From Bacteroidota bacterium (GTDB lineage Bacteria > Bacteroidota > Bacteroidia > B-17B0 > Aurantibacillaceae), in assembly GCA_030681615.1 (NCBI GenBank), contig JAUXSA010000195.1, forward strand, positions 1 through 64,000: DNA of 64,000 nucleotides, in the 5' to 3' direction. Shown here piece by piece: positions 1-64,000 of the stretch. The position numbers and the translations under genes are program-made. The notes beneath the pieces were generated by a model, which had not been told where the DNA came from, searched no databases, and saw only the letters and a list, made by a program, of their open reading frames with translations. Numbering within the stretch: position 1 is the first letter of the stretch; each line of letters opens with the position of its first letter.

Positions 1-233
1 TTTTCTTTTAATAATACCGTTGTGCCCGGAAACATGTGAATGGTGCAGTTCTCCTGTACATTACAGCCATCCTCAATTATAATTTGTCCCCAATCGCCTC
101 TAATGGCGGCGCCCGGACCAACATACACATCTTTTCCTATAATTACATTTCCGGTAACGGTTGCGTTTGGATGTATGAACGCGCTTTTATCTATAACCGG
201 TTTGTATCCATTAAATTCAAATATATTGGCCAT
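1..233 (-). CDS. PaaY/gamma-carbonic-anhydrase-like hexapeptide protein (N-terminal part)
   Basis: Reading the complement from the ATG at 231-233 gives a protein that runs off the left edge after about 77 residues. It begins MANIFEFNGYKPVID and continues with left-handed beta-helix hexapeptide repeats, including the family signature GPGAAIRGDWG and the stretch NVQENCTIHMFPG. That pattern is closest to PaaY/CaiE-type members of the gamma carbonic anhydrase superfamily, which are trimeric metal proteins; PaaY acts as a thioesterase in phenylacetate breakdown. The metal-binding histidines further along are outside the window, so enzyme activity cannot be judged. It is divergent from the exopolysaccharide operon at 437. 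Confidence 0.85.
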   Translation of the reverse strand, partial: MANIFEFNGYKPVIDKSAFIHPNATVTGNVIIGKDVYVGPGAAIRGDWGQIIIEDGCNVQENCTIHMFPGTTVLLKE

Positions 234-378
234 GCACTTGTATTTTTTGTAAAATTAATTTTTTTAATCTACTTCTTTTAATGTTTGTTGTACGAATATT
301 TTTAAATTAGGCCAACAGACCGATTTCGACGAAAATTAAATGTAATATACCAAAAAACGCCCTCTGTGGATATAATTT

Positions 379-416
379 TTTGATTAATAAGTAATTAGAA
401 AAAAAGACTATCTTTA
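379..416 (+). promoter_or_regulatory. possible Bacteroidota-type promoter of the exopolysaccharide operon
   Basis: A TATCTTTA box at 409-416 resembles the Bacteroidota -7 element TAnnTTTG with one mismatch. TTTG lies at 379-382, 26 bases upstream, which is longer than the usual spacing of about 19-21. The box ends about 20 bases before the ATG at 437. Tentative. Confidence 0.3.
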
Positions 417-436
417 ATGCCTATTTTAAAATTTAT

Positions 437-2548
437 ATGTTTTCGATGGATAAGGTTCCTAAAAGAACTGTTTACTCTTTTTTGCTTTTTTTTAGCGCCT
501 GGTTTTTTACCAGCGCTCAGGAAAGTAATAAAGATGAATTAGTTTCGGGCTATATAAAAGTTTTAACTACGCTCTGGGAAAGATCTAACACAAAAACATT
601 TGATAATTATATTGTTGATTCAACTTTAAGTATAAAGTCAGAGCCCTTTAAAATAGTAAGCGATTCAAATAGCCAGCAACAACAAAAAGAACAATTGCTT
701 CGCCTTAATAAATTACAACAAGCCATTAATAAAAAAGATGTTGGATTAAAATACACTTTAAATTACCAGGAAAATTTTAATTCGCCGGTGGCAGACCCCT
801 TGGAGATAGTTGTGTTTAAACGTAGGGCCGTAACGGGTATTGACTGGGATATTTTAAAGGGTGGCATTTTTGACAACCGCACAAAAAATAAAATACTAAA
901 ACTAGAGTACGAGGCATTAGAAAAAAAACAATACACAACCAGCCTGCTTGCTTTCCAGGCAAAAAATACTGAACAGCTTATTCGTCACTTTAACGCAAAA
1001 AAAATAGAGATACTTGATTCGCGCAAAAAACTAAATAACGAACAAACAGTAACCGTTGAAAAACTCTGGTCTATTAAACACATTACAAAAGATGATTATT
1101 TAAAGGCTATTCAAAACACAACCGATATTAATGCGCAGTATAATGTTTACAGGAATTATAATGAAGCCGAATTAAAGAACAGGGAGAGTTTTGATTTCGA
1201 CCTTCCTATTTTAGATATTGAGCTTGCCAAACTTTTTCAAAGTGCCGATGTTATCTCAACCGATACTTCTGTGCTTGGACCAAACAGTGAGATAGCAAAA
1301 CTAAAATCTTTATTTATAAATGAGGTTAGTTTTAGTACTTATGCACGATACAGTTATTATGATGTATATAACAGTGTTCAACCTAACAGAACATTTATGT
1401 CAGTAGGTATGAACCTTGCCGTTCCGTTAACTTTTAATCAAAAAGAAAAAAGAGAGTATTACATGTTGCAACGGCAAATGGCTGATCAAAGAGATGAAGT
1501 GGTCAATCATGACATTCAAATAAATCTTTTAAATTATTATTACGAATACCAATATAAATTAAAACAGTTTAAAAATCTTTACCATAAACGTTTGGTGTTT
1601 TTAGAATTGTTGCGTACAGAACGTGTTAAGCATGAACTCAACGATATGGAGTTTAATCCAAACACCGCTTTGTTTATTTTAGATGATTACTGGAGTAATG
1701 CTATAGAGTTGTTAGATCTTAAACAGGATATGTACAAGATACTGTTAACACTAAAAACTAAATTGCCAAACGTAAATATAACCGAATACACCAAACCGTT
1801 AAACTTAAACAACCTTAATATTGCATCATCCAACCCGCCATTTAAAGCGGTGTATGTTTGGAGCGACGCTTTTAAAAATCATTCACAAACTGTTATTAAT
1901 GAATACTGCAAAGTAAACGAGTTTAATCCTATACTTATTTCATACAACACAAACAAAATTTATTTACAGGATGTTTCGGAATTTATTTCTAATAATTATA
2001 CTTCCAATATTCATTTAATGCTTGGTAGTAATAAACTTTTAAAAACGGGCCTTAGTGGTTATTTAGATACTTTAAAGAACAACATAAAGCTTTCTTTTGT
2101 AAAAGGCATTCACCTCGATCTTGAGCCGCATACGGTACCGGGCTTTAAAGAGAATAAGGAAGCTTCTTTTGAGAATTACATAACCGTACTTAAACAGGCT
2201 AAAAAATTTGCAGATGATAATAAATTAGAATTATCTGTTTCCATCCCATTATCTTATCCTGAAAATGTATTGGAAGAAATAAATAAGAATTGTAACACGG
2301 TTTATTTAATGGCTTACGAAAATGTTGCGCCCGATTTTATAATTAAAAAATCTACAGAAGAAAAAGCAATATTAAAAACAAAATGTGTTTTAGCCCTTCG
2401 CACAAAGGATTTTGATAACAGAACTGATATGGACCAGCAATTTAAAAAACTGGGTTTCGAAAAAACAGCTTACCACGACCTCGATGACCTTATAAAATTT
2501 GACAATACAAGTATTAACGTGAAGGACGACAACAAAAAAGAAAAATGA
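437..2548 (+). CDS. TolC-like outer-membrane protein fused to a GH18-like TIM-barrel domain
   Basis: 703 residues; the true start may be the second Met (446), just before an N-terminal signal peptide ending near SAQ. Residues about 30-450 are rich in helices and coiled coil, with a beta-like stretch near 295-335 (TYARYSYYDVYN, MSVGMNLAVPL), as in TolC-type outer-membrane efflux proteins. Residues about 468-690 look like a glycoside-hydrolase-18-type barrel: strand 4 reads GIHLDLEPH (D561 and E563 of a DxE motif) and strand 6 reads VYLMAYE. The stop overlaps the start of the HlyD-like gene (ATGA). Inference: an outer-membrane exit duct for a polysaccharide, carrying its own sugar-binding or sugar-cleaving domain. 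TolC assignment is moderate; the barrel assignment rests on motifs only. Confidence 0.7.
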   Translation: MFSMDKVPKRTVYSFLLFFSAWFFTSAQESNKDELVSGYIKVLTTLWERSNTKTFDNYIVDSTLSIKSEPFKIVSDSNSQQQQKEQLLRLNKLQQAINKKDVGLKYTLNYQENFNSPVADPLEIVVFKRRAVTGIDWDILKGGIFDNRTKNKILKLEYEALEKKQYTTSLLAFQAKNTEQLIRHFNAKKIEILDSRKKLNNEQTVTVEKLWSIKHITKDDYLKAIQNTTDINAQYNVYRNYNEAELKNRESFDFDLPILDIELAKLFQSADVISTDTSVLGPNSEIAKLKSLFINEVSFSTYARYSYYDVYNSVQPNRTFMSVGMNLAVPLTFNQKEKREYYMLQRQMADQRDEVVNHDIQINLLNYYYEYQYKLKQFKNLYHKRLVFLELLRTERVKHELNDMEFNPNTALFILDDYWSNAIELLDLKQDMYKILLTLKTKLPNVNITEYTKPLNLNNLNIASSNPPFKAVYVWSDAFKNHSQTVINEYCKVNEFNPILISYNTNKIYLQDVSEFISNNYTSNIHLMLGSNKLLKTGLSGYLDTLKNNIKLSFVKGIHLDLEPHTVPGFKENKEASFENYITVLKQAKKFADDNKLELSVSIPLSYPENVLEEINKNCNTVYLMAYENVAPDFIIKKSTEEKAILKTKCVLALRTKDFDNRTDMDQQFKKLGFEKTAYHDLDDLIKFDNTSINVKDDNKKEK

Positions 2549-3669
2549 AAAGTGTAAACTTTCAAAGAAATAAAGCATTAATAAGAGTTGTTAACGAACA
2601 GCATATAAAAAAACAACGCAACTGGGACAGGATCATGTACCTTGGGTTGCTTGGTTTTTTCCTGATCTTTGTTATTTATTATGTTGCTTCAAAATATTTA
2701 TTCATACACGCATACGGACATGTGATAATTGAGAGCACGCGTATACGACTTACTGATGATGCCAGGATAATTGAATTTTTTGTACAAGAAGGCGACCGGA
2801 TAAAAAAGAACGATACACTTTTTTCTTATGCGTTAGACCGGGATGATGACATTAGCGGAAATTCTTCTTATGCTCAGTCAGTAAACATTGGCTCTATTAT
2901 GGGGGGTTCGCGTGATGACTGGTGGGTAAAAGAAATATACGCCTTAAAGAAAAAAATTGCGCTCAACAATATTGATATGTCTGAGAATGATAATTTAGTA
3001 TCAGGATACAAAAAAGAAATTAAACGCGTATCAAACGAAGTTATTTTAGATGTGTTGCCAAAATCGCGTTTAGAGTTTCTTCAAAATGAAATTATTACCT
3101 TAAATACAGAAAATAAAAAACTGGATAAAGAGAACAGGGAATTAAATTCATTAATGAAAACCCTTGGCCCTTCCAAAAGTCAGAAAAGTATTAATGGGGT
3201 AAATATTCGTTCAAGAAAAGGCAATGGTGTTGGGGACAAAGAAGGGGTGAGTAAATTAGATTTTAGTGAAGAATTATTAACGCAGGCAAAATATTTTAGA
3301 TCGCCAATGAATGGTATTGCTACCCGCATTTATATACACGGATACGAAACAGCTTTAAAAACCGAAGAGATAATGGCTTTACATGAAGCGCAACCCGCTT
3401 ACATTAAAGCCTATTTTGAACAGGAAGACCTGCGCTATTTTAAAGAGGGCGATCTTTTCTCGATCGAATTTCCGGATGGCACTGTTAGCAAAGGTATCTT
3501 AAGGCGTTTTTATATTGCCACTTATACCTTGCCGGAAGAGTTCCAGAAAAAATATGAACCAACAACCAGAAGTATTGCTGCAGATATTTACCCATTGGAT
3601 ACTTTAGAAATTAAAAAATGGAAAACCTTCTACAAAATGAGTGTAGACATTTCTAAATTAAAACTTTAA
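2545..3669 (+). CDS. HlyD-like membrane fusion (periplasmic adaptor) protein
   Basis: 374 residues. There is a short cytoplasmic N-terminus, one membrane helix at about residues 31-50, then a lipoyl-like half-motif (IIEFFVQEGDRIKKNDTLF), a periplasmic coiled coil at about 150-215, a second lipoyl-like half (YFRSPMNGIATRIYIHGY), and a beta-barrel-like C-terminus (AYIKAYFEQEDLRYFKEGD). This is the order found in HlyD/EmrA-type adaptors that connect an inner-membrane machine to TolC. It overlaps the TolC-like gene by four bases and is followed after six bases by the TackOD1 gene, so translation is probably coupled. The inner-membrane partner here is most likely the glycosyltransferase at 5112, since no ABC transporter is present. 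Confidence 0.8.
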   Translation: MKSVNFQRNKALIRVVNEQHIKKQRNWDRIMYLGLLGFFLIFVIYYVASKYLFIHAYGHVIIESTRIRLTDDARIIEFFVQEGDRIKKNDTLFSYALDRDDDISGNSSYAQSVNIGSIMGGSRDDWWVKEIYALKKKIALNNIDMSENDNLVSGYKKEIKRVSNEVILDVLPKSRLEFLQNEIITLNTENKKLDKENRELNSLMKTLGPSKSQKSINGVNIRSRKGNGVGDKEGVSKLDFSEELLTQAKYFRSPMNGIATRIYIHGYETALKTEEIMALHEAQPAYIKAYFEQEDLRYFKEGDLFSIEFPDGTVSKGILRRFYIATYTLPEEFQKKYEPTTRSIAADIYPLDTLEIKKWKTFYKMSVDISKLKL

Positions 3670-3675
3670 CCAACG

Positions 3676-5115
3676 ATGGACGCGTTAGTAAAAAATAAAT
3701 TTGAGTTTAACAACAATGTATTAAATTTTTCTAATAAATCATTTTATTATTTAGAAAGTTTTAGTGCGATGAAAATTGATGCGCTAAATAAATACGACGC
3801 CATTATTCTGGATGCGCGTGATGTTGAGTTTGCGAGGATCATTCTAAAAAAATTCAGAAGCTCGTCTAATGTTGAATTTTATTTAAAGCCCATTTTTTTA
3901 ATTAACGCCAAAGCAAACGAAGATCCATTATTAAAAGAATTAATTGACGGCATTATTGTTTCTTTCGATCAAATTCCTGAAACAATAAACGATATTAACC
4001 AGATAAGCATAAAGATCGCGCAGCTGGAAAGCTCTACCTCTAATTCGTTTGAAGTACAGTTATTTAAAAAAGTATTGAACTTTATGTTCACGCGCGAAAC
4101 AAATACCTTTACCCCCTACCCCGATATTCTTTCGTCTATTGGTTATTGTTACCCAACCATATCTGTAAATTTTGAAACCTTTGAAGAAGCAAAAGTTTTA
4201 GAATTATTGGAGTGGGCCGAAAAAGAAAATTTGATATGGCCCGATTTTTTAGACCGCGTTTATTTGTGCAGCAACTGTAAGAACGGGCATTTATCATATA
4301 GAGAGATCTGTCCTAATTGTGATTCGGCAAACATGCGTTCTGAAGATCTTGTGCATCATTTCCCTTGCGGGTATATTGGGGCCATTAGCGATTTTAAAAA
4401 TAATGTAGATACGGTTTTAAATTGCCCTAAGTGTACAAAGAATCTACGACACATTGGAGTGGATTACGATAAACCTTCAATCATCAATCACTGTCAAAAT
4501 TGTAACGAGGTTTTCCAGGATTATTTGGTAAAAGCAAAATGCGCGCATTGTAAAACGGATACGGATGTACAATTCTTACTCTCAAAAAACATTAACGTTT
4601 ATAAATTAACCAAAAAAGGAAGAACGGCTGCCGTTGGTGGAATTTCTGCTTCTGATTTTTCGTTAAGCAACGAGGTGTTTGGCACCGTTAATTTAAAAAC
4701 ATTTGCTACCATGATGCATTATGAGCAGGAGCGTATAAAAAACAATCCTGCATTAAATGCCAATGTTGTAATTATTTATATTGAAAATATTTTTGATCTC
4801 TATCGTAAAATTGGAAAGTCGAAAGAGCGTGAGCTTTTAGCGGAGTTCGTAAATATTGTAAGAGATAATATTACGCCGGCAGATTTTATTTGTATCAATA
4901 ATCCTTCTGTTTTAAGCGTGTGTATTAATGATACCCCTTTACAGAACGCGCAAATAATGGTAATGAAAATTACCGATAAGCTGGAAGAATTAGTATACAA
5001 TAATTTTGACCGCTTTGCTTTAAATGTATTTACGCAAACTGTTGAGTTAAGTAAAGAACAATCTTTTGATAAACAACTTCACGTGCTTATTAAAGAAATA
5101 GTTGAGAAAGGATGA
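3676..5115 (+). CDS. Receiver-like / TackOD1 zinc-binding / degenerate GGDEF regulatory protein
   Basis: 479 residues, no signal peptide, so cytoplasmic. Residues about 1-115 resemble a pseudo-receiver fold (KYDAIILDARD, then YLKPIFLINAKA). Residues about 185-295 match the TackOD1 metal-binding domain: paired cysteines C198/C201, C212/C215, C250/C253, C273/C276 and C289/C292, plus HHFPCGYIG (C231) and the characteristic LRHIGVDYDKP. The last 140 residues look like a GGDEF-type domain in which the catalytic GGDEF motif is absent (CINNPSVLSVCIND occupies that position), so diguanylate cyclase activity is not expected. Inference: it senses a signal or c-di-GMP and controls the synthase encoded next, comparable in logic to PelD. 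It overlaps the next gene by four bases. Confidence 0.72.
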   Translation: MDALVKNKFEFNNNVLNFSNKSFYYLESFSAMKIDALNKYDAIILDARDVEFARIILKKFRSSSNVEFYLKPIFLINAKANEDPLLKELIDGIIVSFDQIPETINDINQISIKIAQLESSTSNSFEVQLFKKVLNFMFTRETNTFTPYPDILSSIGYCYPTISVNFETFEEAKVLELLEWAEKENLIWPDFLDRVYLCSNCKNGHLSYREICPNCDSANMRSEDLVHHFPCGYIGAISDFKNNVDTVLNCPKCTKNLRHIGVDYDKPSIINHCQNCNEVFQDYLVKAKCAHCKTDTDVQFLLSKNINVYKLTKKGRTAAVGGISASDFSLSNEVFGTVNLKTFATMMHYEQERIKNNPALNANVVIIYIENIFDLYRKIGKSKERELLAEFVNIVRDNITPADFICINNPSVLSVCINDTPLQNAQIMVMKITDKLEELVYNNFDRFALNVFTQTVELSKEQSFDKQLHVLIKEIVEKG

Positions 5116-6422
5116 TAGACGCGTTTGATGAATTTTTAAATTATATTACCACTGTTGGTCCGTTAAAACTATTACGGATCTTTTGGTTCTTTGTTTTTTT
5201 TGAATTTGCGCGTTTTTTTATTTTTGAATTAGCTGTTGTTATCGTTTGGAAATTAAGAGAGCCCGTTCGTAAAAAATTATATGCAAACGCCCGCAGAAGA
5301 TTGTTCATTGAAAGGCCGCTGGTCTCTATAATTGTACCGGGCAAAAATGAAGGACTTCATATTTACAAATTAGCCAACTCGCTTAAAGAGCAAACCTATA
5401 AGAACTTTGAGTTTATTGTTATTGACGACGGGTCGGATGATGATACCGAACGTATTTGTAAAAGTTTACAAAAGAATGGTTTCATTGATCTCTTTCTTAG
5501 AAATGAAGTACGTGGTGGAAAAGCTTCTGCCGCAAATTTAGGTTACCGTTTTTCGAAGGGAAAAATTATTGTGCATTTAGATGCCGATTGTAGTTACGAT
5601 AACGATGCGCTTGAAAAAATTATTATTCCTTTTTATTTAGATGATAATGTTGGTTCTGTTGGTGGAAATATTTTAGTAAGGAATTACAGGGAGAATCTTT
5701 GCACTACTTTACAAGCCATAGAATATTCAGATACCATTTCTGTTGGAAGGATCACTTCCAGCGCGTTAGGCATTTACCGTGTGGTATCTGGCGCCTTTGG
5801 TGCCTTTAAACGCGAAGCTTTGGATCGTGTTGGCGGTTGGGATATTGGCCCTGGTTTAGATGGCGACATTACGGTTAAATTAAGAAAGTTAGGATACAGA
5901 ATTGTTTTTGAACCCGAAGCAATTTGCCAGACAAGCGTACCAAATACATTTAAAAAATTAGTGAAACAGCGTTTGCGTTGGGATAAATCCATCATTCGTT
6001 TTAGGGTACGTAAACACCGCGATGTGTTTTATCCAAATGCTACTTTTAGTTTTTCTAACTTTGTTTCAAGCGCCGAAAACATTACTTACAATTTATTATT
6101 GAATATAAAATGGTGGTTGTATCTGGTAGATATGGTTATGAATTATACATCGCTTTTGTGGTTTATTTTTCCATTTAATATTTTATTGTACACCATAAAT
6201 AATTTTTTAAAGTTCCTTGTGTTCTCTTTATTTAGAACCAGGAAGAACGCACCGGTTATTTATTTTGTGCCTTATTTGCCCTGTATGGTTATTTATTTTG
6301 GTTATTATTTACGACTGGTTAGATCGGTAGCATACATACAGGAATTCTTCTTTAAACGTTCTTATAAAGATGCCTGGAACCCTCCTAAATCGTCGAGTCA
6401 CGCAAAAGAACTGGGAATTTAA
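5112..6422 (+). CDS. Processive family-2 glycosyltransferase (exopolysaccharide synthase)
   Basis: 436 residues. An N-terminal membrane helix (about 22-45) precedes a GT-A domain with the complete motif set of processive beta-glycosyltransferases such as BcsA, PgaC and hyaluronan synthase: D105/D106 in VIDDGSD, D157-A-D159, the general-base region D250/D252 in GLDGDIT, and Q286-R-L-R-W290 for product binding. At least three membrane helices follow (about 325-415). Such enzymes polymerise and translocate a glycan across the inner membrane from UDP-sugars. It is the last gene of a tightly spaced four-gene operon with TolC-like, HlyD-like and TackOD1 proteins, supporting an envelope-spanning polysaccharide export complex. 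The sugar cannot be told from sequence; there is no PilZ domain. Confidence 0.88.
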   Translation: MIDAFDEFLNYITTVGPLKLLRIFWFFVFFEFARFFIFELAVVIVWKLREPVRKKLYANARRRLFIERPLVSIIVPGKNEGLHIYKLANSLKEQTYKNFEFIVIDDGSDDDTERICKSLQKNGFIDLFLRNEVRGGKASAANLGYRFSKGKIIVHLDADCSYDNDALEKIIIPFYLDDNVGSVGGNILVRNYRENLCTTLQAIEYSDTISVGRITSSALGIYRVVSGAFGAFKREALDRVGGWDIGPGLDGDITVKLRKLGYRIVFEPEAICQTSVPNTFKKLVKQRLRWDKSIIRFRVRKHRDVFYPNATFSFSNFVSSAENITYNLLLNIKWWLYLVDMVMNYTSLLWFIFPFNILLYTINNFLKFLVFSLFRTRKNAPVIYFVPYLPCMVIYFGYYLRLVRSVAYIQEFFFKRSYKDAWNPPKSSSHAKELGI

Positions 6423-6458
6423 ATTAAAACTACCCCGGTTTGTCTATTTTACCTGCGG

Positions 6459-8099
6459 TTAAACGATCTCCGCTTTACTCGTACCATTATATTGTATCAC
6501 TAAATTGTGTTCTTCTTTTTTAATTTTATTCTCGCTTGAGAAAGTGGCGTAATTAAAATTCAAAGGTAAAATAACGTAACGGTATTTATGGTGGTTTAAT
6601 TTGCGCTGTTCTATTAATTTAAATTTATCGCTGTGGTTTATTTCTTCTAAAAATAATTCTTTTGGTTTTACTTTAAAGTGCAAATAATAGTCTACCGCAA
6701 TTAATTGTTTAATTACAGGGTCGTTATTGTATTCTTTATCTACAAAAGCGGTCATAATATCAAACACATCGGTTAACGAATATTTGTGGTAATCGCGCTG
6801 GGTGCCAAAATAAATACCAAGGCCTAATAAAAAATCGAAAATGCTGTAATGCGTTGCAACGTATTTTAATGTGTTCACTGCTTTTTTGCCGTTCCAGTAA
6901 ATTTCCAAAGCGTGCTCTAATTTTACAATATCTGCTAATTGTTCTTTAGTTAAATAATTGCTTTCAATAATTTGGTAGGGCGGCATTGGATCAAATACAA
7001 AACCATGTTCTTTATACTTATCTCTAACAGGTGTGCCTTTTAAGAATTTTAAAAAACCCAATTGCATTTCGGGTGCAAACAATTTAAATACTTCTTCAAT
7101 ACTGTATTTAATATCGCTCCATTCATCTAGCGCTAAACCAACAATAAGATCAAGGTGCATTTCTATTTTATAATCCAGCTGCTGAATAATGCTTTTTGTT
7201 TTTTCGAAACTTTGTTTACGGCTTACCTGCAGGTTTGCTTTTTGGTTTACGGTTTGTATGCCAATCTCAAAACGAAATAACCCTTTAGGAACAAATTCGT
7301 GAATGAACTTTATAATATCCGGATGTAAAATATCAGCCGTAATTTCAAACTGAAAAACATTTTGCGGACGATGGTTCTCTAAAATAAATTTAAAGATATC
7401 GATCGTAAAATCGCGCTTAATATTAAAGGTGCGGTCTAAGAACTTTACCACCTTGCCGTGTTGCATCATAAACAACAAAGTTGCTTTAATGCTTGCGTTT
7501 GGTAAATAACGTACTTTATTATCGAGACTTGCTAAACAGAATTCACATTTATAAGGACAACCGCGAGAGGTTTCTATATATAAAACTTTATTGCCTAACG
7601 ATTCAACATCATCAAACTGGTAAGGCATACTGTTCTCAAAATTCTTAAGATCGAACATGGGCGCTTGTGCATTGACAAGCACTTTTCCTTCAACCTTTCT
7701 TACAAGGCTGGGTACATTTTCAACATTTGGAAATGAAGTTATAAATTCTTTAAAAGGTGTTTCGCCCTCGCCTATTATAATATAGTCTACTTCGTTTAAA
7801 GCAATTACATCGTTGTACTCGTAACTTACTTCGGGGCCGCCTAATAAAATTTTTGTGTTAGGGTTAACCGCTTTTATTTTTTTTATTACCTCTAATGTTT
7901 GCGTAATGTTCCAGATATAACAACTAAATGCAACAATATCAAATTGGGCGCATTCTTTGGCAATATCTTCTTTGGGTTCTTTAATGGTAAATTCTTTCCA
8001 TTCAAGTCCTTTATGCGCATGGTTTAATTCATACAATAATCTTATTGCAAGATTTGTATGAATGTATTTGGCATTAAGCGTTGTAAGTAGTATGCGCAT
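6459..8099 (-). CDS. B12-binding-domain radical SAM protein (DUF4080-type)
   Basis: 546 residues. Residues 1-125 form a cobalamin-binding-like Rossmann domain (MRILLTTLNAKYIHTN, then ILLGGPEVSYEY and IIIGEGETPF). The radical SAM core follows, with the [4Fe-4S] ligands C181, C185 and C188 in SRGCPYKCEFC. The C-terminal part resembles the DUF4080 region seen in this family. These enzymes use S-adenosylmethionine radical chemistry, often with B12; the substrate of this subgroup is unknown. It is convergent with the exopolysaccharide operon and divergent from the OmpA-like gene, so it is likely transcribed alone. Confidence 0.88.
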   Translation of the reverse strand: MRILLTTLNAKYIHTNLAIRLLYELNHAHKGLEWKEFTIKEPKEDIAKECAQFDIVAFSCYIWNITQTLEVIKKIKAVNPNTKILLGGPEVSYEYNDVIALNEVDYIIIGEGETPFKEFITSFPNVENVPSLVRKVEGKVLVNAQAPMFDLKNFENSMPYQFDDVESLGNKVLYIETSRGCPYKCEFCLASLDNKVRYLPNASIKATLLFMMQHGKVVKFLDRTFNIKRDFTIDIFKFILENHRPQNVFQFEITADILHPDIIKFIHEFVPKGLFRFEIGIQTVNQKANLQVSRKQSFEKTKSIIQQLDYKIEMHLDLIVGLALDEWSDIKYSIEEVFKLFAPEMQLGFLKFLKGTPVRDKYKEHGFVFDPMPPYQIIESNYLTKEQLADIVKLEHALEIYWNGKKAVNTLKYVATHYSIFDFLLGLGIYFGTQRDYHKYSLTDVFDIMTAFVDKEYNNDPVIKQLIAVDYYLHFKVKPKELFLEEINHSDKFKLIEQRKLNHHKYRYVILPLNFNYATFSSENKIKKEEHNLVIQYNGTSKAEIV

Positions 8100-8159
8100 C
8101 CTACTGTAAAGATACGGTTTTAGGATATCTAAAATAACTAAATGTTTAATTGTATGAAA

Positions 8160-8222
8160 CTACCGTATTGTGAGCGGTAGGCTAAAATTTCTTAATTCCT
8201 TTGACAGCAAGGCTTTCAAAGG
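8160..8222. repeat. Two short hairpins in a divergent intergenic region
   Basis: CTACCG (8160-8165) pairs with CGGTAG (8175-8180), and CCTTTGA (8198-8204) pairs with TCAAAGG (8216-8222). They lie between the divergent radical SAM gene and OmpA-like gene, so they could be operators or part of a leader. Neither is followed by a T-run, so they are not simple terminators. Confidence 0.4.
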
Positions 8223-8361
8223 AGTATTTAAAGTTTAAACGCATCATTCATCTACAAAAACTTTCAAAATCTTACATGTGTAGTTTTGTTTTTGCCATTT
8301 GATTTTAAGGCGCTTACACCCTGCCTACCTTTACACTATGGAACCAAATAAAAAATACATT

Positions 8362-9003
8362 ATGAAAAAAAACATTTACACTATTGTGCTAAACGGTCTA
8401 CTGCTTATCCCAACTTTAAACTATAGCCAAACAACCTCAAAAGGGTTTGCGATAAGTTTTAATTCATATTTTTCAAAAGGAGAAGGGCCCGCTTATTTTA
8501 CCCCAATAAATGCGCACACAGATACATACACCATCAATTTATTAGGAACGCATACATCTTTAAATAATGGGCTAATCGGTGTTTCAGACACAAAAGAAAA
8601 AAATAACCATTTTAAAGATCTTTCGGTTGCTTCAATAAATTCTGACAAATCATTAAGTGTTATCTTTTTTAACTTCAATGATTTTGATCTAAAAGAAAGT
8701 ACTACTACTGAGTTAGATCATATTGCAACTGCTTTAAAAGAATCACCATACACGCACCTCGAAATTTCGGGACATGGAGACAATATTGGTACAGAAAAAT
8801 ATAATTATGAATTAGCACAAAAAAGAATTGACGCTATTTTAAGTTATTTTAAAAAAAATCCAGCGTTTGATGAAAAACGTATTGTTGTAAAAAATTATGG
8901 TGAAACCATTCCGCTTGCCGGTAACGAAACAGAAAACGGTCGCGCTTTAAACCGCAGGGTAGAAATAGCCATCAAAACCAAGCTTTCATTTACAACTAAA
9001 TAA
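8362..9003 (+). CDS. OmpA-family exported protein
   Basis: 213 residues from the ATG at 8362, chosen because it gives a clean signal peptide (MKKNIYTIVLNGLLLIP); an upstream ATG at 8338 is also in frame. Residues about 100-205 are an OmpA C-terminal peptidoglycan-binding domain: FNFNDFDLKEST, then ISGHGDNIGTEKYNYELAQ and a terminal NRRVEI. The usual role is to anchor the outer membrane or an associated complex to peptidoglycan. The region between signal peptide and OmpA domain is unassigned. A TACCTTTA box at 8326-8333, with TTTG at 8298-8301, is a plausible promoter and favours the 8362 start. A strong terminator follows. Confidence 0.85.
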   Translation: MKKNIYTIVLNGLLLIPTLNYSQTTSKGFAISFNSYFSKGEGPAYFTPINAHTDTYTINLLGTHTSLNNGLIGVSDTKEKNNHFKDLSVASINSDKSLSVIFFNFNDFDLKESTTTELDHIATALKESPYTHLEISGHGDNIGTEKYNYELAQKRIDAILSYFKKNPAFDEKRIVVKNYGETIPLAGNETENGRALNRRVEIAIKTKLSFTTK

Positions 9004-9025
9004 AATATTTGGTGTATAAGGTAGG

Positions 9026-9058
9026 AGCCGGTCTGTTTTTAAATAGCCGGCTTTTTTA
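9026..9058 (+). terminator. Intrinsic terminator after the OmpA-family gene
   Basis: AGCCGG (9026-9031) pairs with CCGGCT (9047-9052) across a 15-base loop and is followed by a run of T. It separates the OmpA-family gene from the convergent SpoIIE gene. Confidence 0.75.
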
Positions 9059-9084
9059 TTTAAATAAAAAGGATTGTTTTGTAC

Positions 9085-9795
9085 TTATATTTTTACACCA
9101 ATGATGCAAACGTCGTCAACCTGCTCTAACTGACCTCTCCAGTTCTCAAAAGCATCTTGTAATTTTTGCTTTTGTTGTTCCATTGGATCATCAACATTAG
9201 AAAGAAGAAACTCGCCCAATTGTTTGTATTTGAATTTTTTTCCTTTTGCGCCGCCAAATTGATCAGCAAAACCGTCTGTGAAGGTATAAACGATATCTCC
9301 TTTTTGAAGATCTATTCTTTGAAGCGTGAAAGGCTTGGTCTCATCGTGATATTTACCAACCGGCATTTTATCTGGTTTGTATTCAATAATTTTTTTATCG
9401 CGCACTAACCAAAGTGGGTTATTTGCAGCAGAAAACTCCAGAACCATATTTTTAAAATCGTATGCACAAAGCACACAATCCATACCATCTTTACTCTCTT
9501 CTTCGCTACCTTCGGGGTTTAGCGAGGCAATAATGCCTTTACGCATGTTATCTAGTATCTCATTTGGATGGATAAGATTTTTTTCGATAATGGATTCGTT
9601 AAGACGGGAAATACCCACCATGCTCATTAAAGCGCCCGGAACACCGTGCCCTGTACAGTCTGCAGTACACAGATAAAAAATCTCGTTTTCGCTTCCTGCA
9701 GGCTTATGCGATTGTGCATAATAAAAATCACCGCTTACAATATCCTTTGGTTTGTATAGGATAAAAAAGTTTTTTGTTTCAGTTGCTGTTTCCAT
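9085..9795 (-). CDS. Stand-alone SpoIIE-type PP2C serine phosphatase domain
   Basis: 236 residues that are almost entirely a SpoIIE/PP2C-like catalytic domain: KPKDIVSGDFYYA, the metal-binding ADCTGHGVPGALMSM, DGMDCVLC, and TDGFADQFGG, ending in DDVCIIGVKI. There is no signal peptide or membrane helix, so it should be cytoplasmic. Such domains dephosphorylate anti-sigma-factor antagonists or other phosphoserine targets. It is 57 bases downstream of the TPR gene 9853-11343, whose last residues are the linker that normally leads straight into this domain in fused proteins, including the paralogue at 31280 in this window. It therefore probably works with the two TPR proteins encoded upstream. 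Confidence 0.9.
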   Translation of the reverse strand: METATETKNFFILYKPKDIVSGDFYYAQSHKPAGSENEIFYLCTADCTGHGVPGALMSMVGISRLNESIIEKNLIHPNEILDNMRKGIIASLNPEGSEEESKDGMDCVLCAYDFKNMVLEFSAANNPLWLVRDKKIIEYKPDKMPVGKYHDETKPFTLQRIDLQKGDIVYTFTDGFADQFGGAKGKKFKYKQLGEFLLSNVDDPMEQQKQKLQDAFENWRGQLEQVDDVCIIGVKI

Positions 9796-9852
9796 GATTC
9801 TAAATTAAGGTTTTTTATTTAATTGTAATAAAAAAATTCAACGGTTAGGTTT

Positions 9853-11343
9853 TTAGTCGCCATCGCGCGTTAAATGCCTTGCCATATATTTTTGGGTTGG
9901 CAATAGCGACTGCTGGATGCGTTTGGCATAATGGATACTGGCTAATATGTCCTTATTTTTTTCTTCAATTAGCTCTTTCTGTTGCTCCGTTTCCTTGTTT
10001 TTAATTTCTATAAGTTGTTTTTGTTTGCGGGTAATGCGCAGGGTTCTAAACATAAATCCGGCAAATACAAACACCAGTATAAGAACACAGGAAACAAGCA
10101 GCAGAACAACGCTTTGTTTTTTACTTTCTGCGGCCGTAACGGCATCTTTTTTTTCTTGCTCTGCTTTGGCTAAGGCTTCTTTTTTTTCGAACTCGTAATT
10201 TAATTCATGTCGCGTTAGTTCTTTTGATTTTTCCTGGTTAAAAAGAGAGTCTGTAATGTTTGTTTGTTTTTTATAGTACTCCAGGGCGTTCTTAAAATCT
10301 TTCTTTGCAAGGTAAAGCTCGCTCAGGCTTTGGCTAAACTCCTTCGTTTGGTCGAGATAACCTATCGCTGTTGAAATTTCCATTCCCTGTAATAAATACT
10401 TTTCTGCTTCGGCATACTTTTTTTGGTCTAAATAAACTTTTCCAATACTACCATATATAGAAGCTACATAATCTTTTGCTCCCAGCTTTTCGCTTATTGT
10501 AAGGGCTTTGTAAAAGTTGTCTAATGCCAATTGGTATTGTTGTTGCTTATAGTTAACGGTCGCCATATTACTAAGAGAGGCGGCCTGGCCAGCTAAATTG
10601 CCAATTGCATCAAATATTTGTAAAGATTCCTGAAAATAAACAAGCGCTTCTTTTAAATTATTTTGAGCCAGGTAGATAGAGCCTATGTTAATGAGGTTAC
10701 CAGCTTCGAGCATCTTGTTTTTTGTTTCTTTATTTATTTTAAGTGCCTTTAACTGATATTCGAGTGCTTTTTTATAATCTTTTTGCTCGTAATAAAGCGC
10801 GCCTATATTTCCCAGGTTCTTTGCCACACCTTGTTGGTCTTTTATTTGTTCTTTTGTTTTTAAAGCTTCCAGGTAAAACTTTAACGCGCTTGGGTGTTGC
10901 CCAAGGGCTTTGTAAATATTGGCAACATCGCCTTGCACAACGGCCTTCATTTTAGTAAGACTTCTTTTTTTGTGTGCCACGGTGTCGCGCTCATTATTCA
11001 GACATATTTCCAATGCCTCTAAATATTCTTTGAGGGCCTGGTTAAAATCGCCTGTTGCAAAATAGGTAGACCCAAGCTGATGATGGCCTTTGCATAAACC
11101 TGATGCCCAGTTTAGTTTTTGGGAAAGTTCAAAAGCCTGTTTTCTTATTATTTCTGCCGAATCATTTTTATAAACCTTTCTTAATTCCCAAACTAAAGAA
11201 TATAAATTAAATATTTTGTTGGTGTCTTCTTTGTTTGTTTTAATCAGGGTTTTTATGGAATCGATATTTCGGCTTTGCGAAAATGTAATGCACGATGTAA
11301 TGCAAATAATGCCCAACAAAAAATATTTATAGGTGTTTATCAT
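9853..11343 (-). CDS. TPR sensor-like membrane protein lacking its output domain (second of pair)
   Basis: 496 residues. There is a signal peptide (cleavage near FSQS), then about eight tetratricopeptide repeats to roughly residue 345 (for example GNIGALYYEQKDYKKALEYQ), a short coiled coil, one membrane helix (about 405-425), and a cytoplasmic coiled coil ending in SIHYAKRIQQSLLPTQKYMA. The TPRs are predicted periplasmic. In related proteins the final segment connects to a SpoIIE phosphatase; here the frame stops at ARHLTRDGD and the phosphatase is a separate gene. The start overlaps the stop of the upstream paralogue by one base (TAATG), so the three genes form an operon. Confidence 0.85.
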   Translation of the reverse strand: MINTYKYFLLGIICITSCITFSQSRNIDSIKTLIKTNKEDTNKIFNLYSLVWELRKVYKNDSAEIIRKQAFELSQKLNWASGLCKGHHQLGSTYFATGDFNQALKEYLEALEICLNNERDTVAHKKRSLTKMKAVVQGDVANIYKALGQHPSALKFYLEALKTKEQIKDQQGVAKNLGNIGALYYEQKDYKKALEYQLKALKINKETKNKMLEAGNLINIGSIYLAQNNLKEALVYFQESLQIFDAIGNLAGQAASLSNMATVNYKQQQYQLALDNFYKALTISEKLGAKDYVASIYGSIGKVYLDQKKYAEAEKYLLQGMEISTAIGYLDQTKEFSQSLSELYLAKKDFKNALEYYKKQTNITDSLFNQEKSKELTRHELNYEFEKKEALAKAEQEKKDAVTAAESKKQSVVLLLVSCVLILVFVFAGFMFRTLRITRKQKQLIEIKNKETEQQKELIEEKNKDILASIHYAKRIQQSLLPTQKYMARHLTRDGD

Positions 11344-12953
11344 TAGCTTTTTAAATGTCGTTCAATATATTTTTCTGTTGGCAATAAACTTTGTTGTATG
11401 CGCCTGGCATAATGTATGCTGTCTAAAATATCTTTGTTCTTTTCCTGTATTGTTGCTTTTTGTTCTTCTGTTTCTTTGTTCTTTATTTCAATTACTCTTT
11501 TTTGTTTACGGGTTATTTGCAACGATCTAAAAACAAACAAACCAAATACAAATACAAGAAACAAAACGCAAGACACTAAGATCAGAACAAATTTTTGTTT
11601 TTTACTTTCCGCTGCCGTTACAGCATCTTTTATTTCTTGTTTTGCCTTTACGGCCGCTTCTTTTTTCTCAAACTCATAATTAATTTCGGATCGGGCAAGG
11701 GCTTTATTTTTTTCATCGTTAAAAAGCGAATCGTCATACAGGGCTAATAATTTATAATGTTCAAATGCTTTTTTATAATCGCCTTTTGCATTATAAAGTT
11801 GGTATAAAAACAGTTCATGATCTTTTTGCAGATCAAGTGTGCCGAGTTGCGTTGAAAGGTCTATTGCTTGTAAAAGATACGCCTCGGCCTGCTTATAGGC
11901 TTTTTGCGCTGTGTAAAGCGAGCCTATATTGCCTAATTTTGTTGCTTTTCCCCTTGCGTCACCTGTTTCCTCATCCATTTTTAATGCCTTTAAATAATAC
12001 TCTAAGGCTTTACTATAAAGTGAGTCTGGTTTATTTTCGGGCGATGCATTCTTAAGGGCGGTTGCCCTGAGTTCGTATAGAAGGCCAATATTACCCAAAC
12101 AATTGGCAACCCCATCTTTTACATTAATTTCCTGGCTTAGTTTTAATGATCTAAAATAATATTCCTGCGCTTTATCATATTCTTTTTTATTCGCATATAT
12201 AACTCCAACATTAGAATAATTCCTGGCAATACCCATCTTATCGCCAATAAACTCTTGTATCTCAAGCGCCCTTAAAAAATATTGTTGCGCTTTTTCGTTA
12301 TCGCCATGATTGGCGTATGCAGCGCCGAGGTTGCCATAGGTAGCGGCAATACCCCATTTGTTGTCTAATTCCTCAAACAGTTTTAAAACTTTAAAGTTAT
12401 ATTCTATTGCTTTAGGATGGTTGCCCTGGTTCATATAAACAACACTTATGTTTCCGTAATCTCTGGCAATATATTTCTTTGCTCCTGTTTCCTGGTCAAT
12501 CTTCAACGCCTCTTTATAGCAGGCTAATGCTTTTTGATATTCTCCTTTTATTTTATGAATGAGTCCTATTTTGGTAAGCGCGCCGGCAATGTTCCTTTTA
12601 TCGTTTTGTGCAGTGGCATTTTTAAGCGCCAGATCGTATAAACTAAAAGCCCGGTCGTAATTTTCTTCTACTTCTTCGCAGCTTCCCATATAAAGGCAAG
12701 CCTCTGTTATTCCTCTTTGAAAATTAAGTGCGGTGGCTAAACGAAAAGACTCCTGTAGGTATTTTTTTGCCAATTCGTTGTCCCCGCTTCCATAACTTAT
12801 TCCTAAATTTTTAAGGAGCTTTGCTTTCGAAGTATCCTCTTTTGCTGTTTTAAGTTGGGTTAACAGCGAATCAATAAACTTTTGCTGCGCCACAGATGGC
12901 CCAAAATAAATTAAAACAGAAAACAATAACACATATTTAAAAAGGATATTCAT
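11343..12953 (-). CDS. TPR sensor-like membrane protein lacking its output domain (first of pair)
   Basis: 536 residues, clearly paralogous to the next gene in the operon. It has a signal peptide (cleavage near VAQQ), about nine TPR units with the family pattern GNxGxxYxxxxxYxxAxxYxxxAL, a membrane helix at about residues 450-470 (FVLILVSCVLFLVFVFGLFV), and a C-terminal coiled coil ending in SIHYARRIQQSLLPTEKYIERHLKS. Like its neighbour it stops where the SpoIIE domain would start. Two adjacent copies without output domains could form a heteromeric sensor for the shared phosphatase at 9085. First gene of the operon; a TATATTTG promoter box lies 26 bases upstream of its start. Confidence 0.85.
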   Translation of the reverse strand: MNILFKYVLLFSVLIYFGPSVAQQKFIDSLLTQLKTAKEDTSKAKLLKNLGISYGSGDNELAKKYLQESFRLATALNFQRGITEACLYMGSCEEVEENYDRAFSLYDLALKNATAQNDKRNIAGALTKIGLIHKIKGEYQKALACYKEALKIDQETGAKKYIARDYGNISVVYMNQGNHPKAIEYNFKVLKLFEELDNKWGIAATYGNLGAAYANHGDNEKAQQYFLRALEIQEFIGDKMGIARNYSNVGVIYANKKEYDKAQEYYFRSLKLSQEINVKDGVANCLGNIGLLYELRATALKNASPENKPDSLYSKALEYYLKALKMDEETGDARGKATKLGNIGSLYTAQKAYKQAEAYLLQAIDLSTQLGTLDLQKDHELFLYQLYNAKGDYKKAFEHYKLLALYDDSLFNDEKNKALARSEINYEFEKKEAAVKAKQEIKDAVTAAESKKQKFVLILVSCVLFLVFVFGLFVFRSLQITRKQKRVIEIKNKETEEQKATIQEKNKDILDSIHYARRIQQSLLPTEKYIERHLKS

Positions 12954-12978
12954 TGTTTTGCCATTTAAATAGCTCCTT

Positions 12979-12986
12979 CAAATATA
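12979..12986 (-). promoter_or_regulatory. Bacteroidota -7 box for the TPR/SpoIIE operon
   Basis: The complement reads TATATTTG, a perfect match to TAnnTTTG, 26 bases upstream of the start at 12953. No well-placed TTTG was found further upstream. Confidence 0.45.
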
Positions 12987-13078
12987 AGAAAACGTACTAT
13001 ACAAGCCGGCTTTTTATATAAAGCAAAATACTATAAATCATAGCAATCAACGGCTACTTTGTGTAGTAATTTTACAAC

Positions 13079-14278
13079 ATGCAAAGGCAAATAGCGCATT
13101 TAGATCTGGATAGTTTTTTTGTGTCGGTAGAGCGCCTGAACAACAGCGCTTATATAGGCAAGCCGCTTATTATTGGCGGTGGTAGTAACCGCGGCGTTAT
13201 CTCGTCCTGCAGCTATGAGGCGCGTAAATATGGTCTGCGATCGGCCATGCCTATTAAGCAGGCAAAGATGTTGTGCCCGGAGAATGTGGGGATATATATT
13301 AGTCCCGATATGGACGCGTACTCAAAACATTCAAAAATAGTAACTGAAATAATAGAAAATAAATCACCACTATATGAAAAATCAAGTATCGACGAACACT
13401 ACATCGACCTTACAGGAATGGACAAGTTTTTTAACTGTCTTAAATGGGTCAAAGAACTCAGACAAACCATTATTAGAGAAAGTGGACTCCCCATCTCGTT
13501 TGGTTTGTCGGTTAACAAAACAGTTTCAAAAATAGCAACCGACCAAAGCAAACCCAATGGCGAGTTGTATGTGCCGCAGGAAAACGTTATTCCCTTTTTA
13601 TCGCCTTTAGCTGTAGGTAAAATACCCATGGTGGGTGCAAAAACAGAAGAGCAACTAAAACAATTAGGCATTACTACTATACAAGGTTTGCGACAGGTGC
13701 CAATAGAATTATTGCAAAAGGTATTTGGCAAAAGCGGCGTTTCGCTTTGGGAAAAAGCACACGGTATTGATACCTCGCCGGTGGAACCGTATAGCGAACG
13801 CAAATCCATTAGCAGCGAAATGACCTTTAATAAAGATACCATTGATATTAAAATGCTGGATGAGGTTATTGCCGGTATGGTAGAAGAGGTTTGTTTTCAG
13901 TTGCGCAAAGAAGGAAAAGTGGCGGGCTGTGTAGTTATAAAATTGCGTTACTCTAATTTTGATACGCACACTGTTCAACAAAAGATTTCGCTTACAGCTT
14001 TCGATCATCAAATTGTTTCTATCGCAAAAGCACTTTTTAAAAAGCTTTATGAGAAGCGAATGCTGATCCGTTTAATTGGCGTAAAACTAACCGAGCTTTG
14101 CCAGGGCAACCAGCAAATAAATTTGTTTGATAATACCACAAGTCAAATAAGTTTATACCAAACGTTGGACAAAATTAAAAAACGTTTTGGCGATAATTCG
14201 GTCATGCATTGTCCGGGTTTATTGTTGCATCAAAAAGAGAATCCGAAAAATCCTAAGTCTAAAATTTTAGTTGCTTAA
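13079..14278 (+). CDS. dinB: Y-family DNA polymerase (DinB/Pol IV type)
   Basis: 399 residues. It opens with the catalytic IAHLDLDSFFVSVERL and has the second metal motif SSIDEHYIDLTG; the acidic residues are intact, but H sits where related Bacteroidota enzymes usually have F. Palm, fingers, helix-hairpin-helix (VGKIPMVGAKTEEQL) and little-finger regions follow. Near the C-terminus QINLF is a good beta-clamp binding motif. These enzymes carry out translesion synthesis. The gene is nine bases before dnaE, forming a two-gene mutagenesis-type cassette that in function parallels imuB-dnaE2. Confidence 0.9.
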   Translation: MQRQIAHLDLDSFFVSVERLNNSAYIGKPLIIGGGSNRGVISSCSYEARKYGLRSAMPIKQAKMLCPENVGIYISPDMDAYSKHSKIVTEIIENKSPLYEKSSIDEHYIDLTGMDKFFNCLKWVKELRQTIIRESGLPISFGLSVNKTVSKIATDQSKPNGELYVPQENVIPFLSPLAVGKIPMVGAKTEEQLKQLGITTIQGLRQVPIELLQKVFGKSGVSLWEKAHGIDTSPVEPYSERKSISSEMTFNKDTIDIKMLDEVIAGMVEEVCFQLRKEGKVAGCVVIKLRYSNFDTHTVQQKISLTAFDHQIVSIAKALFKKLYEKRMLIRLIGVKLTELCQGNQQINLFDNTTSQISLYQTLDKIKKRFGDNSVMHCPGLLLHQKENPKNPKSKILVA

Positions 14279-14286
14279 CCTATACC

Positions 14287-17200
14287 ATGTGGCTTAACTG
14301 TCATACTTTCTACAGCCTTAAATACGGCACACTATCTGTTGAGCAATTGCTTCAGCAGGCAGCACAACATGGCGCTGGAACTATTGTCATTACAGATATA
14401 AATAATTCTACCGGCGTTTTAGAAAGTCTTCACCATTGTAAAGAACATAAATTAGATCTTAAGCTCCTTGCGGGTATTGAGTTTCGCGGTAAAGAAGAAT
14501 TTAATTATTTATACACCGGTATTGCCCGGAACCATCACGGCTTTTCTTTCTTAAATGAGTTTTTAACAGAGCATAATTTATCGGGCAAGCCCCTACCCGC
14601 TCAGCCGCCCCAAAGCGAACACGTTTACTGGATCTATCGCTTAAAGAATTTTCCTGTTGATCTAAAAGAGAATGAGTTTGTGGGCGCGGGATTAAATGAT
14701 ACTCTTCGGCTATATAGATACAAAAGTTTAGAAAATAAACTGGTCTTCTTTCATCCTGTTTCTTTTGCGGAGGCAGAACATTTTGAGGTGCACAAACATC
14801 TGCGTGCTATTTCGCTTAATACCCTTATCTCAAAATTAACACCCGAACAACACGCTTTTAACAACGAGTTTTTTATTGATAAGAAGGTTTTAGAAAAGCG
14901 TTTAGAGGGTTATGAATTTCTACTTGAGAATACCGGGACATTAATTTCTAATTGCAGTTTTGACTTTGAATTTAAGGGTAACAAGAATAAAAAGCTGTTC
15001 GCTAAATCCGCAGAAGCCGATACCTGGTTATTAAAACGCCTGGCCTACTCCGGACTTGAAAAACGATACGGAACGGGCGTTCCAAACGCAAAAGCGCGGG
15101 TCGATCATGAGCTAAAAATTATTAATGATATGGGCTTTGCCTCTTACTTTTTAATTACCTGGGATATTATTCGCTTTAGCATGAGTCAAAATATTTATCA
15201 TGTGGGAAGAGGTTCTGGTGCAAATAGTGTGGTGGCTTATTGTTTAAAAATTACAGATGTAGATCCTATAGAATTAGATCTTTATTTCGAACGCTTTCTA
15301 AATCCTGAGCGTTCTGTTCCTCCCGATTTCGATATTGATTATTGTTGGAAAGATCGCGACACGGTTTTGGATTATGTCTTCGAAAAATACGGAGCAAAAC
15401 ACACCGCGCTGCTTGGTACCGTAACCAATTTTAAAGATAGAAGTATGGTGCGCGAATTAGGTAAGGTTTTTGGTTTACCAAAACAACAAATAGAAGCGCT
15501 GGTAAACATGCCGGAAGAAAAAGTAGAAGTCGCTCTAAAAAATAAAGAGTTCGATGAGATCTCTACCATGATATTTAAAATTGGCGCCAGCTTACAACAC
15601 ACTCCAAATTACCGGTCCATTCACGCGGGTGGAATTTTAATTTCCGAATTACCCCTCTCCTATTACACCGCTTTAGATCTTCCACCAAAAGGATACCCAA
15701 CTGTGCAATGGGATATGCATACGGCCGAAGAAATTGGCTTCGAGAAACTGGATATTTTATCGCAACGCGGAATAGGGCATATTAACGATGCAACAAAACT
15801 CATTCTAAAAAACCAAGGAATTGAGTTAGACATTCACGACATAAAAAGATTTAAAGAAGATGCCAAAGTAAAAGAGCATTTAAAGAATGGGGACACGATA
15901 GGATGTTTTTATGTAGAAAGTCCTGCAATGAGAGGTTTGCTTCGGAAGCTAAAATGTGACACTTATATTATGCTTACGGCAGCAAGTTCTATTATCCGAC
16001 CCGGAGTTGCAAGTAGTGGCATGATGAAAGAATTTATACGGCGCTTTCACGATCAGGAAAATATTCAATACGCGCATCCGATTATGAAGGAACAATTGAA
16101 AGAGACTTTTGGGGTGATGATCTACCAGGAAGATGTTCTAAAAATTGGTCACCATTACGGAGGATTAAATTTAGCCGAAGCAGATATGTTGCGCCGATTA
16201 ATGAGCGGCAAGAAAAGGGGAGTGCAACACCTCATCAATATCAAAAAGAATTTCTTTAATAATTGTAAGGCTAAAGGTTATGATGAAAAAGTAAGCGAAA
16301 CTATCTGGTACCAAATGGAAAGTTTTGCGGGCTTTAGTTTTAGCAAAGCACACTCTGCAAGTTATGCTGTAGAAAGCTACCAGAGTTTGTTTTTAAAAGC
16401 ACACTATCCTTTGGAATTCATAGTAGCTGTTATAAACAATTTTGGAGGCTTCTATCGCACCTGGGTTTATATCTATGAAGCAAAGAAGTTAGGGGGCAAT
16501 GTAAATTTACCCTGTGTTAATAACTCTGAGAATTTAACTACGCTTTTGGGTAAGGACATTTATCTGGGTTTTATACACGTAAAAAGCTTGGAGAAAAACA
16601 CCGTGGAAAGAATAATAAAGGAAAGAGAGGAGGGGGGCGTTTATATAGATATTTCAGATCTCATTTCCAGAACCAAGATCAAACTAGAACAATTGTTGAT
16701 ACTAATTAAATCTGGCGCATGCCGTATTTTCGATAATAACAAGAAAACTTTATATTGGAATTCGTACTACATTTTAGGAAAAGAAATGGGTAAGCCAGAG
16801 GCCACATTAAAAATGTTCTCTGAGCCAGCCAAACAATTTTTCCTCCCTAAATTAGCCGGTTCATTTATAGAAGATCTGTTTGATGAACTGGCATTATTTG
16901 GTTTCCCAATTACAAACGACTTCTATAGTTTAATTAAAACCCCTTTCAGGGGCGATCTCTTAACGAAGGCTCTGATAGACCATACAGATAAAACGGTGCG
17001 CCTAATGGGTAATTTTGTGAATGAGAGGGTGGTTTATACCAAGAGGGGAGACCGCATGGCTTTCGGGACTTTTATAGACGCTGTGGGAGACTTTTTTGAT
17101 ACGGTACATTTCCCCGATGTATATTCTAAATACCGCTTTGAAGGAATAGGAATCTATTTAATAAAAGGAAAGATAACGGAGGAGTTTGGTTTCCCTATGC

Positions 17201-17319
17201 TGCAGGTTGAACAAATGGGAAAGGTAAAAATAATGAACCAGGATGATGCAATAGGGTTATTGGAGCGGTCTCCTAATAAAGCTTTTTTGGGTCCGTATAT
17301 TCCGGCTTATACTACCTAA
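14287..17319 (+). CDS. dnaE: Short DNA polymerase III alpha-like subunit, probably translesion (DnaE2-like role)
   Basis: 1010 residues, far shorter than the roughly 1,400 or more typical of replicative DnaE in this phylum. The N-terminal PHP domain is altered: the usual HxH is N4-C5-H6 and the usual TDHG is T36-D37-I38-N39, so metal binding and any PHP proofreading are probably lost. The polymerase core is intact, with D349 and D351 in PDFDIDYCW and the third aspartate in EKLDILSQRG. Finger (GRGSGANSVVAYCL), thumb and helix-hairpin-helix regions follow, and an OB-like segment lies near residues 915-990 (TKRGDRMAFGTF). Coupled to dinB nine bases upstream. A parS site begins immediately after the stop. 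Confidence 0.88.
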   Translation: MWLNCHTFYSLKYGTLSVEQLLQQAAQHGAGTIVITDINNSTGVLESLHHCKEHKLDLKLLAGIEFRGKEEFNYLYTGIARNHHGFSFLNEFLTEHNLSGKPLPAQPPQSEHVYWIYRLKNFPVDLKENEFVGAGLNDTLRLYRYKSLENKLVFFHPVSFAEAEHFEVHKHLRAISLNTLISKLTPEQHAFNNEFFIDKKVLEKRLEGYEFLLENTGTLISNCSFDFEFKGNKNKKLFAKSAEADTWLLKRLAYSGLEKRYGTGVPNAKARVDHELKIINDMGFASYFLITWDIIRFSMSQNIYHVGRGSGANSVVAYCLKITDVDPIELDLYFERFLNPERSVPPDFDIDYCWKDRDTVLDYVFEKYGAKHTALLGTVTNFKDRSMVRELGKVFGLPKQQIEALVNMPEEKVEVALKNKEFDEISTMIFKIGASLQHTPNYRSIHAGGILISELPLSYYTALDLPPKGYPTVQWDMHTAEEIGFEKLDILSQRGIGHINDATKLILKNQGIELDIHDIKRFKEDAKVKEHLKNGDTIGCFYVESPAMRGLLRKLKCDTYIMLTAASSIIRPGVASSGMMKEFIRRFHDQENIQYAHPIMKEQLKETFGVMIYQEDVLKIGHHYGGLNLAEADMLRRLMSGKKRGVQHLINIKKNFFNNCKAKGYDEKVSETIWYQMESFAGFSFSKAHSASYAVESYQSLFLKAHYPLEFIVAVINNFGGFYRTWVYIYEAKKLGGNVNLPCVNNSENLTTLLGKDIYLGFIHVKSLEKNTVERIIKEREEGGVYIDISDLISRTKIKLEQLLILIKSGACRIFDNNKKTLYWNSYYILGKEMGKPEATLKMFSEPAKQFFLPKLAGSFIEDLFDELALFGFPITNDFYSLIKTPFRGDLLTKALIDHTDKTVRLMGNFVNERVVYTKRGDRMAFGTFIDAVGDFFDTVHFPDVYSKYRFEGIGIYLIKGKITEEFGFPMLQVEQMGKVKIMNQDDAIGLLERSPNKAFLGPYIPAYTT

Positions 17320-17335
17320 TGTTCCACGTGAAACA
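17320..17335. other. parS centromere site 1
   Basis: TGTTCCACGTGAAACA, identical to the well-characterised parS sequence bound by ParB/Spo0J. It lies in the gap between the convergent dnaE and methyltransferase genes. Confidence 0.9.
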
Positions 17336-18211
17336 TTAAACTTTTTTAAACACATAAATAACGCTGGAATAATTATCTGGCGCTTTTGCTTTAATGTTAG
17401 ATCTTAAACCCGTAATAAAAGCATTAAGGTATTTGATAGAGCCGGTCTTGTATTTTTCACTAAGCATACTCACATAAAAACTATCAAACTTCATGGGCTT
17501 GGTCTCAACCAAATTAAAATCGAAACGCTTTAAAAGCCTCTCAATAGTTTCCTTGTGGAAATGATAAAGGTGTCGAGGCACATCATAAGCTGCCCAGAAT
17601 TTTTTATAATAATGTGCATCAAAACTGGTATGATTGGGTACGGCAATTATTAAAACACCATTAGGATTAAGCTTAGTTTTAAAGAAGTTTAGGGTATCAT
17701 CAAGGTCGGTTACATGCTCTAAAACATGCCATAAAGTAATAGCATCAAACTTAAGTTCAGGGTTTATTTTAGTCTTATCAGAGAAGACGGTAAGCCCCAT
17801 TCCAGATCCTATTTTGGCGGCACCTTCATCAGGTTCCATTCCAAAAGACTTCCATCCGTTATCTTGGCAAACCTTTAAAAACATTCCGGTGCCACATCCA
17901 TAATCCAATATTGTTCCACGTGAAACATGTTTAGAAACCAACTGGATCTTCTTCTTTAAAGTATAGTTTCTAACGGCATGATATAGCTGAGAGATAATAC
18001 CCTTTTTTGTATTGGAGTGCGAGATGTAGTCTTCGGACTTATAATAGTTTCCTAAAACTTCGTTGGAGGGTCTAGGGTTTGTAAATTCGAAATTACAGCT
18101 CTGGCATACAACGATGGTAAAATCTTCTTTGCTTACTGTAAAATCTTTACAGGTTAAAACAAGCTTAAAAGAAGTAGCATTACAAACAGGACAATTATTA
18201 AGAGTAGTCAT
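17336..18211 (-). CDS. Class I SAM-dependent methyltransferase with N-terminal zinc ribbon
   Basis: 291 residues. The N-terminus has two CxxC pairs (CPVC at 8-11 and CQSC near 36-39), a zinc-ribbon layout typical of Methyltransf_23-type proteins. The SAM-binding motif I is TILDYGCGTGMFL, followed by an acidic residue in GMEPDEGA and the post-motif LWHVLEHVTDLD. Members often modify lipids, glycans or small molecules; the substrate is not predictable. It is downstream of mnmG on the same strand, 33 bases away. A perfect parS site lies inside the coding sequence (17912-17927), and two more flank the gene. Confidence 0.85.
   Translation of the reverse strand: MTTLNNCPVCNATSFKLVLTCKDFTVSKEDFTIVVCQSCNFEFTNPRPSNEVLGNYYKSEDYISHSNTKKGIISQLYHAVRNYTLKKKIQLVSKHVSRGTILDYGCGTGMFLKVCQDNGWKSFGMEPDEGAAKIGSGMGLTVFSDKTKINPELKFDAITLWHVLEHVTDLDDTLNFFKTKLNPNGVLIIAVPNHTSFDAHYYKKFWAAYDVPRHLYHFHKETIERLLKRFDFNLVETKPMKFDSFYVSMLSEKYKTGSIKYLNAFITGLRSNIKAKAPDNYSSVIYVFKKV
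17912..17927. other. parS centromere site 2 (inside the methyltransferase gene)
   Basis: TGTTCCACGTGAAACA, a second perfect copy, within the coding sequence just upstream (in gene orientation) of the SAM-binding motif. Confidence 0.9.
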
Positions 18212-18222
18212 ATATTTAAAAA

Positions 18223-18238
18223 CGTTCCTCGTGAAACA
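18223..18238. other. Degenerate parS-like site 3
   Basis: CGTTCCTCGTGAAACA, two mismatches to the two perfect sites nearby. It lies between mnmG and the methyltransferase. ParB affinity is uncertain. Confidence 0.6.
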
Positions 18239-18244
18239 TAAAAG

Positions 18245-20131
18245 TTATCTTCCTAAATGAACTAAGAGCACTGAAATATCTGCCGGATTAATTCCTGAAA
18301 TTCGACTGGCTTGACCAATGGTGTGTGGTTTAAACTTCTTGAATTTCTCTATCGCCTCGGCCCCCAAACTTTTAATAGAATCGTAATTAAAAGACTCATT
18401 AATTACATAATCCTCCAACCGTTTTTGCTTATCGGCATTCTCTTTTTCCCGTTCAATATAACCTTCATATTTCATTAAGATCTCGGCTTGTTCTATGGTT
18501 TCAGCGTCATACTCAGCAAGGACATTTGCCAAAGCGGTATCGTGCAAAGCAAGGTCTTTTGCAGAGATATTTGGCCTTGAAAGTACATTAAACAAACGCG
18601 TTTTCTGAGAAAGTAGGGCAGAACCTATAGATTCAAGGAAAGGGTTAAGCACATTTGGCTCTCCACTAGTATTTTTAAAGTGATCAATGATCTTATTATA
18701 ACCGGCCATCTTCTTGCTCACGCGTTCCATTCTATCGTTTGCGGCAAGTCCCAAAGCGTTAGACAACGGCGTTAAACGCACATCAGCATTGTCCTGACGT
18801 AATAACAAACGGTACTCGGCCCTCGAAGTAAACATGCGATAAGGCTCATCTGTACCTTTGGTAACAAGGTCGTCAATCAATACACCAATGTATGCTTCGT
18901 ACCGATTTAAGATCAATGGCGCCTTTTCATTAACTTTTAAATGCGCATTAATGCCGGCCATCATACCCTGGCAAGCGGCCTCCTCGTAACCAGTAGTACC
19001 GTTTATCTGGCCCGCAAAGTATAAATTGTCAACCAATTTGGTTTCTAATGTAAGTTTAAGTTGTGTTGGCGGAAAGTAATCGTATTCTATTGCATAGCCC
19101 GGTCTAAACATTCTGGCCTTTTCAAAACCGGGAATTAAAGAAAGTGCCTTTTGTTGCACATCTATTGGCAAAGAAGTAGAAAAACCATTCACATAAATCT
19201 CAACCGTATTCCAACCCTCGGGTTCCACAAATAACTGGTGACGTTCTCTTTCGCTAAATCTTGTAATTTTATCCTCAATGCTGGGGCAATATCTTGGCCC
19301 AAGACCTTGTATTCGTCCCTGAAACATTGGCGATTTCTCGAAGCCTGTTTTTAATATATCGTGAACGTCTTGATTTGTATATGTAACGTGACAAGGAACC
19401 TGTTTTATTTTGCTGGCTCCAATAAAAGGCGAAGTATTATCTAAATAAGAAAATTTATCTGCCACCTCATCGCCGCCCTGAACTTCCATCTTCGAATAAT
19501 CCAAAGATCTTCCATCAATACGGGGAGGCGTTCCGGTTTTCATTCGGCCACTTTCAAATCCTATTTGGACTAATTGTTCCGTTATTCCATGGCTGGCAGA
19601 TTCGCCCGTACGGCCACCGCCCAGCTGTTTCTCCCCAATATGAATAATTCCGTTTAAAAAAGTTCCGTTGGTTAAAACAACAGCCTTGGCTTTAAACTCA
19701 ATGCCCATGCCTGTTACAACGCCTTCTACGCGTTTTCCGTCTTTAGAGATGATAAGTGATCTTACCATATCCTGCCAGAAATCAACGTTGGGGCTTTGCT
19801 CCAGCATTTCGCGCCAAAGCGTAGCAAACATCATGCGGTCGTTTTGCGTACGCGGACTCCACATTGCGGGTCCTTTACTGCGGTTAAGCATACGAAATTG
19901 TATAGCAGACTTATCTGATACAATACCGCTGTAACCACCCATAGCGTCTATCTCGCGCACAATTTGCCCTTTGGCAATACCGCCCATAGCCGGATTACAG
20001 CTCATTTGAGCAATGGTTTGCATGTTCATGGTAACCAATAAAACCTTCGATCCCATGTTAGCGGCAGCGGCAGCGGCCTCACAGCCTGCGTGCCCGGCAC
20101 CAACTACAATTATGTCATAACTGTTTTGCAA
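18245..20131 (-). CDS. mnmG: tRNA uridine-5-carboxymethylaminomethyl modification enzyme MnmG (GidA)
   Basis: FAD-binding enzyme that, with MnmE, modifies U34 of certain tRNAs. The dinucleotide-binding motif [36 protein letters not shown] and [16 protein letters not shown] are diagnostic, and the C-terminal helical domain ends in [22 protein letters not shown] place the start at a TTG codon (20131), giving 628 residues and the usual N-terminus ([10 protein letters not shown]). ATG codons at 20221 and 20179 would add 30 or 16 residues, but the first directly abuts the divergent gene at 20222, and a perfect promoter box (20139-20146) lies between them and the TTG. Followed by the parS cluster. 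Confidence 0.93.
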
Positions 20132-20138
20132 TAGAGTG

Positions 20139-20146
20139 CAAAGATA
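20139..20146 (-). promoter_or_regulatory. Bacteroidota -7 promoter box of mnmG
   Basis: The complement reads TATCTTTG, followed by CA. It lies seven bases before the proposed TTG start, so the transcript leader would be very short. Confidence 0.5.
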
Positions 20147-20221
20147 GGGAAATATTTTTTCTCGTTCTTTTACATCCATAATAGAATTAACAGTAATTTG
20201 GTCAGAACTAAAACTCTTCAT

Positions 20222-21616
20222 ATGAAAACTATCTACACATTAACGATCGCCATTCTATTATCATTAAACAACCTCAACGCCACCATCTGGCATGTTGGCG
20301 CATCACAAACTTATACTATGCCCAGCCAGGTTGCTCCTTTAGTAAACCATGGTGATACGGTTAATATTGATGCGGGCATTTACAATTCGAATGTATGTGC
20401 CTGGAATAAAAATAATTTATTATTGCGTTGTGTAAACGGGATGGCGCATTTAAAATCAAACGGGTTAAGTCATGGCGATAAAGGTATTTGGGTAATACAG
20501 GGAAATAATACAACAGTAGATCATATCGAATTTTCATTATGTACCTCTACCTCACAAAATGGTGCGGGCATAAGGCAGGAAGGACAAAACTTAACAGTAC
20601 GCTATTGTAATTTTCACGATAACGAAAACGGAATTTTAGCAGGAGCAATTACGCCTTGTAAAATAACAGTAGAATTCACAGAATTTAATTTGAACGGCGC
20701 TGGTGATGGTTTCTCTCACAATTTATATATTGGCCATATAGATACATTGCTTTTCCGTTACAATTATTCGCATCACTGCAAAATTGGTCACGAGTTAAAA
20801 AGCCGTGCAAAAGTAAATTACATTTTATATAATCGTTTGGGCAACGAAGCCTCGGGTACAGCCAGTCGCGAAATCGATCTTCCAAACGGAGGTCTATCAA
20901 TTATAATGGGTAATATTATTCAGCAGGGTACTGCCGGAACCAATTCGGGAATTATTGGTTATGGGATGGAGGGTCTTTCCAATCCAGCGCCACATAATTT
21001 TTATTTAATTAATAATACCATTGTTAACCAAAAAACAGCGGGTACTTTTGTGGCTATACAAAACGGAACAGCACTATATAAAGGTTATAATAATATTTTT
21101 GCAGGAACAGGAACTTTATTAACGGGAACAACCACTGTTTTAGATACTCTTTCTAATAAAAAATATACTATTGCTGCTGCGGGCTTTGTAAACAGTTCCG
21201 CTTACGATTATCATTTATTACCAACCTGTTCTGCTATTAATTCTGCCACTTCTGCCGGAACTGCCAGTAACGGTTATGTGCTAACACCAACTAAAGAATA
21301 TTTGCATCCGGTAAACCAAAGTAATAAGATAATTCAAGGTGTATTAGATATTGGCGCGTATGAATATATTTCGCCAACATTTATACGAGAACAAAAAATA
21401 AGTGACGCTGTTTTATATGTAACAAACGAAACACTTGTTATAAAAACTTCCGAAACAATTTCTAGTGTTAAGCTGTATGATATAAGCGGGAAATTAATTT
21501 TAACTGAAAAAACAAAACAAGAAATTCCTGTTTCTACTTTTGTAAAAGGTATTTATATTGTTTCTATAATTACGGAGAGTGGAAATATAATAAACAAAAA
21601 GATCGTAATTTATTAA
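20222..21616 (+). CDS. T9SS-secreted parallel beta-helix protein (type A sorting domain)
   Basis: 464 residues from the ATG at 20222. A signal peptide ([15 protein letters not shown]) leads into a right-handed beta-helix, with repeated short strands and asparagine/glycine turns (for example [47 protein letters not shown]). Such folds occur in polysaccharide lyases and surface adhesins; no lyase active site is evident. The last 80 residues are a type IX secretion C-terminal domain ([17 protein letters not shown], then [15 protein letters not shown]). It should be secreted across the outer membrane. Divergent from mnmG and ended by a bidirectional terminator. Confidence 0.82.
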
Positions 21617-21661
21617 ACACATTTTTGTACTAAATAAATTAGCAACCGCTAAGAAAAAGTA

Positions 21662-21693
21662 AAAAAAGCGCAAAATTTCTTTTGCGCTTTTTT
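21662..21693. terminator. Bidirectional intrinsic terminator
   Basis: A long perfect stem (AAAAAAGCGCAAAA with TTTTGCGCTTTTTT) around a four-base loop at 21676-21679. It has A and T tracts on both sides and serves the convergent genes ending at 21616 and 21701. Confidence 0.85.
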
Positions 21694-21700
21694 ATAATTA

Positions 21701-22225
21701 TTATTCCATGGCTTCTTCCATGGCATCAATTTTATCTTCGCTGTATTCGCCGGTTTGCACATCTATTACTTTGCCGTCTTTATCCAATACAAAGATCCAT
21801 GGAATTTTACGGTCGGTAACGCCCAGGCTTGCGGCTGCAGCTTTCATGTCTGACTTTTTTGTGTCCAATACAACGGGCCAAAAAGCTTTATCGGTACTTG
21901 CTTTAAACTCATCGGCTATCATTTTTATACCCCCAATCATAGGCACAAAAACAAAGTTAACGTCATAAACGGTTGACATATCTAATGTTTTTGCTTTTGA
22001 TTTTACCATAAAGGTATTGTACAAGGGGTTCAACCATTTTTTTAATTCATCTTCGGCACCACGATGAAAAGCAACAGCAAGTATAGATACTTTACCGTTT
22101 TTAAATGGGATGCTTTTTTCTTTATCGTCTAATGTGGCTCCCTGTGTATCAGGAAAGGTTTTTCCTTTTTGTGCAGCGCCACTTAACGTTGCGGCTAATA
22201 CTAATAATGTAAATGCTTTTTTCAT
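21701..22225 (-). CDS. Exported thioredoxin-fold protein without a CxxC motif
   Basis: 174 residues with a signal peptide (MKKAFTLLVLAATLSGAAQ). The rest fits a thioredoxin-like fold: a central strand (KVSILAVAFHRG), a long helix region, and a cis-proline-type strand pair DRKIPWIFVLDKDGKVIDVQTGEYSEDKI. No redox cysteines are present, so it is unlikely to be an oxidoreductase. It resembles ATP10-like or peroxiredoxin-like accessory proteins only in general fold. It follows rpiB by 11 bases on the same strand, so the two are probably co-transcribed. Confidence 0.65.
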   Translation of the reverse strand: MKKAFTLLVLAATLSGAAQKGKTFPDTQGATLDDKEKSIPFKNGKVSILAVAFHRGAEDELKKWLNPLYNTFMVKSKAKTLDMSTVYDVNFVFVPMIGGIKMIADEFKASTDKAFWPVVLDTKKSDMKAAAASLGVTDRKIPWIFVLDKDGKVIDVQTGEYSEDKIDAMEEAME

Positions 22226-22236
22226 AGTGTAGGGGT

Positions 22237-22677
22237 TTAGTTTTTAATATCTATTTTCTCAACGCGATCCTGGTGGCGTCCTCCTTCAAATTTCTCAGTT
22301 AAAAAAGCATCAATACATTTATGCGCTTCTTCAACCGACATGTATCTTGCCGGTAAAACCAAAATATTTGCATCGTTATGTTGACGTGCTAATGCGGCAA
22401 TTTCAGAATTCCAGCATAAAGCAGCGCGAATGCCTTTATGTTTATTAGCTGTAATATTAATTCCGTTTCCGCTTCCACACATTAATATACCAAATTGTGC
22501 TTCTTTATTAATTACTGCCATTGCAACCGCGTGGCCATAGTCAGGATAGTCTGCCCGCTCTGCACTATAACAACCTTTATCAATTACTGTATTACTTTTT
22601 GATTTTAAATAATCAATTAATTGTTCTTTTAATTCAAAACCTGCGTGATCGGACCCTATGGCTATTTTTATACTCAT
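22237..22677 (-). CDS. rpiB: Ribose-5-phosphate isomerase B
   Basis: 146 residues, the normal length. It has the substrate-binding start IAIGSDHAGFELKEQL, the active-site cysteine in ILMCGSGNGINITANKHKGIRA, and the C-terminal HQDRVEKI. It interconverts ribose 5-phosphate and ribulose 5-phosphate in the pentose phosphate pathway. First gene of a short minus-strand operon bordering the AT-rich gap; a TATTTTTG promoter box lies about 38 bases upstream (22715-22722). Confidence 0.95.
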   Translation of the reverse strand: MSIKIAIGSDHAGFELKEQLIDYLKSKSNTVIDKGCYSAERADYPDYGHAVAMAVINKEAQFGILMCGSGNGINITANKHKGIRAALCWNSEIAALARQHNDANILVLPARYMSVEEAHKCIDAFLTEKFEGGRHQDRVEKIDIKN

Positions 22678-23160
22678 AATTATTTGATATCACATTATAG
22701 AACTTAATAATACTCAAAAATACTAATCAACGTTAATTAACACTAATAAATTAACTAACTGATAATGAACTATACAATAATAAACAAATGAACATAATGA
22801 GTGTTAACTACACCAATCGGGAGTTAATAAGTATCAATACAATATTAGCGCAATATTAAATTAAAGTATCCGTTGTAATTTTTTTTACCAAATCCTAGCA
22901 TAGTTATAATTTTAAGTGAGAACTTATAAGAACCATTTTGAGGTTGCTAACACTTTTAAAACAGCTAAAGTTATTAAGGCTAATAAGTACTAACTATTGT
23001 TAATAGTAGTTACTATATTTGATGTTCAGTACTTTAAAGTATTACCTTTGTTAATTACGTGTTAACTAGTATTAATAAGGTAAATAAACGACTAAATATT
23101 TTAATTTAATAAACAGTATTAACACCTTATATATACAATACATATTTTAAAATTTTAAAA
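22678..23160. other. AT-rich, repeat-bearing intergenic region (possible replication origin element; nadA leader)
   Basis: This 483-base gap between divergent rpiB and nadA has about 22% GC by hand count. TTAACAC or its complement GTGTTAA occurs at 22737-22743, 22801-22807, 23059-23065 and 23119-23125. GTGTTAACTA is repeated exactly at 22801-22810 and 23059-23068. TTAATAAGTA-like units recur (22824-22833, 22982-22989), and there is an ACTATT/AATAGT hairpin at 22993-23007. No perfect DnaA box (TTATCCACA) is present. The right third contains the nadA promoter. Confidence 0.5.
23018..23050 (+). promoter_or_regulatory. nadA promoter (TTTG-N21-TACCTTTG)
   Basis: TTTG at 23018-23021 and TACCTTTG at 23043-23050, 21 bases apart, match both Bacteroidota promoter elements. 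The transcript would have a leader of about 105 bases. Confidence 0.65.
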
Positions 23161-24147
23161 ATGAAAGATATATTATTAGATAAGGGCTGGTTAAATTTAA
23201 AAGTTGATCCAGCACTTGATTTGATCAAAGAAATAAATTATCTTAAGAAGAAAAAGAACGCAGTTATCCTCGCCCACTACTATCAAAATGCTGATATACA
23301 GGATATTGCAGACTACATTGGAGACTCTTTAGGTCTGGCCCAAGAGGCTCAAAAAACACAATCTGACATTATTTTGTTTGCCGGAGTACATTTTATGGCA
23401 GAAACAGCTAAAATATTAAATCCAACCAAAAAAGTTTTGATTCCTGATCTAAAAGCAGGTTGCTCGCTTGCAGATTCTTGTCCTCCTGTCGAATTTGCAG
23501 CATTTAAGGAAAAGCATCCAGATCATATTGTAATCACTTACATTAACTGTACGGCAGATATAAAAGCTTTATCTGATATTATTTGTACAAGCAGTAACGC
23601 TGTTCAAATAGTTGAAAGTTTACCAAAAGAACAAAAAATTATTTTTGCGCCAGATAAAAATTTAGGAGCTTACATTAATAAAAAAACCGGCCGTGATATG
23701 GTTTTATGGGATGGTGCCTGTATGGTACATGAAATTTTTAGTTTGGAAAAATTAATAAAATTAAAGATTCAACATCCAGATGCTTTGGTATTAGCCCATC
23801 CTGAATGCGAAGAATTAATATTAGAACAAGCAGATTTTATTGGAAGTACAACTGCTATTTTAAATTATTCAAAAAAGTCAGAACATAAAGAATTTATAGT
23901 TGTTACAGAAACAGGGATATTACATCAAATGCAAAAGAGTAGTCCGCAAAAAACATTCATTCCGGCTCCTCCTAATAATAATTGTGCTTGTAACGATTGC
24001 CCCTACATGAAATTAAATACTTTAGAAAAAATATATATTGCATTATTACACGAACAACCAGAATTAATAATGAGTAATGAAATGATAGAAAAAGCAAAAA
24101 AACCGATCTTAAAAATGCTCGAATTATCGGCAAGCTTTGGATTATAA
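23161..24147 (+). CDS. nadA: Quinolinate synthase A
   Basis: 328 residues. It condenses iminoaspartate with dihydroxyacetone phosphate to quinolinate in NAD synthesis, using a [4Fe-4S] cluster. Visible features are [38 protein letters not shown], the first cluster cysteine region [29 protein letters not shown], and the C-terminal [17 protein letters not shown]. Length fits the family. nadB and nadC are not in the window. Preceded by the AT-rich region and followed 25 bases later by the MORN gene. Confidence 0.96.
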
Positions 24148-24172
24148 TTGCTATATTTAATGTGCTTCAATA

Positions 24173-25870
24173 ATGAATAAAATAATTTTTAAAATATTTG
24201 TTTTACCGGTTCTGTTTTTATTGAATTCATTTTCTTTAATTTCTCAAACAGCGCAAACTAACAATCCAAACGGTTATAATAAATTTTATTATGATAACGG
24301 TGCAATTAGCAGCGAGGGTTATATGAAAGATGGTAAACCCGAAGGTTATTGGAAAAATTACCATAAGAACGGAAAATTAAAAATAGAAGGAAACCGAAAA
24401 AATTTTCAATTAGATAGTATTTGGAAATTTTATGATGAAAAGGGAAGAATTACAAAATCAATAAATTATAAAGTTGGAAAAAAGAATGGTGTTTTGGCTA
24501 ATTACGATACTTTACAAAAAGTAGTAAATTCAGAAACCTACGTAAATGATATTAAACAAGGTTTTGTACGTAGTTTTTATAGATCTGGCAAAACAAAAAG
24601 TATAATGCCATATGACAAAGGTAAACCCGACGGAACCGCTTATGAGTATAGCGAAGATTCTTTAATTACAGCTGTTAGTGTTTATAAAGGCGGAATTTTA
24701 CAAAGTTTTGAAAAAATAAATCAAGTTGATCCGGCAAATAAAAAACAAGGTATCTGGAAAGAATTTTATGAGAACCTGGAAGTAAAAAAAGAAATGAAGT
24801 TTAATGATGATTCATTAGATGGTTATGTAAAAGAATACGATAAAAAAGGAAATTTACTTTCAACAAAAAAATTCAATAATGGAAAACCGGTTTTAAATGC
24901 CCCCGAAATTGCCAATGTAGAAGTGTATACAGAACTTTTCCAGGATGGAACTTTAAAATATGAGGGCGTTTATAGTGATGGTATTGCTATAGGTACACAT
25001 TTTAAATACAAACAAAAATACCAGTGCGATAGTAGCTTAATTTTAAAAGATGATACGTCTAACACATCACTTTCAAACCCGGTTTATATAAACAAATTGG
25101 TTTGCAGAAATGTGCCTGTACCCGATAGCGCCATTGAATATTTTGACGGAATAGTTACAGCAAGAGGCGCTGTGGATAGTGTGAGAAATAGAATAGGAAT
25201 TTGGACAGAATTTCATAACACAGGCGAGTTTAAGGGTAAAGGCGTTTACAAGGAAGGTAACAGAACGGGTGATTGGGAATTTTTTTATGCATCAGGAAAG
25301 CTAGAGCAAAAAGGTAAGTACGATAAAAAAGGCAGGGCACAAGGTGTTTGGAAATGGTATTATGAAAGCGGGCAATTGTGGCGCGAAGAACTTTATGTAA
25401 ATGGTAAGCGCGAAGGAGAAATAAAAGATTATGATCCACAAGGTAAAATAATTTTGCAAGGAATATTTGTTGAGAATAGAAAAGAAGGAAAGTGGATTTA
25501 CGAAACGCCCGATTACAAAGAAATTGGAGTATATTCAAACGATGAACCAGATAGTGTTTGGGTAAGTTATTATATGCCAACAAAATTTAAACGTTTTGAA
25601 GGACGATTCAGTGCCGGCGATCCTATCGGCACACATACACAATATTATCCAAATGGTAAAAAAATGTATTATGGTAATTATATTAGCGGCATGAAAGAAG
25701 GCGACTGGTTTTTTTACGACGAGCTTGGAAATAAATATTTAACAATTACTTATAAAAATGATATTGAAATAAAATGGCAGGGCGATAAAATTCGTCCAAC
25801 TTACGAAGAAGGTTTGCGAACCTATAATATTAAAATTGACGAAAATAAAACACAAACGATTAGAAAATAA
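24173..25870 (+). CDS. Exported MORN-variant repeat protein (YwqK-like)
   Basis: 565 residues with a signal peptide (MNKIIFKIFVLPVLFLLNSF). Most of the protein is a string of MORN-variant repeats of the form GxxxGxWxxYxxxGxLxxExxY (for example GKPEGYWKNYHKNGKLKIEG, GNRTGDWEFFYASGKLEQKG, GMKEGDWFFYDELG). Database names for such proteins often say YwqK antitoxin, but there is no toxin gene here and the protein is exported. The repeats probably form an extended beta surface for binding. The stop is three bases before the PAS kinase start, so it is in an operon with a two-component system; a sensory or envelope role is possible. Confidence 0.8.
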   Translation: MNKIIFKIFVLPVLFLLNSFSLISQTAQTNNPNGYNKFYYDNGAISSEGYMKDGKPEGYWKNYHKNGKLKIEGNRKNFQLDSIWKFYDEKGRITKSINYKVGKKNGVLANYDTLQKVVNSETYVNDIKQGFVRSFYRSGKTKSIMPYDKGKPDGTAYEYSEDSLITAVSVYKGGILQSFEKINQVDPANKKQGIWKEFYENLEVKKEMKFNDDSLDGYVKEYDKKGNLLSTKKFNNGKPVLNAPEIANVEVYTELFQDGTLKYEGVYSDGIAIGTHFKYKQKYQCDSSLILKDDTSNTSLSNPVYINKLVCRNVPVPDSAIEYFDGIVTARGAVDSVRNRIGIWTEFHNTGEFKGKGVYKEGNRTGDWEFFYASGKLEQKGKYDKKGRAQGVWKWYYESGQLWREELYVNGKREGEIKDYDPQGKIILQGIFVENRKEGKWIYETPDYKEIGVYSNDEPDSVWVSYYMPTKFKRFEGRFSAGDPIGTHTQYYPNGKKMYYGNYISGMKEGDWFFYDELGNKYLTITYKNDIEIKWQGDKIRPTYEEGLRTYNIKIDENKTQTIRK

Positions 25871-25873
25871 TTT

Positions 25874-28800
25874 ATGCAATTGAAAAAAGGTCAATCTCAC
25901 CAGGTTGATATAAATACTTTGGACCTCCTACCTATTGCAGTTGCTATTTTTGATAATAAAAAAATATATTTTGTAAATAAAAAAGCCATAGAGCTTTTTA
26001 GTATTTCAAAAGATCAATTAAAAAAGATCAATTCATTTTCTGTTTTTCATTTTCTCGATAAAAAATACCATACACGCATAAAACAAAATAACCTTAAGAT
26101 CATTAAAGGAGAAGAGTTTCCGCCGGTTGACCTTGAATTCCAGACCTTCAAAAACAAAAATATTTTTATCGAAGCAAAATCCAATCGCGTTTTATTCGAA
26201 AATAAATACGTTGTTCAATCTTCTTTTATTGATATAACTTTATTAAAAAAGCAACAACAAGAGCTTATAAACTCTGACTTTCTTCTTCAAAAAATAAGCC
26301 AGAATAGTTTTGATGTTATTTTCAAATTTTCGTTCGATCCCGATAAACTAATTTTTATTAGTGAGTCTTCTAAAAAGGTATTAGGCTATACGCCCGAAGA
26401 GATCTATAAAGCAAAAGATCTGTTATTAAAAGCAACTCACCCTGATGATAGAGCGTCTTTTATCTTTAATAACAGGCAAAAAATAAAATCGAAACAAAAG
26501 AATAAAGAAGAAAAAGTAACTATTCGCTTCACACATAAAAAGGGCAATCTCATTTATCTTGAAACAGCCATTACACCTATTTACGATGATAATAATAAAA
26601 TAACTGGCGTAATTGGAAGTATAAGAGATATTACAGAAAGAATTAATGTAGAGATCTTATTAAACGAAACAAAAGAAAAATTTGACCTTATTACAAAAAG
26701 TAGTAACGATATAATTGCTTTTTTTACATATCTGCCACACGAAAAATACACCTACGTAAGTCCCAATATAAAAAAGATACTTGGGTATGAGCCTAAAGAA
26801 TTATTAAGTGATCACAATTTTTTTAATAAGCGATTAGTAGGCGATAAAGCAGCATTTTTAAAACAAGATAAATTAGCCAAAGGAGACCAAAGAAAGAATT
26901 TTAAAAGAAATTATTATTATACATACAAAGCTTTAAAAAAGAATAAAGAAGAGATCTGGCTCGAAAATAATTTAACACCAATTACAGATTCTAAAGGAAA
27001 AATAGCTTTCTTTTTAAATATTATTCGTGATATAACTGTACAAAAAGAAAAAGAGATCGAACTCCAGTTCCAGCATTTAAATTATCGGAACTTATTAGAT
27101 AGTTCGCCTATTGCATATATTATTCACAAACAAGGTGTAACCGTTTTTTGTAATAAAGCCACACTAAAATTATTGCAATTAAAGAACGAAAAGCAAATTC
27201 TAGGAAAATTTGTTTTAGACTACCTGGCGCCCGAAGACCGAATGCGTGCCATGGAGCGGATAAAAGAGATGTATAATGGCGATGATAAAGAAAAATTAAA
27301 TAGCTATACGGTAATTGACAGTAAAGGAAATGCGATAGAAACAGAAATGAAATCTATTGTAATTAAATTTAATAATGCCAATTGTATATTAACCCTTATC
27401 AATAACGTTTCTGATCAACGTAAATTCGAAAAAGAAAAATTGAAGGCAGAAATGATAAAAGTGAATAACGAATTTTTATTATTAGAGATCAAAGAACGCC
27501 AGGAAGCAGAAAAAAAATTACTCGAAAAAACAGCCCACCTTTCTTCTATTTTTGAAAGTTCTAATCACCTTATCTGGACAGTTAACAACAGGTTTGAAGT
27601 AACCTCTTTTAATAAGAATTTTTATAACGTTATACTTCAAAAACATAAAATTAAAATTCAAATTGGCCAGTGTGTTGCCGATCATTTAAAACAAGGCAAA
27701 CAAGAATACATTGATTATTGGTACCCAAAATACAACGAAGCCCTTTTAGGAAAAAAAATAGAATTTGAAAAAGAAGATTTTACTACTGAAAAGATACACC
27801 GTAAAATATATTTAAACCCTATTTTTAACGCGCTTAAAGAAGTTACAGAAATTAATTGTATTGCCCACGATATTACAGGCTCAAAGGTATACGAACAAAA
27901 ATTATTGAACCAAACAAGTAAACTACAGGCAATTTTTGACAGCAGCCATCACTACATTTGGACCATAAATAACGAACACAAATTAACCTCATTCAATAAA
28001 AATTATTTTGAACTAGTAACCGCACTTTATAACACCAAACCATTTTTAGGTTTTAAATTAGACAGGGGCGTTTTATCCAAAAATCAGGATTACGCAGGGG
28101 TTTTGGCTTATCATTACGATAAAGCCTTTAAAGGCATTGCTACAAATTTTGAAATTGAAACACTTGACAAGGACCATAAAAAAGTTTATCTCGACATTTT
28201 CTTAAATCCGATAGTTGAGAACGAAAAAATTGTGGAGGTAAGCGGTATTGCGCACAACATTACCGATAAAAAAATAGATCATCAACGCGTTGAACAATCT
28301 TTGAAAGAAAAAGATGTGCTTTTAAAAGAAGTGCATCACCGTGTAAAAAACAACATGCAAATTATTAGCTCTATCTTAAATTTGCAATCGTCGTACGTAA
28401 CCGATAATTATACACTCGCTCTTCTAAAAGAAAGCCAAAACCGTATAAAAACAATGGCCTATATTCACGAAAGTTTATACCAGAACAAATCCTTTACCTC
28501 GGTTAATTTTTCGGAATACATTCAAACACTTTCAAAAAACATTATTCAATCGTATGTACTTTCATCAGAAAAAGTAGAACTTATTTTAAATCTTGAAAAG
28601 ATAAATTTAAACTTAGACGTTTCCATACCTGCCGGCTTAATTGTAAATGAGCTCATAACAAATGCAATAAAACATGCGTTTCCTGGCGCAAAAAAAGGTA
28701 GCATTTATTTAAATTTGAAATCCGAGAACAATTATATACAATTGGAAGTGAAAGATAATGGGGTGGGTATTCCCCCCGGGATAGATCATAATAATACTAA

Positions 28801-28912
28801 TACACTTGGTTTACAATTAGTTAACACTTTAATGGATCAATTAGACGGGGAAATAAAATTTAAATCAGAAAAAGACGAGGGTACCGAAGTTTTAATTAAA
28901 TTTAAGATGTAA
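25874..28912 (+). CDS. Multi-PAS histidine kinase (HisKA_2 type), cytoplasmic
   Basis: 1012 residues with no membrane helices. About six PAS domains occupy residues 10-805, several ending in a PAC-type motif such as GVIGSIRDITERI, FFLNIIRDITVQKEKE or EVSGIAHNITDKKI. A HisKA_2 dimerisation domain follows, with the phosphoacceptor in LLKEVHHRVKNNMQIIS (first His about 821), then a HATPase_c domain with NELITNAIKHAFPG, VKDNGVGIPPG and LGLQLVNTLMDQLDGEI. It should phosphorylate the response regulator encoded five bases later. The many PAS domains suggest integration of several cytoplasmic signals. Confidence 0.93.
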   Translation: MQLKKGQSHQVDINTLDLLPIAVAIFDNKKIYFVNKKAIELFSISKDQLKKINSFSVFHFLDKKYHTRIKQNNLKIIKGEEFPPVDLEFQTFKNKNIFIEAKSNRVLFENKYVVQSSFIDITLLKKQQQELINSDFLLQKISQNSFDVIFKFSFDPDKLIFISESSKKVLGYTPEEIYKAKDLLLKATHPDDRASFIFNNRQKIKSKQKNKEEKVTIRFTHKKGNLIYLETAITPIYDDNNKITGVIGSIRDITERINVEILLNETKEKFDLITKSSNDIIAFFTYLPHEKYTYVSPNIKKILGYEPKELLSDHNFFNKRLVGDKAAFLKQDKLAKGDQRKNFKRNYYYTYKALKKNKEEIWLENNLTPITDSKGKIAFFLNIIRDITVQKEKEIELQFQHLNYRNLLDSSPIAYIIHKQGVTVFCNKATLKLLQLKNEKQILGKFVLDYLAPEDRMRAMERIKEMYNGDDKEKLNSYTVIDSKGNAIETEMKSIVIKFNNANCILTLINNVSDQRKFEKEKLKAEMIKVNNEFLLLEIKERQEAEKKLLEKTAHLSSIFESSNHLIWTVNNRFEVTSFNKNFYNVILQKHKIKIQIGQCVADHLKQGKQEYIDYWYPKYNEALLGKKIEFEKEDFTTEKIHRKIYLNPIFNALKEVTEINCIAHDITGSKVYEQKLLNQTSKLQAIFDSSHHYIWTINNEHKLTSFNKNYFELVTALYNTKPFLGFKLDRGVLSKNQDYAGVLAYHYDKAFKGIATNFEIETLDKDHKKVYLDIFLNPIVENEKIVEVSGIAHNITDKKIDHQRVEQSLKEKDVLLKEVHHRVKNNMQIISSILNLQSSYVTDNYTLALLKESQNRIKTMAYIHESLYQNKSFTSVNFSEYIQTLSKNIIQSYVLSSEKVELILNLEKINLNLDVSIPAGLIVNELITNAIKHAFPGAKKGSIYLNLKSENNYIQLEVKDNGVGIPPGIDHNNTNTLGLQLVNTLMDQLDGEIKFKSEKDEGTEVLIKFKM

Positions 28913-28916
28913 TAAA

Positions 28917-29675
28917 ATGGAAAAATTAAGAATATATATCGTCGAAGACGAAAGTATCGTTGCAAAAGATATTCAAAACAGTTTAGTAAAATTGGGATAC
29001 GAAGTAGTTGGCATTTCCAATAACGGAAAAGAAGCGATCGAAAAAATTATTGAAACAATGCCAGACCTGATCCTCATGGACATCATGATAAAAGGTGATC
29101 TTACGGGAATTGATGTAAGCGACAAGATCAAAGAAAAAACAAAGATTCCTGTTATATTTTTAACAGCTTATGCTGATGAAGGAACGCTTTCTAAAGCAAA
29201 AGTTACAGAGCCTTACGGTTATATATTAAAGCCATTTAAAGAAATAGATCTTCATTCAACAATAGAAATGGCGGTTTACAAGCATCAAAAAGATGCGGAA
29301 CTGCAAAAAGAACGCGATTTTTTATATTCTTTAGTTGAGAATAAAGACGATACAAGCAAAGACATTTTATTTGTAAAAGCAAACAGCCGTTTGGTAAAAG
29401 TGCTTTTAAAAGATATTTTTTATGTAGAAGCGTTAAAAGATTATGTGATAATAAACACGCAATACGCGCGTTACACCGTTCATAGCACCATGAAAGATAT
29501 TGAGAAGAAGTTAGGCACTACCGATTTTGCCCGCGTTCACCGCTCTTTCATTGCCCGCCTTGACAAGATCCAAAGTATCGACTCCCAAAATGTAATTTTA
29601 GAGAACGAGAAAAAAGTGATTCCTGTTGGTGGTTCTTTTAGAGAAGAGTTAATGCAGAAGCTAAACACCCTTTAA
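28917..29675 (+). CDS. LytTR-family response regulator
   Basis: 252 residues. The receiver domain (1-125) has the acidic pair E10-D11 in IVEDES, phosphoacceptor D55 in LILMDIMI, a conserved T in FLTAYAD and K in ILKPFK. The C-terminal LytTR DNA-binding domain (about 148-250) contains LFVKANSRLVKVLLKDIFYVEALKDY and FARVHRSFIARLDKI. It is the partner of the PAS kinase immediately upstream and presumably regulates transcription; target sites cannot be recognised here. Confidence 0.95.
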   Translation: MEKLRIYIVEDESIVAKDIQNSLVKLGYEVVGISNNGKEAIEKIIETMPDLILMDIMIKGDLTGIDVSDKIKEKTKIPVIFLTAYADEGTLSKAKVTEPYGYILKPFKEIDLHSTIEMAVYKHQKDAELQKERDFLYSLVENKDDTSKDILFVKANSRLVKVLLKDIFYVEALKDYVIINTQYARYTVHSTMKDIEKKLGTTDFARVHRSFIARLDKIQSIDSQNVILENEKKVIPVGGSFREELMQKLNTL

Positions 29676-29734
29676 TTTTACTTACTACAATTAATAGCAA
29701 GCTATTGCGGTATTTCGCAGTAATTTTGTTGTTA

Positions 29735-29896
29735 GAGCCTGTTTGAATTTATATTATAAAATTGTTTATAGTTTATTTTTGAGCGAAACGATATTAAATT
29801 TTGCAGGCATAATGTTCCAATTTATGGCGAAAAATTTAAAGATGTTGTAGCCAAAAAGAAACATAAACAAAATATTATATAAATTTTAACAGGCTC
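29735..29896. mobile_element. Foldback MITE-like element next to radA
   Basis: About 162 bases with terminal inverted repeats: GAGCCTGTTTGAATTTATA at the left (29735-29753) and its near-complement at the right, ending CAGGCTC at 29896. The inner parts also match each other imperfectly: GTTTATAGTTTATTTTTG on the left, and on the complement of the right half GTTTATGTTTCTTTTTGG. The whole element can therefore fold on itself. There is no open reading frame. The right end is four bases before the radA ATG, so the element forms the radA leader. A target-site duplication is not clear. Confidence 0.6.
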
Positions 29897-29900
29897 GTAA

Positions 29901-31280
29901 ATGTCTAAAACCAAAGTAACATTCTTTTGCCAGAATTGTGGCGCGCCCTCCGCTAAATGGATTGGTAAGTGCCCGAGCTGTAACGAATGGAATACTTATG
30001 TAGAAGAGGTAGTTCATAAAGAAAGTAAGAACGATCGCCTGCAATTATTTTCGGGAAACAAAAATCCAAAACAATCCAACAAATCTATTTTATTACAAGA
30101 TGTAGGTCTGCAGGATTTTCCGCGCATTGCTGTTCCGGGAAAAGAATTAACCCGCGTATTAGGTGGAGGCATTGTTCCGGGGAGCCTTGTTCTGTTTGGT
30201 GGCGAACCAGGCATTGGTAAATCAACTTTAATGTTGCAATTAGCCTTACGTTTAAAAAATTTAAAAATACTTTATGTAAGTGGCGAAGAAAGTGAACAAC
30301 AAATAAAAATGCGCGCAGAGCGTATTGGCGTTACAACCGATAATTGTTTTATCCTTCAGGAAACAAACACACAAAATATTTTCCAGCAAATTGTTGAGAT
30401 AGAACCGCAATTGGTTATCATCGATTCTATTCAAACCCTTCACACCAGTTATATTGATAGTAGTCCCGGCAGCGTAAGCCAGGTTCGCGAATGCGCTGCC
30501 GAGTTTTTACGTTTTGCAAAAGAAACCAACACACCGGTTTTTATGATTGGCCATATAACCAAAGAGGGCAGCATAGCCGGACCAAAAGTGTTAGAGCACA
30601 TGGTTGACACCGTTCTTCAATTTGAAGGCGACAGGAACCACATATACCGTTTATTGCGCGCCACAAAAAATCGTTTTGGCAGCACCAACGAAATGGGCAT
30701 TTATGAAATGAACGGCGACGGCTTGCGCGAAGTAACCAATCCATCAGAAATTTTAATTACTGCCCGCGACACACCAACCAGTGGTGTGGCCATTTCGGCC
30801 ACCATGGAAGGCAACCGCCCCATGTTAATAGAAACGCAAGCGCTTGTAAGCAGCGCGGCTTATGGCACACCGCAACGCTCTTCTACAGGTTTTGACCTAA
30901 GAAGACTCTCTATGCTTTTAGCGGTTCTTGAAAAACGCTGCGGTTTTAGGTTAGGCGTAAAAGATGTATTTATAAATATTGCCGGAGGAATTAGGGTAGA
31001 AGATCCGGGAATTGATCTGGCCCTTGTTTGTGCTATTTTAAGTAGCAACGAAGATATGCCAATACCACAGGACGTTTGTTTTGCGGGTGAGGTTGGTTTA
31101 ACGGGTGAAATTCGTCCGGTAAACAGAATAGAACAGCGCATCAGCGAAGCAGAAAAATTAGGGTTTAAAAAAATCATCTTAAGCAGTTATAACTTAAAAG
31201 GAATAAACGTAAATTCATATAAAATTAAAATACTCTCTGCCGCAAAAATGGAAGAGGTTTTTAGTTTAATATTTGGGTGA
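29901..31280 (+). CDS. radA: DNA repair protein RadA
   Basis: 459 residues. An N-terminal four-cysteine zinc finger (FFCQNCGAPSAKWIGKCPSC), the RecA-like ATPase with Walker A GGEPGIGKST and Walker B LVIIDSIQT, the RadA-specific motif ATKNRFGSTNE, and a C-terminal Lon-like domain (GGIRVEDPGIDLALVCAILSS and VGLTGEIRPV) are all present. RadA is a helicase-like ATPase that helps branch migration during recombination. The stop overlaps the start of the TPR-SpoIIE gene (TGATG). Confidence 0.97.
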   Translation: MSKTKVTFFCQNCGAPSAKWIGKCPSCNEWNTYVEEVVHKESKNDRLQLFSGNKNPKQSNKSILLQDVGLQDFPRIAVPGKELTRVLGGGIVPGSLVLFGGEPGIGKSTLMLQLALRLKNLKILYVSGEESEQQIKMRAERIGVTTDNCFILQETNTQNIFQQIVEIEPQLVIIDSIQTLHTSYIDSSPGSVSQVRECAAEFLRFAKETNTPVFMIGHITKEGSIAGPKVLEHMVDTVLQFEGDRNHIYRLLRATKNRFGSTNEMGIYEMNGDGLREVTNPSEILITARDTPTSGVAISATMEGNRPMLIETQALVSSAAYGTPQRSSTGFDLRRLSMLLAVLEKRCGFRLGVKDVFINIAGGIRVEDPGIDLALVCAILSSNEDMPIPQDVCFAGEVGLTGEIRPVNRIEQRISEAEKLGFKKIILSSYNLKGINVNSYKIKILSAAKMEEVFSLIFG

Positions 31281-33403
31281 TGAAAAACGGTTTACTGATA
31301 GTTATCTTTTTATTTTCCCTCTCATCTTTTTCTCAGGACAAAAGAAAAATAGACAGTTTAATTAAAGTGTCCGAAACCGCAGATGATAGCGTTAAACTTA
31401 AATGTTATCATTTATTATGTGCTTTATATCAGGGGAATAATAATGATAAAGTTATAGAGTATGGAAGAAAAACACTTTCGTTAGGAATAAAAAGCAAATC
31501 AGAAAAACACATCTCAAGCGGTTATTTAAAAATTGGAAATTATCATTACCTTGAAAATAATTTCGATAGCGCCATTTTTTATTATAATAGAGCGGCCGTG
31601 GTTGCTAAATCAGCGGGCGTTTTACAAACAGAAGCATCGGCACATCAAAATTTAGGCCTTATGTATGCGGATATGGCTGAATTTACAAAAGCCATAAACG
31701 AAATGATTCTCGCGCAAAAAATTCACGAACAATTAAAAGATAATAACGAAAACGCAAATATTAAAAACGCTATTGCGGTTGTATATATAAACCAAAAAAA
31801 TTACACTCAGGCCGAAAACTATATCAAACAAGCTATTGCTTTAATGGATACCACAAAACAAAAAGGACTTTTGGGCTATCCTTTCTTAAATTTAGGCATT
31901 GTTTACGAAAACAAAAGCCAATTTAAATTAGCGGCCGCCTATTATAAAAAAGCTCTGCGCGAGTTTGGTCAAACCGGCGATCTAAGCGGCGCCTCAAATT
32001 GTTATAATAATTTATACCAGAGTTTTATCAATCAAAATAAAATAGACTCGGCAATTTATTTTAATACCAAATTAAAAGAAATAGCTAAAAGCACAAAAAA
32101 CAGAAGAAACGAATTTATTGCCAATTTAAATTTTGAGGGTTTGTATCAACGCTTTAAGCCAAACGCCGTTTTGGCTAAATGTTATTTAGATAGTTTGCAG
32201 ACGGCAATAAGCGAATTGAACATGCCGGAATACGCATCTGTATTTTACCAGGAAAAAGGCACATATAATTTAAATTATGGCAATAAGGACACCGGATATT
32301 ATTTCATTGATAAATTTTTGAACATTAAAGATTCTATTGTATCGCTGGAAAATACAATGGTCACCAATGAACTTCAAACTAAGTATGAAACAGAAAAAAA
32401 GGACCTGCTGATAAAACAAACAAATTCGGAACTTAATTTAGAAGAAGAAAAGAACAAACGTAAAACAATTATCATTTGGCTTGGTACAGCCGCGTTTGTT
32501 GGAACATTATTTTTCCTCATCATTGCTTTTGTAAATTATAGAAAGGCAAAAAAAGCAAACCTCATTATTAAAAATCAAAACCTTGTTTTAGAATTGCAGA
32601 AGAAAGAAGTAGAGGATCAAAAACATATTATTGAAGAAAAACAAAACGAAATTATTTCCAGCATCAATTACGCGCAACGTATTCAAAGCGCCGTTTTAAC
32701 TGGTGACGAAGTTTGGAAAAAGATCTCGAAAGAATATTTTATTGTTTTTCAACCACGTGATATTGTGAGCGGTGATTTTTATTGGGCACACGTTTTATCT
32801 AACGGAAGAGCCGTGTTTGCGCTTGCAGATTGTACAGGCCACGGCGTTCCGGGTGGTTTTATGAGCATGTTAGGCAACAGTTTTTTAAATGAACTCGTTG
32901 TAGAAAATAAATTATTTAAAGCCGACGAAATATTAAATCGCTTACGTGATAAAGTTATAGCAGCATTATTCCAAAAGGGACAAACACAACAAAAAGACGG
33001 CATGGACATGATGCTTTGTGTTTGGAATAAAATGGACAACACGTTGGAGTTTGCTGGCGCCAATAACACGTTATATATTGTGCGCGATAAACAAATTACC
33101 GAATATAAAGGCGATAAAATGCCAATAGGAAGTTATTTGGAAGAGAACAAAAAATTTACAGCTCAAAAAGTTGCTTTACAAACTAACGATCTGATTTATT
33201 TAAGCACCGATGGTTTTGCCGATCAGTTTGGCGGCGATAAAGGAAAAAAATTTAAATCTAAACAACTCGAAGAATTATTAGTTGAGATTTCTACATTAAC
33301 GATCGAAGAACAAAAACAAAAACTGGCCACTTCTTTTGCCCAATGGAAAAAGAATTTCGAGCAAACCGATGATGTAAGTTTACTTGGAATTAAAGTGGTG
33401 TAA
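31280..33403 (+). CDS. Fused TPR - membrane helix - SpoIIE phosphatase
   Basis: 707 residues from the ATG at 31280; a GTG one codon earlier is also in frame. A signal peptide (about 1-20) is followed by TPR units to about residue 330 (for example GYLKIGNYHYLENNFDSAIFYY), a coiled coil, a membrane helix (about 395-415), the linker SSINYAQRIQSAVL, and a complete SpoIIE/PP2C domain (about 490-707): QPRDIVSGDFYWA, LADCTGHGVPGGFMSM, DGMDMMLC, STDGFADQFGG. TPRs are predicted periplasmic and the phosphatase cytoplasmic, so ligand binding outside could control dephosphorylation inside. It is the fused form of the architecture split at 9085-12953. Confidence 0.92.
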   Translation: MKNGLLIVIFLFSLSSFSQDKRKIDSLIKVSETADDSVKLKCYHLLCALYQGNNNDKVIEYGRKTLSLGIKSKSEKHISSGYLKIGNYHYLENNFDSAIFYYNRAAVVAKSAGVLQTEASAHQNLGLMYADMAEFTKAINEMILAQKIHEQLKDNNENANIKNAIAVVYINQKNYTQAENYIKQAIALMDTTKQKGLLGYPFLNLGIVYENKSQFKLAAAYYKKALREFGQTGDLSGASNCYNNLYQSFINQNKIDSAIYFNTKLKEIAKSTKNRRNEFIANLNFEGLYQRFKPNAVLAKCYLDSLQTAISELNMPEYASVFYQEKGTYNLNYGNKDTGYYFIDKFLNIKDSIVSLENTMVTNELQTKYETEKKDLLIKQTNSELNLEEEKNKRKTIIIWLGTAAFVGTLFFLIIAFVNYRKAKKANLIIKNQNLVLELQKKEVEDQKHIIEEKQNEIISSINYAQRIQSAVLTGDEVWKKISKEYFIVFQPRDIVSGDFYWAHVLSNGRAVFALADCTGHGVPGGFMSMLGNSFLNELVVENKLFKADEILNRLRDKVIAALFQKGQTQQKDGMDMMLCVWNKMDNTLEFAGANNTLYIVRDKQITEYKGDKMPIGSYLEENKKFTAQKVALQTNDLIYLSTDGFADQFGGDKGKKFKSKQLEELLVEISTLTIEEQKQKLATSFAQWKKNFEQTDDVSLLGIKVV

Positions 33404-33404
33404 C

Positions 33405-34934
33405 TTATTGCCCTGTTTGCTTCCTTGCCTCATTAATATCCATTCGTTCACCATTCTTTAGCGCAATAACAAAACAATCTTTAAATCCTTTTTCGCGTAA
33501 ACGATTTTGGTGACTGATCGCATCTTTGATCTGCGTAAAACTGCCTGAAGTATATTTTAAGATGTTCTTTACTTTGTAATAGTTTCCGTCTACAATAGCG
33601 TCAAATTTATTTTGTTTTAAATTTAATTCGGTTTCACTGCTGGCAAATTGTACTTTAAAAATTATCTCCGTTTTGTCAGCCTTTACAGCAGCATTTTTTT
33701 CTTTTTCCTCTTTTTCTTTCTTAGCCTTCTCCTCCTTTGCTTTTTCTTCTTTCGCTCTTTCCTCTTTCGCCCTTTCTTCTTTTTCTTTCTGCTCCTTTTT
33801 AAATTTTTCGGCAATTTCTTTTGCAATAGCACTCGAATCTGTTTTTGTATCTTTGGTTTTTACGCTATCCTTTAATTCGATGGTTACAAATTTGCCATCA
33901 TCAACTTTGTTTTTATCGTCTTTTTTTACCTCCACTTTTGTTTCTTCTTCATCATCGTCATCTTCAACTTTTTTTTGTCCCGGAATATTTCCTGCTTTTA
34001 TATTTTCATTCTCTAACGGAACCTGGTTCTCTATCTCATCATTGTATTCTTTTTTTGTTCCCTCCACATCATCCTTATATTTTCTTAATCCTCTAAAAAT
34101 CGATTTTGCTAAATAATCCTGGCCATTGACGCTTCCTAAAAAACTTTCTTCAAGCGGGTTGGTTAAATAACCGATTTCCGTTAAAATGCTTGGCATAGCC
34201 GTTCGCCATAACACCCAAATACTTTGACGGTGTACACCTTTATCAATTCTACCCGCTTTTTTAATATATTCGTCCTGTATCTTCATGGCCAGCGAAGCGC
34301 TTTGTATAACATAAGCGGTGGTATAATTGCTCATGATAATATAACTCTCTTCACTTTCCGGATCAAAGCCAGCATATTTTTTTTCGTAATCGTCTTCCAG
34401 TAAAATAGCAGAGTTTTCGCGGGTGGCCACTTTCATTTTACCCTCTTCGTTTTTTAAACCCATTACATAGGTTTCTGTTCCAAACGGCACGGGGTTTGGT
34501 TTTTCAACCACCACATATTTCCCCTTTTTATTTTTATAAACCTTTGCGCGCTTTTTCCCTGTTTTAGGGTCTTTTATCATTACGGGTTTTCCAGCGGCAT
34601 TACAATGTATAGAAATAAAAAGATCGGCCTTTGCTTTATTGGCTATCTGTGCGCGGTCTTCAAGTTCAACAAAAACATCGGTTGTGCGGGTATAAATTAC
34701 TTTAACATCTTTTAGGTTTTCTTCAATTAATTTGCCAAGCTTTAAGGCCACAGCAAGCGATACATCTTTTTCTTTATGGAAAGCACCGCTGCAACCGGGG
34801 TCTTTACCACCATGCCCAGGGTCAATAACAATTATTTTAATAGAATTACTTTTGTCTTTTTTATAGCACGTAAAAGCTGTAAACAAGCCAATAACAGCCA
34901 ATACTAAGGCAAAATATTTTAATTTTTTAACCAT
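33405..34934 (-). CDS. N-acetylmuramoyl-L-alanine amidase (Amidase_3) with C-terminal SPOR-like region
   Basis: 509 residues from the ATG at 34932-34934. An N-terminal membrane segment ends in a cysteine (AFTC), which is not a canonical lipobox. The Amidase_3 domain covers about residues 30-290 with zinc ligands in IDPGHGGKDPG, a conserved glutamate in KEKDVSLAVALKLGK, ISIHCNAA and the catalytic glutamate of ILTEIGYLTNPLEE. A long acidic/lysine-rich linker follows (KEERAKEEKAKEEKAK type), then a SPOR-like end (FKVQFASSETELNL). It cleaves the amide bond between muramic acid and the stem peptide during cell separation. Divergent from lptD. Confidence 0.92.
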   Translation of the reverse strand: MVKKLKYFALVLAVIGLFTAFTCYKKDKSNSIKIIVIDPGHGGKDPGCSGAFHKEKDVSLAVALKLGKLIEENLKDVKVIYTRTTDVFVELEDRAQIANKAKADLFISIHCNAAGKPVMIKDPKTGKKRAKVYKNKKGKYVVVEKPNPVPFGTETYVMGLKNEEGKMKVATRENSAILLEDDYEKKYAGFDPESEESYIIMSNYTTAYVIQSASLAMKIQDEYIKKAGRIDKGVHRQSIWVLWRTAMPSILTEIGYLTNPLEESFLGSVNGQDYLAKSIFRGLRKYKDDVEGTKKEYNDEIENQVPLENENIKAGNIPGQKKVEDDDDEEETKVEVKKDDKNKVDDGKFVTIELKDSVKTKDTKTDSSAIAKEIAEKFKKEQKEKEERAKEERAKEEKAKEEKAKKEKEEKEKNAAVKADKTEIIFKVQFASSETELNLKQNKFDAIVDGNYYKVKNILKYTSGSFTQIKDAISHQNRLREKGFKDCFVIALKNGERMDINEARKQTGQ

Positions 34935-34973
34935 ATCAAATAATAAATACCTATGCAATACCGTAAAGTATTG

Positions 34974-34981
34974 TAGCTTTG
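34974..34981 (+). promoter_or_regulatory. Promoter box of lptD
   Basis: TAGCTTTG at 34974-34981 matches TAnnTTTG. A perfect inverted repeat CAATAC/GTATTG (34956-34973) lies directly upstream and might be an operator in this divergent region. Confidence 0.45.
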
Positions 34982-34996
34982 TAAGCCCTACATTGG

Positions 34997-37633
34997 TTGA
35001 ATAAATTTATCCCATTCGGCTTGATAAAACCCCAACATAAAAAAGTAGTTCTCTTCTTTGGCTTGTTAATATCTTTGAGTATTACCGGTTTAAACGGCCA
35101 AATAGCCCAAAAGGATACGTTAATTAATGTTAGTGCCGATACGCTAAAGCCCGCGGAGGAAGGCGAAGATCTGCTCGAAAACCCCGTAATTTATACCGCA
35201 AAAGACAGTGCCGTTTTTTTAAGCGCCAGTAAGCAGGTTTTGCTTTATGGCAAAGCCCATGTTGAGTTTGGAGAGATGAATCTTGAGGCAGAATTTATTG
35301 AAATTGACTATTCAAAGAACATTGTTACCGCTTACGGCAAAAAAGATAGCTTAGGAAAACCCATTGGAAGCCCTGTCTTTAAAGATGGCCAACAGGAAAT
35401 GAAGGCAGATAAGATCATTTACAACCTCAAATCAAAAAGAGGGAAGATCTTTAACGCGCTTACTAAGCAAGGCGAGTTACTGGTTATTGGTAATGAGATA
35501 AAAAAAGACAGCACAAACATTATTTACATGAAGGATATGAAGTGTATCCCATGTAAGGATGAAGACGCACGAACCATCTTTAGGGCAACCAGGGCAAAAA
35601 TAATTCCTGATGATAAAATAGTTACCGGCCCAATGTACCTGGAAATTGGCGGAGTTCCAACACCGCTTGGGCTTCCTTTTGGTTATTTTCCCAATTCAAA
35701 AAGACAACATAATGGCATTTTAATACCAACCTTTGGTAATTCGGCAACACAAGGTTTTAACTTACGTAACGGTGGTTTTTATTGGGGTATAAACGATAAA
35801 ACCGATATGACAATTCGAGGCGATATTTATGGCAATGGAAGTTGGGCGCTTAATACCACCAACAATTATAATGTGCTGTACAAAGCAAACGGTTATACCT
35901 ATATTGGTTACAGCCAGTTTAATATTGGCGATAAGGATATACCCAAAGATTACAGTAAACAAAAAGCCTATGAAGTGCGTTGGATGCATAACCAGGATAA
36001 TAAGAGCGATCCAACCATCCGTTTTAGCGCAAACGTAAATTATGTAAAGAACCAATCGTATAATCGAATTAATGCAGTTAACTCCGGACAATTTCTTCAA
36101 AACTCATTTCAATCAAACGTAAATTTTACAAAGTCATATAAATTAAGTTCTTTAAGTTTAAATGCAACGCATAGTCAAAACTCAATTTCAAAATTGGTTG
36201 AAATTACATTTCCGTCATTAACCTTTAATATAAATCGTTTTTATCCATTCAGAAGAGAAGGCGCGGTGAAACAAAACGTTTTTGATAAAATTGGAATTAA
36301 CTATTTGGTTGAAGCACGAAACACACTCTCTGGAAAAGACTCAAGCATTTTTCTGGGAAGCCCATTAGATAGCTTGAGATATGGTGTTAAACATTCGTTA
36401 CCCATTTCAACAAACTTCAACGTATTAAAATACATTACAGTAACCCCGGCTATTAACTTATCGTCGGTTATGTACACCAAAAGTTTTAGTAGGGAATATT
36501 CAACCGCGCCCACAACATTTAGTTATGTTATTAAATCACTCTCTCAGCCCCTGCAAGACTCTGTTATTTATAAAACATACGATATGCCTTTTATTGCAAA
36601 TAACACCAACCGTAATTTTGTTGCCGGCTATGATGCTAATTTTTCTACAGCGTTAAACACAAAAGTGTTTTTTGATTACATGTTCAACAAAGGAAAAATT
36701 AAACAGATCCGCCATCTATTAATTCCAACCGTATCCTATCTGTATCGTCCCGATTTTGGAAAAGAACAATTTGGTGTCTGGAAAAGCGTGCAGGTGGACA
36801 CACTCGGCAATAGGCAAAACTATTCCATCTTTCAAAACTCTATTTTTGGCGGCCCTGCACAAGGCGAGCAAAACACCATGTCAATTAATTTAAGTAATAA
36901 CATAGAAGCAAAACTGAAACAAAGAACAGACACAGGAATTACTTATTCTAAAAGAATGCTTATGCAAAATATAAGCATGGGCGCCTCTTATAATTTTGCT
37001 GCAGATAGTTTTAATATGAGTTTAATAAATGTAACAGCGCGTACAAAACTGTTTAAATATTTTGATGTGGTAGGAAGTTCAAATTTTGATCCGTATGCTT
37101 ACAACAAAACAACTAACAGGCGCGTGAAAGAGTTTAATTATAATAACGCCGGCGAGATTGCTCGTTTTACCAATGCTAATTTTGCCGTGAACACTTCTTT
37201 TGGAAGTAACATGATAGAAGCCGCAAGGAAAACAAGACAAGCGCCAAACATGACTAACGGTGCCGAGAAGGACGCAAAAAAGGATCTTAACGAAACGGAT
37301 AAATTGCCATGGAACTTAAATATTTATTACAACCTTGCTTTAAATAATCCCGACGACAGAAAAGTGCATCCAACACAAAGCCTAAATTTTAGCGGTGATC
37401 TAATGCCAACAAAATATTGGAAAATAGGAATAACAAGTGGTTACGATTTCACAAACAAACAATTAAGTTACACCAGTTTTAATATTTACCGCGATCTTAA
37501 ATGTTGGGAAGCGCGTATAGACTGGATCCCATTTGGGTTAAGAAAAAGCTACAACCTTACTATCAATTTAAAAGCATCTATGTTAAGCGATTTCAAGATC
37601 CCAAAACGTAGTCCGCCAATAGATAACTTTTAA
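34997..37633 (+). CDS. lptD: LPS-assembly protein LptD (OstA-type)
   Basis: 878 residues if started at TTG 34997; a second TTG at 35021 also gives a good signal peptide (KKVVLFFGLLISLSITGL), and no ATG is available near the start. After the signal come an OstA/LptA-like beta-jellyroll (about 60-200: VFLSASKQVLLYGKAHVEFGEM, MKADKIIYNLKSKRGKI) and a large outer-membrane barrel with the conserved GVPTPLGLPFGYFPNSKRQHNGILIP region. It inserts lipopolysaccharide into the outer leaflet with LptE. Length is typical for Bacteroidota. Followed by REP-like repeats. Confidence 0.9.
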   Translation: MNKFIPFGLIKPQHKKVVLFFGLLISLSITGLNGQIAQKDTLINVSADTLKPAEEGEDLLENPVIYTAKDSAVFLSASKQVLLYGKAHVEFGEMNLEAEFIEIDYSKNIVTAYGKKDSLGKPIGSPVFKDGQQEMKADKIIYNLKSKRGKIFNALTKQGELLVIGNEIKKDSTNIIYMKDMKCIPCKDEDARTIFRATRAKIIPDDKIVTGPMYLEIGGVPTPLGLPFGYFPNSKRQHNGILIPTFGNSATQGFNLRNGGFYWGINDKTDMTIRGDIYGNGSWALNTTNNYNVLYKANGYTYIGYSQFNIGDKDIPKDYSKQKAYEVRWMHNQDNKSDPTIRFSANVNYVKNQSYNRINAVNSGQFLQNSFQSNVNFTKSYKLSSLSLNATHSQNSISKLVEITFPSLTFNINRFYPFRREGAVKQNVFDKIGINYLVEARNTLSGKDSSIFLGSPLDSLRYGVKHSLPISTNFNVLKYITVTPAINLSSVMYTKSFSREYSTAPTTFSYVIKSLSQPLQDSVIYKTYDMPFIANNTNRNFVAGYDANFSTALNTKVFFDYMFNKGKIKQIRHLLIPTVSYLYRPDFGKEQFGVWKSVQVDTLGNRQNYSIFQNSIFGGPAQGEQNTMSINLSNNIEAKLKQRTDTGITYSKRMLMQNISMGASYNFAADSFNMSLINVTARTKLFKYFDVVGSSNFDPYAYNKTTNRRVKEFNYNNAGEIARFTNANFAVNTSFGSNMIEAARKTRQAPNMTNGAEKDAKKDLNETDKLPWNLNIYYNLALNNPDDRKVHPTQSLNFSGDLMPTKYWKIGITSGYDFTNKQLSYTSFNIYRDLKCWEARIDWIPFGLRKSYNLTINLKASMLSDFKIPKRSPPIDNF

Positions 37634-37646
37634 CCGGAAAATTTTC

Positions 37647-37720
37647 GCCGCAGATTGCACAGATTTTCACAGAGGAAATATTTAAAAAAATAATCTGCGC
37701 GAATCAGCGAAATCTGTGGC
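37647..37720. repeat. REP-like imperfect palindrome
   Basis: GCCGCAGATT (37647-37656) pairs with AATCTGTGGC (37711-37720), one mismatch. Between them are further CAGATT and AATCTG copies. It sits between convergent lptD and the DUF1653 gene. Repeats of this style are commonly dispersed in intergenic DNA of environmental Bacteroidota. Confidence 0.5.
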
Positions 37721-37721
37721 T

Positions 37722-37934
37722 TTATATTTTAGTAAAACGTTTTACGTTTTTTCCTTCAACGATAATTGTTTCAACAAACATGGCTAAAGGCCTTACCCAC
37801 AAATTCTTTTCTTCTTTTTGATAGGTAGCTTTATAAACAACCATTTCTTCTAACGTTTCGCTGTGTTTGGCAACACCAATTACTTCGTAGATATTTCCTT
37901 TGTAATGTTTATATAATCCTAATTCTAAATTCAT
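37722..37934 (-). CDS. DUF1653 domain protein
   Basis: 70 residues from the ATG at 37932-37934, preferred over 37949 because family members begin shortly before the LGLYKHYKGN motif. The core LYKHYKGNIYEVIGVAKHSETLEEMVVYKA and LWVRPLAMFVE match DUF1653, a small beta-rich cytoplasmic protein family of unknown function. It is isolated between two repeat elements. Confidence 0.88.
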   Translation of the reverse strand: MNLELGLYKHYKGNIYEVIGVAKHSETLEEMVVYKATYQKEEKNLWVRPLAMFVETIIVEGKNVKRFTKI

Positions 37935-37996
37935 AATTTTAAACCACATAGATACATAGAATAAGATAGAAAATAAAATTTATGGATAAAGTTGCA

Positions 37997-38025
37997 CATA
38001 GTGTTGAAGCGAAGCTTCAACTATG
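37997..38025. repeat. REP-like hairpin
   Basis: CATAGTGTTGAAGC pairs with GCTTCAACTATG around a three-base loop, with one bulged base. Nearby are CACATAGATACATAG (37944-37959) and CTATGTGCCTGTGTG (38062-38076), which look like the flanks of a dispersed repeat. The gap 37950-38086 holds nothing else. Confidence 0.5.
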
Positions 38026-38086
38026 TTTGTCTATTTGTGCATTAAGGTGGAAAAAGAAAAACTATGTGCCTGTGTGCTTAAAAAAA

Positions 38087-38515
38087 TTAGCTGGTGTGAT
38101 CCGCCACAATAACCCATTTATTATCTATCTTTTTCCATAGCAAAGTAAAATGTCCACCGACAGGTTTTTCTTTTTCAAGTTCCCATTTGCCAATTATGTA
38201 AATGCTTGTTTTAGATAACTGTTCAGATGAAAGAATAGTAAATTTTAGAATGCCCATCGCCGCTTTATCTGGATAGCTTGTTATGTAATTATCCAATGTC
38301 TTTTGCCAACCATAAGTAAGACCTTTGCTACCAATAAATTTAAGGCTGTCACTTTTCCAGTAAAAATCCATAAAGCCTCTTATATCGCCATTGTTCCAGG
38401 CCAAAACCTGTGCCGACATAATGTTTGAAACTGTTTTTCGATCACCCTTAAGGTCTTTTTGTGCAAAAGAACAAAGGCAACAAATTGTAAAAAGAAAGAA
38501 AGTAGCTTTTTTCAT
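38087..38515 (-). CDS. Exported NTF2-like (DUF4440/SnoaL-type) protein
   Basis: 142 residues with a signal peptide (MKKATFFLFTICCLCSFAQ). The mature part has the cone-shaped NTF2-like pattern: a helix with SAQVLAWNNGDIRGFMDFYW, a strand FIGSKGLTYGWQKTLDNY, and C-terminal strands YIIGKWELEKEKPVGGHFTLLWKK and WVIVADHTS. Such domains bind small molecules or act as isomerase-like enzymes; no activity can be assigned. Divergent from the metH riboswitch. Confidence 0.8.
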   Translation of the reverse strand: MKKATFFLFTICCLCSFAQKDLKGDRKTVSNIMSAQVLAWNNGDIRGFMDFYWKSDSLKFIGSKGLTYGWQKTLDNYITSYPDKAAMGILKFTILSSEQLSKTSIYIIGKWELEKEKPVGGHFTLLWKKIDNKWVIVADHTS

Positions 38516-38516
38516 A

Positions 38517-38548
38517 TTTGTAAAATTACATAAAATGTATTATCTTTG
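38517..38548 (+). promoter_or_regulatory. Promoter of the SAM riboswitch-metH transcript
   Basis: TTTG at 38517-38520, then 20 bases, then TATCTTTG at 38541-38548: both Bacteroidota elements at ideal spacing, directly upstream of the riboswitch aptamer. Confidence 0.75.
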
Positions 38549-38567
38549 ACCTCAGTTCTTTAAAAAC

Positions 38568-38739
38568 ACTTATTAAGAAAAGCAGAGGGAAACGCCCTGT
38601 GAAGCTTTACCAACCCTTAACGAAATGTTAAATGAAAAGTGTTAGATTATAAATGAAGGTCATTTATAATTTATCATCCAACATTTATCATCTCTCAAGA
38701 AGGTGGGAATTCGTCTCGGAAAAACCGGGAAAAATAAGT
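38568..38739 (+). ncRNA. SAM-I (S-box) riboswitch
   Basis: Closing stem P1 is ACTTATT (38568-38574) with AATAAGT (38733-38739). P2 pairs AAAGC with GCTTT and AGGG with CCCT around the conserved GAGGGA. The core ACCAACC is followed by a TTAAC/GTTAA hairpin. The hallmark AAGGTGgGAATTC lies near 38700, and P4 is CTCGG/CCGGG. Between P3 and the AAGGTG segment is an unusually long extra hairpin (core TTATAAATGA, loop AGG, TCATTTATAA, about 38648-38670). It senses S-adenosylmethionine and controls metH. Confidence 0.88.
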
Positions 38740-38783
38740 CGGAAATATTAGTTAAAACATTTTACAAAACAAGTATAAAAACT

Positions 38784-38817
38784 AATCCCTTCCGGCGCAA
38801 GCCAGAGGGGATTTTTA
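38784..38817 (+). terminator. Riboswitch expression-platform terminator
   Basis: AATCCC(TTCC)GGC pairs with GCC(AGAG)GGGATT and is followed by a T-rich tract, just before the metH start. An ATTAGTT/AACTAAT pairing (38747-38753 with 38780-38786) overlaps its 5' side and could be an alternative fold. High SAM is expected to favour termination. Confidence 0.8.
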
Positions 38818-38834
38818 TTTTTAGTATAATTTAT

Positions 38835-41800
38835 ATGAGCACAATAGAACAGGAACTGGAAAAACGCGTATTAGTAATTGATGGCGCAATGGGAAGTATG
38901 ATCCAACAGTATAAACTGGAGGAGAAAGATTTTCGCGGCAAACGCTTTGCAGATTGGCATAAAGATCTGCAAGGTAATAACGACTTGCTTTCAATTACAC
39001 AACCGCAAATTATTAAAACTATTCACAAAGAATATTTAAAAGCTGGTGCCGATATCATTGAGACCAATACGTTTAGCGCTACTACTGTAGCCATGGCCGA
39101 TTATGAAATGCAGGAACTGGCTTACGAATTAAATTACGAGTCGGCTAAAGTTGCTAAAGAAGCTATACAGGAATTTTATAAAGAGTATCCCGAGTTTGCC
39201 TCTGTGCCAAAATTTGTTGCAGGCGCATTAGGGCCAACCAATCGTACTTTATCATTATCGCCAAATGTAAATGATCCCGGTTTTAGGGCCATTACATTTG
39301 ATGAATTAGTAATTGCTTATACCGAGCAGGTAAAAGGCTTGATTGATGGTGGCGCCGATCTTTTATTGGTAGAAACTATTTTTGATACGCTTAATGCAAA
39401 AGCTGCTTTATTTGCTATTCAAAATTATTGCGAAAGCATAGACCGCAAAATGCCGGTAATGGTTTCGGGTACAATTACCGATGCCAGCGGAAGAACATTA
39501 TCAGGCCAAACAACCGAAGCGTTTTTAAATTCTGTTTCACACGTCAACCTGCTAAGCGTTGGTTTAAATTGCGCATTAGGAGCAAAAGACATGAGACCAT
39601 ATTTAGAAGAGCTTTCTGAAAAAGCGCCTTTTTATGTGAGCGCCTATCCAAACGCAGGTTTACCAAACCAGTTTGGTGAGTACGACCAGGACGCCCACGA
39701 AATGGGTCACCAGATAGAAGATTTTTTAAAAGCAGGTTTTATAAATATTGTTGGTGGTTGTTGCGGTACAACACCATCGCACATTAAACGTATTGCAGAA
39801 TTAGCAAAACAATCCAAGCCGCGTAAAAAACCAGTTGCAGATTCTTTAATGCATTTAAGCGGACTAGAACCCTTAACCCTTCGCCCCGAAAGTAATTTTT
39901 TAAATGTTGGTGAAAGAACAAACGTTACTGGTTCAAAAAAATTCCTTCGTTTAATTAAAGAAGGAAATTATGAAGAAGCTTTATCAATTGCAAAAGATCA
40001 GGTAGATGGCGGCGCACAGGTAATTGATGTGAACATGGATGAAGGGATGTTGGATAGTGAGCAGGCGATGACCACCTTTTTAAATCTAATTGCATCTGAG
40101 CCGGATATTTCACGCGTACCTATTATGATAGATTCATCTAAATGGACAGTTATTGAAGCGGGATTAAAATGCGTGCAGGGAAAAGCAATTGTAAACTCTA
40201 TTTCCTTAAAAGAAGGAGAAGAAAAGTTTATTGAACAAGCACATAAAATAAAACAATACGGCGCCGCTGTTATTGTAATGGCTTTTGATGAGGTTGGACA
40301 AGCAGATACATTGCAGCGCAGAAAAGATATTTGTAAAAGAGCTTATGATGTTTTGGTAAACAAAGTAAACTTTCCACCACAAGATATTATTTTTGATCCT
40401 AATATTTTTCCGGTTGCTACTGGAATGGAAGAACACCGATTGAACGCGTTGGACTTTTTTAATTCTACAAAATGGATAAAAGAAAATTTACCCCACGCAA
40501 AAGTGAGCGGTGGCGTAAGTAACGTTTCTTTTTCTTTCAGAGGAAATGATCATGTTCGCGAAGCAATACACTCAGCGTTTTTATTTCACGCTGTAAAAGC
40601 AGGAATGGATATGGGAATTGTAAACCCGGCGCAATTGGTAATTTATGATGATATAGATAAAACATTATTGGAATTAGTTGAAGATGTTTTATTGAACAGG
40701 AGAGATGATGCAACAGAACGTTTGGTTGATCATGCAGAATCTTTAAAAGGTGTTACAAAAGAAAAAACCGAAAAAGACGAAGCGTGGCGCAAAGGCACTG
40801 TGGAAGAGCGTTTGAGCTATGCATTAGTAAAAGGTTTGGTTGAATATATTGATGCTGATACAGAAGAAGCGCGTTTAAAATTAGGGCGTCCTTTACATGT
40901 TATTGAAGGCCCTTTAATGGATGGCATGAATGTGGTTGGTGATCTTTTTGGTAGCGGAAAAATGTTCTTGCCGCAAGTTGTAAAAAGCGCGCGTGTAATG
41001 AAAAAAGCCGTGGCTTATTTAGAACCGTATTTGCAGGCAGAAAAAGATGCCAATAAACTGGCAGGTATTGTGGGTGATGGAAGAAAAAATGCCGGAAAAA
41101 TTTTAATGGCCACTGTAAAAGGCGATGTACACGATATTGGAAAGAATATTGTGGGCGTTGTTTTAGCTTGTAATAATTATGAGATCGTTGATCTTGGTGT
41201 TATGGTAAGCTGCGATAAAATTTTAGAAGAGGCAAAAAAGCAAAATGTAGATGTTATCGGTTTAAGTGGATTGATTACTCCTTCACTGGATGAAATGGTA
41301 CACGTTGCAAAAGAAATGGAACGCCTTGGTTTTAAAACACCATTATTAATTGGTGGCGCAACAACTTCTAAAGTGCATACTGCCGTTAAGATCGCGCAAA
41401 ACTATTCAGGTCCGGTTGTACATGTAAACGATGCCAGTAAATCGGTTCCTGTTGCAAGTAGTTTAATTTCAAACGAACTGCGCGATGCATTTATGGTTGA
41501 CGTAAATAAAGATTACGCACGCGTGCGCGAACAGAATAAAAATGCACAAGGCCAAAATAAATTTCTCTCATTGAAAGAAGCGCGAGAAAATAAATTCCCG
41601 ATAGATTGGAGTAAAACAGAAATTATTAAACCAACATTTATTGGTAACAAAATATTTACCAATTACGATCTGAAAGAAATTTCAGAATATATTGACTGGA
41701 CACCGTTTTTCCATAGCTGGGAAATGAAAGGCTCGTATCCAAAGATCTTAACAGATCCTTCGCGCGGAACAGAAGCAACAAAATTATTTAACGACGCGCA

Positions 41801-42527
41801 GGCTATGTTAAAAAAGATCATCAGTGAAAAGTGGTTGCAGGCAAATGCAGTAATTGGTATTTATCCTGCAAATACAGTTAATGATGATGATACAGAAGTG
41901 TATGATGAAAAAGGAAAGAAGATCGCTACATTTTATTCTGTTCGCCAACAAACTAAAAAACCGGCCGGGCAATATAATATTGCATTAGCCGATTTTGTTG
42001 CACCAAAAGGCCAGGAAGATTACATTGCTTCTTTTGCCCTGACCACAGGAATTGGAATTGACCAACACGTAAAACGTTTTGAAGCTGATCACGATGATTA
42101 TAGCGCCATTATGATAAAAGCATTAGCGGATAGATTAGCTGAAGCTTTTGCAGAATTAATGCATAAAAAGGTACGTAAAGAGTTTTGGGGTTATGCAAAA
42201 AGCGAAACATTGAGTAACGAAGATCTTATTAAGGAAGAATACGCGGGTATTCGTCCTGCTCCGGGTTACCCTGCGCAGCCCGACCACACAGAGAAATTAA
42301 CTATCTGGAAGTTGTTGGATGTAGAAAAAAACACAGGCATTACTTTAACTGAAAGTTTAGCTATGGTGCCAACGGCAGCCGTAAGCGGTCTATATTTCTC
42401 ACACCCGCAATCGCATTATTTTGGAATAGGTAAAATAAATAAAGAGCAGGCAGAAGATTATGCTAAACGCAAAAACTTAAGTATAGAGACCGTTGAAAAA
42501 TGGCTAGGACCAAATTTGAGTTACTAA
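38835..42527 (+). CDS. metH: Cobalamin-dependent methionine synthase MetH
   Basis: 1230 residues from ATG 38835, the standard full length; the frame is open to 38703, but that part lies in the riboswitch. Four modules are in order: homocysteine-binding barrel ([11 protein letters not shown]; zinc cysteines in VGLNCALG and GGCCGTTP), pterin-binding barrel ([14 protein letters not shown]), cobalamin-binding domain with DVHDIGKN (lower-ligand His about 766) and [13 protein letters not shown], and the SAM-dependent reactivation domain ([12 protein letters not shown]). It transfers the methyl group from methyltetrahydrofolate to homocysteine. Regulated by the upstream SAM riboswitch. Confidence 0.97.
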
Positions 42528-42558
42528 ATTTAAAATAGAATAAAGTTATTTTACATTA

Positions 42559-42945
42559 ATGAAAACCTTTGAAACAAATTCTTATAATATGGTCGTACAC
42601 GACGACCTGTTAGTTGAGTTTAAAGTAAAAAAGAGTGTTAAGCTCCAGGCGGCTGACATTTGGGAGTCGAGGGATCAATCGGTTAACTATATGCCTGGAA
42701 AAAAATTCTTCGTCTTGTTTGAGGTAGACGAGAACTTTGACGTTTCGTTGGATGCCAGAAGGGCAGGAGCTTCTGAAGAATATTCAAAACACGTGGCCGC
42801 CGTGGCGCTCTGTAGCAATCGGCTTCACGAAAAAATAATTGGCAACCTGTTCCTAAAAGTAAACAACCCCATAGTGCCAACACGTTTTTTTGACGATAGG
42901 GCAAAAGCTATCGAATGGTTAAGGGAAAAGCAAAAAGGTAAATAA
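42559..42945 (+). CDS. DUF7793/STAS-like small protein
   Basis: 128 residues, cytoplasmic. The pattern (strand LLVEFKVKKSVKLQAADIW, helix, then VAAVALCSNRLHEKIIGNLFLKVNNP, PTRFFDDRAKAIEWL) resembles SpoIIAA/STAS-like proteins grouped as DUF7793 in Bacteroidota. A paralogue occurs at 54353-54769 with the same C-terminal signature (F-x-x-K-x-K-A-x-x-WL). Function is unknown; a regulatory or lipid-binding role is possible. It lies between metH and purH, 31 bases after metH. Confidence 0.65.
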   Translation: MKTFETNSYNMVVHDDLLVEFKVKKSVKLQAADIWESRDQSVNYMPGKKFFVLFEVDENFDVSLDARRAGASEEYSKHVAAVALCSNRLHEKIIGNLFLKVNNPIVPTRFFDDRAKAIEWLREKQKGK

Positions 42946-42992
42946 GCTTTTCAACCTTTTTAAACAATCCTAAAGTTTTTCAATTCTTAACT

Positions 42993-43000
42993 TATCTTTG
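42993..43000 (+). promoter_or_regulatory. Promoter box of purH
   Basis: TATCTTTG at 42993-43000, ending 18 bases before the ATG at 43019. Confidence 0.5.
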
Positions 43001-43018
43001 CTCTTTATTTTTAAAAAA

Positions 43019-44545
43019 ATGAGCAATTCTAAAACTATTAAAAGCGCACTTATTTCGGTTTATTATAAAGATAATTTAGAACCGATCATTAAAAAATTGC
43101 ATAGCTTAAATGTTAAACTATATAGCACGGGCGGCACATTGTCGTTTATTGAGAAATTAAATATTCCGGTAACCGCGGTTGATTCTGTTACAACTTATCC
43201 CGAGATCTTTGGTGGTCGAGTAAAAACATTACACCCTGCAATTTTTGGCGGCATTCTAAACAGGCGAGATAACGAATCAGATAAAAAAGAAAAAGCACAA
43301 CATAACATTCCGGATATTGACCTGGTGATCGTAGATCTTTATCCTTTTGAAGAAACGGTTGCCGCAAAAGCTTCAGAGGAAGATACAATTGAAAAAATTG
43401 ATATTGGCGGCATTTCTTTAATTCGCGCAGCGGCTAAAAATTTTAATGATGTGGTAATTGTTTCATCACGAAACGATTATTCTGAATTATTAAATTTATT
43501 AGAAACAAAGAACGGAGCTTCTGATCTTGCCGACAGAAAACGTTTTGCAGCAAAAGCGTTTGCAACCTCATCACATTACGATTCGGCTATCTTTAATTAT
43601 TTTAATCAAACCGAAAATATTACTCAGTTCAAACAAAGTGTTCAAAAAGGACAAACGTTGCGTTATGGTGAGAATCCACACCAACAAGGTGTTTTTTATG
43701 GCGATCTTGAAGCGATGTTCACAAAGCTGAACGGAAAAGAATTATCGTACAATAACCTTTTGGACGTTGACGCGGCGGTAAATTTAATTGCCGATTTTAC
43801 AGAACCAACTTTTGCTATTTTAAAACACAATAACGCTTGCGGCGTTGCTTCGCGCAATACCATTCACCAGGCTTATGTTGATGCTTTAGCAGGCGATCCT
43901 GTTTCTGCTTTTGGCGGAATACTTATTGCTAATCGTCCAATTGATATGGCAACGGCAACAGAAGTAAATAAATTATTTTGCGAGGTGGTAATTGCACCTG
44001 CATATAATGATGATGCACTTGCCTTATTAAAATCAAAAGCCAATCGTATTATTTTAATTCAGAATAAGGTTGAATTAGGAAAAACATCTTTCCGTAATTT
44101 GTTGAATGGTATTATTGAACAAGACAAAGATCTTAAAACTGAAACGGAAGCCGATCTTAAGGTTGTAACCACAACGTCGCCAACCGCAAGCGAAATAAAA
44201 GATCTTTTATTTGCGAATAAATTAGTAAAGCACACAAAATCAAACACCATCGTATTTGCAAAGAACGGTCAGTTATTAGCAAGTGGCACCGGACAAACAT
44301 CGCGTGTTGACGCGTTGAAACAAGCCATCGTTAAAGCACAAAGTTTTGGTTTCGATCTTAAAGGAGCTGTAATGGCAAGCGATGCTTTTTTCCCTTTCCC
44401 TGATTGTGTGGAGATAGCGCATAAAGTTGGAATTACTGCAGTGATACAACCCGGCGGATCAATAAAAGATAAAGAGAGTATTGATTATTGTAACGCAAAC
44501 GGTGTAAGTATGGTAACCACAAGTATACGCCACTTTAAACACTAA
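43019..44545 (+). CDS. purH: Bifunctional AICAR transformylase / IMP cyclohydrolase
   Basis: 508 residues from the ATG at 43019; a TTG at 42998 is inside the promoter box. The N-terminal IMP cyclohydrolase shows LYSTGGTLSFIEK, TYPEIFGGRVKTLHPAIFGGIL and DLVIVDLYPFEETV. The C-terminal transformylase shows LRYGENPHQQGVF, LSYNNLLDVDAAVNL, LKHNNACGVA and SDAFFPFPDCVEIAHKVGITAVIQPGGSIKDKES. It performs the last two steps of purine synthesis. The KHN lysine-histidine pair is present. Confidence 0.97.
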   Translation: MSNSKTIKSALISVYYKDNLEPIIKKLHSLNVKLYSTGGTLSFIEKLNIPVTAVDSVTTYPEIFGGRVKTLHPAIFGGILNRRDNESDKKEKAQHNIPDIDLVIVDLYPFEETVAAKASEEDTIEKIDIGGISLIRAAAKNFNDVVIVSSRNDYSELLNLLETKNGASDLADRKRFAAKAFATSSHYDSAIFNYFNQTENITQFKQSVQKGQTLRYGENPHQQGVFYGDLEAMFTKLNGKELSYNNLLDVDAAVNLIADFTEPTFAILKHNNACGVASRNTIHQAYVDALAGDPVSAFGGILIANRPIDMATATEVNKLFCEVVIAPAYNDDALALLKSKANRIILIQNKVELGKTSFRNLLNGIIEQDKDLKTETEADLKVVTTTSPTASEIKDLLFANKLVKHTKSNTIVFAKNGQLLASGTGQTSRVDALKQAIVKAQSFGFDLKGAVMASDAFFPFPDCVEIAHKVGITAVIQPGGSIKDKESIDYCNANGVSMVTTSIRHFKH

Positions 44546-44556
44546 GAAATAATAAA

Positions 44557-44940
44557 ATGAGAATTGTTTTTTTCGTTTTATTATTCGGCTCATTATTTAG
44601 TTATTCTCAAAAAGTTGAAATTCTTGAACCTTCAGGGTTTAAACACAATTACGTTCTAAGTACTTTAAATTATATCGAAGATCTTAAAGATACTACACGC
44701 TTAAAATACATTTCTGTGCTACGCATGACCGGAGCCTTTAATCATGAATTAAGTATTGTTGATTGGCACGATCTTTTAAAGATAAAGGCCAAAGAGCTTG
44801 GCGCAAACGCTTATTGTGTTTTAAATTATATCGAAGCAGAAAGCAGTGCAATACTTAATGTAAAATTATTTTTTGCCGGCGAAAATGTTATAAAAACAAA
44901 TAAATTAAAACGCAAAAAAAAACACTGCTCTTGTGTTTAG
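44557..44940 (+). CDS. Exported protein of unknown function, upstream part of a probable frameshifted gene
   Basis: 127 residues with a signal peptide (MRIVFFVLLFGSLFSYSQ). The mature part is not recognised; it contains LKIKAKELGANAYCVLNY, a pattern like YbjQ/YdgH-type small stress proteins. The frame ends just after a run of nine A (44914-44922) with RKKKHCSCV. Skipping one base in the run would continue into the reading frame of 44933-45271, giving a single protein of about 238 residues. I therefore read this as the first half of an interrupted gene, by mutation or sequencing error. Confidence 0.6.
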   Translation: MRIVFFVLLFGSLFSYSQKVEILEPSGFKHNYVLSTLNYIEDLKDTTRLKYISVLRMTGAFNHELSIVDWHDLLKIKAKELGANAYCVLNYIEAESSAILNVKLFFAGENVIKTNKLKRKKKHCSCV

Positions 44941-45271
44941 TCAAAACAAATTTGCAAAAGACAGTGCGTATTTTTATCTGGACAGTAAAAAAATAAATTT
45001 CAATCCCGCAAAATATTATGACCTGCCAATTACATTAAAACAAAAATATATTATTTCGATAAATAAGCTTGCCGTAACCTCTAAAAAGATCCAATTTAAA
45101 AAAGATAAAGATTCGCGGTTTTTTGTTTTGCCAAAACAAAAAACAAACGTTGTTTTTGTTACACCCCTTGTGTTAGGTCTTGCGGGCGGTGTTGCCCTTG
45201 CCATTAGCGCCAATTCGTTTCACGAATTAAAATACGAAACAGGAAGATTTTTAATGGAGATCTATAAATAG
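44933..45271 (+). pseudogene. Downstream part of the frameshifted exported protein
   Basis: About 112 residues in the +1 frame relative to 44557-44940; the only nearby start is a GTG (44933) inside the upstream reading frame. It contains a mostly hydrophilic region and a glycine-rich membrane-like segment (VTPLVLGLAGGVALAISANS). It has no signal of its own, which supports its being the C-terminal half of the preceding gene. It ends one base before the convergent kup stop. Confidence 0.55.
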
Positions 45272-45272
45272 A

Positions 45273-47225
45273 TTATTCTATTCGCTTTAAATTCAATTCT
45301 TTTGGCGGACTAATTACCATTGGAAATTTCTCGATCTTAACAGAACTGCTATCCAAACCAAAAGCTTTTGCCTCACTTAAACTCAAACGTTTTAAAATAA
45401 AGTATGTGTTTAAAATTAATTTCTCAAAGAATGGAAGATCGTTCTCGTACGATAAGAATTTTTCTAAAACAACAAATTTAAAATCACCAATTACATTATT
45501 TTTGTTGAGTGATTCGTAACGGCTGGTAATATCTACTTCTTTGTTCTTCACCATATCCGCAACAACTTTTCTAAACATTAAGTTAATGCGCGGTGCAATT
45601 CTAAAACCAATTCTAAAATCAACACGTATAATATCTTCATTAGCAATTTGCGTTACCTTGTATTCCATTCGGTAGGGCTCGTCCATTACATCCACATGTA
45701 CAAACCAATAAATATCGGCTTTCTTAGGGCGTTTTTGTAAGATCGAATAAATAATTTTCGATTCGATCATAGAAGGATTGTTAGCGCTGGTCATATACAC
45801 CAAATGCGTAGCATATTTTTGAATGGAATTATCAGTACTAAGATCAACCAGCATTTGTTTGTAATTATCTAAAGGCACAAGGTCCACGTAACGCTGCCTG
45901 ATCAATTTGGCAATGTACCACGAGGCCATAATGCAGGCTAAGAACAAAGCAATAATAAGCGTGATGTAACCACCCTTCGGGAATTTTTCGAGATTAGCAA
46001 CTAAGAAAGCGCCCTCAATAATAATATACGTTACGGCAAAAATATTTAAGAACCAATGTGGGAATTTTTTTAAGCGCATAAAAAATGCAAGTAAACGCGA
46101 CGACATGATCATGCCTAAAATAATAGTTAAGCCATAGGCCGCCTCCATGTTCTTAGATTCTTTAAAGAACAATACAATGCCAACACAACCAAAATAAAGC
46201 ATCCAGTTAATAGATGGAATATACATTTGTCCTTTGAGGTCGGTTGGGTATTTGATCTTGGCTTTGGGCCAGAAATTTAAACGCATGGCCTCGTTTATTA
46301 ATGTGAACGAACCGCTTATTAACGCCTGCGATGCAACAACAGTAGCTATTGTTGCAATACCAATTCCAAACGGTAAGAACCAGGCCGGCATAATAGAATA
46401 AAAAGGATTGGCGCCACTAAGCGTTTTTCCATCCATAGAAACCAACCAAGCCGTTTGTCCCATGTAATTTAGCACCAACATACTTTTCACAAATATCCAG
46501 CTTATGCGAATATTCCTGCGGCCGCAATGCCCCATGTCAGAGTACAAAGCCTCAGCTCCGGTAGTACACAAAAACACGGCGCCCAATAACCAAAATGCTC
46601 CGGGATGATTGATCAATAAATTAATTCCGTAATAGGGATTTAAAGATTTTAAAACCGTAAAATCATTTGATAGGCCTATAAGACCCATTGTCCCAAGTGT
46701 TATAAACCAAATTAACATTACCGGACCAAAGAACCTGCCAATAAATTTTGTGCCAAACTGTTGTATAAAAAATAAACCGGTAATAATTGCAATTACAATT
46801 GGAATAGTAGGAATGTCGCTAAAACGAGGAATCAGTTTTAAACCCTCAATGGCCGAGGCAACCGAAATGGGAGGGGTAATGATGCCTTCACCCAAAATAC
46901 AACAACCACCTATAATAGCTGGAAAAATGAGCCACTTTCTTTTTGCTTTTTTAATAAGGGCAAATAAAGAAAAAATGCCACCCTCTCCTTTATTATCGGC
47001 TTTTAAGGTAAAGATCACGTATTTGATGGTGGTTTGAAGTGTTAGAGTCCAGAACACCAAAGACATTCCACCGATAATAACGTTAGCGTTAATAGGTTTA
47101 TCACCAACAATTGCCTTCATCACATAAAGCGGGGAGGTACCAATATCACCGTAAATGATACCAAGAGTTAAAAGTAAGCCTGCAATAGTTATTTTACTAG
47201 AGTGGCCATTCTGATGATTTCCCAT
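45273..47225 (-). CDS. kup: KUP-family potassium uptake protein
   Basis: 650 residues with about twelve membrane helices in the first 430. The signature GIIYGDIGTSPLYVMKAIVG near the N-terminus is diagnostic, followed by NKGEGGIFSLFALI and LGEGIITPPISVASAIEGL. The C-terminal about 200 residues form the cytoplasmic domain typical of Kup. It imports K+ with protons at low potassium. A single gene, convergent with the frameshifted gene. Confidence 0.96.
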   Translation of the reverse strand: MGNHQNGHSSKITIAGLLLTLGIIYGDIGTSPLYVMKAIVGDKPINANVIIGGMSLVFWTLTLQTTIKYVIFTLKADNKGEGGIFSLFALIKKAKRKWLIFPAIIGGCCILGEGIITPPISVASAIEGLKLIPRFSDIPTIPIVIAIITGLFFIQQFGTKFIGRFFGPVMLIWFITLGTMGLIGLSNDFTVLKSLNPYYGINLLINHPGAFWLLGAVFLCTTGAEALYSDMGHCGRRNIRISWIFVKSMLVLNYMGQTAWLVSMDGKTLSGANPFYSIMPAWFLPFGIGIATIATVVASQALISGSFTLINEAMRLNFWPKAKIKYPTDLKGQMYIPSINWMLYFGCVGIVLFFKESKNMEAAYGLTIILGMIMSSRLLAFFMRLKKFPHWFLNIFAVTYIIIEGAFLVANLEKFPKGGYITLIIALFLACIMASWYIAKLIRQRYVDLVPLDNYKQMLVDLSTDNSIQKYATHLVYMTSANNPSMIESKIIYSILQKRPKKADIYWFVHVDVMDEPYRMEYKVTQIANEDIIRVDFRIGFRIAPRINLMFRKVVADMVKNKEVDITSRYESLNKNNVIGDFKFVVLEKFLSYENDLPFFEKLILNTYFILKRLSLSEAKAFGLDSSSVKIEKFPMVISPPKELNLKRIE

Positions 47226-47484
47226 GTGGGTGTTTAGATAAAGAGATCAAAATTAATACAAAAAGAAGTATCAAAATCATAATTGCGACTAATTATTTAT
47301 TTAACCGCATGGTTTAAAAAAATACACGCATAAACAATAAAAAACAGAAGATTAACGTTAGATTATCGGAAATAACAATTTTTGTCAAAAAATGTAAACT
47401 TAAGCAGCAATAAAGTGTTTTTAACTATTGGGCGTTGTGGGTTTGAATTAAAAGGATTAAATTTATATAATAGATTTTTGAAAC

Positions 47485-50235
47485 GTGAAAAGACTTTTAG
47501 TACTATTGTTTATATGTTTGTCTGTTTATGGCTTTGCTACGCACAACCGCGCCGGAGAGATCTTATATAAACGAATTGCCCCATATACTCAGGTGGTTGG
47601 TAATATCACAGTGCAGGTTTACACTTACTCAATAACACTTATCAAATATACAGATCATGGTAGCGGTGTTGCCGATAGGTGTGTAGATACAATTTACTTT
47701 GGCGACGGGCAAAGAGGTATTGCCTCAAGGATCAACAGCCACTCATCAGTTACCAATTGTGATTGTGATGATTGCGGAGAATTAATAATAAACAATCCGG
47801 GCTATGTGGTAAAAAAAAATATTTATACGATCATTCACACGTATGCAGGTTCTGGTAGTTATTTAATTCATTCATTTGATCCTAACAGGAATGGCGGCGT
47901 AATAAACATCCCCAATTCTATTAATCAACCTTTTTACCTCGAATCATTACTCATAATTAATAATTTTTCCGGGGCTAACTCGTCACCCGAATTTAAATAC
48001 CCGCCAATAGATAGAGCCTGTTTTGATAAATGTTTTTATCATAATCCCGGCGCTTACGACACGGATGGGGATAGCTTAAGTTATGAAATTTCAACCTCGA
48101 GGGCAGAAAGCGGACAAACGGTTCCTGGGTATTCTTTTCCTGATGCGGGATCTGGAGGGGTTTATGGAATTAATCCTATTACAGGATTGTTAACCTGGTG
48201 TAAACCACAAGGGCAGGGCGAATACAACCTCGCATTTGTTGTAAAAGAGTGGCGAAAGAACACCAGCGGCATTTATCAGTTAATCGGTTTTGTTTTGCGC
48301 GATATGCAGGTAGTAGTAGGCGCTTGTCCAAATAACGACCCTCCGTTTGTGAATGTGCCAATTGATACCTGTGTGGAAGCGGGCGCATTAATTACCAAGA
48401 ACATTGTGTATGGCGACCCAAACATTTGTACTGTTACTATACAAGGAAATGGTGGAGCCTTTTCAGCCCCTCCACCAGTTGCTACATTAAGCAATACAAG
48501 TTTTTCAACTTCCGCATCTATACAAAGCACCATTGCTGCTTTTTCGTGGCAAACAAACTGTGGCCATATTCGTTTACAACCTTATCAAACCGTTTTTAAA
48601 GTAGAAGATAATGGATTACCATCTATAAATTTTAACCCTATTAAACTGGTTAATTTTGCCACATACAATATCCGCGTTATACCGCCATCTGTAAAAAATG
48701 TAACCGCAACGCCGCAGGGGTCGTCTATGAACATTTCCTGGTCGCTTTCTTCTTGTAACCCTACAAACAATCCGATCATTAATTATAAAATTTACAGGAA
48801 GAACGATTGTACTCCATTTACATACGATCCCTGCGAAACAGGCGTATCGCCAAGCTCGGGGTTTACATATATTGGTCAAACAACACCTACCATTAGCACT
48901 TTTCTTGACAATAATGGAGGAAATGGTTTAGTGGTTGGACAGGATTATAGTTATTTAGTGATCGCGGTTTATAAAGATGGGTCTCAAAGTTATGGCAGCT
49001 CTTTAGTGTGCGCAAAATTAAAACGCGATATACCGGTACTTTTAAACGTTGATATTATGTCAACTTCTGTTTCTACAGGTTCGGTTTTTGTGCGTTGGGA
49101 AAAACCACTTACCAACATAACAAGTCTGGATACAATTGCATTACCCGGCCCCTATCAATTTAATTTAAAACACCGAGCAGGCTCATCTGGCACTTACACA
49201 ACCGTTTTTAATTCTACAAGCCCTTTCTTTTTAAATCTTGCTACTCAGTTTACACACAGCGGTCTTAATACCGAAGCCACTAACCACGAATATGTGGTAG
49301 AATTTATTGCTAACACTACTACTGTTGGAACATCGCAGCGTGCCACCTCTATCTTTTTAACCACCACCCCGGGCGATAGACGGATTAATCTGCAATGGAA
49401 TTCTTCTACACCATGGAATAATTATAAATATACAGTATTCCGCAAAGATCCGTCAGCAGCTACCTTTACAGCCGTTGCAACAACATCATTAACAAATTAT
49501 TCTGACACAACAAATATTGTAAATAGTAACAGCACGCGCAGTTATGTTTATTGTTATAAAATTTTAGGAGAGGGACAGTACTCAGATCCGACAATCACCA
49601 AACCGTTATTAAATAATTCACAGGAAAAATGCGCAACGGCTACAGACCTTACACCGCCTTGTACACCAACCCTTTCTATTGTTGCCGATTGTCCAAGCGG
49701 AAAGGTAGAAATAAGCTGGACTAATGTAAAACCTATTTGCAGCGATGACGTGATACAGTATAATTTATTTTATAAACCAACTATTGACGAACCATACGCA
49801 CAAGTTGCAACATTAAACGGCGCCGCTTCTACATTCTTTAATTACGATGGTTTAGAATTGATCTCGGGTTGTTACGCAGTACAGTCGGTTGACTCAAGTA
49901 ACAACGTGAGTCCTTTAAGCCCTGATTTTTGTATAGATAATTGCCCGATATTTGAATTACCCAATATTATTACATTAAATAAAGATGGTGTAAACGATTT
50001 CTTTAAAGCCATTAGGGTGCGCCAGATAAAAGAAATAGATCTTGTTATTTTTGACCGTTGGGGCAATTTAGTTTATAAGACCACAGACCCTTACTTTAAG
50101 TGGGATGGTACTAGCCTGCAAAGCAAACAGATTGTGAGCGAAGGAACCTTCTTTTATATCTGCGATGTGTTTGAGCCCCGTTTAAAAGGTATTGTTAAGC
50201 GCAACCTGAAGGGGTATATGCAGGTGGTTAAGTAA
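47485..50235 (+). CDS. Large T9SS type B secreted protein (gliding-motility-associated C-terminal domain), copy 1
   Basis: 916 residues, starting at GTG (MKRLLVLLFICLSVYGFA signal peptide); there is no ATG at the right place. The start of the mature protein, ATHNRAGEI, is a common opening of Bacteroidota surface proteins. Beta-rich Ig/FN3-like domains follow (for example VKNVTATPQGSSMNISWSLS and SVFVRWEKP). The last 95 residues are the CHU_C/gliding-motility-associated sorting domain: LPNIITLNKDGVNDFFK, IFDRWGNLVYK, WDGTSLQSK, GTFFYICDV. It is probably exported by the type IX system and attached or released at the surface. It is followed 69 bases later by a close paralogue. Confidence 0.88.
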   Translation: MKRLLVLLFICLSVYGFATHNRAGEILYKRIAPYTQVVGNITVQVYTYSITLIKYTDHGSGVADRCVDTIYFGDGQRGIASRINSHSSVTNCDCDDCGELIINNPGYVVKKNIYTIIHTYAGSGSYLIHSFDPNRNGGVINIPNSINQPFYLESLLIINNFSGANSSPEFKYPPIDRACFDKCFYHNPGAYDTDGDSLSYEISTSRAESGQTVPGYSFPDAGSGGVYGINPITGLLTWCKPQGQGEYNLAFVVKEWRKNTSGIYQLIGFVLRDMQVVVGACPNNDPPFVNVPIDTCVEAGALITKNIVYGDPNICTVTIQGNGGAFSAPPPVATLSNTSFSTSASIQSTIAAFSWQTNCGHIRLQPYQTVFKVEDNGLPSINFNPIKLVNFATYNIRVIPPSVKNVTATPQGSSMNISWSLSSCNPTNNPIINYKIYRKNDCTPFTYDPCETGVSPSSGFTYIGQTTPTISTFLDNNGGNGLVVGQDYSYLVIAVYKDGSQSYGSSLVCAKLKRDIPVLLNVDIMSTSVSTGSVFVRWEKPLTNITSLDTIALPGPYQFNLKHRAGSSGTYTTVFNSTSPFFLNLATQFTHSGLNTEATNHEYVVEFIANTTTVGTSQRATSIFLTTTPGDRRINLQWNSSTPWNNYKYTVFRKDPSAATFTAVATTSLTNYSDTTNIVNSNSTRSYVYCYKILGEGQYSDPTITKPLLNNSQEKCATATDLTPPCTPTLSIVADCPSGKVEISWTNVKPICSDDVIQYNLFYKPTIDEPYAQVATLNGAASTFFNYDGLELISGCYAVQSVDSSNNVSPLSPDFCIDNCPIFELPNIITLNKDGVNDFFKAIRVRQIKEIDLVIFDRWGNLVYKTTDPYFKWDGTSLQSKQIVSEGTFFYICDVFEPRLKGIVKRNLKGYMQVVK

Positions 50236-50304
50236 CTCAGGCCAAAAACACACGTTTTTCAAGAAAAAATTGTCAGGTTGCGGTAAATGCTCTAACTTTA
50301 ATTA

Positions 50305-53067
50305 ATGAAAAAAAGTTTAAGTATATTTTTTCTTTTTCTTTCTGCATTCACTTTTGCAACACATAACCGGGCGGGCGAAATTACATATAAACGAATTGCA
50401 CCTTTCACACAGTTTATTCCCGGCGCGGGCAACTCGCCGATCTATAAATATTTAATAACTGTTACAAAATACACCGATCATAGTTATAGCGGGCACGAGG
50501 TGGCCGACAGGTGTGTGGATACAGTATATTTTGGTGATGGACAAAGAGCCGTTGCTTACAGGGTAAACGGAGGAAGTACACTTAATTGCGATTGCGCGGA
50601 CGATGTGCCTTGCGGTGCTTTAATAATTGATGAGAACAATTATAAAGTAAAAGTAAATATATATACGGTTGAACATGTATACCCGGGCACAGGCACTTAC
50701 AAAATACGCTCGTCCGACCCAAACAGGAATGAAGGGGTACACAATATTCCAAATTCTGATGATCAGTATTTTTATCTTGAGTCGTTTTTAATAATTAATA
50801 ATTTTTCAGGCGCTAATTCATCACCTGAATTTAAATATCCACCAATCGATAAAGCGTGTTTTGGTAAATGTTTTTATCATAACCCGGGAGCTTATGATTC
50901 AGATGGCGATAGTTTGAGTTATATAATTTCTACTTCAAGAGGGCAGGATGGAAATACTGTTCCCGGTTATTTTGCGCCAAACGCAGAAGGAAGCATATAT
51001 AATATTCACCCGGTTACCGGCCTTTTAACCTGGTGTACACCACAATTTCAGGGAGAATATAACCTAGCGTTTATAGTACAAGAGTGGCGAAAGAACACAA
51101 GCGGCATTTATCAACTTATTGGCACAGTGTTGCGTGATATGCAGGTTGTGGTTGGACAATGCCCTACAAACGATCCACCTTTTGTTACTGTGCCAAAAGA
51201 TACTTGTGTTGAAGCTGGGGCAATAGTTAGCAAAAGCATTATTTATGGTGATCCTAATCCATCCTCAGTAATTACCCTGCAGGGCAATGGTGGCGCTTTT
51301 TCCGGACCTCTTCCCTTGGCAAATTTATCAAACACGAGTTTTGTAACTAACACTACAATTACAACAGCGCCCGCGGCTTTCTTTTGGCAAACCGCCTGCA
51401 GTCATATTCGTTTACAGCCCTATCAAACAGTCTTTAAAGCAGAGGATGACGGCAAGCCTCAGGGCATTCCAATCAAACTGGTATATTTTGCAACATACAA
51501 CATTCGTGTTGTTCCTCCTTCTGTAAAAAATGTAACAGCTATACCGCAAGGCTCATCTATGAATATTAATTGGCAGCTTTCTTCTTGCAGCCCAACCAAC
51601 AATCCAATTATCGCTTATAAAATCTACAGGAAGAACGATTGCTCTGTTTTTACATACGATCCTTGTGAAACCGGTGTACCCGCAAGCTCAGGTTTTGTAG
51701 AGGTCGGGCAAACAACACCAACCGTTTCAACGTTTATTGATAATGGTGGCGGCAACGGGCTAACCGTTGGGCAGGATTACAGTTATCTTGTAATTGCAGT
51801 TTATAAAGATGGTTCTCAAAGTTATGGCAGCTCAATGGTGTGCGCAAAATTAAAACGCGATGTGCCGGTATTATTAAATGTAGATGTACTTTCAACTTCT
51901 GTTACAACAGGTTCGGTTTTTGTGCGTTGGGAAAGACCACTTACTAATGTTGGAAACCTTGATACGCTTATTTTCTCGGGACCATACCAATTTAATTTAA
52001 AATATCGTTCGGGTGGCATGGCTACTTACACAACAGTTTATAATTCTGCAAGTCCGTATTTTTTAGCGCTTGCCACACAATTTACGCACACAAATATAAA
52101 TACTGATGCAATGAATCATGAGTACCTGTTAGAGTTTGTTGCCAACACAACAACAGTGGGATCATCTCAACGAGCAACTTCTATATTTTTAACCACAACC
52201 CCTGGCGACAGGCGCATAGATCTGCAATGGAATTCTTTTACACCATGGAATAATTATAAGTACACTGTTTTTCGTAAAGATCCGTCATCAGCAACTTTCA
52301 CAGCTATTACAACAACGTCTTTAACTAATTATTCTGACACAAGCAACATCGTAAATAGTAACGGCACACGTAATTATATTTACTGTTATAAAATTTTAGG
52401 AGAAGGGCAGTACTCAGATCCGTCAATTACCAAACCGTTATTAAATAATTCACAAGAAAAATGTGCTACCGCAATAGATCTAACCGCTCCTTGCACGCCA
52501 ACGCTATCTATTAATGCCGATTGTCCAACTGGATTGGTTGAGGTAAGCTGGACCAATGTAAAAAATAGTTGTAGTGACGACGTTATAAAATATATTTTGT
52601 CGTACAAAGAAACTATTGATGATGAGTACAAAGTTGTTACTACACTCACGGGTCCGGCATCAACAGTTTTTATTTCAGATGGTTTGGATTTGATTTCAGG
52701 TTGTTATGCGATCCAATCGGTAGATTCCAGCAATAATGTGAGCGCTTTAAGTCCCGATTTTTGTATTGATAATTGTCCCGAGTTTGAATTACCCAATATT
52801 GTTACTTTAAATGGCGACGGCGTAAATGACTTTTTTAAAGCCATCAGAGTTCGCCAGATAAAAGAGATAGACCTCGTTATTTTTGACCGCTGGGGCACTT
52901 TGGTTTACAAAACAAACGATCCTTATTTTAAATGGGACGGCACAAGCCTTCAAAGCAAACTATTAGTAAGCGAAGGAACATTCTTTTACATTTGCGATGT
53001 ATTTGAACCCCGTTTAAAAGGCATCGTAAAACGTAGTCTAAAAGGTTATATGCAGGTGGTTAAGTAA
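50305..53067 (+). CDS. Large T9SS type B secreted protein, copy 2 (tandem paralogue)
   Basis: 920 residues from an ATG. It aligns end to end with the preceding gene: the same signal and ATHNRAGEI start, the same NIPNS, NNFSGANSSPEFKYPPID and CFYHNPGAYDSDGDSLSY segments, the same FN3-like units and a nearly identical 95-residue C-terminal sorting domain. Differences cluster in the N-terminal third (an inserted GAGNSP, a different loop with CDCADDVPCG) and near residues 340-380. A recent tandem duplication is the simplest explanation. Ligand-binding diversification is possible. Confidence 0.88.
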   Translation: MKKSLSIFFLFLSAFTFATHNRAGEITYKRIAPFTQFIPGAGNSPIYKYLITVTKYTDHSYSGHEVADRCVDTVYFGDGQRAVAYRVNGGSTLNCDCADDVPCGALIIDENNYKVKVNIYTVEHVYPGTGTYKIRSSDPNRNEGVHNIPNSDDQYFYLESFLIINNFSGANSSPEFKYPPIDKACFGKCFYHNPGAYDSDGDSLSYIISTSRGQDGNTVPGYFAPNAEGSIYNIHPVTGLLTWCTPQFQGEYNLAFIVQEWRKNTSGIYQLIGTVLRDMQVVVGQCPTNDPPFVTVPKDTCVEAGAIVSKSIIYGDPNPSSVITLQGNGGAFSGPLPLANLSNTSFVTNTTITTAPAAFFWQTACSHIRLQPYQTVFKAEDDGKPQGIPIKLVYFATYNIRVVPPSVKNVTAIPQGSSMNINWQLSSCSPTNNPIIAYKIYRKNDCSVFTYDPCETGVPASSGFVEVGQTTPTVSTFIDNGGGNGLTVGQDYSYLVIAVYKDGSQSYGSSMVCAKLKRDVPVLLNVDVLSTSVTTGSVFVRWERPLTNVGNLDTLIFSGPYQFNLKYRSGGMATYTTVYNSASPYFLALATQFTHTNINTDAMNHEYLLEFVANTTTVGSSQRATSIFLTTTPGDRRIDLQWNSFTPWNNYKYTVFRKDPSSATFTAITTTSLTNYSDTSNIVNSNGTRNYIYCYKILGEGQYSDPSITKPLLNNSQEKCATAIDLTAPCTPTLSINADCPTGLVEVSWTNVKNSCSDDVIKYILSYKETIDDEYKVVTTLTGPASTVFISDGLDLISGCYAIQSVDSSNNVSALSPDFCIDNCPEFELPNIVTLNGDGVNDFFKAIRVRQIKEIDLVIFDRWGTLVYKTNDPYFKWDGTSLQSKLLVSEGTFFYICDVFEPRLKGIVKRSLKGYMQVVK

Positions 53068-53074
53068 TTCTGTT

Positions 53075-53082
53075 TACATTTG
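53075..53082 (+). promoter_or_regulatory. Promoter box of the RsmB-like gene
   Basis: TACATTTG at 53075-53082, ending 15 bases before the ATG at 53098. Confidence 0.45.
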
Positions 53083-53097
53083 CCTTTCTTTAAAATT

Positions 53098-54288
53098 ATG
53101 AAACTCTATAAGAACCTTGTTAATTCTGTTGCCGAAACGCTTCAGGAAATTTTTGTAAAGAACCGTTATGCTGACAAGGCCATTGAAAAAGTTTTTAAAA
53201 CAAACCCTCAGTGGGGGAGCAGAGACAGGCGCTTTGTTGCCGAAGCGGTGTATGATATAGTAAGGAATTTTCGTTTGTATTCTGAACTGGCGCAATCACA
53301 AAAGAATTTTTGGTTCATTACTGCCGTTTGGCTGGTTGTAAAAGAAATTGAGTTTCCCGATTGGCAGGAGTTTAAAGACCTTGACAGGGAAGCGATAAAA
53401 GCGCATAACGAAAGCTTAAAGAATAATTTACCCGTTTACGAATCGTATCCCGATTGGTTGTGGGAACTTGGCACAAAAGAGCTTGGCGAAGAGGCCTGGA
53501 AAAAAGAGGCTTTATCAATGAACCAGCAAGCAGCAGTTGTATTACGTGTTAATACACTAAAAACATCTACAAAAAAATTGGTTGAAGAGTTTACAAAAAC
53601 AAATATTGCTTTAAAAGAAGTTGACGGAGTTGAGAACGCAGTGCAATTAGTAAAAAGAGAAAATGTTTTTCAAAATAATTTTTTTAAGTTGGGCTGGTTC
53701 GAAGTGCAGGATGCGGGCTCACAAATAATCAGCACTTTTTTAGACCCGAAACCAAACCAGTTTGTAATTGATGCCTGTGCCGGTGCCGGCGGTAAAAGCC
53801 TTCACATTGCCGCTCTAATGAACAACAAGGGCAAATTAATTAGTTTGGATGTGGAAGGATTTAAATTAGAGGAATTAAAAAAGAGAGCTAAACGCGCTGG
53901 TGTTTTTAATGTGGAGACGCGCGTAATTGAGGATTCAAAAACAATAAAGCGACTGGAAGCTAAAGCCGATAAATTATTATTGGATGTGCCTTGTAGTGGT
54001 TTGGGTGTAATAAAAAGAAACCCCGATGCAAAATGGAAATTAAGTGTTGAGGTAATTGAACGAACAAAAAAATTACAACAAAAAATTTTAAGTGAGTATT
54101 CACAAATGGTAAAAATTGGTGGTGAATTAGTTTACAGCACCTGCAGCATTTTACCAAGTGAGAACAGAGAACAAGTTGACGCGTTTTTATTAAACAATGT
54201 TAATTTCGAATTGGTAAAAGACAGAACAATACTCCCAAGCGAAGGCTATGATGGGTTTTACATGGCCTTGTTAAAAAAAACAGCTTAA
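53098..54288 (+). CDS. RsmB/NOP-family rRNA cytosine-5 methyltransferase
   Basis: 396 residues from the ATG at 53098. The SAM motif DACAGAGGKSLHIAALM, the acidic motif SLDVEGFKLEELKKRAKRAG, the catalytic DVPCSGLGVIKRNPDAKW and the release cysteine in VYSTCSILPSENREQVDAFL are all present. An N-terminal NusB-like helical part (about 1-140) fits RsmB-type enzymes that methylate 16S rRNA. The exact target site is not certain from sequence alone. Confidence 0.9.
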   Translation: MKLYKNLVNSVAETLQEIFVKNRYADKAIEKVFKTNPQWGSRDRRFVAEAVYDIVRNFRLYSELAQSQKNFWFITAVWLVVKEIEFPDWQEFKDLDREAIKAHNESLKNNLPVYESYPDWLWELGTKELGEEAWKKEALSMNQQAAVVLRVNTLKTSTKKLVEEFTKTNIALKEVDGVENAVQLVKRENVFQNNFFKLGWFEVQDAGSQIISTFLDPKPNQFVIDACAGAGGKSLHIAALMNNKGKLISLDVEGFKLEELKKRAKRAGVFNVETRVIEDSKTIKRLEAKADKLLLDVPCSGLGVIKRNPDAKWKLSVEVIERTKKLQQKILSEYSQMVKIGGELVYSTCSILPSENREQVDAFLLNNVNFELVKDRTILPSEGYDGFYMALLKKTA

Positions 54289-54333
54289 ACTTTACTCGTC
54301 AAAACCTTCTGTTAAGGCTCTTAATTTTATTAT

Positions 54334-54341
54334 TACCTTTG
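54334..54341 (+). promoter_or_regulatory. Promoter box of the DUF7793-like gene
   Basis: TACCTTTG at 54334-54341, 12 bases before the TTG start at 54353. Confidence 0.45.
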
Positions 54342-54352
54342 ATAGATAATTT

Positions 54353-54769
54353 TTGATCTTAGTAAGAAAATATTCAATACTCGAATCTCATCGCGGCCGT
54401 GCTTCTACAACAGAATTTTGGGATAATGGCATCATCTTTATTAAGTTGGATGATAATATGGAGGTTACACTTGAAGACTCTAAAGACCATTACGAATTTT
54501 TAAAAAGCAAATTCGACGGTAAAAATAAAATGAAGGTTTTAACCGAAACGGGTCGTTATACTACTATCACAAAAGAAGCAAGAGAATTCTCTACGCTTCC
54601 AGAAACAAACAAAATGACATTGGCAAGCGCAGTGGTTATAAAATCTCTGGCCCACCGCATCGTAATAAATTTTGTAATAAGTATTACCAGGCAACAAAAT
54701 ATGAAAATGCGTATGTTTGAAAGTAAAGACAAGGCCGTGGAGTGGTTACTTTCAATTGAGAATAAATAA
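54353..54769 (+). CDS. DUF7793/STAS-like small protein, second copy
   Basis: 138 residues starting at TTG; an in-frame stop lies just upstream and the first ATG is 34 codons in, inside a conserved strand. It contains EFWDNGIIFIKLDDNMEVTLEDSKDHYEFLKSKF, then ASAVVIKSLAHRIVINFVISI and MFESKDKAVEWLLSIEN, the layout of DUF7793/SpoIIAA-like proteins. Related to 42559-42945. It precedes the rhodanese gene by seven bases, suggesting co-transcription. Function unknown. Confidence 0.65.
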   Translation: MILVRKYSILESHRGRASTTEFWDNGIIFIKLDDNMEVTLEDSKDHYEFLKSKFDGKNKMKVLTETGRYTTITKEAREFSTLPETNKMTLASAVVIKSLAHRIVINFVISITRQQNMKMRMFESKDKAVEWLLSIENK

Positions 54770-54776
54770 ACGATCT

Positions 54777-55154
54777 ATGAAAAAAATAATTTCTCTTATA
54801 CTAATTTGTTTTTCCCTTACAACGTTTTCGCAAGTAAAAAATGTTGACGCAACAACTTTTAAAAAACTTGTAGACGAAAAAAAACATGTTTTAATTGATC
54901 TGCGTACTAACGAAGAGATTAAAAGTAAAGGCATGATCAAAGGCGCAATACAAATTGATTTTTTAGGTAAAGACGCTAATACAGAGATAGATAAATTAGA
55001 TAAAAATAAAAGTTATTTAATTTATTGTGCCGGTGGCGGAAGAAGCGAAGAGTGTGGTTTTTACATGCAAAAACAGGGATTTAAAGACGTGGTTAATCTT
55101 GAAAAAGGCTTTGGCGATTGGAAAAACAAAGGCTTTGAAATACAAACAAAATAA
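54777..55154 (+). CDS. Exported rhodanese-like protein
   Basis: 125 residues from the ATG at 54777, which gives a signal peptide (MKKIISLILICFSLTTFSQ). The single rhodanese domain has the N-terminal HVLIDLRTNEEIKSKGMIKGAIQID, the active-site loop YCAGGGRSEECG with the catalytic cysteine first, and the final VNLEKGFGDWKNKGF. Periplasmic single-domain rhodaneses usually bind or transfer sulfane sulfur; the substrate is unknown. It is 17 bases before cysQ. Confidence 0.9.
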   Translation: MKKIISLILICFSLTTFSQVKNVDATTFKKLVDEKKHVLIDLRTNEEIKSKGMIKGAIQIDFLGKDANTEIDKLDKNKSYLIYCAGGGRSEECGFYMQKQGFKDVVNLEKGFGDWKNKGFEIQTK

Positions 55155-55171
55155 TTTGCGGTAAAGTTCTA

Positions 55172-55990
55172 ATGGACTATCAATCACTTTTAAAACTAGC
55201 CATTACCGCAGCGCTTAAAGCAGGGCAAGAGATCTTAAAAGTTTACGATACCGATTTTTTTGTTGAGACAAAAAGCGATAACACGCCTGTAACACTTGCC
55301 GATAAGGGCGCGAGCAATTCCATTATTAAAGACCTTGTCCAAACAAAAATTCCAATCATAAGCGAGGAGGAGGATGTTTTGGATTATGGGGTCCGCCAAA
55401 AATGGGAGCGCGTTTGGCTGGTTGACCCACTGGATGGGACAAAAGAATTTGTAAAACGTAATGGGGAATTTACCGTTAATATTGCTTTGATCGAGAATAA
55501 TCAACCTGTAATTGGTGTCATTTATTTACCTGTTCACAAAGAACTTTATTTTGCCTGTATCAATTATGGTAGTTTTAAGGTTACACAGCAGCAGTTCCCG
55601 GAAATAAATAATGTACAAAACAACGTAGAGAACTTATTGAAAGCGGCTGTTAAATTACCAACCCAAAAACTACCAAAAAAATACACGGTGGTTGCAAGCC
55701 GTTCGCATCTTAGCAGAGAGCTTAACTTACACATTGATAAACTTATTAATGTTTATGGCGAAGTAGACATTACAAATGTTGGTAGCAGCATAAAACAATG
55801 TTGGGTAGCCGAAGGCAAAGCGCACGAATATTTACGCTTGGGCACCACTATGGAATGGGATACAGCCGCGGGGCAATGTATACTGGAGCAAGCCGGTGGA
55901 CAGATAATAGACCTTGAAACGCAAAAACCCATGCGTTACAATAAAGAGAACATGAGAAACAATTTTTTTATTGCAAAGCACCGTGCTTAA
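55172..55990 (+). CDS. cysQ: 3'(2'),5'-bisphosphate nucleotidase CysQ
   Basis: 272 residues. It belongs to the inositol monophosphatase superfamily, with metal sites in ISEEED, WLVDPLDGTKEFVKRNGEFTVNIAL and MEWDTAAGQCILEQAGG. It hydrolyses 3'-phosphoadenosine 5'-phosphate to AMP, protecting sulfur assimilation. Last of a DUF7793-rhodanese-cysQ group; the rhodanese neighbour also concerns sulfur. Followed by the tRNA-Arg region on the other strand. Confidence 0.94.
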   Translation: MDYQSLLKLAITAALKAGQEILKVYDTDFFVETKSDNTPVTLADKGASNSIIKDLVQTKIPIISEEEDVLDYGVRQKWERVWLVDPLDGTKEFVKRNGEFTVNIALIENNQPVIGVIYLPVHKELYFACINYGSFKVTQQQFPEINNVQNNVENLLKAAVKLPTQKLPKKYTVVASRSHLSRELNLHIDKLINVYGEVDITNVGSSIKQCWVAEGKAHEYLRLGTTMEWDTAAGQCILEQAGGQIIDLETQKPMRYNKENMRNNFFIAKHRA

Positions 55991-56007
55991 GCGATAAAAC
56001 AGGGAAA

Positions 56008-56036
56008 ATAAAAAAGGCCACCGTCTTGGTAGCCTT
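56008..56036 (-). terminator. Terminator after the tRNA-Arg remnant
   Basis: On the complement AAGGCTACC pairs with GGTGGCCTT, one mismatch, followed by a T-run. Confidence 0.6.
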
Positions 56037-56040
56037 CTCG

Positions 56041-56095
56041 TGATCCCGCTTGGTCCCGATATCTATCGGGACGAACAAGGACCGCAGGTTTAGAA
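56041..56095 (-). pseudogene. Decayed tRNA-Arg copy (3' part) with a palindrome in the T-loop
   Basis: TGATCCCGCTTGG (56041-56053) and CGAAC-AAGGACCGCAGGTTTAGAA (56072-56095) match the 3' acceptor, T-stem and anticodon-arm part of the intact tRNA-Arg at 56178-56254. The 5' half is missing, one C is lost, and the T-loop AAT is replaced by an 18-base palindromic insert. It cannot form a functional tRNA. Confidence 0.75.
56053..56072. repeat. Perfect REP-like palindrome
   Basis: GTCCCGATA (56053-56061), TC, TATCGGGAC (56064-56072): a perfect nine-base inverted repeat. It is located exactly in the T-loop of the tRNA-Arg remnant, extending its T-stem. Confidence 0.75.
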
Positions 56096-56134
56096 TAATA
56101 TAAAAGAAAGATATTTCAAGATCACTGTAAAACG

Positions 56135-56169
56135 AAAAATCCCCTCGGGAATAACCAAAGAGGATTTTT
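56135..56169 (-). terminator. Terminator of tRNA-Arg
   Basis: On the complement AAAAATCCTC pairs with GAGGGGATTTTT (small bulge) and ends in a T-run, 9 bases after the CCA end of the tRNA. Confidence 0.65.
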
Positions 56170-56177
56170 CTGCTTTA

Positions 56178-56254
56178 TGGTGATCCCGCTTGGAATCGAA
56201 CCAAGGACCGCAGGTTTAGAAAACCTGTGCTCTATCCAGCTGAGCTACGGGACC
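56178..56254 (-). tRNA. tRNA-Arg (anticodon UCU), CCA encoded
   Basis: The complement gives a 77-base cloverleaf: acceptor GGTCCCG with CGGGATC (one G-U pair), D-arm GCTCAGCTGGATAGAGC, anticodon arm CAGGTTTTCTAAACCTG with TCT at the centre, T-arm TTGGTTCGATTCCAA, discriminator A, and CCA encoded at 56178-56180. It reads AGA/AGG codons. A promoter lies upstream and a terminator follows. Confidence 0.96.
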
Positions 56255-56297
56255 AATTCCTTGAAAATAGTTGAATACAACTACTTTTTTGAGAATG

Positions 56298-56327
56298 CAA
56301 ATGTAAAAAAAAAAATTATTTAAACAA
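56298..56327 (-). promoter_or_regulatory. Promoter of tRNA-Arg (TTG-N19-TACATTTG)
   Basis: On the complement TTG (56325-56327) is followed after 19 bases by TACATTTG (56298-56305), ending 43 bases before the tRNA. On the plus strand a small TAGTTG/CAACTA hairpin with a T-run (56268-56290) lies between promoter and tRNA. Confidence 0.55.
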
Positions 56328-56362
56328 TTATAATTATTTTAGTGGACTAGCGTTTATCCTAT

Positions 56363-58315
56363 CTGCAACTGTCTGTAATCATAGTTAACTACAACGTAAA
56401 GCACTTTTTAGAACAGTGTCTTTTTTCTGTCTTTAAAGCATTAAAGAACATTAATGCAGAGGTCATAGTTGTAGACAATAACTCTGTAGATGGCTCTATA
56501 GCGCTCATAAAGGGCAAATTCCCACAAGTAAGCTTAATTGCAAATACAACCAATACAGGCTTTTCCGTTGCCAATAACCAGGGTATAAAGATCGCTAAAG
56601 GCAAATATGTCCTTTTACTTAACCCCGATACTGTTGTGCAGGAGGATACATTTGAGAAAACCCTTGCATTTATGGAAGAACATCCCGAAGCAGGAGGGTT
56701 AGGGATCAAAATGCTGGATGGGAAGGGTAATTTTTTACCCGAAAGCAAACGTGGGCTTCCAACCCCGGCGGTAGCATTTTATAAAATATTTGGACTTGCA
56801 AAATTATTTCCCGGCTCTAAAAAATTTGGTCAGTACCATTTAACATTCTTAGATAAGAATAAAACGCACCAAATAGATATTTTAAGCGGCGCTTTTATGT
56901 TAATGCGTAAAGCAGCTTTAGATAAGGTTGGTTTGCTTGATGAAACTTTTTTTATGTATGGCGAGGATATCGATCTTTCTTATCGCATTACACAAGGAGG
57001 GTATAAAAATTATTATTTTGCCGATAGTAGCATTATTCATTACAAAGGCGAAAGCACAAAAAAAAGCAGCGTTAATTATGTAATTGTGTTTTACAAAGCC
57101 ATGGCAATTTTTGCACAAAAACATTTTACACAAAATCACGCGCGCACGTTTCGCTTCTTAATTTACCTTGCCATTTATTTACGCGCAGCAGCAGCTATAA
57201 CGGCTCGCTTCATTAAACAATGGTTTTTCCCGGCAATAGATTTTACGTTGGTTTTATTAGGACTTTATCTTTGCAAGACTATTTACGAGATCAACTTTAA
57301 ACTTACGCCTAATTTTTATTCGCACGAAACACTCAACTTTTTCTTTCCCATTTATACTTTAGTCTGGATGTTCTTTGTATACCTAAGTGGCGGTTATGAC
57401 GTGCCGTTACGCCTTACCAAAGTTGTAAGAGGAGTTTTAGCAGGAACAGCTTTTATTCTGATCGTGTATTCTCTTTTACCGGAATATTATCGTTTTTCGC
57501 GTGCATTAATTTTAATTGGTTCTGCTTATACTTTAGCAATTTATTTAGTAATGCGTTTAATTTATCACGGGTTAAAAATTAAAAAATTTAAGATCGGTGG
57601 TTACAAAACAAATGCACGAATTGCAATTATTGGCAGTGAGTTAGAGTTTAACCGCGTTAACGATATCCTTAAAAAAACAAACATAAAGTCAGAATTCATT
57701 GGCTTTATAAGTAACGAGAATAATGGCATTAAGAACGAAGCCTACATTGGCCACTTTCACCAGATCAACGAAGCGATTGATGTACACCAGTTAAACGAAA
57801 TTATTTTTTGCGCAAGAGATATTTCTTCGCGGGAAATTATTGATAAAATGATAACACTGGTTACAAAAGGCGTTGAGTTTAAAATTGCCCCACCAGAAAG
57901 TCTTTCTATTATCGGCAGTAACAGTATTGATACAGCCGGCGATCTTTATGTGATAGATGTAAACAATGTGGGTAGACCTGAGAACAGACGTAAAAAGAGA
58001 TTATTGGATCTTATTGTGAGCGCCACTGCCCTGTTATTCTTTTGGATCTTTCTTTTTTTGCAAAAAAATAAACTTAATTTTATTGCCAACGCTTTTAAAG
58101 TTTTAGTGGGCATTTATTCATGGGTGGGTTATGGTAAAAACCCTCGTAAAGATTTGCCTTCCATTCGCCCTTCCATATTAACACCGTCCGACCTTCTTGG
58201 AGAAAACATATCCGAAGACCGCATTAACAAAGCCTTTTTAAACTACTCTAAAGATTATAAAATTGAGAATGATCTTAAAATCATTTTCTCTCAAATAAGC
58301 AATTTAGGCAGATAA
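56363..58315 (+). CDS. Family-2 glycosyltransferase fused to a membrane and nucleotide-binding-like C-terminus; probable CTG start
   Basis: 650 residues if translation starts at CTG 56363. The frame is open only from 56351 and has no ATG/GTG/TTG before 56636, yet it encodes the essential GT-A start QLSVIIVNYNVKHFLEQCL, VVDNNSVDGS and LLLNPDTVV. The donor and acceptor regions continue (LSGAFMLMRKAALDKVG, FFMYGEDIDLSYRI). From about residue 275 there are four membrane helices, then a Rossmann-like domain (ARIAIIGSELEFNRVNDIL, LNEIIFCARDIS) as in CapD/WbaP-type proteins. The end (RKKRLLDLIVSATALLFFWIF) resembles the start of a phosphoglycosyl transferase without its catalytic part. Probably acts in surface glycan assembly. 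Confidence 0.8.
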   Translation: MQLSVIIVNYNVKHFLEQCLFSVFKALKNINAEVIVVDNNSVDGSIALIKGKFPQVSLIANTTNTGFSVANNQGIKIAKGKYVLLLNPDTVVQEDTFEKTLAFMEEHPEAGGLGIKMLDGKGNFLPESKRGLPTPAVAFYKIFGLAKLFPGSKKFGQYHLTFLDKNKTHQIDILSGAFMLMRKAALDKVGLLDETFFMYGEDIDLSYRITQGGYKNYYFADSSIIHYKGESTKKSSVNYVIVFYKAMAIFAQKHFTQNHARTFRFLIYLAIYLRAAAAITARFIKQWFFPAIDFTLVLLGLYLCKTIYEINFKLTPNFYSHETLNFFFPIYTLVWMFFVYLSGGYDVPLRLTKVVRGVLAGTAFILIVYSLLPEYYRFSRALILIGSAYTLAIYLVMRLIYHGLKIKKFKIGGYKTNARIAIIGSELEFNRVNDILKKTNIKSEFIGFISNENNGIKNEAYIGHFHQINEAIDVHQLNEIIFCARDISSREIIDKMITLVTKGVEFKIAPPESLSIIGSNSIDTAGDLYVIDVNNVGRPENRRKKRLLDLIVSATALLFFWIFLFLQKNKLNFIANAFKVLVGIYSWVGYGKNPRKDLPSIRPSILTPSDLLGENISEDRINKAFLNYSKDYKIENDLKIIFSQISNLGR

Positions 58316-58396
58316 TTGTTAAACTTTGTTTAGGCCGGTTGTGTAAGTAAAAAAATAGACCCAACTTTAAATAAACTTCGTAAATAATCAAACTGT

Positions 58397-58843
58397 ATGA
58401 AAAAAATTATTTTACTTTTTGCAACACTATTTTCTTTTTTTGCTTTAAACGCACAACAACAAAATCCTATTACCTGGGTTGCTTCGTACAAATCAATTTC
58501 TGCAACAGAGGGCGAAATAATTATTACTCCCAAAATAGACAAAGGCTGGCACAGTTATTCTCAAAAAGTAACTGCAGACGGGCCCGTGCCAACATCTTTT
58601 AAGTTTACCCAATCAAAACAATATACATTAGTTGGTGCTGTTGAAGAAAGTAATGTACACGAAGAGTTTGATAAAGCCTTTGATGCGAAGATCTTTATAG
58701 TAACCGAAAAATCAGCTTTCAAACAAAAGGTAAAATTTGCCAAAGCAGGCTTTAGCGTAGCCCTTAAGATAGAATTTATGTGCTGCAACGATCAAATGTG
58801 TCTACCCCCCAAAACAACCGACCTAACTGTTAAGGTGCAATAA
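58397..58843 (+). CDS. Stand-alone DsbD alpha-domain (nDsbD-like) periplasmic protein
   Basis: 148 residues with a signal peptide (MKKIILLFATLFSFFALNAQ). The mature part is an immunoglobulin-like DsbD N-terminal domain: GWHSYSQKVTADGPVPTSFKF, then FMCCNDQMCLPPKTTDLTV, where two cysteines match the redox pair of nDsbD and an extra adjacent cysteine is present. It parallels residues about 40-170 of the DsbD encoded 49 bases downstream. It probably receives electrons from DsbD and passes them to periplasmic substrates. Confidence 0.85.
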   Translation: MKKIILLFATLFSFFALNAQQQNPITWVASYKSISATEGEIIITPKIDKGWHSYSQKVTADGPVPTSFKFTQSKQYTLVGAVEESNVHEEFDKAFDAKIFIVTEKSAFKQKVKFAKAGFSVALKIEFMCCNDQMCLPPKTTDLTVKVQ

Positions 58844-58891
58844 AAAAATAATAGTATTTTTACCTTGTCATCTTATTTTAAATATTTCATT

Positions 58892-61018
58892 ATGAAAAGA
58901 TTTTTAACGGTTTTGTCTTTTGTTATTATTGCATCCTGTTCTTACGGAGGAGATAAAAAAGTTGATGATTCAAAAACTACCCTCCCAATAAAAACCGTAA
59001 CCGCTAATCAAAATAAACAGTACGTTACCTGGACATATTCGCTAAAGAAGATAAGCGCAGATGAATTTGAATTGACCTTTAAAGCTAAAATAGAACCAAC
59101 CTGGCATTTGTATTCACAAATAGAAACACCAGACGGACCTTTACCAACTTATTTTGAATTTGAAAAATCTAAAGACTATAAATTAATTGGAAAGGTTATT
59201 GAGCCAAAACCTATTGAACATGCAGAACCGGTTTTTGATAACCAGGTGATGCGTTATTTTGAGAACAGCGCCACATTCAAACAAAAAATTAAAGCACTTA
59301 CAAATAAACCATTTACAATAAAAGGATTTATTGATGGTATGGCGTGTAACGAAACGCAGTGCCAAAAATTTTCGCCAACATTTGATTTTAGTTTTAAAAT
59401 AGAAGGTGCAGAAGTTACCGCAACGACTACGACAGAAACAACTGTTGCGGCAACAGAAACGCTAACAACTGATACCACTCAGCAAATTGCTGCAGTTGAA
59501 AATACGGTTGCCGTAAATAGCAATACTAATGAACCAAAAATTTCGGCCCCGCCAACTGAAAAAACCGAGAAAAGAACTTATTGGGGATTGTTTATTGCCG
59601 GCTTTCTTGGCGGATTAGCAGCATTGCTTACACCTTGCGTATTTCCAATGATACCAATGACCGTTAGTTTTTTTACAAAACAAAGTAAAACAAAAGCAGC
59701 AGGAATTCGCAACGCATTTATTTATGCTATTTCCATTATCGCTATTTACATTGCATTGGGCTTAGGTGTTACATTAATTTTTGGCGCCGACGCCATGAAC
59801 AATCTCGCAACAAACGTCTGGTTCAATCTCGCATTTTTTGTTCTGTTAGTTGTATTTGCAATTTCTTTTTTAGGCGCATTCGAAATTACGCTGCCTTCGG
59901 GTTTTGTAAATAAGATGGATGCAAAATCTGATAAAGGTGGATTGATTGGTATCTTTTTTATGGCCTTTACTTTAGGTTTAGTTTCATTCTCTTGCACCGG
60001 ACCCATTATTGGAACACTGCTTGTGCAAGCCGCCTCAACGGGCGCTTTAGCGGGACCATTTTTTGGTATGTTTGGTTTTTCGTTAGCGCTTGCTTTACCA
60101 TTTGGTTTGTTTGCGGCGTTCCCGGGTTGGTTAAACTCTTTACCAAAATCAGGTGGTTGGTTAAACTCTGTAAAAGTTGTTTTAGGCTTTTTAGAATTAG
60201 CACTTGCTATGAAATTTTTATCGAATGCCGATCTTGTTGTGCAAGCAGGAATTTTAACGAGAGAATTATTTTTAGTTATCTGGATCGTGATCTTCGCTTT
60301 ATTAGGTGGTTACTTAATGGGCTGGTTCAAACTATCGCACGACAGTGAAATGAAATATGTTTCGGTGCCGCGTTTAATGATGGCCATTTTAGTTTTCTCT
60401 TTTACCGTTTATTTAATTCCCGGTTTATGGGGGGCGCCTTTAAAATTAATTAGTGGTTTTCCTCCTCCTGATTTTTATAGTGAATCGCCTGAAGGTTTTG
60501 GTGGCAGAAAAGCAGAAGTAACTTCCGGAAATGCAACACATGAAGATCTGCCGGAACACGCGCATCGCGGACCAAACGGCATTCCTGCATTTGATGATTA
60601 TGTTTTAGCATTGGCGCACGCCAAAAAAGTAAATAAACCGTTACTAATAGATTTTACCGGTTGGGCTTGCGTAAATTGTCGTAAGATGGAAGGACAGGTT
60701 TGGAGCGACTCGGATGTAAAACGGAAATTAAGTAAAGATTTTGTTTTAGTTTCTCTTTACGTAGATGATAAAAAGAAACTTCCTAAAGAGCTACAGGTTG
60801 AGGTAACATGGAATGGATCAAAACGTACATTATCTTCGGTTGGTGACAGGTGGAGTTATTTGCAAAACACAAAATACATGTCGAGCACACAACCACAGTA
60901 TTGGATAATTGATGGCGACGAAAATCATTACAGCGATTCTACGAGCTACGATCCTGATATCGCAAAATACATTCAGTGGTTGGATAAGGGCTTGGAAAAG
61001 TTTAAGGCGAAGAAATAG
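58892..61018 (+). CDS. dsbD: Thiol:disulfide interchange protein DsbD
   Basis: 708 residues from the ATG at 58892, chosen over the TTG at 58865 because it gives MKRFLTVLSFVIIASC with a lipobox-like cysteine. It has an N-terminal nDsbD domain (WHLYSQIETPDGPLPTYFEFE, MACNETQCQ), a threonine-rich linker, and a transmembrane domain of about eight helices with the redox cysteines in LTPCVFPMIPMTVSFF and VSFSCTGPIIGTLL. The C-terminal thioredoxin domain has DFTGWACVNCRKMEGQVW (CVNC). It carries electrons from cytoplasmic thioredoxin to the periplasm. A long loop (ESPEGFGGRKAE) precedes the thioredoxin domain, as in Bacteroidota relatives. Confidence 0.93.
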   Translation: MKRFLTVLSFVIIASCSYGGDKKVDDSKTTLPIKTVTANQNKQYVTWTYSLKKISADEFELTFKAKIEPTWHLYSQIETPDGPLPTYFEFEKSKDYKLIGKVIEPKPIEHAEPVFDNQVMRYFENSATFKQKIKALTNKPFTIKGFIDGMACNETQCQKFSPTFDFSFKIEGAEVTATTTTETTVAATETLTTDTTQQIAAVENTVAVNSNTNEPKISAPPTEKTEKRTYWGLFIAGFLGGLAALLTPCVFPMIPMTVSFFTKQSKTKAAGIRNAFIYAISIIAIYIALGLGVTLIFGADAMNNLATNVWFNLAFFVLLVVFAISFLGAFEITLPSGFVNKMDAKSDKGGLIGIFFMAFTLGLVSFSCTGPIIGTLLVQAASTGALAGPFFGMFGFSLALALPFGLFAAFPGWLNSLPKSGGWLNSVKVVLGFLELALAMKFLSNADLVVQAGILTRELFLVIWIVIFALLGGYLMGWFKLSHDSEMKYVSVPRLMMAILVFSFTVYLIPGLWGAPLKLISGFPPPDFYSESPEGFGGRKAEVTSGNATHEDLPEHAHRGPNGIPAFDDYVLALAHAKKVNKPLLIDFTGWACVNCRKMEGQVWSDSDVKRKLSKDFVLVSLYVDDKKKLPKELQVEVTWNGSKRTLSSVGDRWSYLQNTKYMSSTQPQYWIIDGDENHYSDSTSYDPDIAKYIQWLDKGLEKFKAKK

Positions 61019-61062
61019 CTTTTCCTAATTAATGTCACTTCTAGTAGCCGACATTAGGGCGC

Positions 61063-61136
61063 GTATCGAGACGTGTATTAAAAATGCAGTTCTCGATACA
61101 ATTTTTTGCAAGAGGCAATGCAAAAAATAACTCGAA
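61063..61136. repeat. REP-like double hairpin
   Basis: GTATCGAGA (61063-61071) pairs perfectly with TCTCGATAC (61091-61099), and ATTTTTTGCA (61101-61110) pairs perfectly with TGCAAAAAAT (61119-61128); CTCGAAC follows. The cluster fills the gap between convergent dsbD and the minus-strand genes and may also terminate transcription. Similar sequences are often dispersed in this phylum. Confidence 0.6.
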
Positions 61137-61148
61137 CTAACAGGGAAG

Positions 61149-61691
61149 CTACTTGCCCAACAACTTCGAGAGAATATAATTCCCGTCAATTACCAATTGC
61201 TTAAAATCTTTTTTTGTTTTAATAATTAGCTGGTTGGTATTGTATTTTGTAATAGCGTAATCGTACTCAATAGCTTCTTTGCCTTTTTTCTCAAGCGCAA
61301 TAAGATATTTAAGATCTTTATCGCTTAAAACAAAAGCCCTTTCTTTTTTAAATTCCCAGTAAGGTTTCTCTCTTATTTTTAAAGCGGAGAATTTTCTGTT
61401 TGGAAAAACAGTCAACGACGAGGCATAATAATTTACAGAATAATTATCTGCATTCTTTTTCACCACAAACTTTTCGGTAATGGTATAGCGTTGAGGTTTG
61501 CCTGTAAGTGTTTGTCCCGATGCTGTAGAAAGTTGTTGTACCGCTTCTTCTACATGACATTGGTAATAAGTAATAGAATCACCAACGTTTAAACTTTTTA
61601 ATATACTGTTGTTTGGAATAACAATAGAATCATTCTGCGCCAGGAATATGGAACCAGAAACAAGAAACAATATCAGGAACAGTTTTCTCAT
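61149..61691 (-). CDS. Exported protein of unknown function
   Basis: 180 residues with a signal peptide ([19 protein letters not shown]). No recognised domain. It contains a cysteine in [15 protein letters not shown], a mid-protein stretch rich in beta character ([26 protein letters not shown]) and a lysine-rich C-terminus ([26 protein letters not shown]). The start overlaps the purT stop by four bases (ATGA), so it is expressed with purT, though a shared role is not evident. Confidence 0.7.
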
Positions 61692-62863
61692 TTATGAACT
61701 ACCTCAATTTGTTTGGAGAGCGCAATCGCTTTTTCTTTTGTTTTAGTTACGTCAGAAGTTGTTGCATCGTTACATAATACAACTGCCATTCTTCTGTAAG
61801 GACGCGTTGTGGGTTTACCAAAAACTTTTACATCTGTATTTGTATTCTCTAACACTTTTTCTATGCCTTTAAAGTCCGGCTGCGCGCCTTCTTTACTCGC
61901 TAATACAACTGCAGAGGCACCGTTTTTTATCAATTCAATATTTGGAATAGGTAAACCTAAAATAGCGCGCGCGTGTAATTCAAACTCGTTATAATTTTGT
62001 GTGTTGGCTAAGGTCACCATTCCTGTGTCGTGCGGACGCGGAGATAATTCGCTAAAGTAAATGCCTTTTTGTGTAAGGAAAAATTCTATGCCCCATATCC
62101 CATAACCTGTTAAAGCCTTGGTAACTTTCTCGGCCATTTGCTGCGCTTCTTTAAGATCTTTGTCACTTATCGCACACGGCTGCCAACTTTCCTGATAATC
62201 GCCGCGCTCTTGCCTGTGGCCAATTGGCGGGCAAAATAAAGTGGTACCGTTTTTTTGAGTCACAGTCAATAAAGTAATTTCAGAATCAAATTTTACAAAC
62301 TCTTCAATAATAGCTTCTTTGTAATCGCCACGCGAACCATCCATGGCATAATGCCAGGCTTTCTCAACATCGGTTTCAGTTTTAATAACGCTTTGCCCTT
62401 TGCCGCTGCTACTCATTAATGGTTTTACCACGCAGGGAATTCCAATTTTTGAAACAGCATCTTTAAAAGCTTCTAAAGTTGTTGCGTATAAATAATTAGC
62501 AGTTCTTAATCCTAATTCTTTTGCTGCAAGATCGCGAATGGCTTTTCTATTCATGGTAAAGTTCGCTGCCTTAGCACTTGGCACAACGGTTATGCCTTGT
62601 TTTTCGTAATCGTAAAAACGTTCTGTTCTTATCGCTTCAATTTCAGGAACGATCAGATCGGGTTTGTGTTTGGCTACAACCTTATCCAACGCATCGCCAT
62701 CTAACATATTAATTACTTCAAAGGCTTGTGCCACCAGCATGGCCGGAGCGTTCTCATAACTATCAACGGCAATTACATATTGCCCTAAACGCTGCAAAGC
62801 AATTACAACTTCTTTACCTAACTCGCCGCTACCAAGCAGCATTACTTTTTTTTGGTACAACAT
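61688..62863 (-). CDS. purT: Formate-dependent phosphoribosylglycinamide formyltransferase PurT
   Basis: 391 residues, family length. ATP-grasp enzyme with the opening [85 protein letters not shown] and [13 protein letters not shown]. It makes formylglycinamide ribonucleotide from formate and ATP, an alternative to PurN. Together with purH it gives two purine genes in the window. Three bases after the hypothetical gene 62867-63517. Confidence 0.97.
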
Positions 62864-62866
62864 AAT

Positions 62867-63517
62867 TTATTTATTAAAACCAACATCCAAATTTTCAGGA
62901 TATGAATTGTGAAATAACGCATATACACTATAGCCAATTACCAGGCCAATGGTTCCACCAATAACAGATTTAATTTTTCGCCGTTGCCGGGCCACACGCT
63001 CGTATCCTAAAATGTAAGCATCGCTTTCTACATTTTTAGGATCGCTTATGGTTTTTGCCTTTATTTTTATTTTTGGTAAACCGCTTAAAGCCATGTAACC
63101 ATAAGGCGCAACTGGTCCCCAAAAAGTTCCTGTCATTCCACCAATTACACCGGCAATACCTGCACCAATTAAACAACCGCGGGCTTTAAATCCTTTTCGC
63201 GCATCGTTCTCACCTTTCATGTACATCCACATTTCGTCACGTGTAAACCAATTACTTAAAAGCGAATCTTGTTTGTAATAATAACGTTTATCACCATTTG
63301 CAAAGCGCACCATAAAAAGCTGGTCCCACTCGTAATGAATTTTTTTGCTTGGTTTTTTTGGATCTACAATTGTAATGGCACCTAAAAGTGTATCTATAAC
63401 TTTTTCGCCAACCACCTGTCCGTTCATTAAATAAATAGTATCCTGTACTTTGGTTTGAGAAAAAGTTGGTTGAAACAAGAAACAGAAAACAAGAAACAGA
63501 AATCCCTTTTTAAGCAT
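62867..63517 (-). CDS. Exported/membrane protein of unknown function
   Basis: 216 residues from the ATG at 63515-63517 (a TTG at 63523 is in frame); signal peptide MLKKGFLFLVFCFLFQPTFSQ. The first part has a short beta unit (DTIYLMNGQVVGEKVIDT, KKIHYEWDQLFMVRFANG) seen in Bacteroidota envelope proteins. Two glycine-rich membrane segments follow (LIGAGIAGVIGGMTGTFWG and VIGGTIGLVIGYSVYALF). A TATCTTTG box (63521-63528) abuts the ATG, so either the leader is extremely short or that box is coincidental. Probably in an operon with purT. Confidence 0.7.
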   Translation of the reverse strand: MLKKGFLFLVFCFLFQPTFSQTKVQDTIYLMNGQVVGEKVIDTLLGAITIVDPKKPSKKIHYEWDQLFMVRFANGDKRYYYKQDSLLSNWFTRDEMWMYMKGENDARKGFKARGCLIGAGIAGVIGGMTGTFWGPVAPYGYMALSGLPKIKIKAKTISDPKNVESDAYILGYERVARQRRKIKSVIGGTIGLVIGYSVYALFHNSYPENLDVGFNK

Positions 63518-63561
63518 AGCCAAAGATAAAATTTTAATTATAAAGTTAGCCGATGGGGTTG

Positions 63562-64000
63562 TTAATAGTTAACCAGTTGCTCTTCTATATTTTCAGGAAT
63601 TTCCCTAAACTCGTATTGTTGGTTGCGCAATTGCGGCTCGAAACCCGCTTCGCGAATAGCATCTTGTATAGTTTTATAAGTAAAACGATGTGGCGCTCCC
63701 GCTGCGCTTACCACATTTTCTTCTATCATAATACTTCCAAAATCGTTGGCTCCTGCCTGCAAACAAATTTGCGCGGTGGCTTTACCAACGGTTAACCAGC
63801 TGGCCTGTATGTTTATGATATTAGGAAGCATGATGCGACTAAGCGCTATCATACGAATATATTCGTCAGACGTAACTGTATTTTTTACACCTTTTACACG
63901 TTTTAATAAAGTGCCGTCATCCATAAATGGCCATGGAATAAATGCTAAAAAGCCCTTTGATGTTGCAGGTTTTTGCGCTTGCACCTCACGGATCCACACT
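63562..64000 (-). CDS. mqnC: Cyclic dehypoxanthinyl futalosine synthase MqnC (C-terminal part)
   Basis: About 145 residues; the gene continues past the right edge, so the radical SAM cysteines are outside. The visible part matches MqnC: GFLAFIPWPFMDDGTLLKR, VTSDEYIRMIALSRIMLPNIINIQASWLTVGK, GANDFGSIMIEENVVSAAGAPHRF, then a final EAGFEPQLRNQQYEF. MqnC is the radical SAM cyclase of the futalosine pathway to menaquinone. This implies the organism makes menaquinone by that route. Confidence 0.92.
   Translation of the reverse strand, partial: VWIREVQAQKPATSKGFLAFIPWPFMDDGTLLKRVKGVKNTVTSDEYIRMIALSRIMLPNIINIQASWLTVGKATAQICLQAGANDFGSIMIEENVVSAAGAPHRFTYKTIQDAIREAGFEPQLRNQQYEFREIPENIEEQLVNY

Follow-up and report, generated by a model that had tools for sequence, protein, structure and literature searches.

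A TackOD1-associated operon of Bacteroidota as a candidate synthase-dependent exopolysaccharide secretion system with a GT2-HlyD-TolC duct

The four genes at positions 437-6422 of the window (the whole stretch of 64,000 nucleotides analysed here, from a Bacteroidota bacterium) most probably constitute a synthase-dependent exopolysaccharide secretion operon, in which a GT2 synthase works with an HlyD-TolC duct, a TackOD1 control protein and a surface deacetylase; we put the probability of this reading at about 0.7, and the product is probably a partly deacetylated N-acetylhexosamine polymer. The roles in synthesis, export, trimming, gating and deacetylation are inferred from the anatomy of the genes and from their co-occurrence. 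All four genes lie on the plus strand, and in the ORF list their products have 703, 374, 479 and 436 aa: a TolC-like channel fused to a GH18/PgaB-like barrel (437-2548), an HlyD/EmrA-like periplasmic adaptor (2545-3669), the TackOD1 protein with its putative control role (3676-5115), and a processive-type GT2 synthase whose closest curated model is PgaC/IcaA (5112-6422). The ORF coordinates bear out the compact layout described in the first-pass annotation, with ATGA overlaps of 4 bases between TolC-GH and HlyD (2545-2548) and between TackOD1 and GT2 (5112-5115), and a gap of 6 bases between HlyD and TackOD1 (3670-3675). The unit starts 437 bases into its contig (C198) in a genome of 4.28 Mb that is 97.8% complete, promoter and terminator scans of it gave chance level only, and its nearest named relatives in a TackOD1 protein search are uncultured Bacteroidia. 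In the open-access literature searched, TackOD1 is named in one paper, and we found no description of the gene set TolC-GH, HlyD, TackOD1 and GT2.

The four genes indeed form a conserved unit. As a check, the first-pass annotation had proposed a search across Bacteroidota for TolC-GH18, HlyD and GT2 genes beside TackOD1, and such neighbours were found: among the 80 named loci retrieved by the TackOD1-protein search, 71 show the complete set in unchanged order by profile, while the remaining 9 miss some parts, mostly through contig ends. In the family panel, the TolC-GH gene is present in 16 of the 61 genomes and all four genes stand together in 15 of these, the sixteenth (G017) being cut off behind HlyD, where its 4.6-kb contig stops. 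In the phylum panel, an unbiased draw of 296 genomes in which TackOD1 was counted above the Pfam cut-off, it occurs in 10 genomes at 11 places, and at all 11 the TolC-like, HlyD, TackOD1 and GT2 genes are found together in the same order, with one or two extra genes between HlyD and TackOD1 in some loci; the TolC-like gene of one genome (G124) was assigned by similarity clustering, not by match to the window protein. Since this order is repeated phylum-wide at identities down to about 20-30%, the unit is far beyond chance. Moreover, the outcomes that the first-pass annotation had named as contrary to its reading are absent, as the genes are co-conserved and HMM searches assign them neither to efflux nor to lipid glycosylation.

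Several other genes accompany the unit in part of the loci. One genome carries two differing complete systems about 12 kb apart (L055 and L056, on contig C116 of G263), and a protein of about 400-656 aa recurs adjoining or inside the operon in L057 (12274-14238, with DUF4114), L058, L059, L060 and L214. A protein with CotH-kinase, lamin-tail and sorting-tail parts lies downstream of GT2 in 19 of the 80 named loci, for example at L090:13420-16062; it was considered as a fixed partner and rejected, being accessory at most, because at E 1e-30 it is found in only 4 genomes of the family panel, all of them operon-bearing, and the window genome has none. Elsewhere in the window, at 47485-53067, there are two adjacent proteins of 916 and 920 aa with CHU_C type IX secretion tails.

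As for the synthase (5112-6422), the window protein matches GT2 Pfam families with up to 96.8 bits, and D106, D157/D159, D250/D252 and QxxRW are invariant in 35 aligned members, so that the D, DxD, D, QxxRW set read earlier from the single sequence holds for the family. The PgaC_IcaA model matches all 35 members with the best E-value among all models, which supports the earlier view of a processive-type synthase, and the window protein reaches 171 bits against it (cut-off 422); the CelA model gives only 21.9 bits (cut-off 699), and PilZ has no match in the window GT2. The GT2 also has weaker matches to HpnI and to further models for glycosyltransferases of lipids or proteins, which would fit an enzyme that glycosylates a lipid or a protein, the product being exported or processed by HlyD and TolC-GH; such a role seems very unlikely to us, given the complete processive motif set with its invariant QxxRW and the polymer-type hydrolase and deacetylase partners. 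For the polymer synthase that we prefer, the mechanism is least certain as to its substrate, because every GT2 tested scores far under the PgaC cut-off; it is the PgaC-like scores taken together with a GlcNAc-type hydrolase fold and a deacetylase that point to an N-acetylhexosamine polymer. A second glycosyltransferase, of PF13641, is found in another neighbourhood of the window (56369-58315), next to DsbD-like genes.

The hydrolase fold belongs to the first protein of the unit (437-2548). Its residues ~73-449 are assigned to a TolC-like outer-membrane channel by an OEP/TolC Pfam match (26.2 bits) and by an AlphaFold2 model (58-sequence alignment, mean pLDDT 84.5), and residues 467-695 form a GH18/PgaB-like (beta/alpha)8 barrel in the same model, where four beta strands and long TolC-type helices are followed by the eight-stranded barrel. 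In structure comparison the model resembles TolC with Z 17.8, and its barrel resembles chitinases and chitinase-like proteins of the GH18 fold with Z up to 18.7 and the C-terminal domain of E. coli PgaB with Z 17.9 over 222 residues at 3.3 A; by Foldseek, the top match of the model apart from TolC is PgaB. The GH18 chitinases, like the C-terminal domain of PgaB, act on GlcNAc polymers. Strand 4 of the barrel carries H559-x-D561-x-E563, and strand 6 carries M625-A-Y627-E628. Taking K556, H559, D561 and E563 as the DxxDxDxE positions, as we read them from the alignment and the known GH18 motif, two of the four strand-4 acids are replaced (K556, H559) and the last two are retained (D561, E563), this Asp-x-Glu pair being intact and invariant in the 58-member alignment. 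In two relatives, L104:805-3450 and L106:6177-8837, the TolC-GH protein reaches 881 and 886 aa; the latter was scanned with Pfam and has a YCF48/BNR-type N-terminal extension, the former being of similar length.

The adaptor (2545-3669) is predicted to have a single transmembrane helix near its N terminus (residues 27-57) and shows a weak HlyD match of its own (TIGR00998, E 3e-4), while HlyD_3 is matched by 23 of 31 relatives, and against the PDB the relatives find EmrA (E 4e-5). With these predicted folds, the earlier proposal of TolC and HlyD as a duct and of the fused barrel as a hydrolase is compatible. The same two proteins are similar to efflux components, and one may ask if the operon serves tripartite efflux or type I secretion, the glycosyltransferase being a passenger gene. 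This is most improbable, as no ABC, RND or MFS transporter gene was seen within the unit in any locus whose layout was examined, and the GT2 is retained in all complete loci as well as in the Pseudomonadota triplets described below. The joint encoding of HlyD and TolC-like genes with a GT2 agrees with export parts of the synthase type.

The control protein (3676-5115) is composed of a receiver-like domain (residues ~20-120, in the predicted model with pLDDT 86.8), a zinc-ribbon TackOD1 domain (residues 129-311), for which the window protein scores 169.5 bits with PF18551, and a GGDEF-fold domain without GGDEF motif (residues 332-479). The last is indicated by the model, which gives Z 18.7 with DosC in structure comparison, and by a profile match to 3ign (E 5e-6). 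In synthase-dependent exopolysaccharide systems, control by c-di-GMP is frequent and not universal. The first-pass annotation had set the TackOD1-GGDEF protein in the place of a c-di-GMP receptor, and this role is not supported, because the GGDEF motif is absent from every TackOD1 protein examined, including those of Gammaproteobacteria, and because the window's own genome has no GGDEF or EAL domains detectable by Pfam (PF00990 and PF00563, no match); both findings argue against c-di-GMP control. Several relatives have a true receiver as their first domain (for example L060, Pfam 88.7 bits) and a separate gene of about 110 aa similar to the N-terminal domain of the window protein. One genome with all four genes (G365) has a TackOD1 protein of 317 aa lacking the GGDEF-like part altogether. 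TackOD1 has been described as an archaeal output domain of obscure function that occurs with receiver domains (PMC5847659); there it was found in thaumarchaeal type IV pilus loci, whereas here it stands beside a GT2 synthase and an HlyD adaptor.

Besides the four genes, a separately encoded surface deacetylase is a probable fifth part of the system, and extends the earlier reading. In 11 named loci the operon contains or adjoins a gene for a CE4-like deacetylase with a T9SS tail, placed in one of them between HlyD and TackOD1. Its NodB-type motifs THDxD, HSxxH and RxG are invariant in nine aligned members; PF01522 matches two of the members scanned, the copy of the window genome having no match. 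This copy (contig C153:6070-8184) is 37% identical and lies apart from the operon. When matches confined to the sorting tail (query residues ~570-698) are left out, a full-length deacetylase is found in 14 of the 16 operon genomes of the family panel of 61 against none of the 45 others (Fisher p 5e-12, with genomes treated as independent and relatedness ignored), and in the window's genus in 6/6 genomes with the operon against 0/12 without it; the deacetylase is lacking in two operon bearers, G042 and G035, the latter a 75%-complete genome. Across the phylum panel only 3 of the 10 genomes with the operon have it, and 1 of the 286 others, so the deacetylase is a clade-level partner and not a universal one.

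The presence of other sugar enzymes in some loci suggests that the product is not the same in every clade. A TviB-like UDP-GlcNAc 6-dehydrogenase lies between HlyD and TackOD1 in four loci, all from another family and three from a single genus, and the barrel and the deacetylase are missing from these loci; in L045 and L046 a homologue is a short way upstream on the opposite strand, and GalE is present in two Rhodobacteraceae loci. These genes would favor a uronate-type or mixed polymer made by the same machine, with the deacetylase acting on N-acetylated uronic acid residues. We consider this unlikely, since PgaC is the top-scoring model for the GT2 family and the window's closest relatives have no dehydrogenase beside the operon.

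It is instructive to compare the N-acetylhexosamine system thus favored with known ones. It resembles the PNAG systems (pgaABCD/icaADBC) in a GT2 closest to PgaC/IcaA, a barrel similar to the glycoside hydrolase domain of PgaB, and a CE4-like deacetylase partner. The differences are that TolC and HlyD take the place of PgaA; that deacetylase and hydrolase, one protein in PgaB, are here divided between a hydrolase-like barrel on TolC and a separate T9SS-tailed deacetylase; that the control would be by a TackOD1 protein instead of c-di-GMP; and that no PgaD gene exists within the four-gene unit, which leaves no room for one. The system would work like the synthase-dependent ones and shares pga parts, but does not show features that define pga. 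Other modes of PNAG export have been raised as a possibility, and a fusion of hydrolase and pore has a precedent in the Zymomonas BcsZ-BcsC protein, where a periplasmic hydrolase is joined to a synthase-dependent outer-membrane pore (PMC7112194), although that is a cellulose system with other pore and hydrolase families. Among proposed architectures the closest is the cyanobacterial cellulose model XcsAB-TolC, in which a GT2 synthase, an HlyD-like adaptor and a TolC-type channel would form one duct; it was obtained by homology modelling and reported without experimental validation, with parts that lie dispersed in Thermosynechococcus (PMC12430437). The first-pass annotation, too, mentions a proposed cyanobacterial cellulose system with HlyD- and TolC-like parts. 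XcsA carries PilZ, whereas the window GT2 has no PilZ match and a CelA score under the cut-off, and in place of dispersed parts we find all of them in one conserved operon, TackOD1 included.

A wider TackOD1-GT2-HlyD core outside Bacteroidota also adds to the earlier reading. A TackOD1 protein search of plasmids gave matches in Pseudomonadota and haloarchaea. In all 12 proteobacterial records inspected (Plesiomonas, Photobacterium, Rhodobacteraceae M382, Alisedimentitalea, three of Phyllobacterium, Aminobacter, Methylocystis, Roseibium, Palleronia and Aeromonas), TackOD1 is followed by a GT2 and also by an HlyD-like gene by profile, the HlyD-like match being weak or composite in Photobacterium and Methylocystis, and the HlyD-like gene of Aeromonas following on the other side of the record start. 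The Aeromonas plasmid has a 694-aa TolC protein with GLHLDLE in its C-terminal part and a weak whole-protein profile match (10.2 bits); TackOD1, GT2, long TolC and HlyD are found together on this 29-kb A. caviae plasmid, typed as mobilizable (NZ_AP024951.1, L183 and L196). In Halorussus, TackOD1 is accompanied by a DUF2334 gene and a GT2, while four other haloarchaeal TackOD1 genes (L186, L189-L191) have neither a GT2 nor a DUF2334 neighbour. It is conceivable, at slightly less than even odds, that TackOD1 is the hallmark of a so far undescribed class of synthase systems for polysaccharides, spanning bacteria and archaea, with HlyD/TolC(-hydrolase) beside TackOD1 and GT2 in diderms, and with DUF2334 and GT2 and no outer-membrane duct in at least one haloarchaeon.

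To put the parts together, the GT2 in the inner membrane would polymerise a UDP-sugar, which in the window's clade is most likely an N-acetylhexosamine, and hand the chain to the periplasm, where the HlyD-like adaptor may link the synthase to the TolC-like channel, in the place of PgaA/PgaB or BcsB/BcsC, the export parts of known systems. At the periplasmic end of TolC, the fused barrel would trim or guide the chain, the cytoplasmic TackOD1 protein would gate the synthase on a receiver-type or protein signal and not on c-di-GMP, and the T9SS-secreted deacetylase (C153:6070-8184) may deacetylate the polymer at the cell surface. Operon bearers among the retrieved loci include the cultured Crocinitomix catalasitica and Brumimicrobium glaciale. 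If the proposed mechanism is true, TackOD1 would gain a role after having been described as obscure in function, and the so far unvalidated idea of a GT2-HlyD-TolC polysaccharide duct would become directly testable in cultured bacteria that have all parts in one operon.
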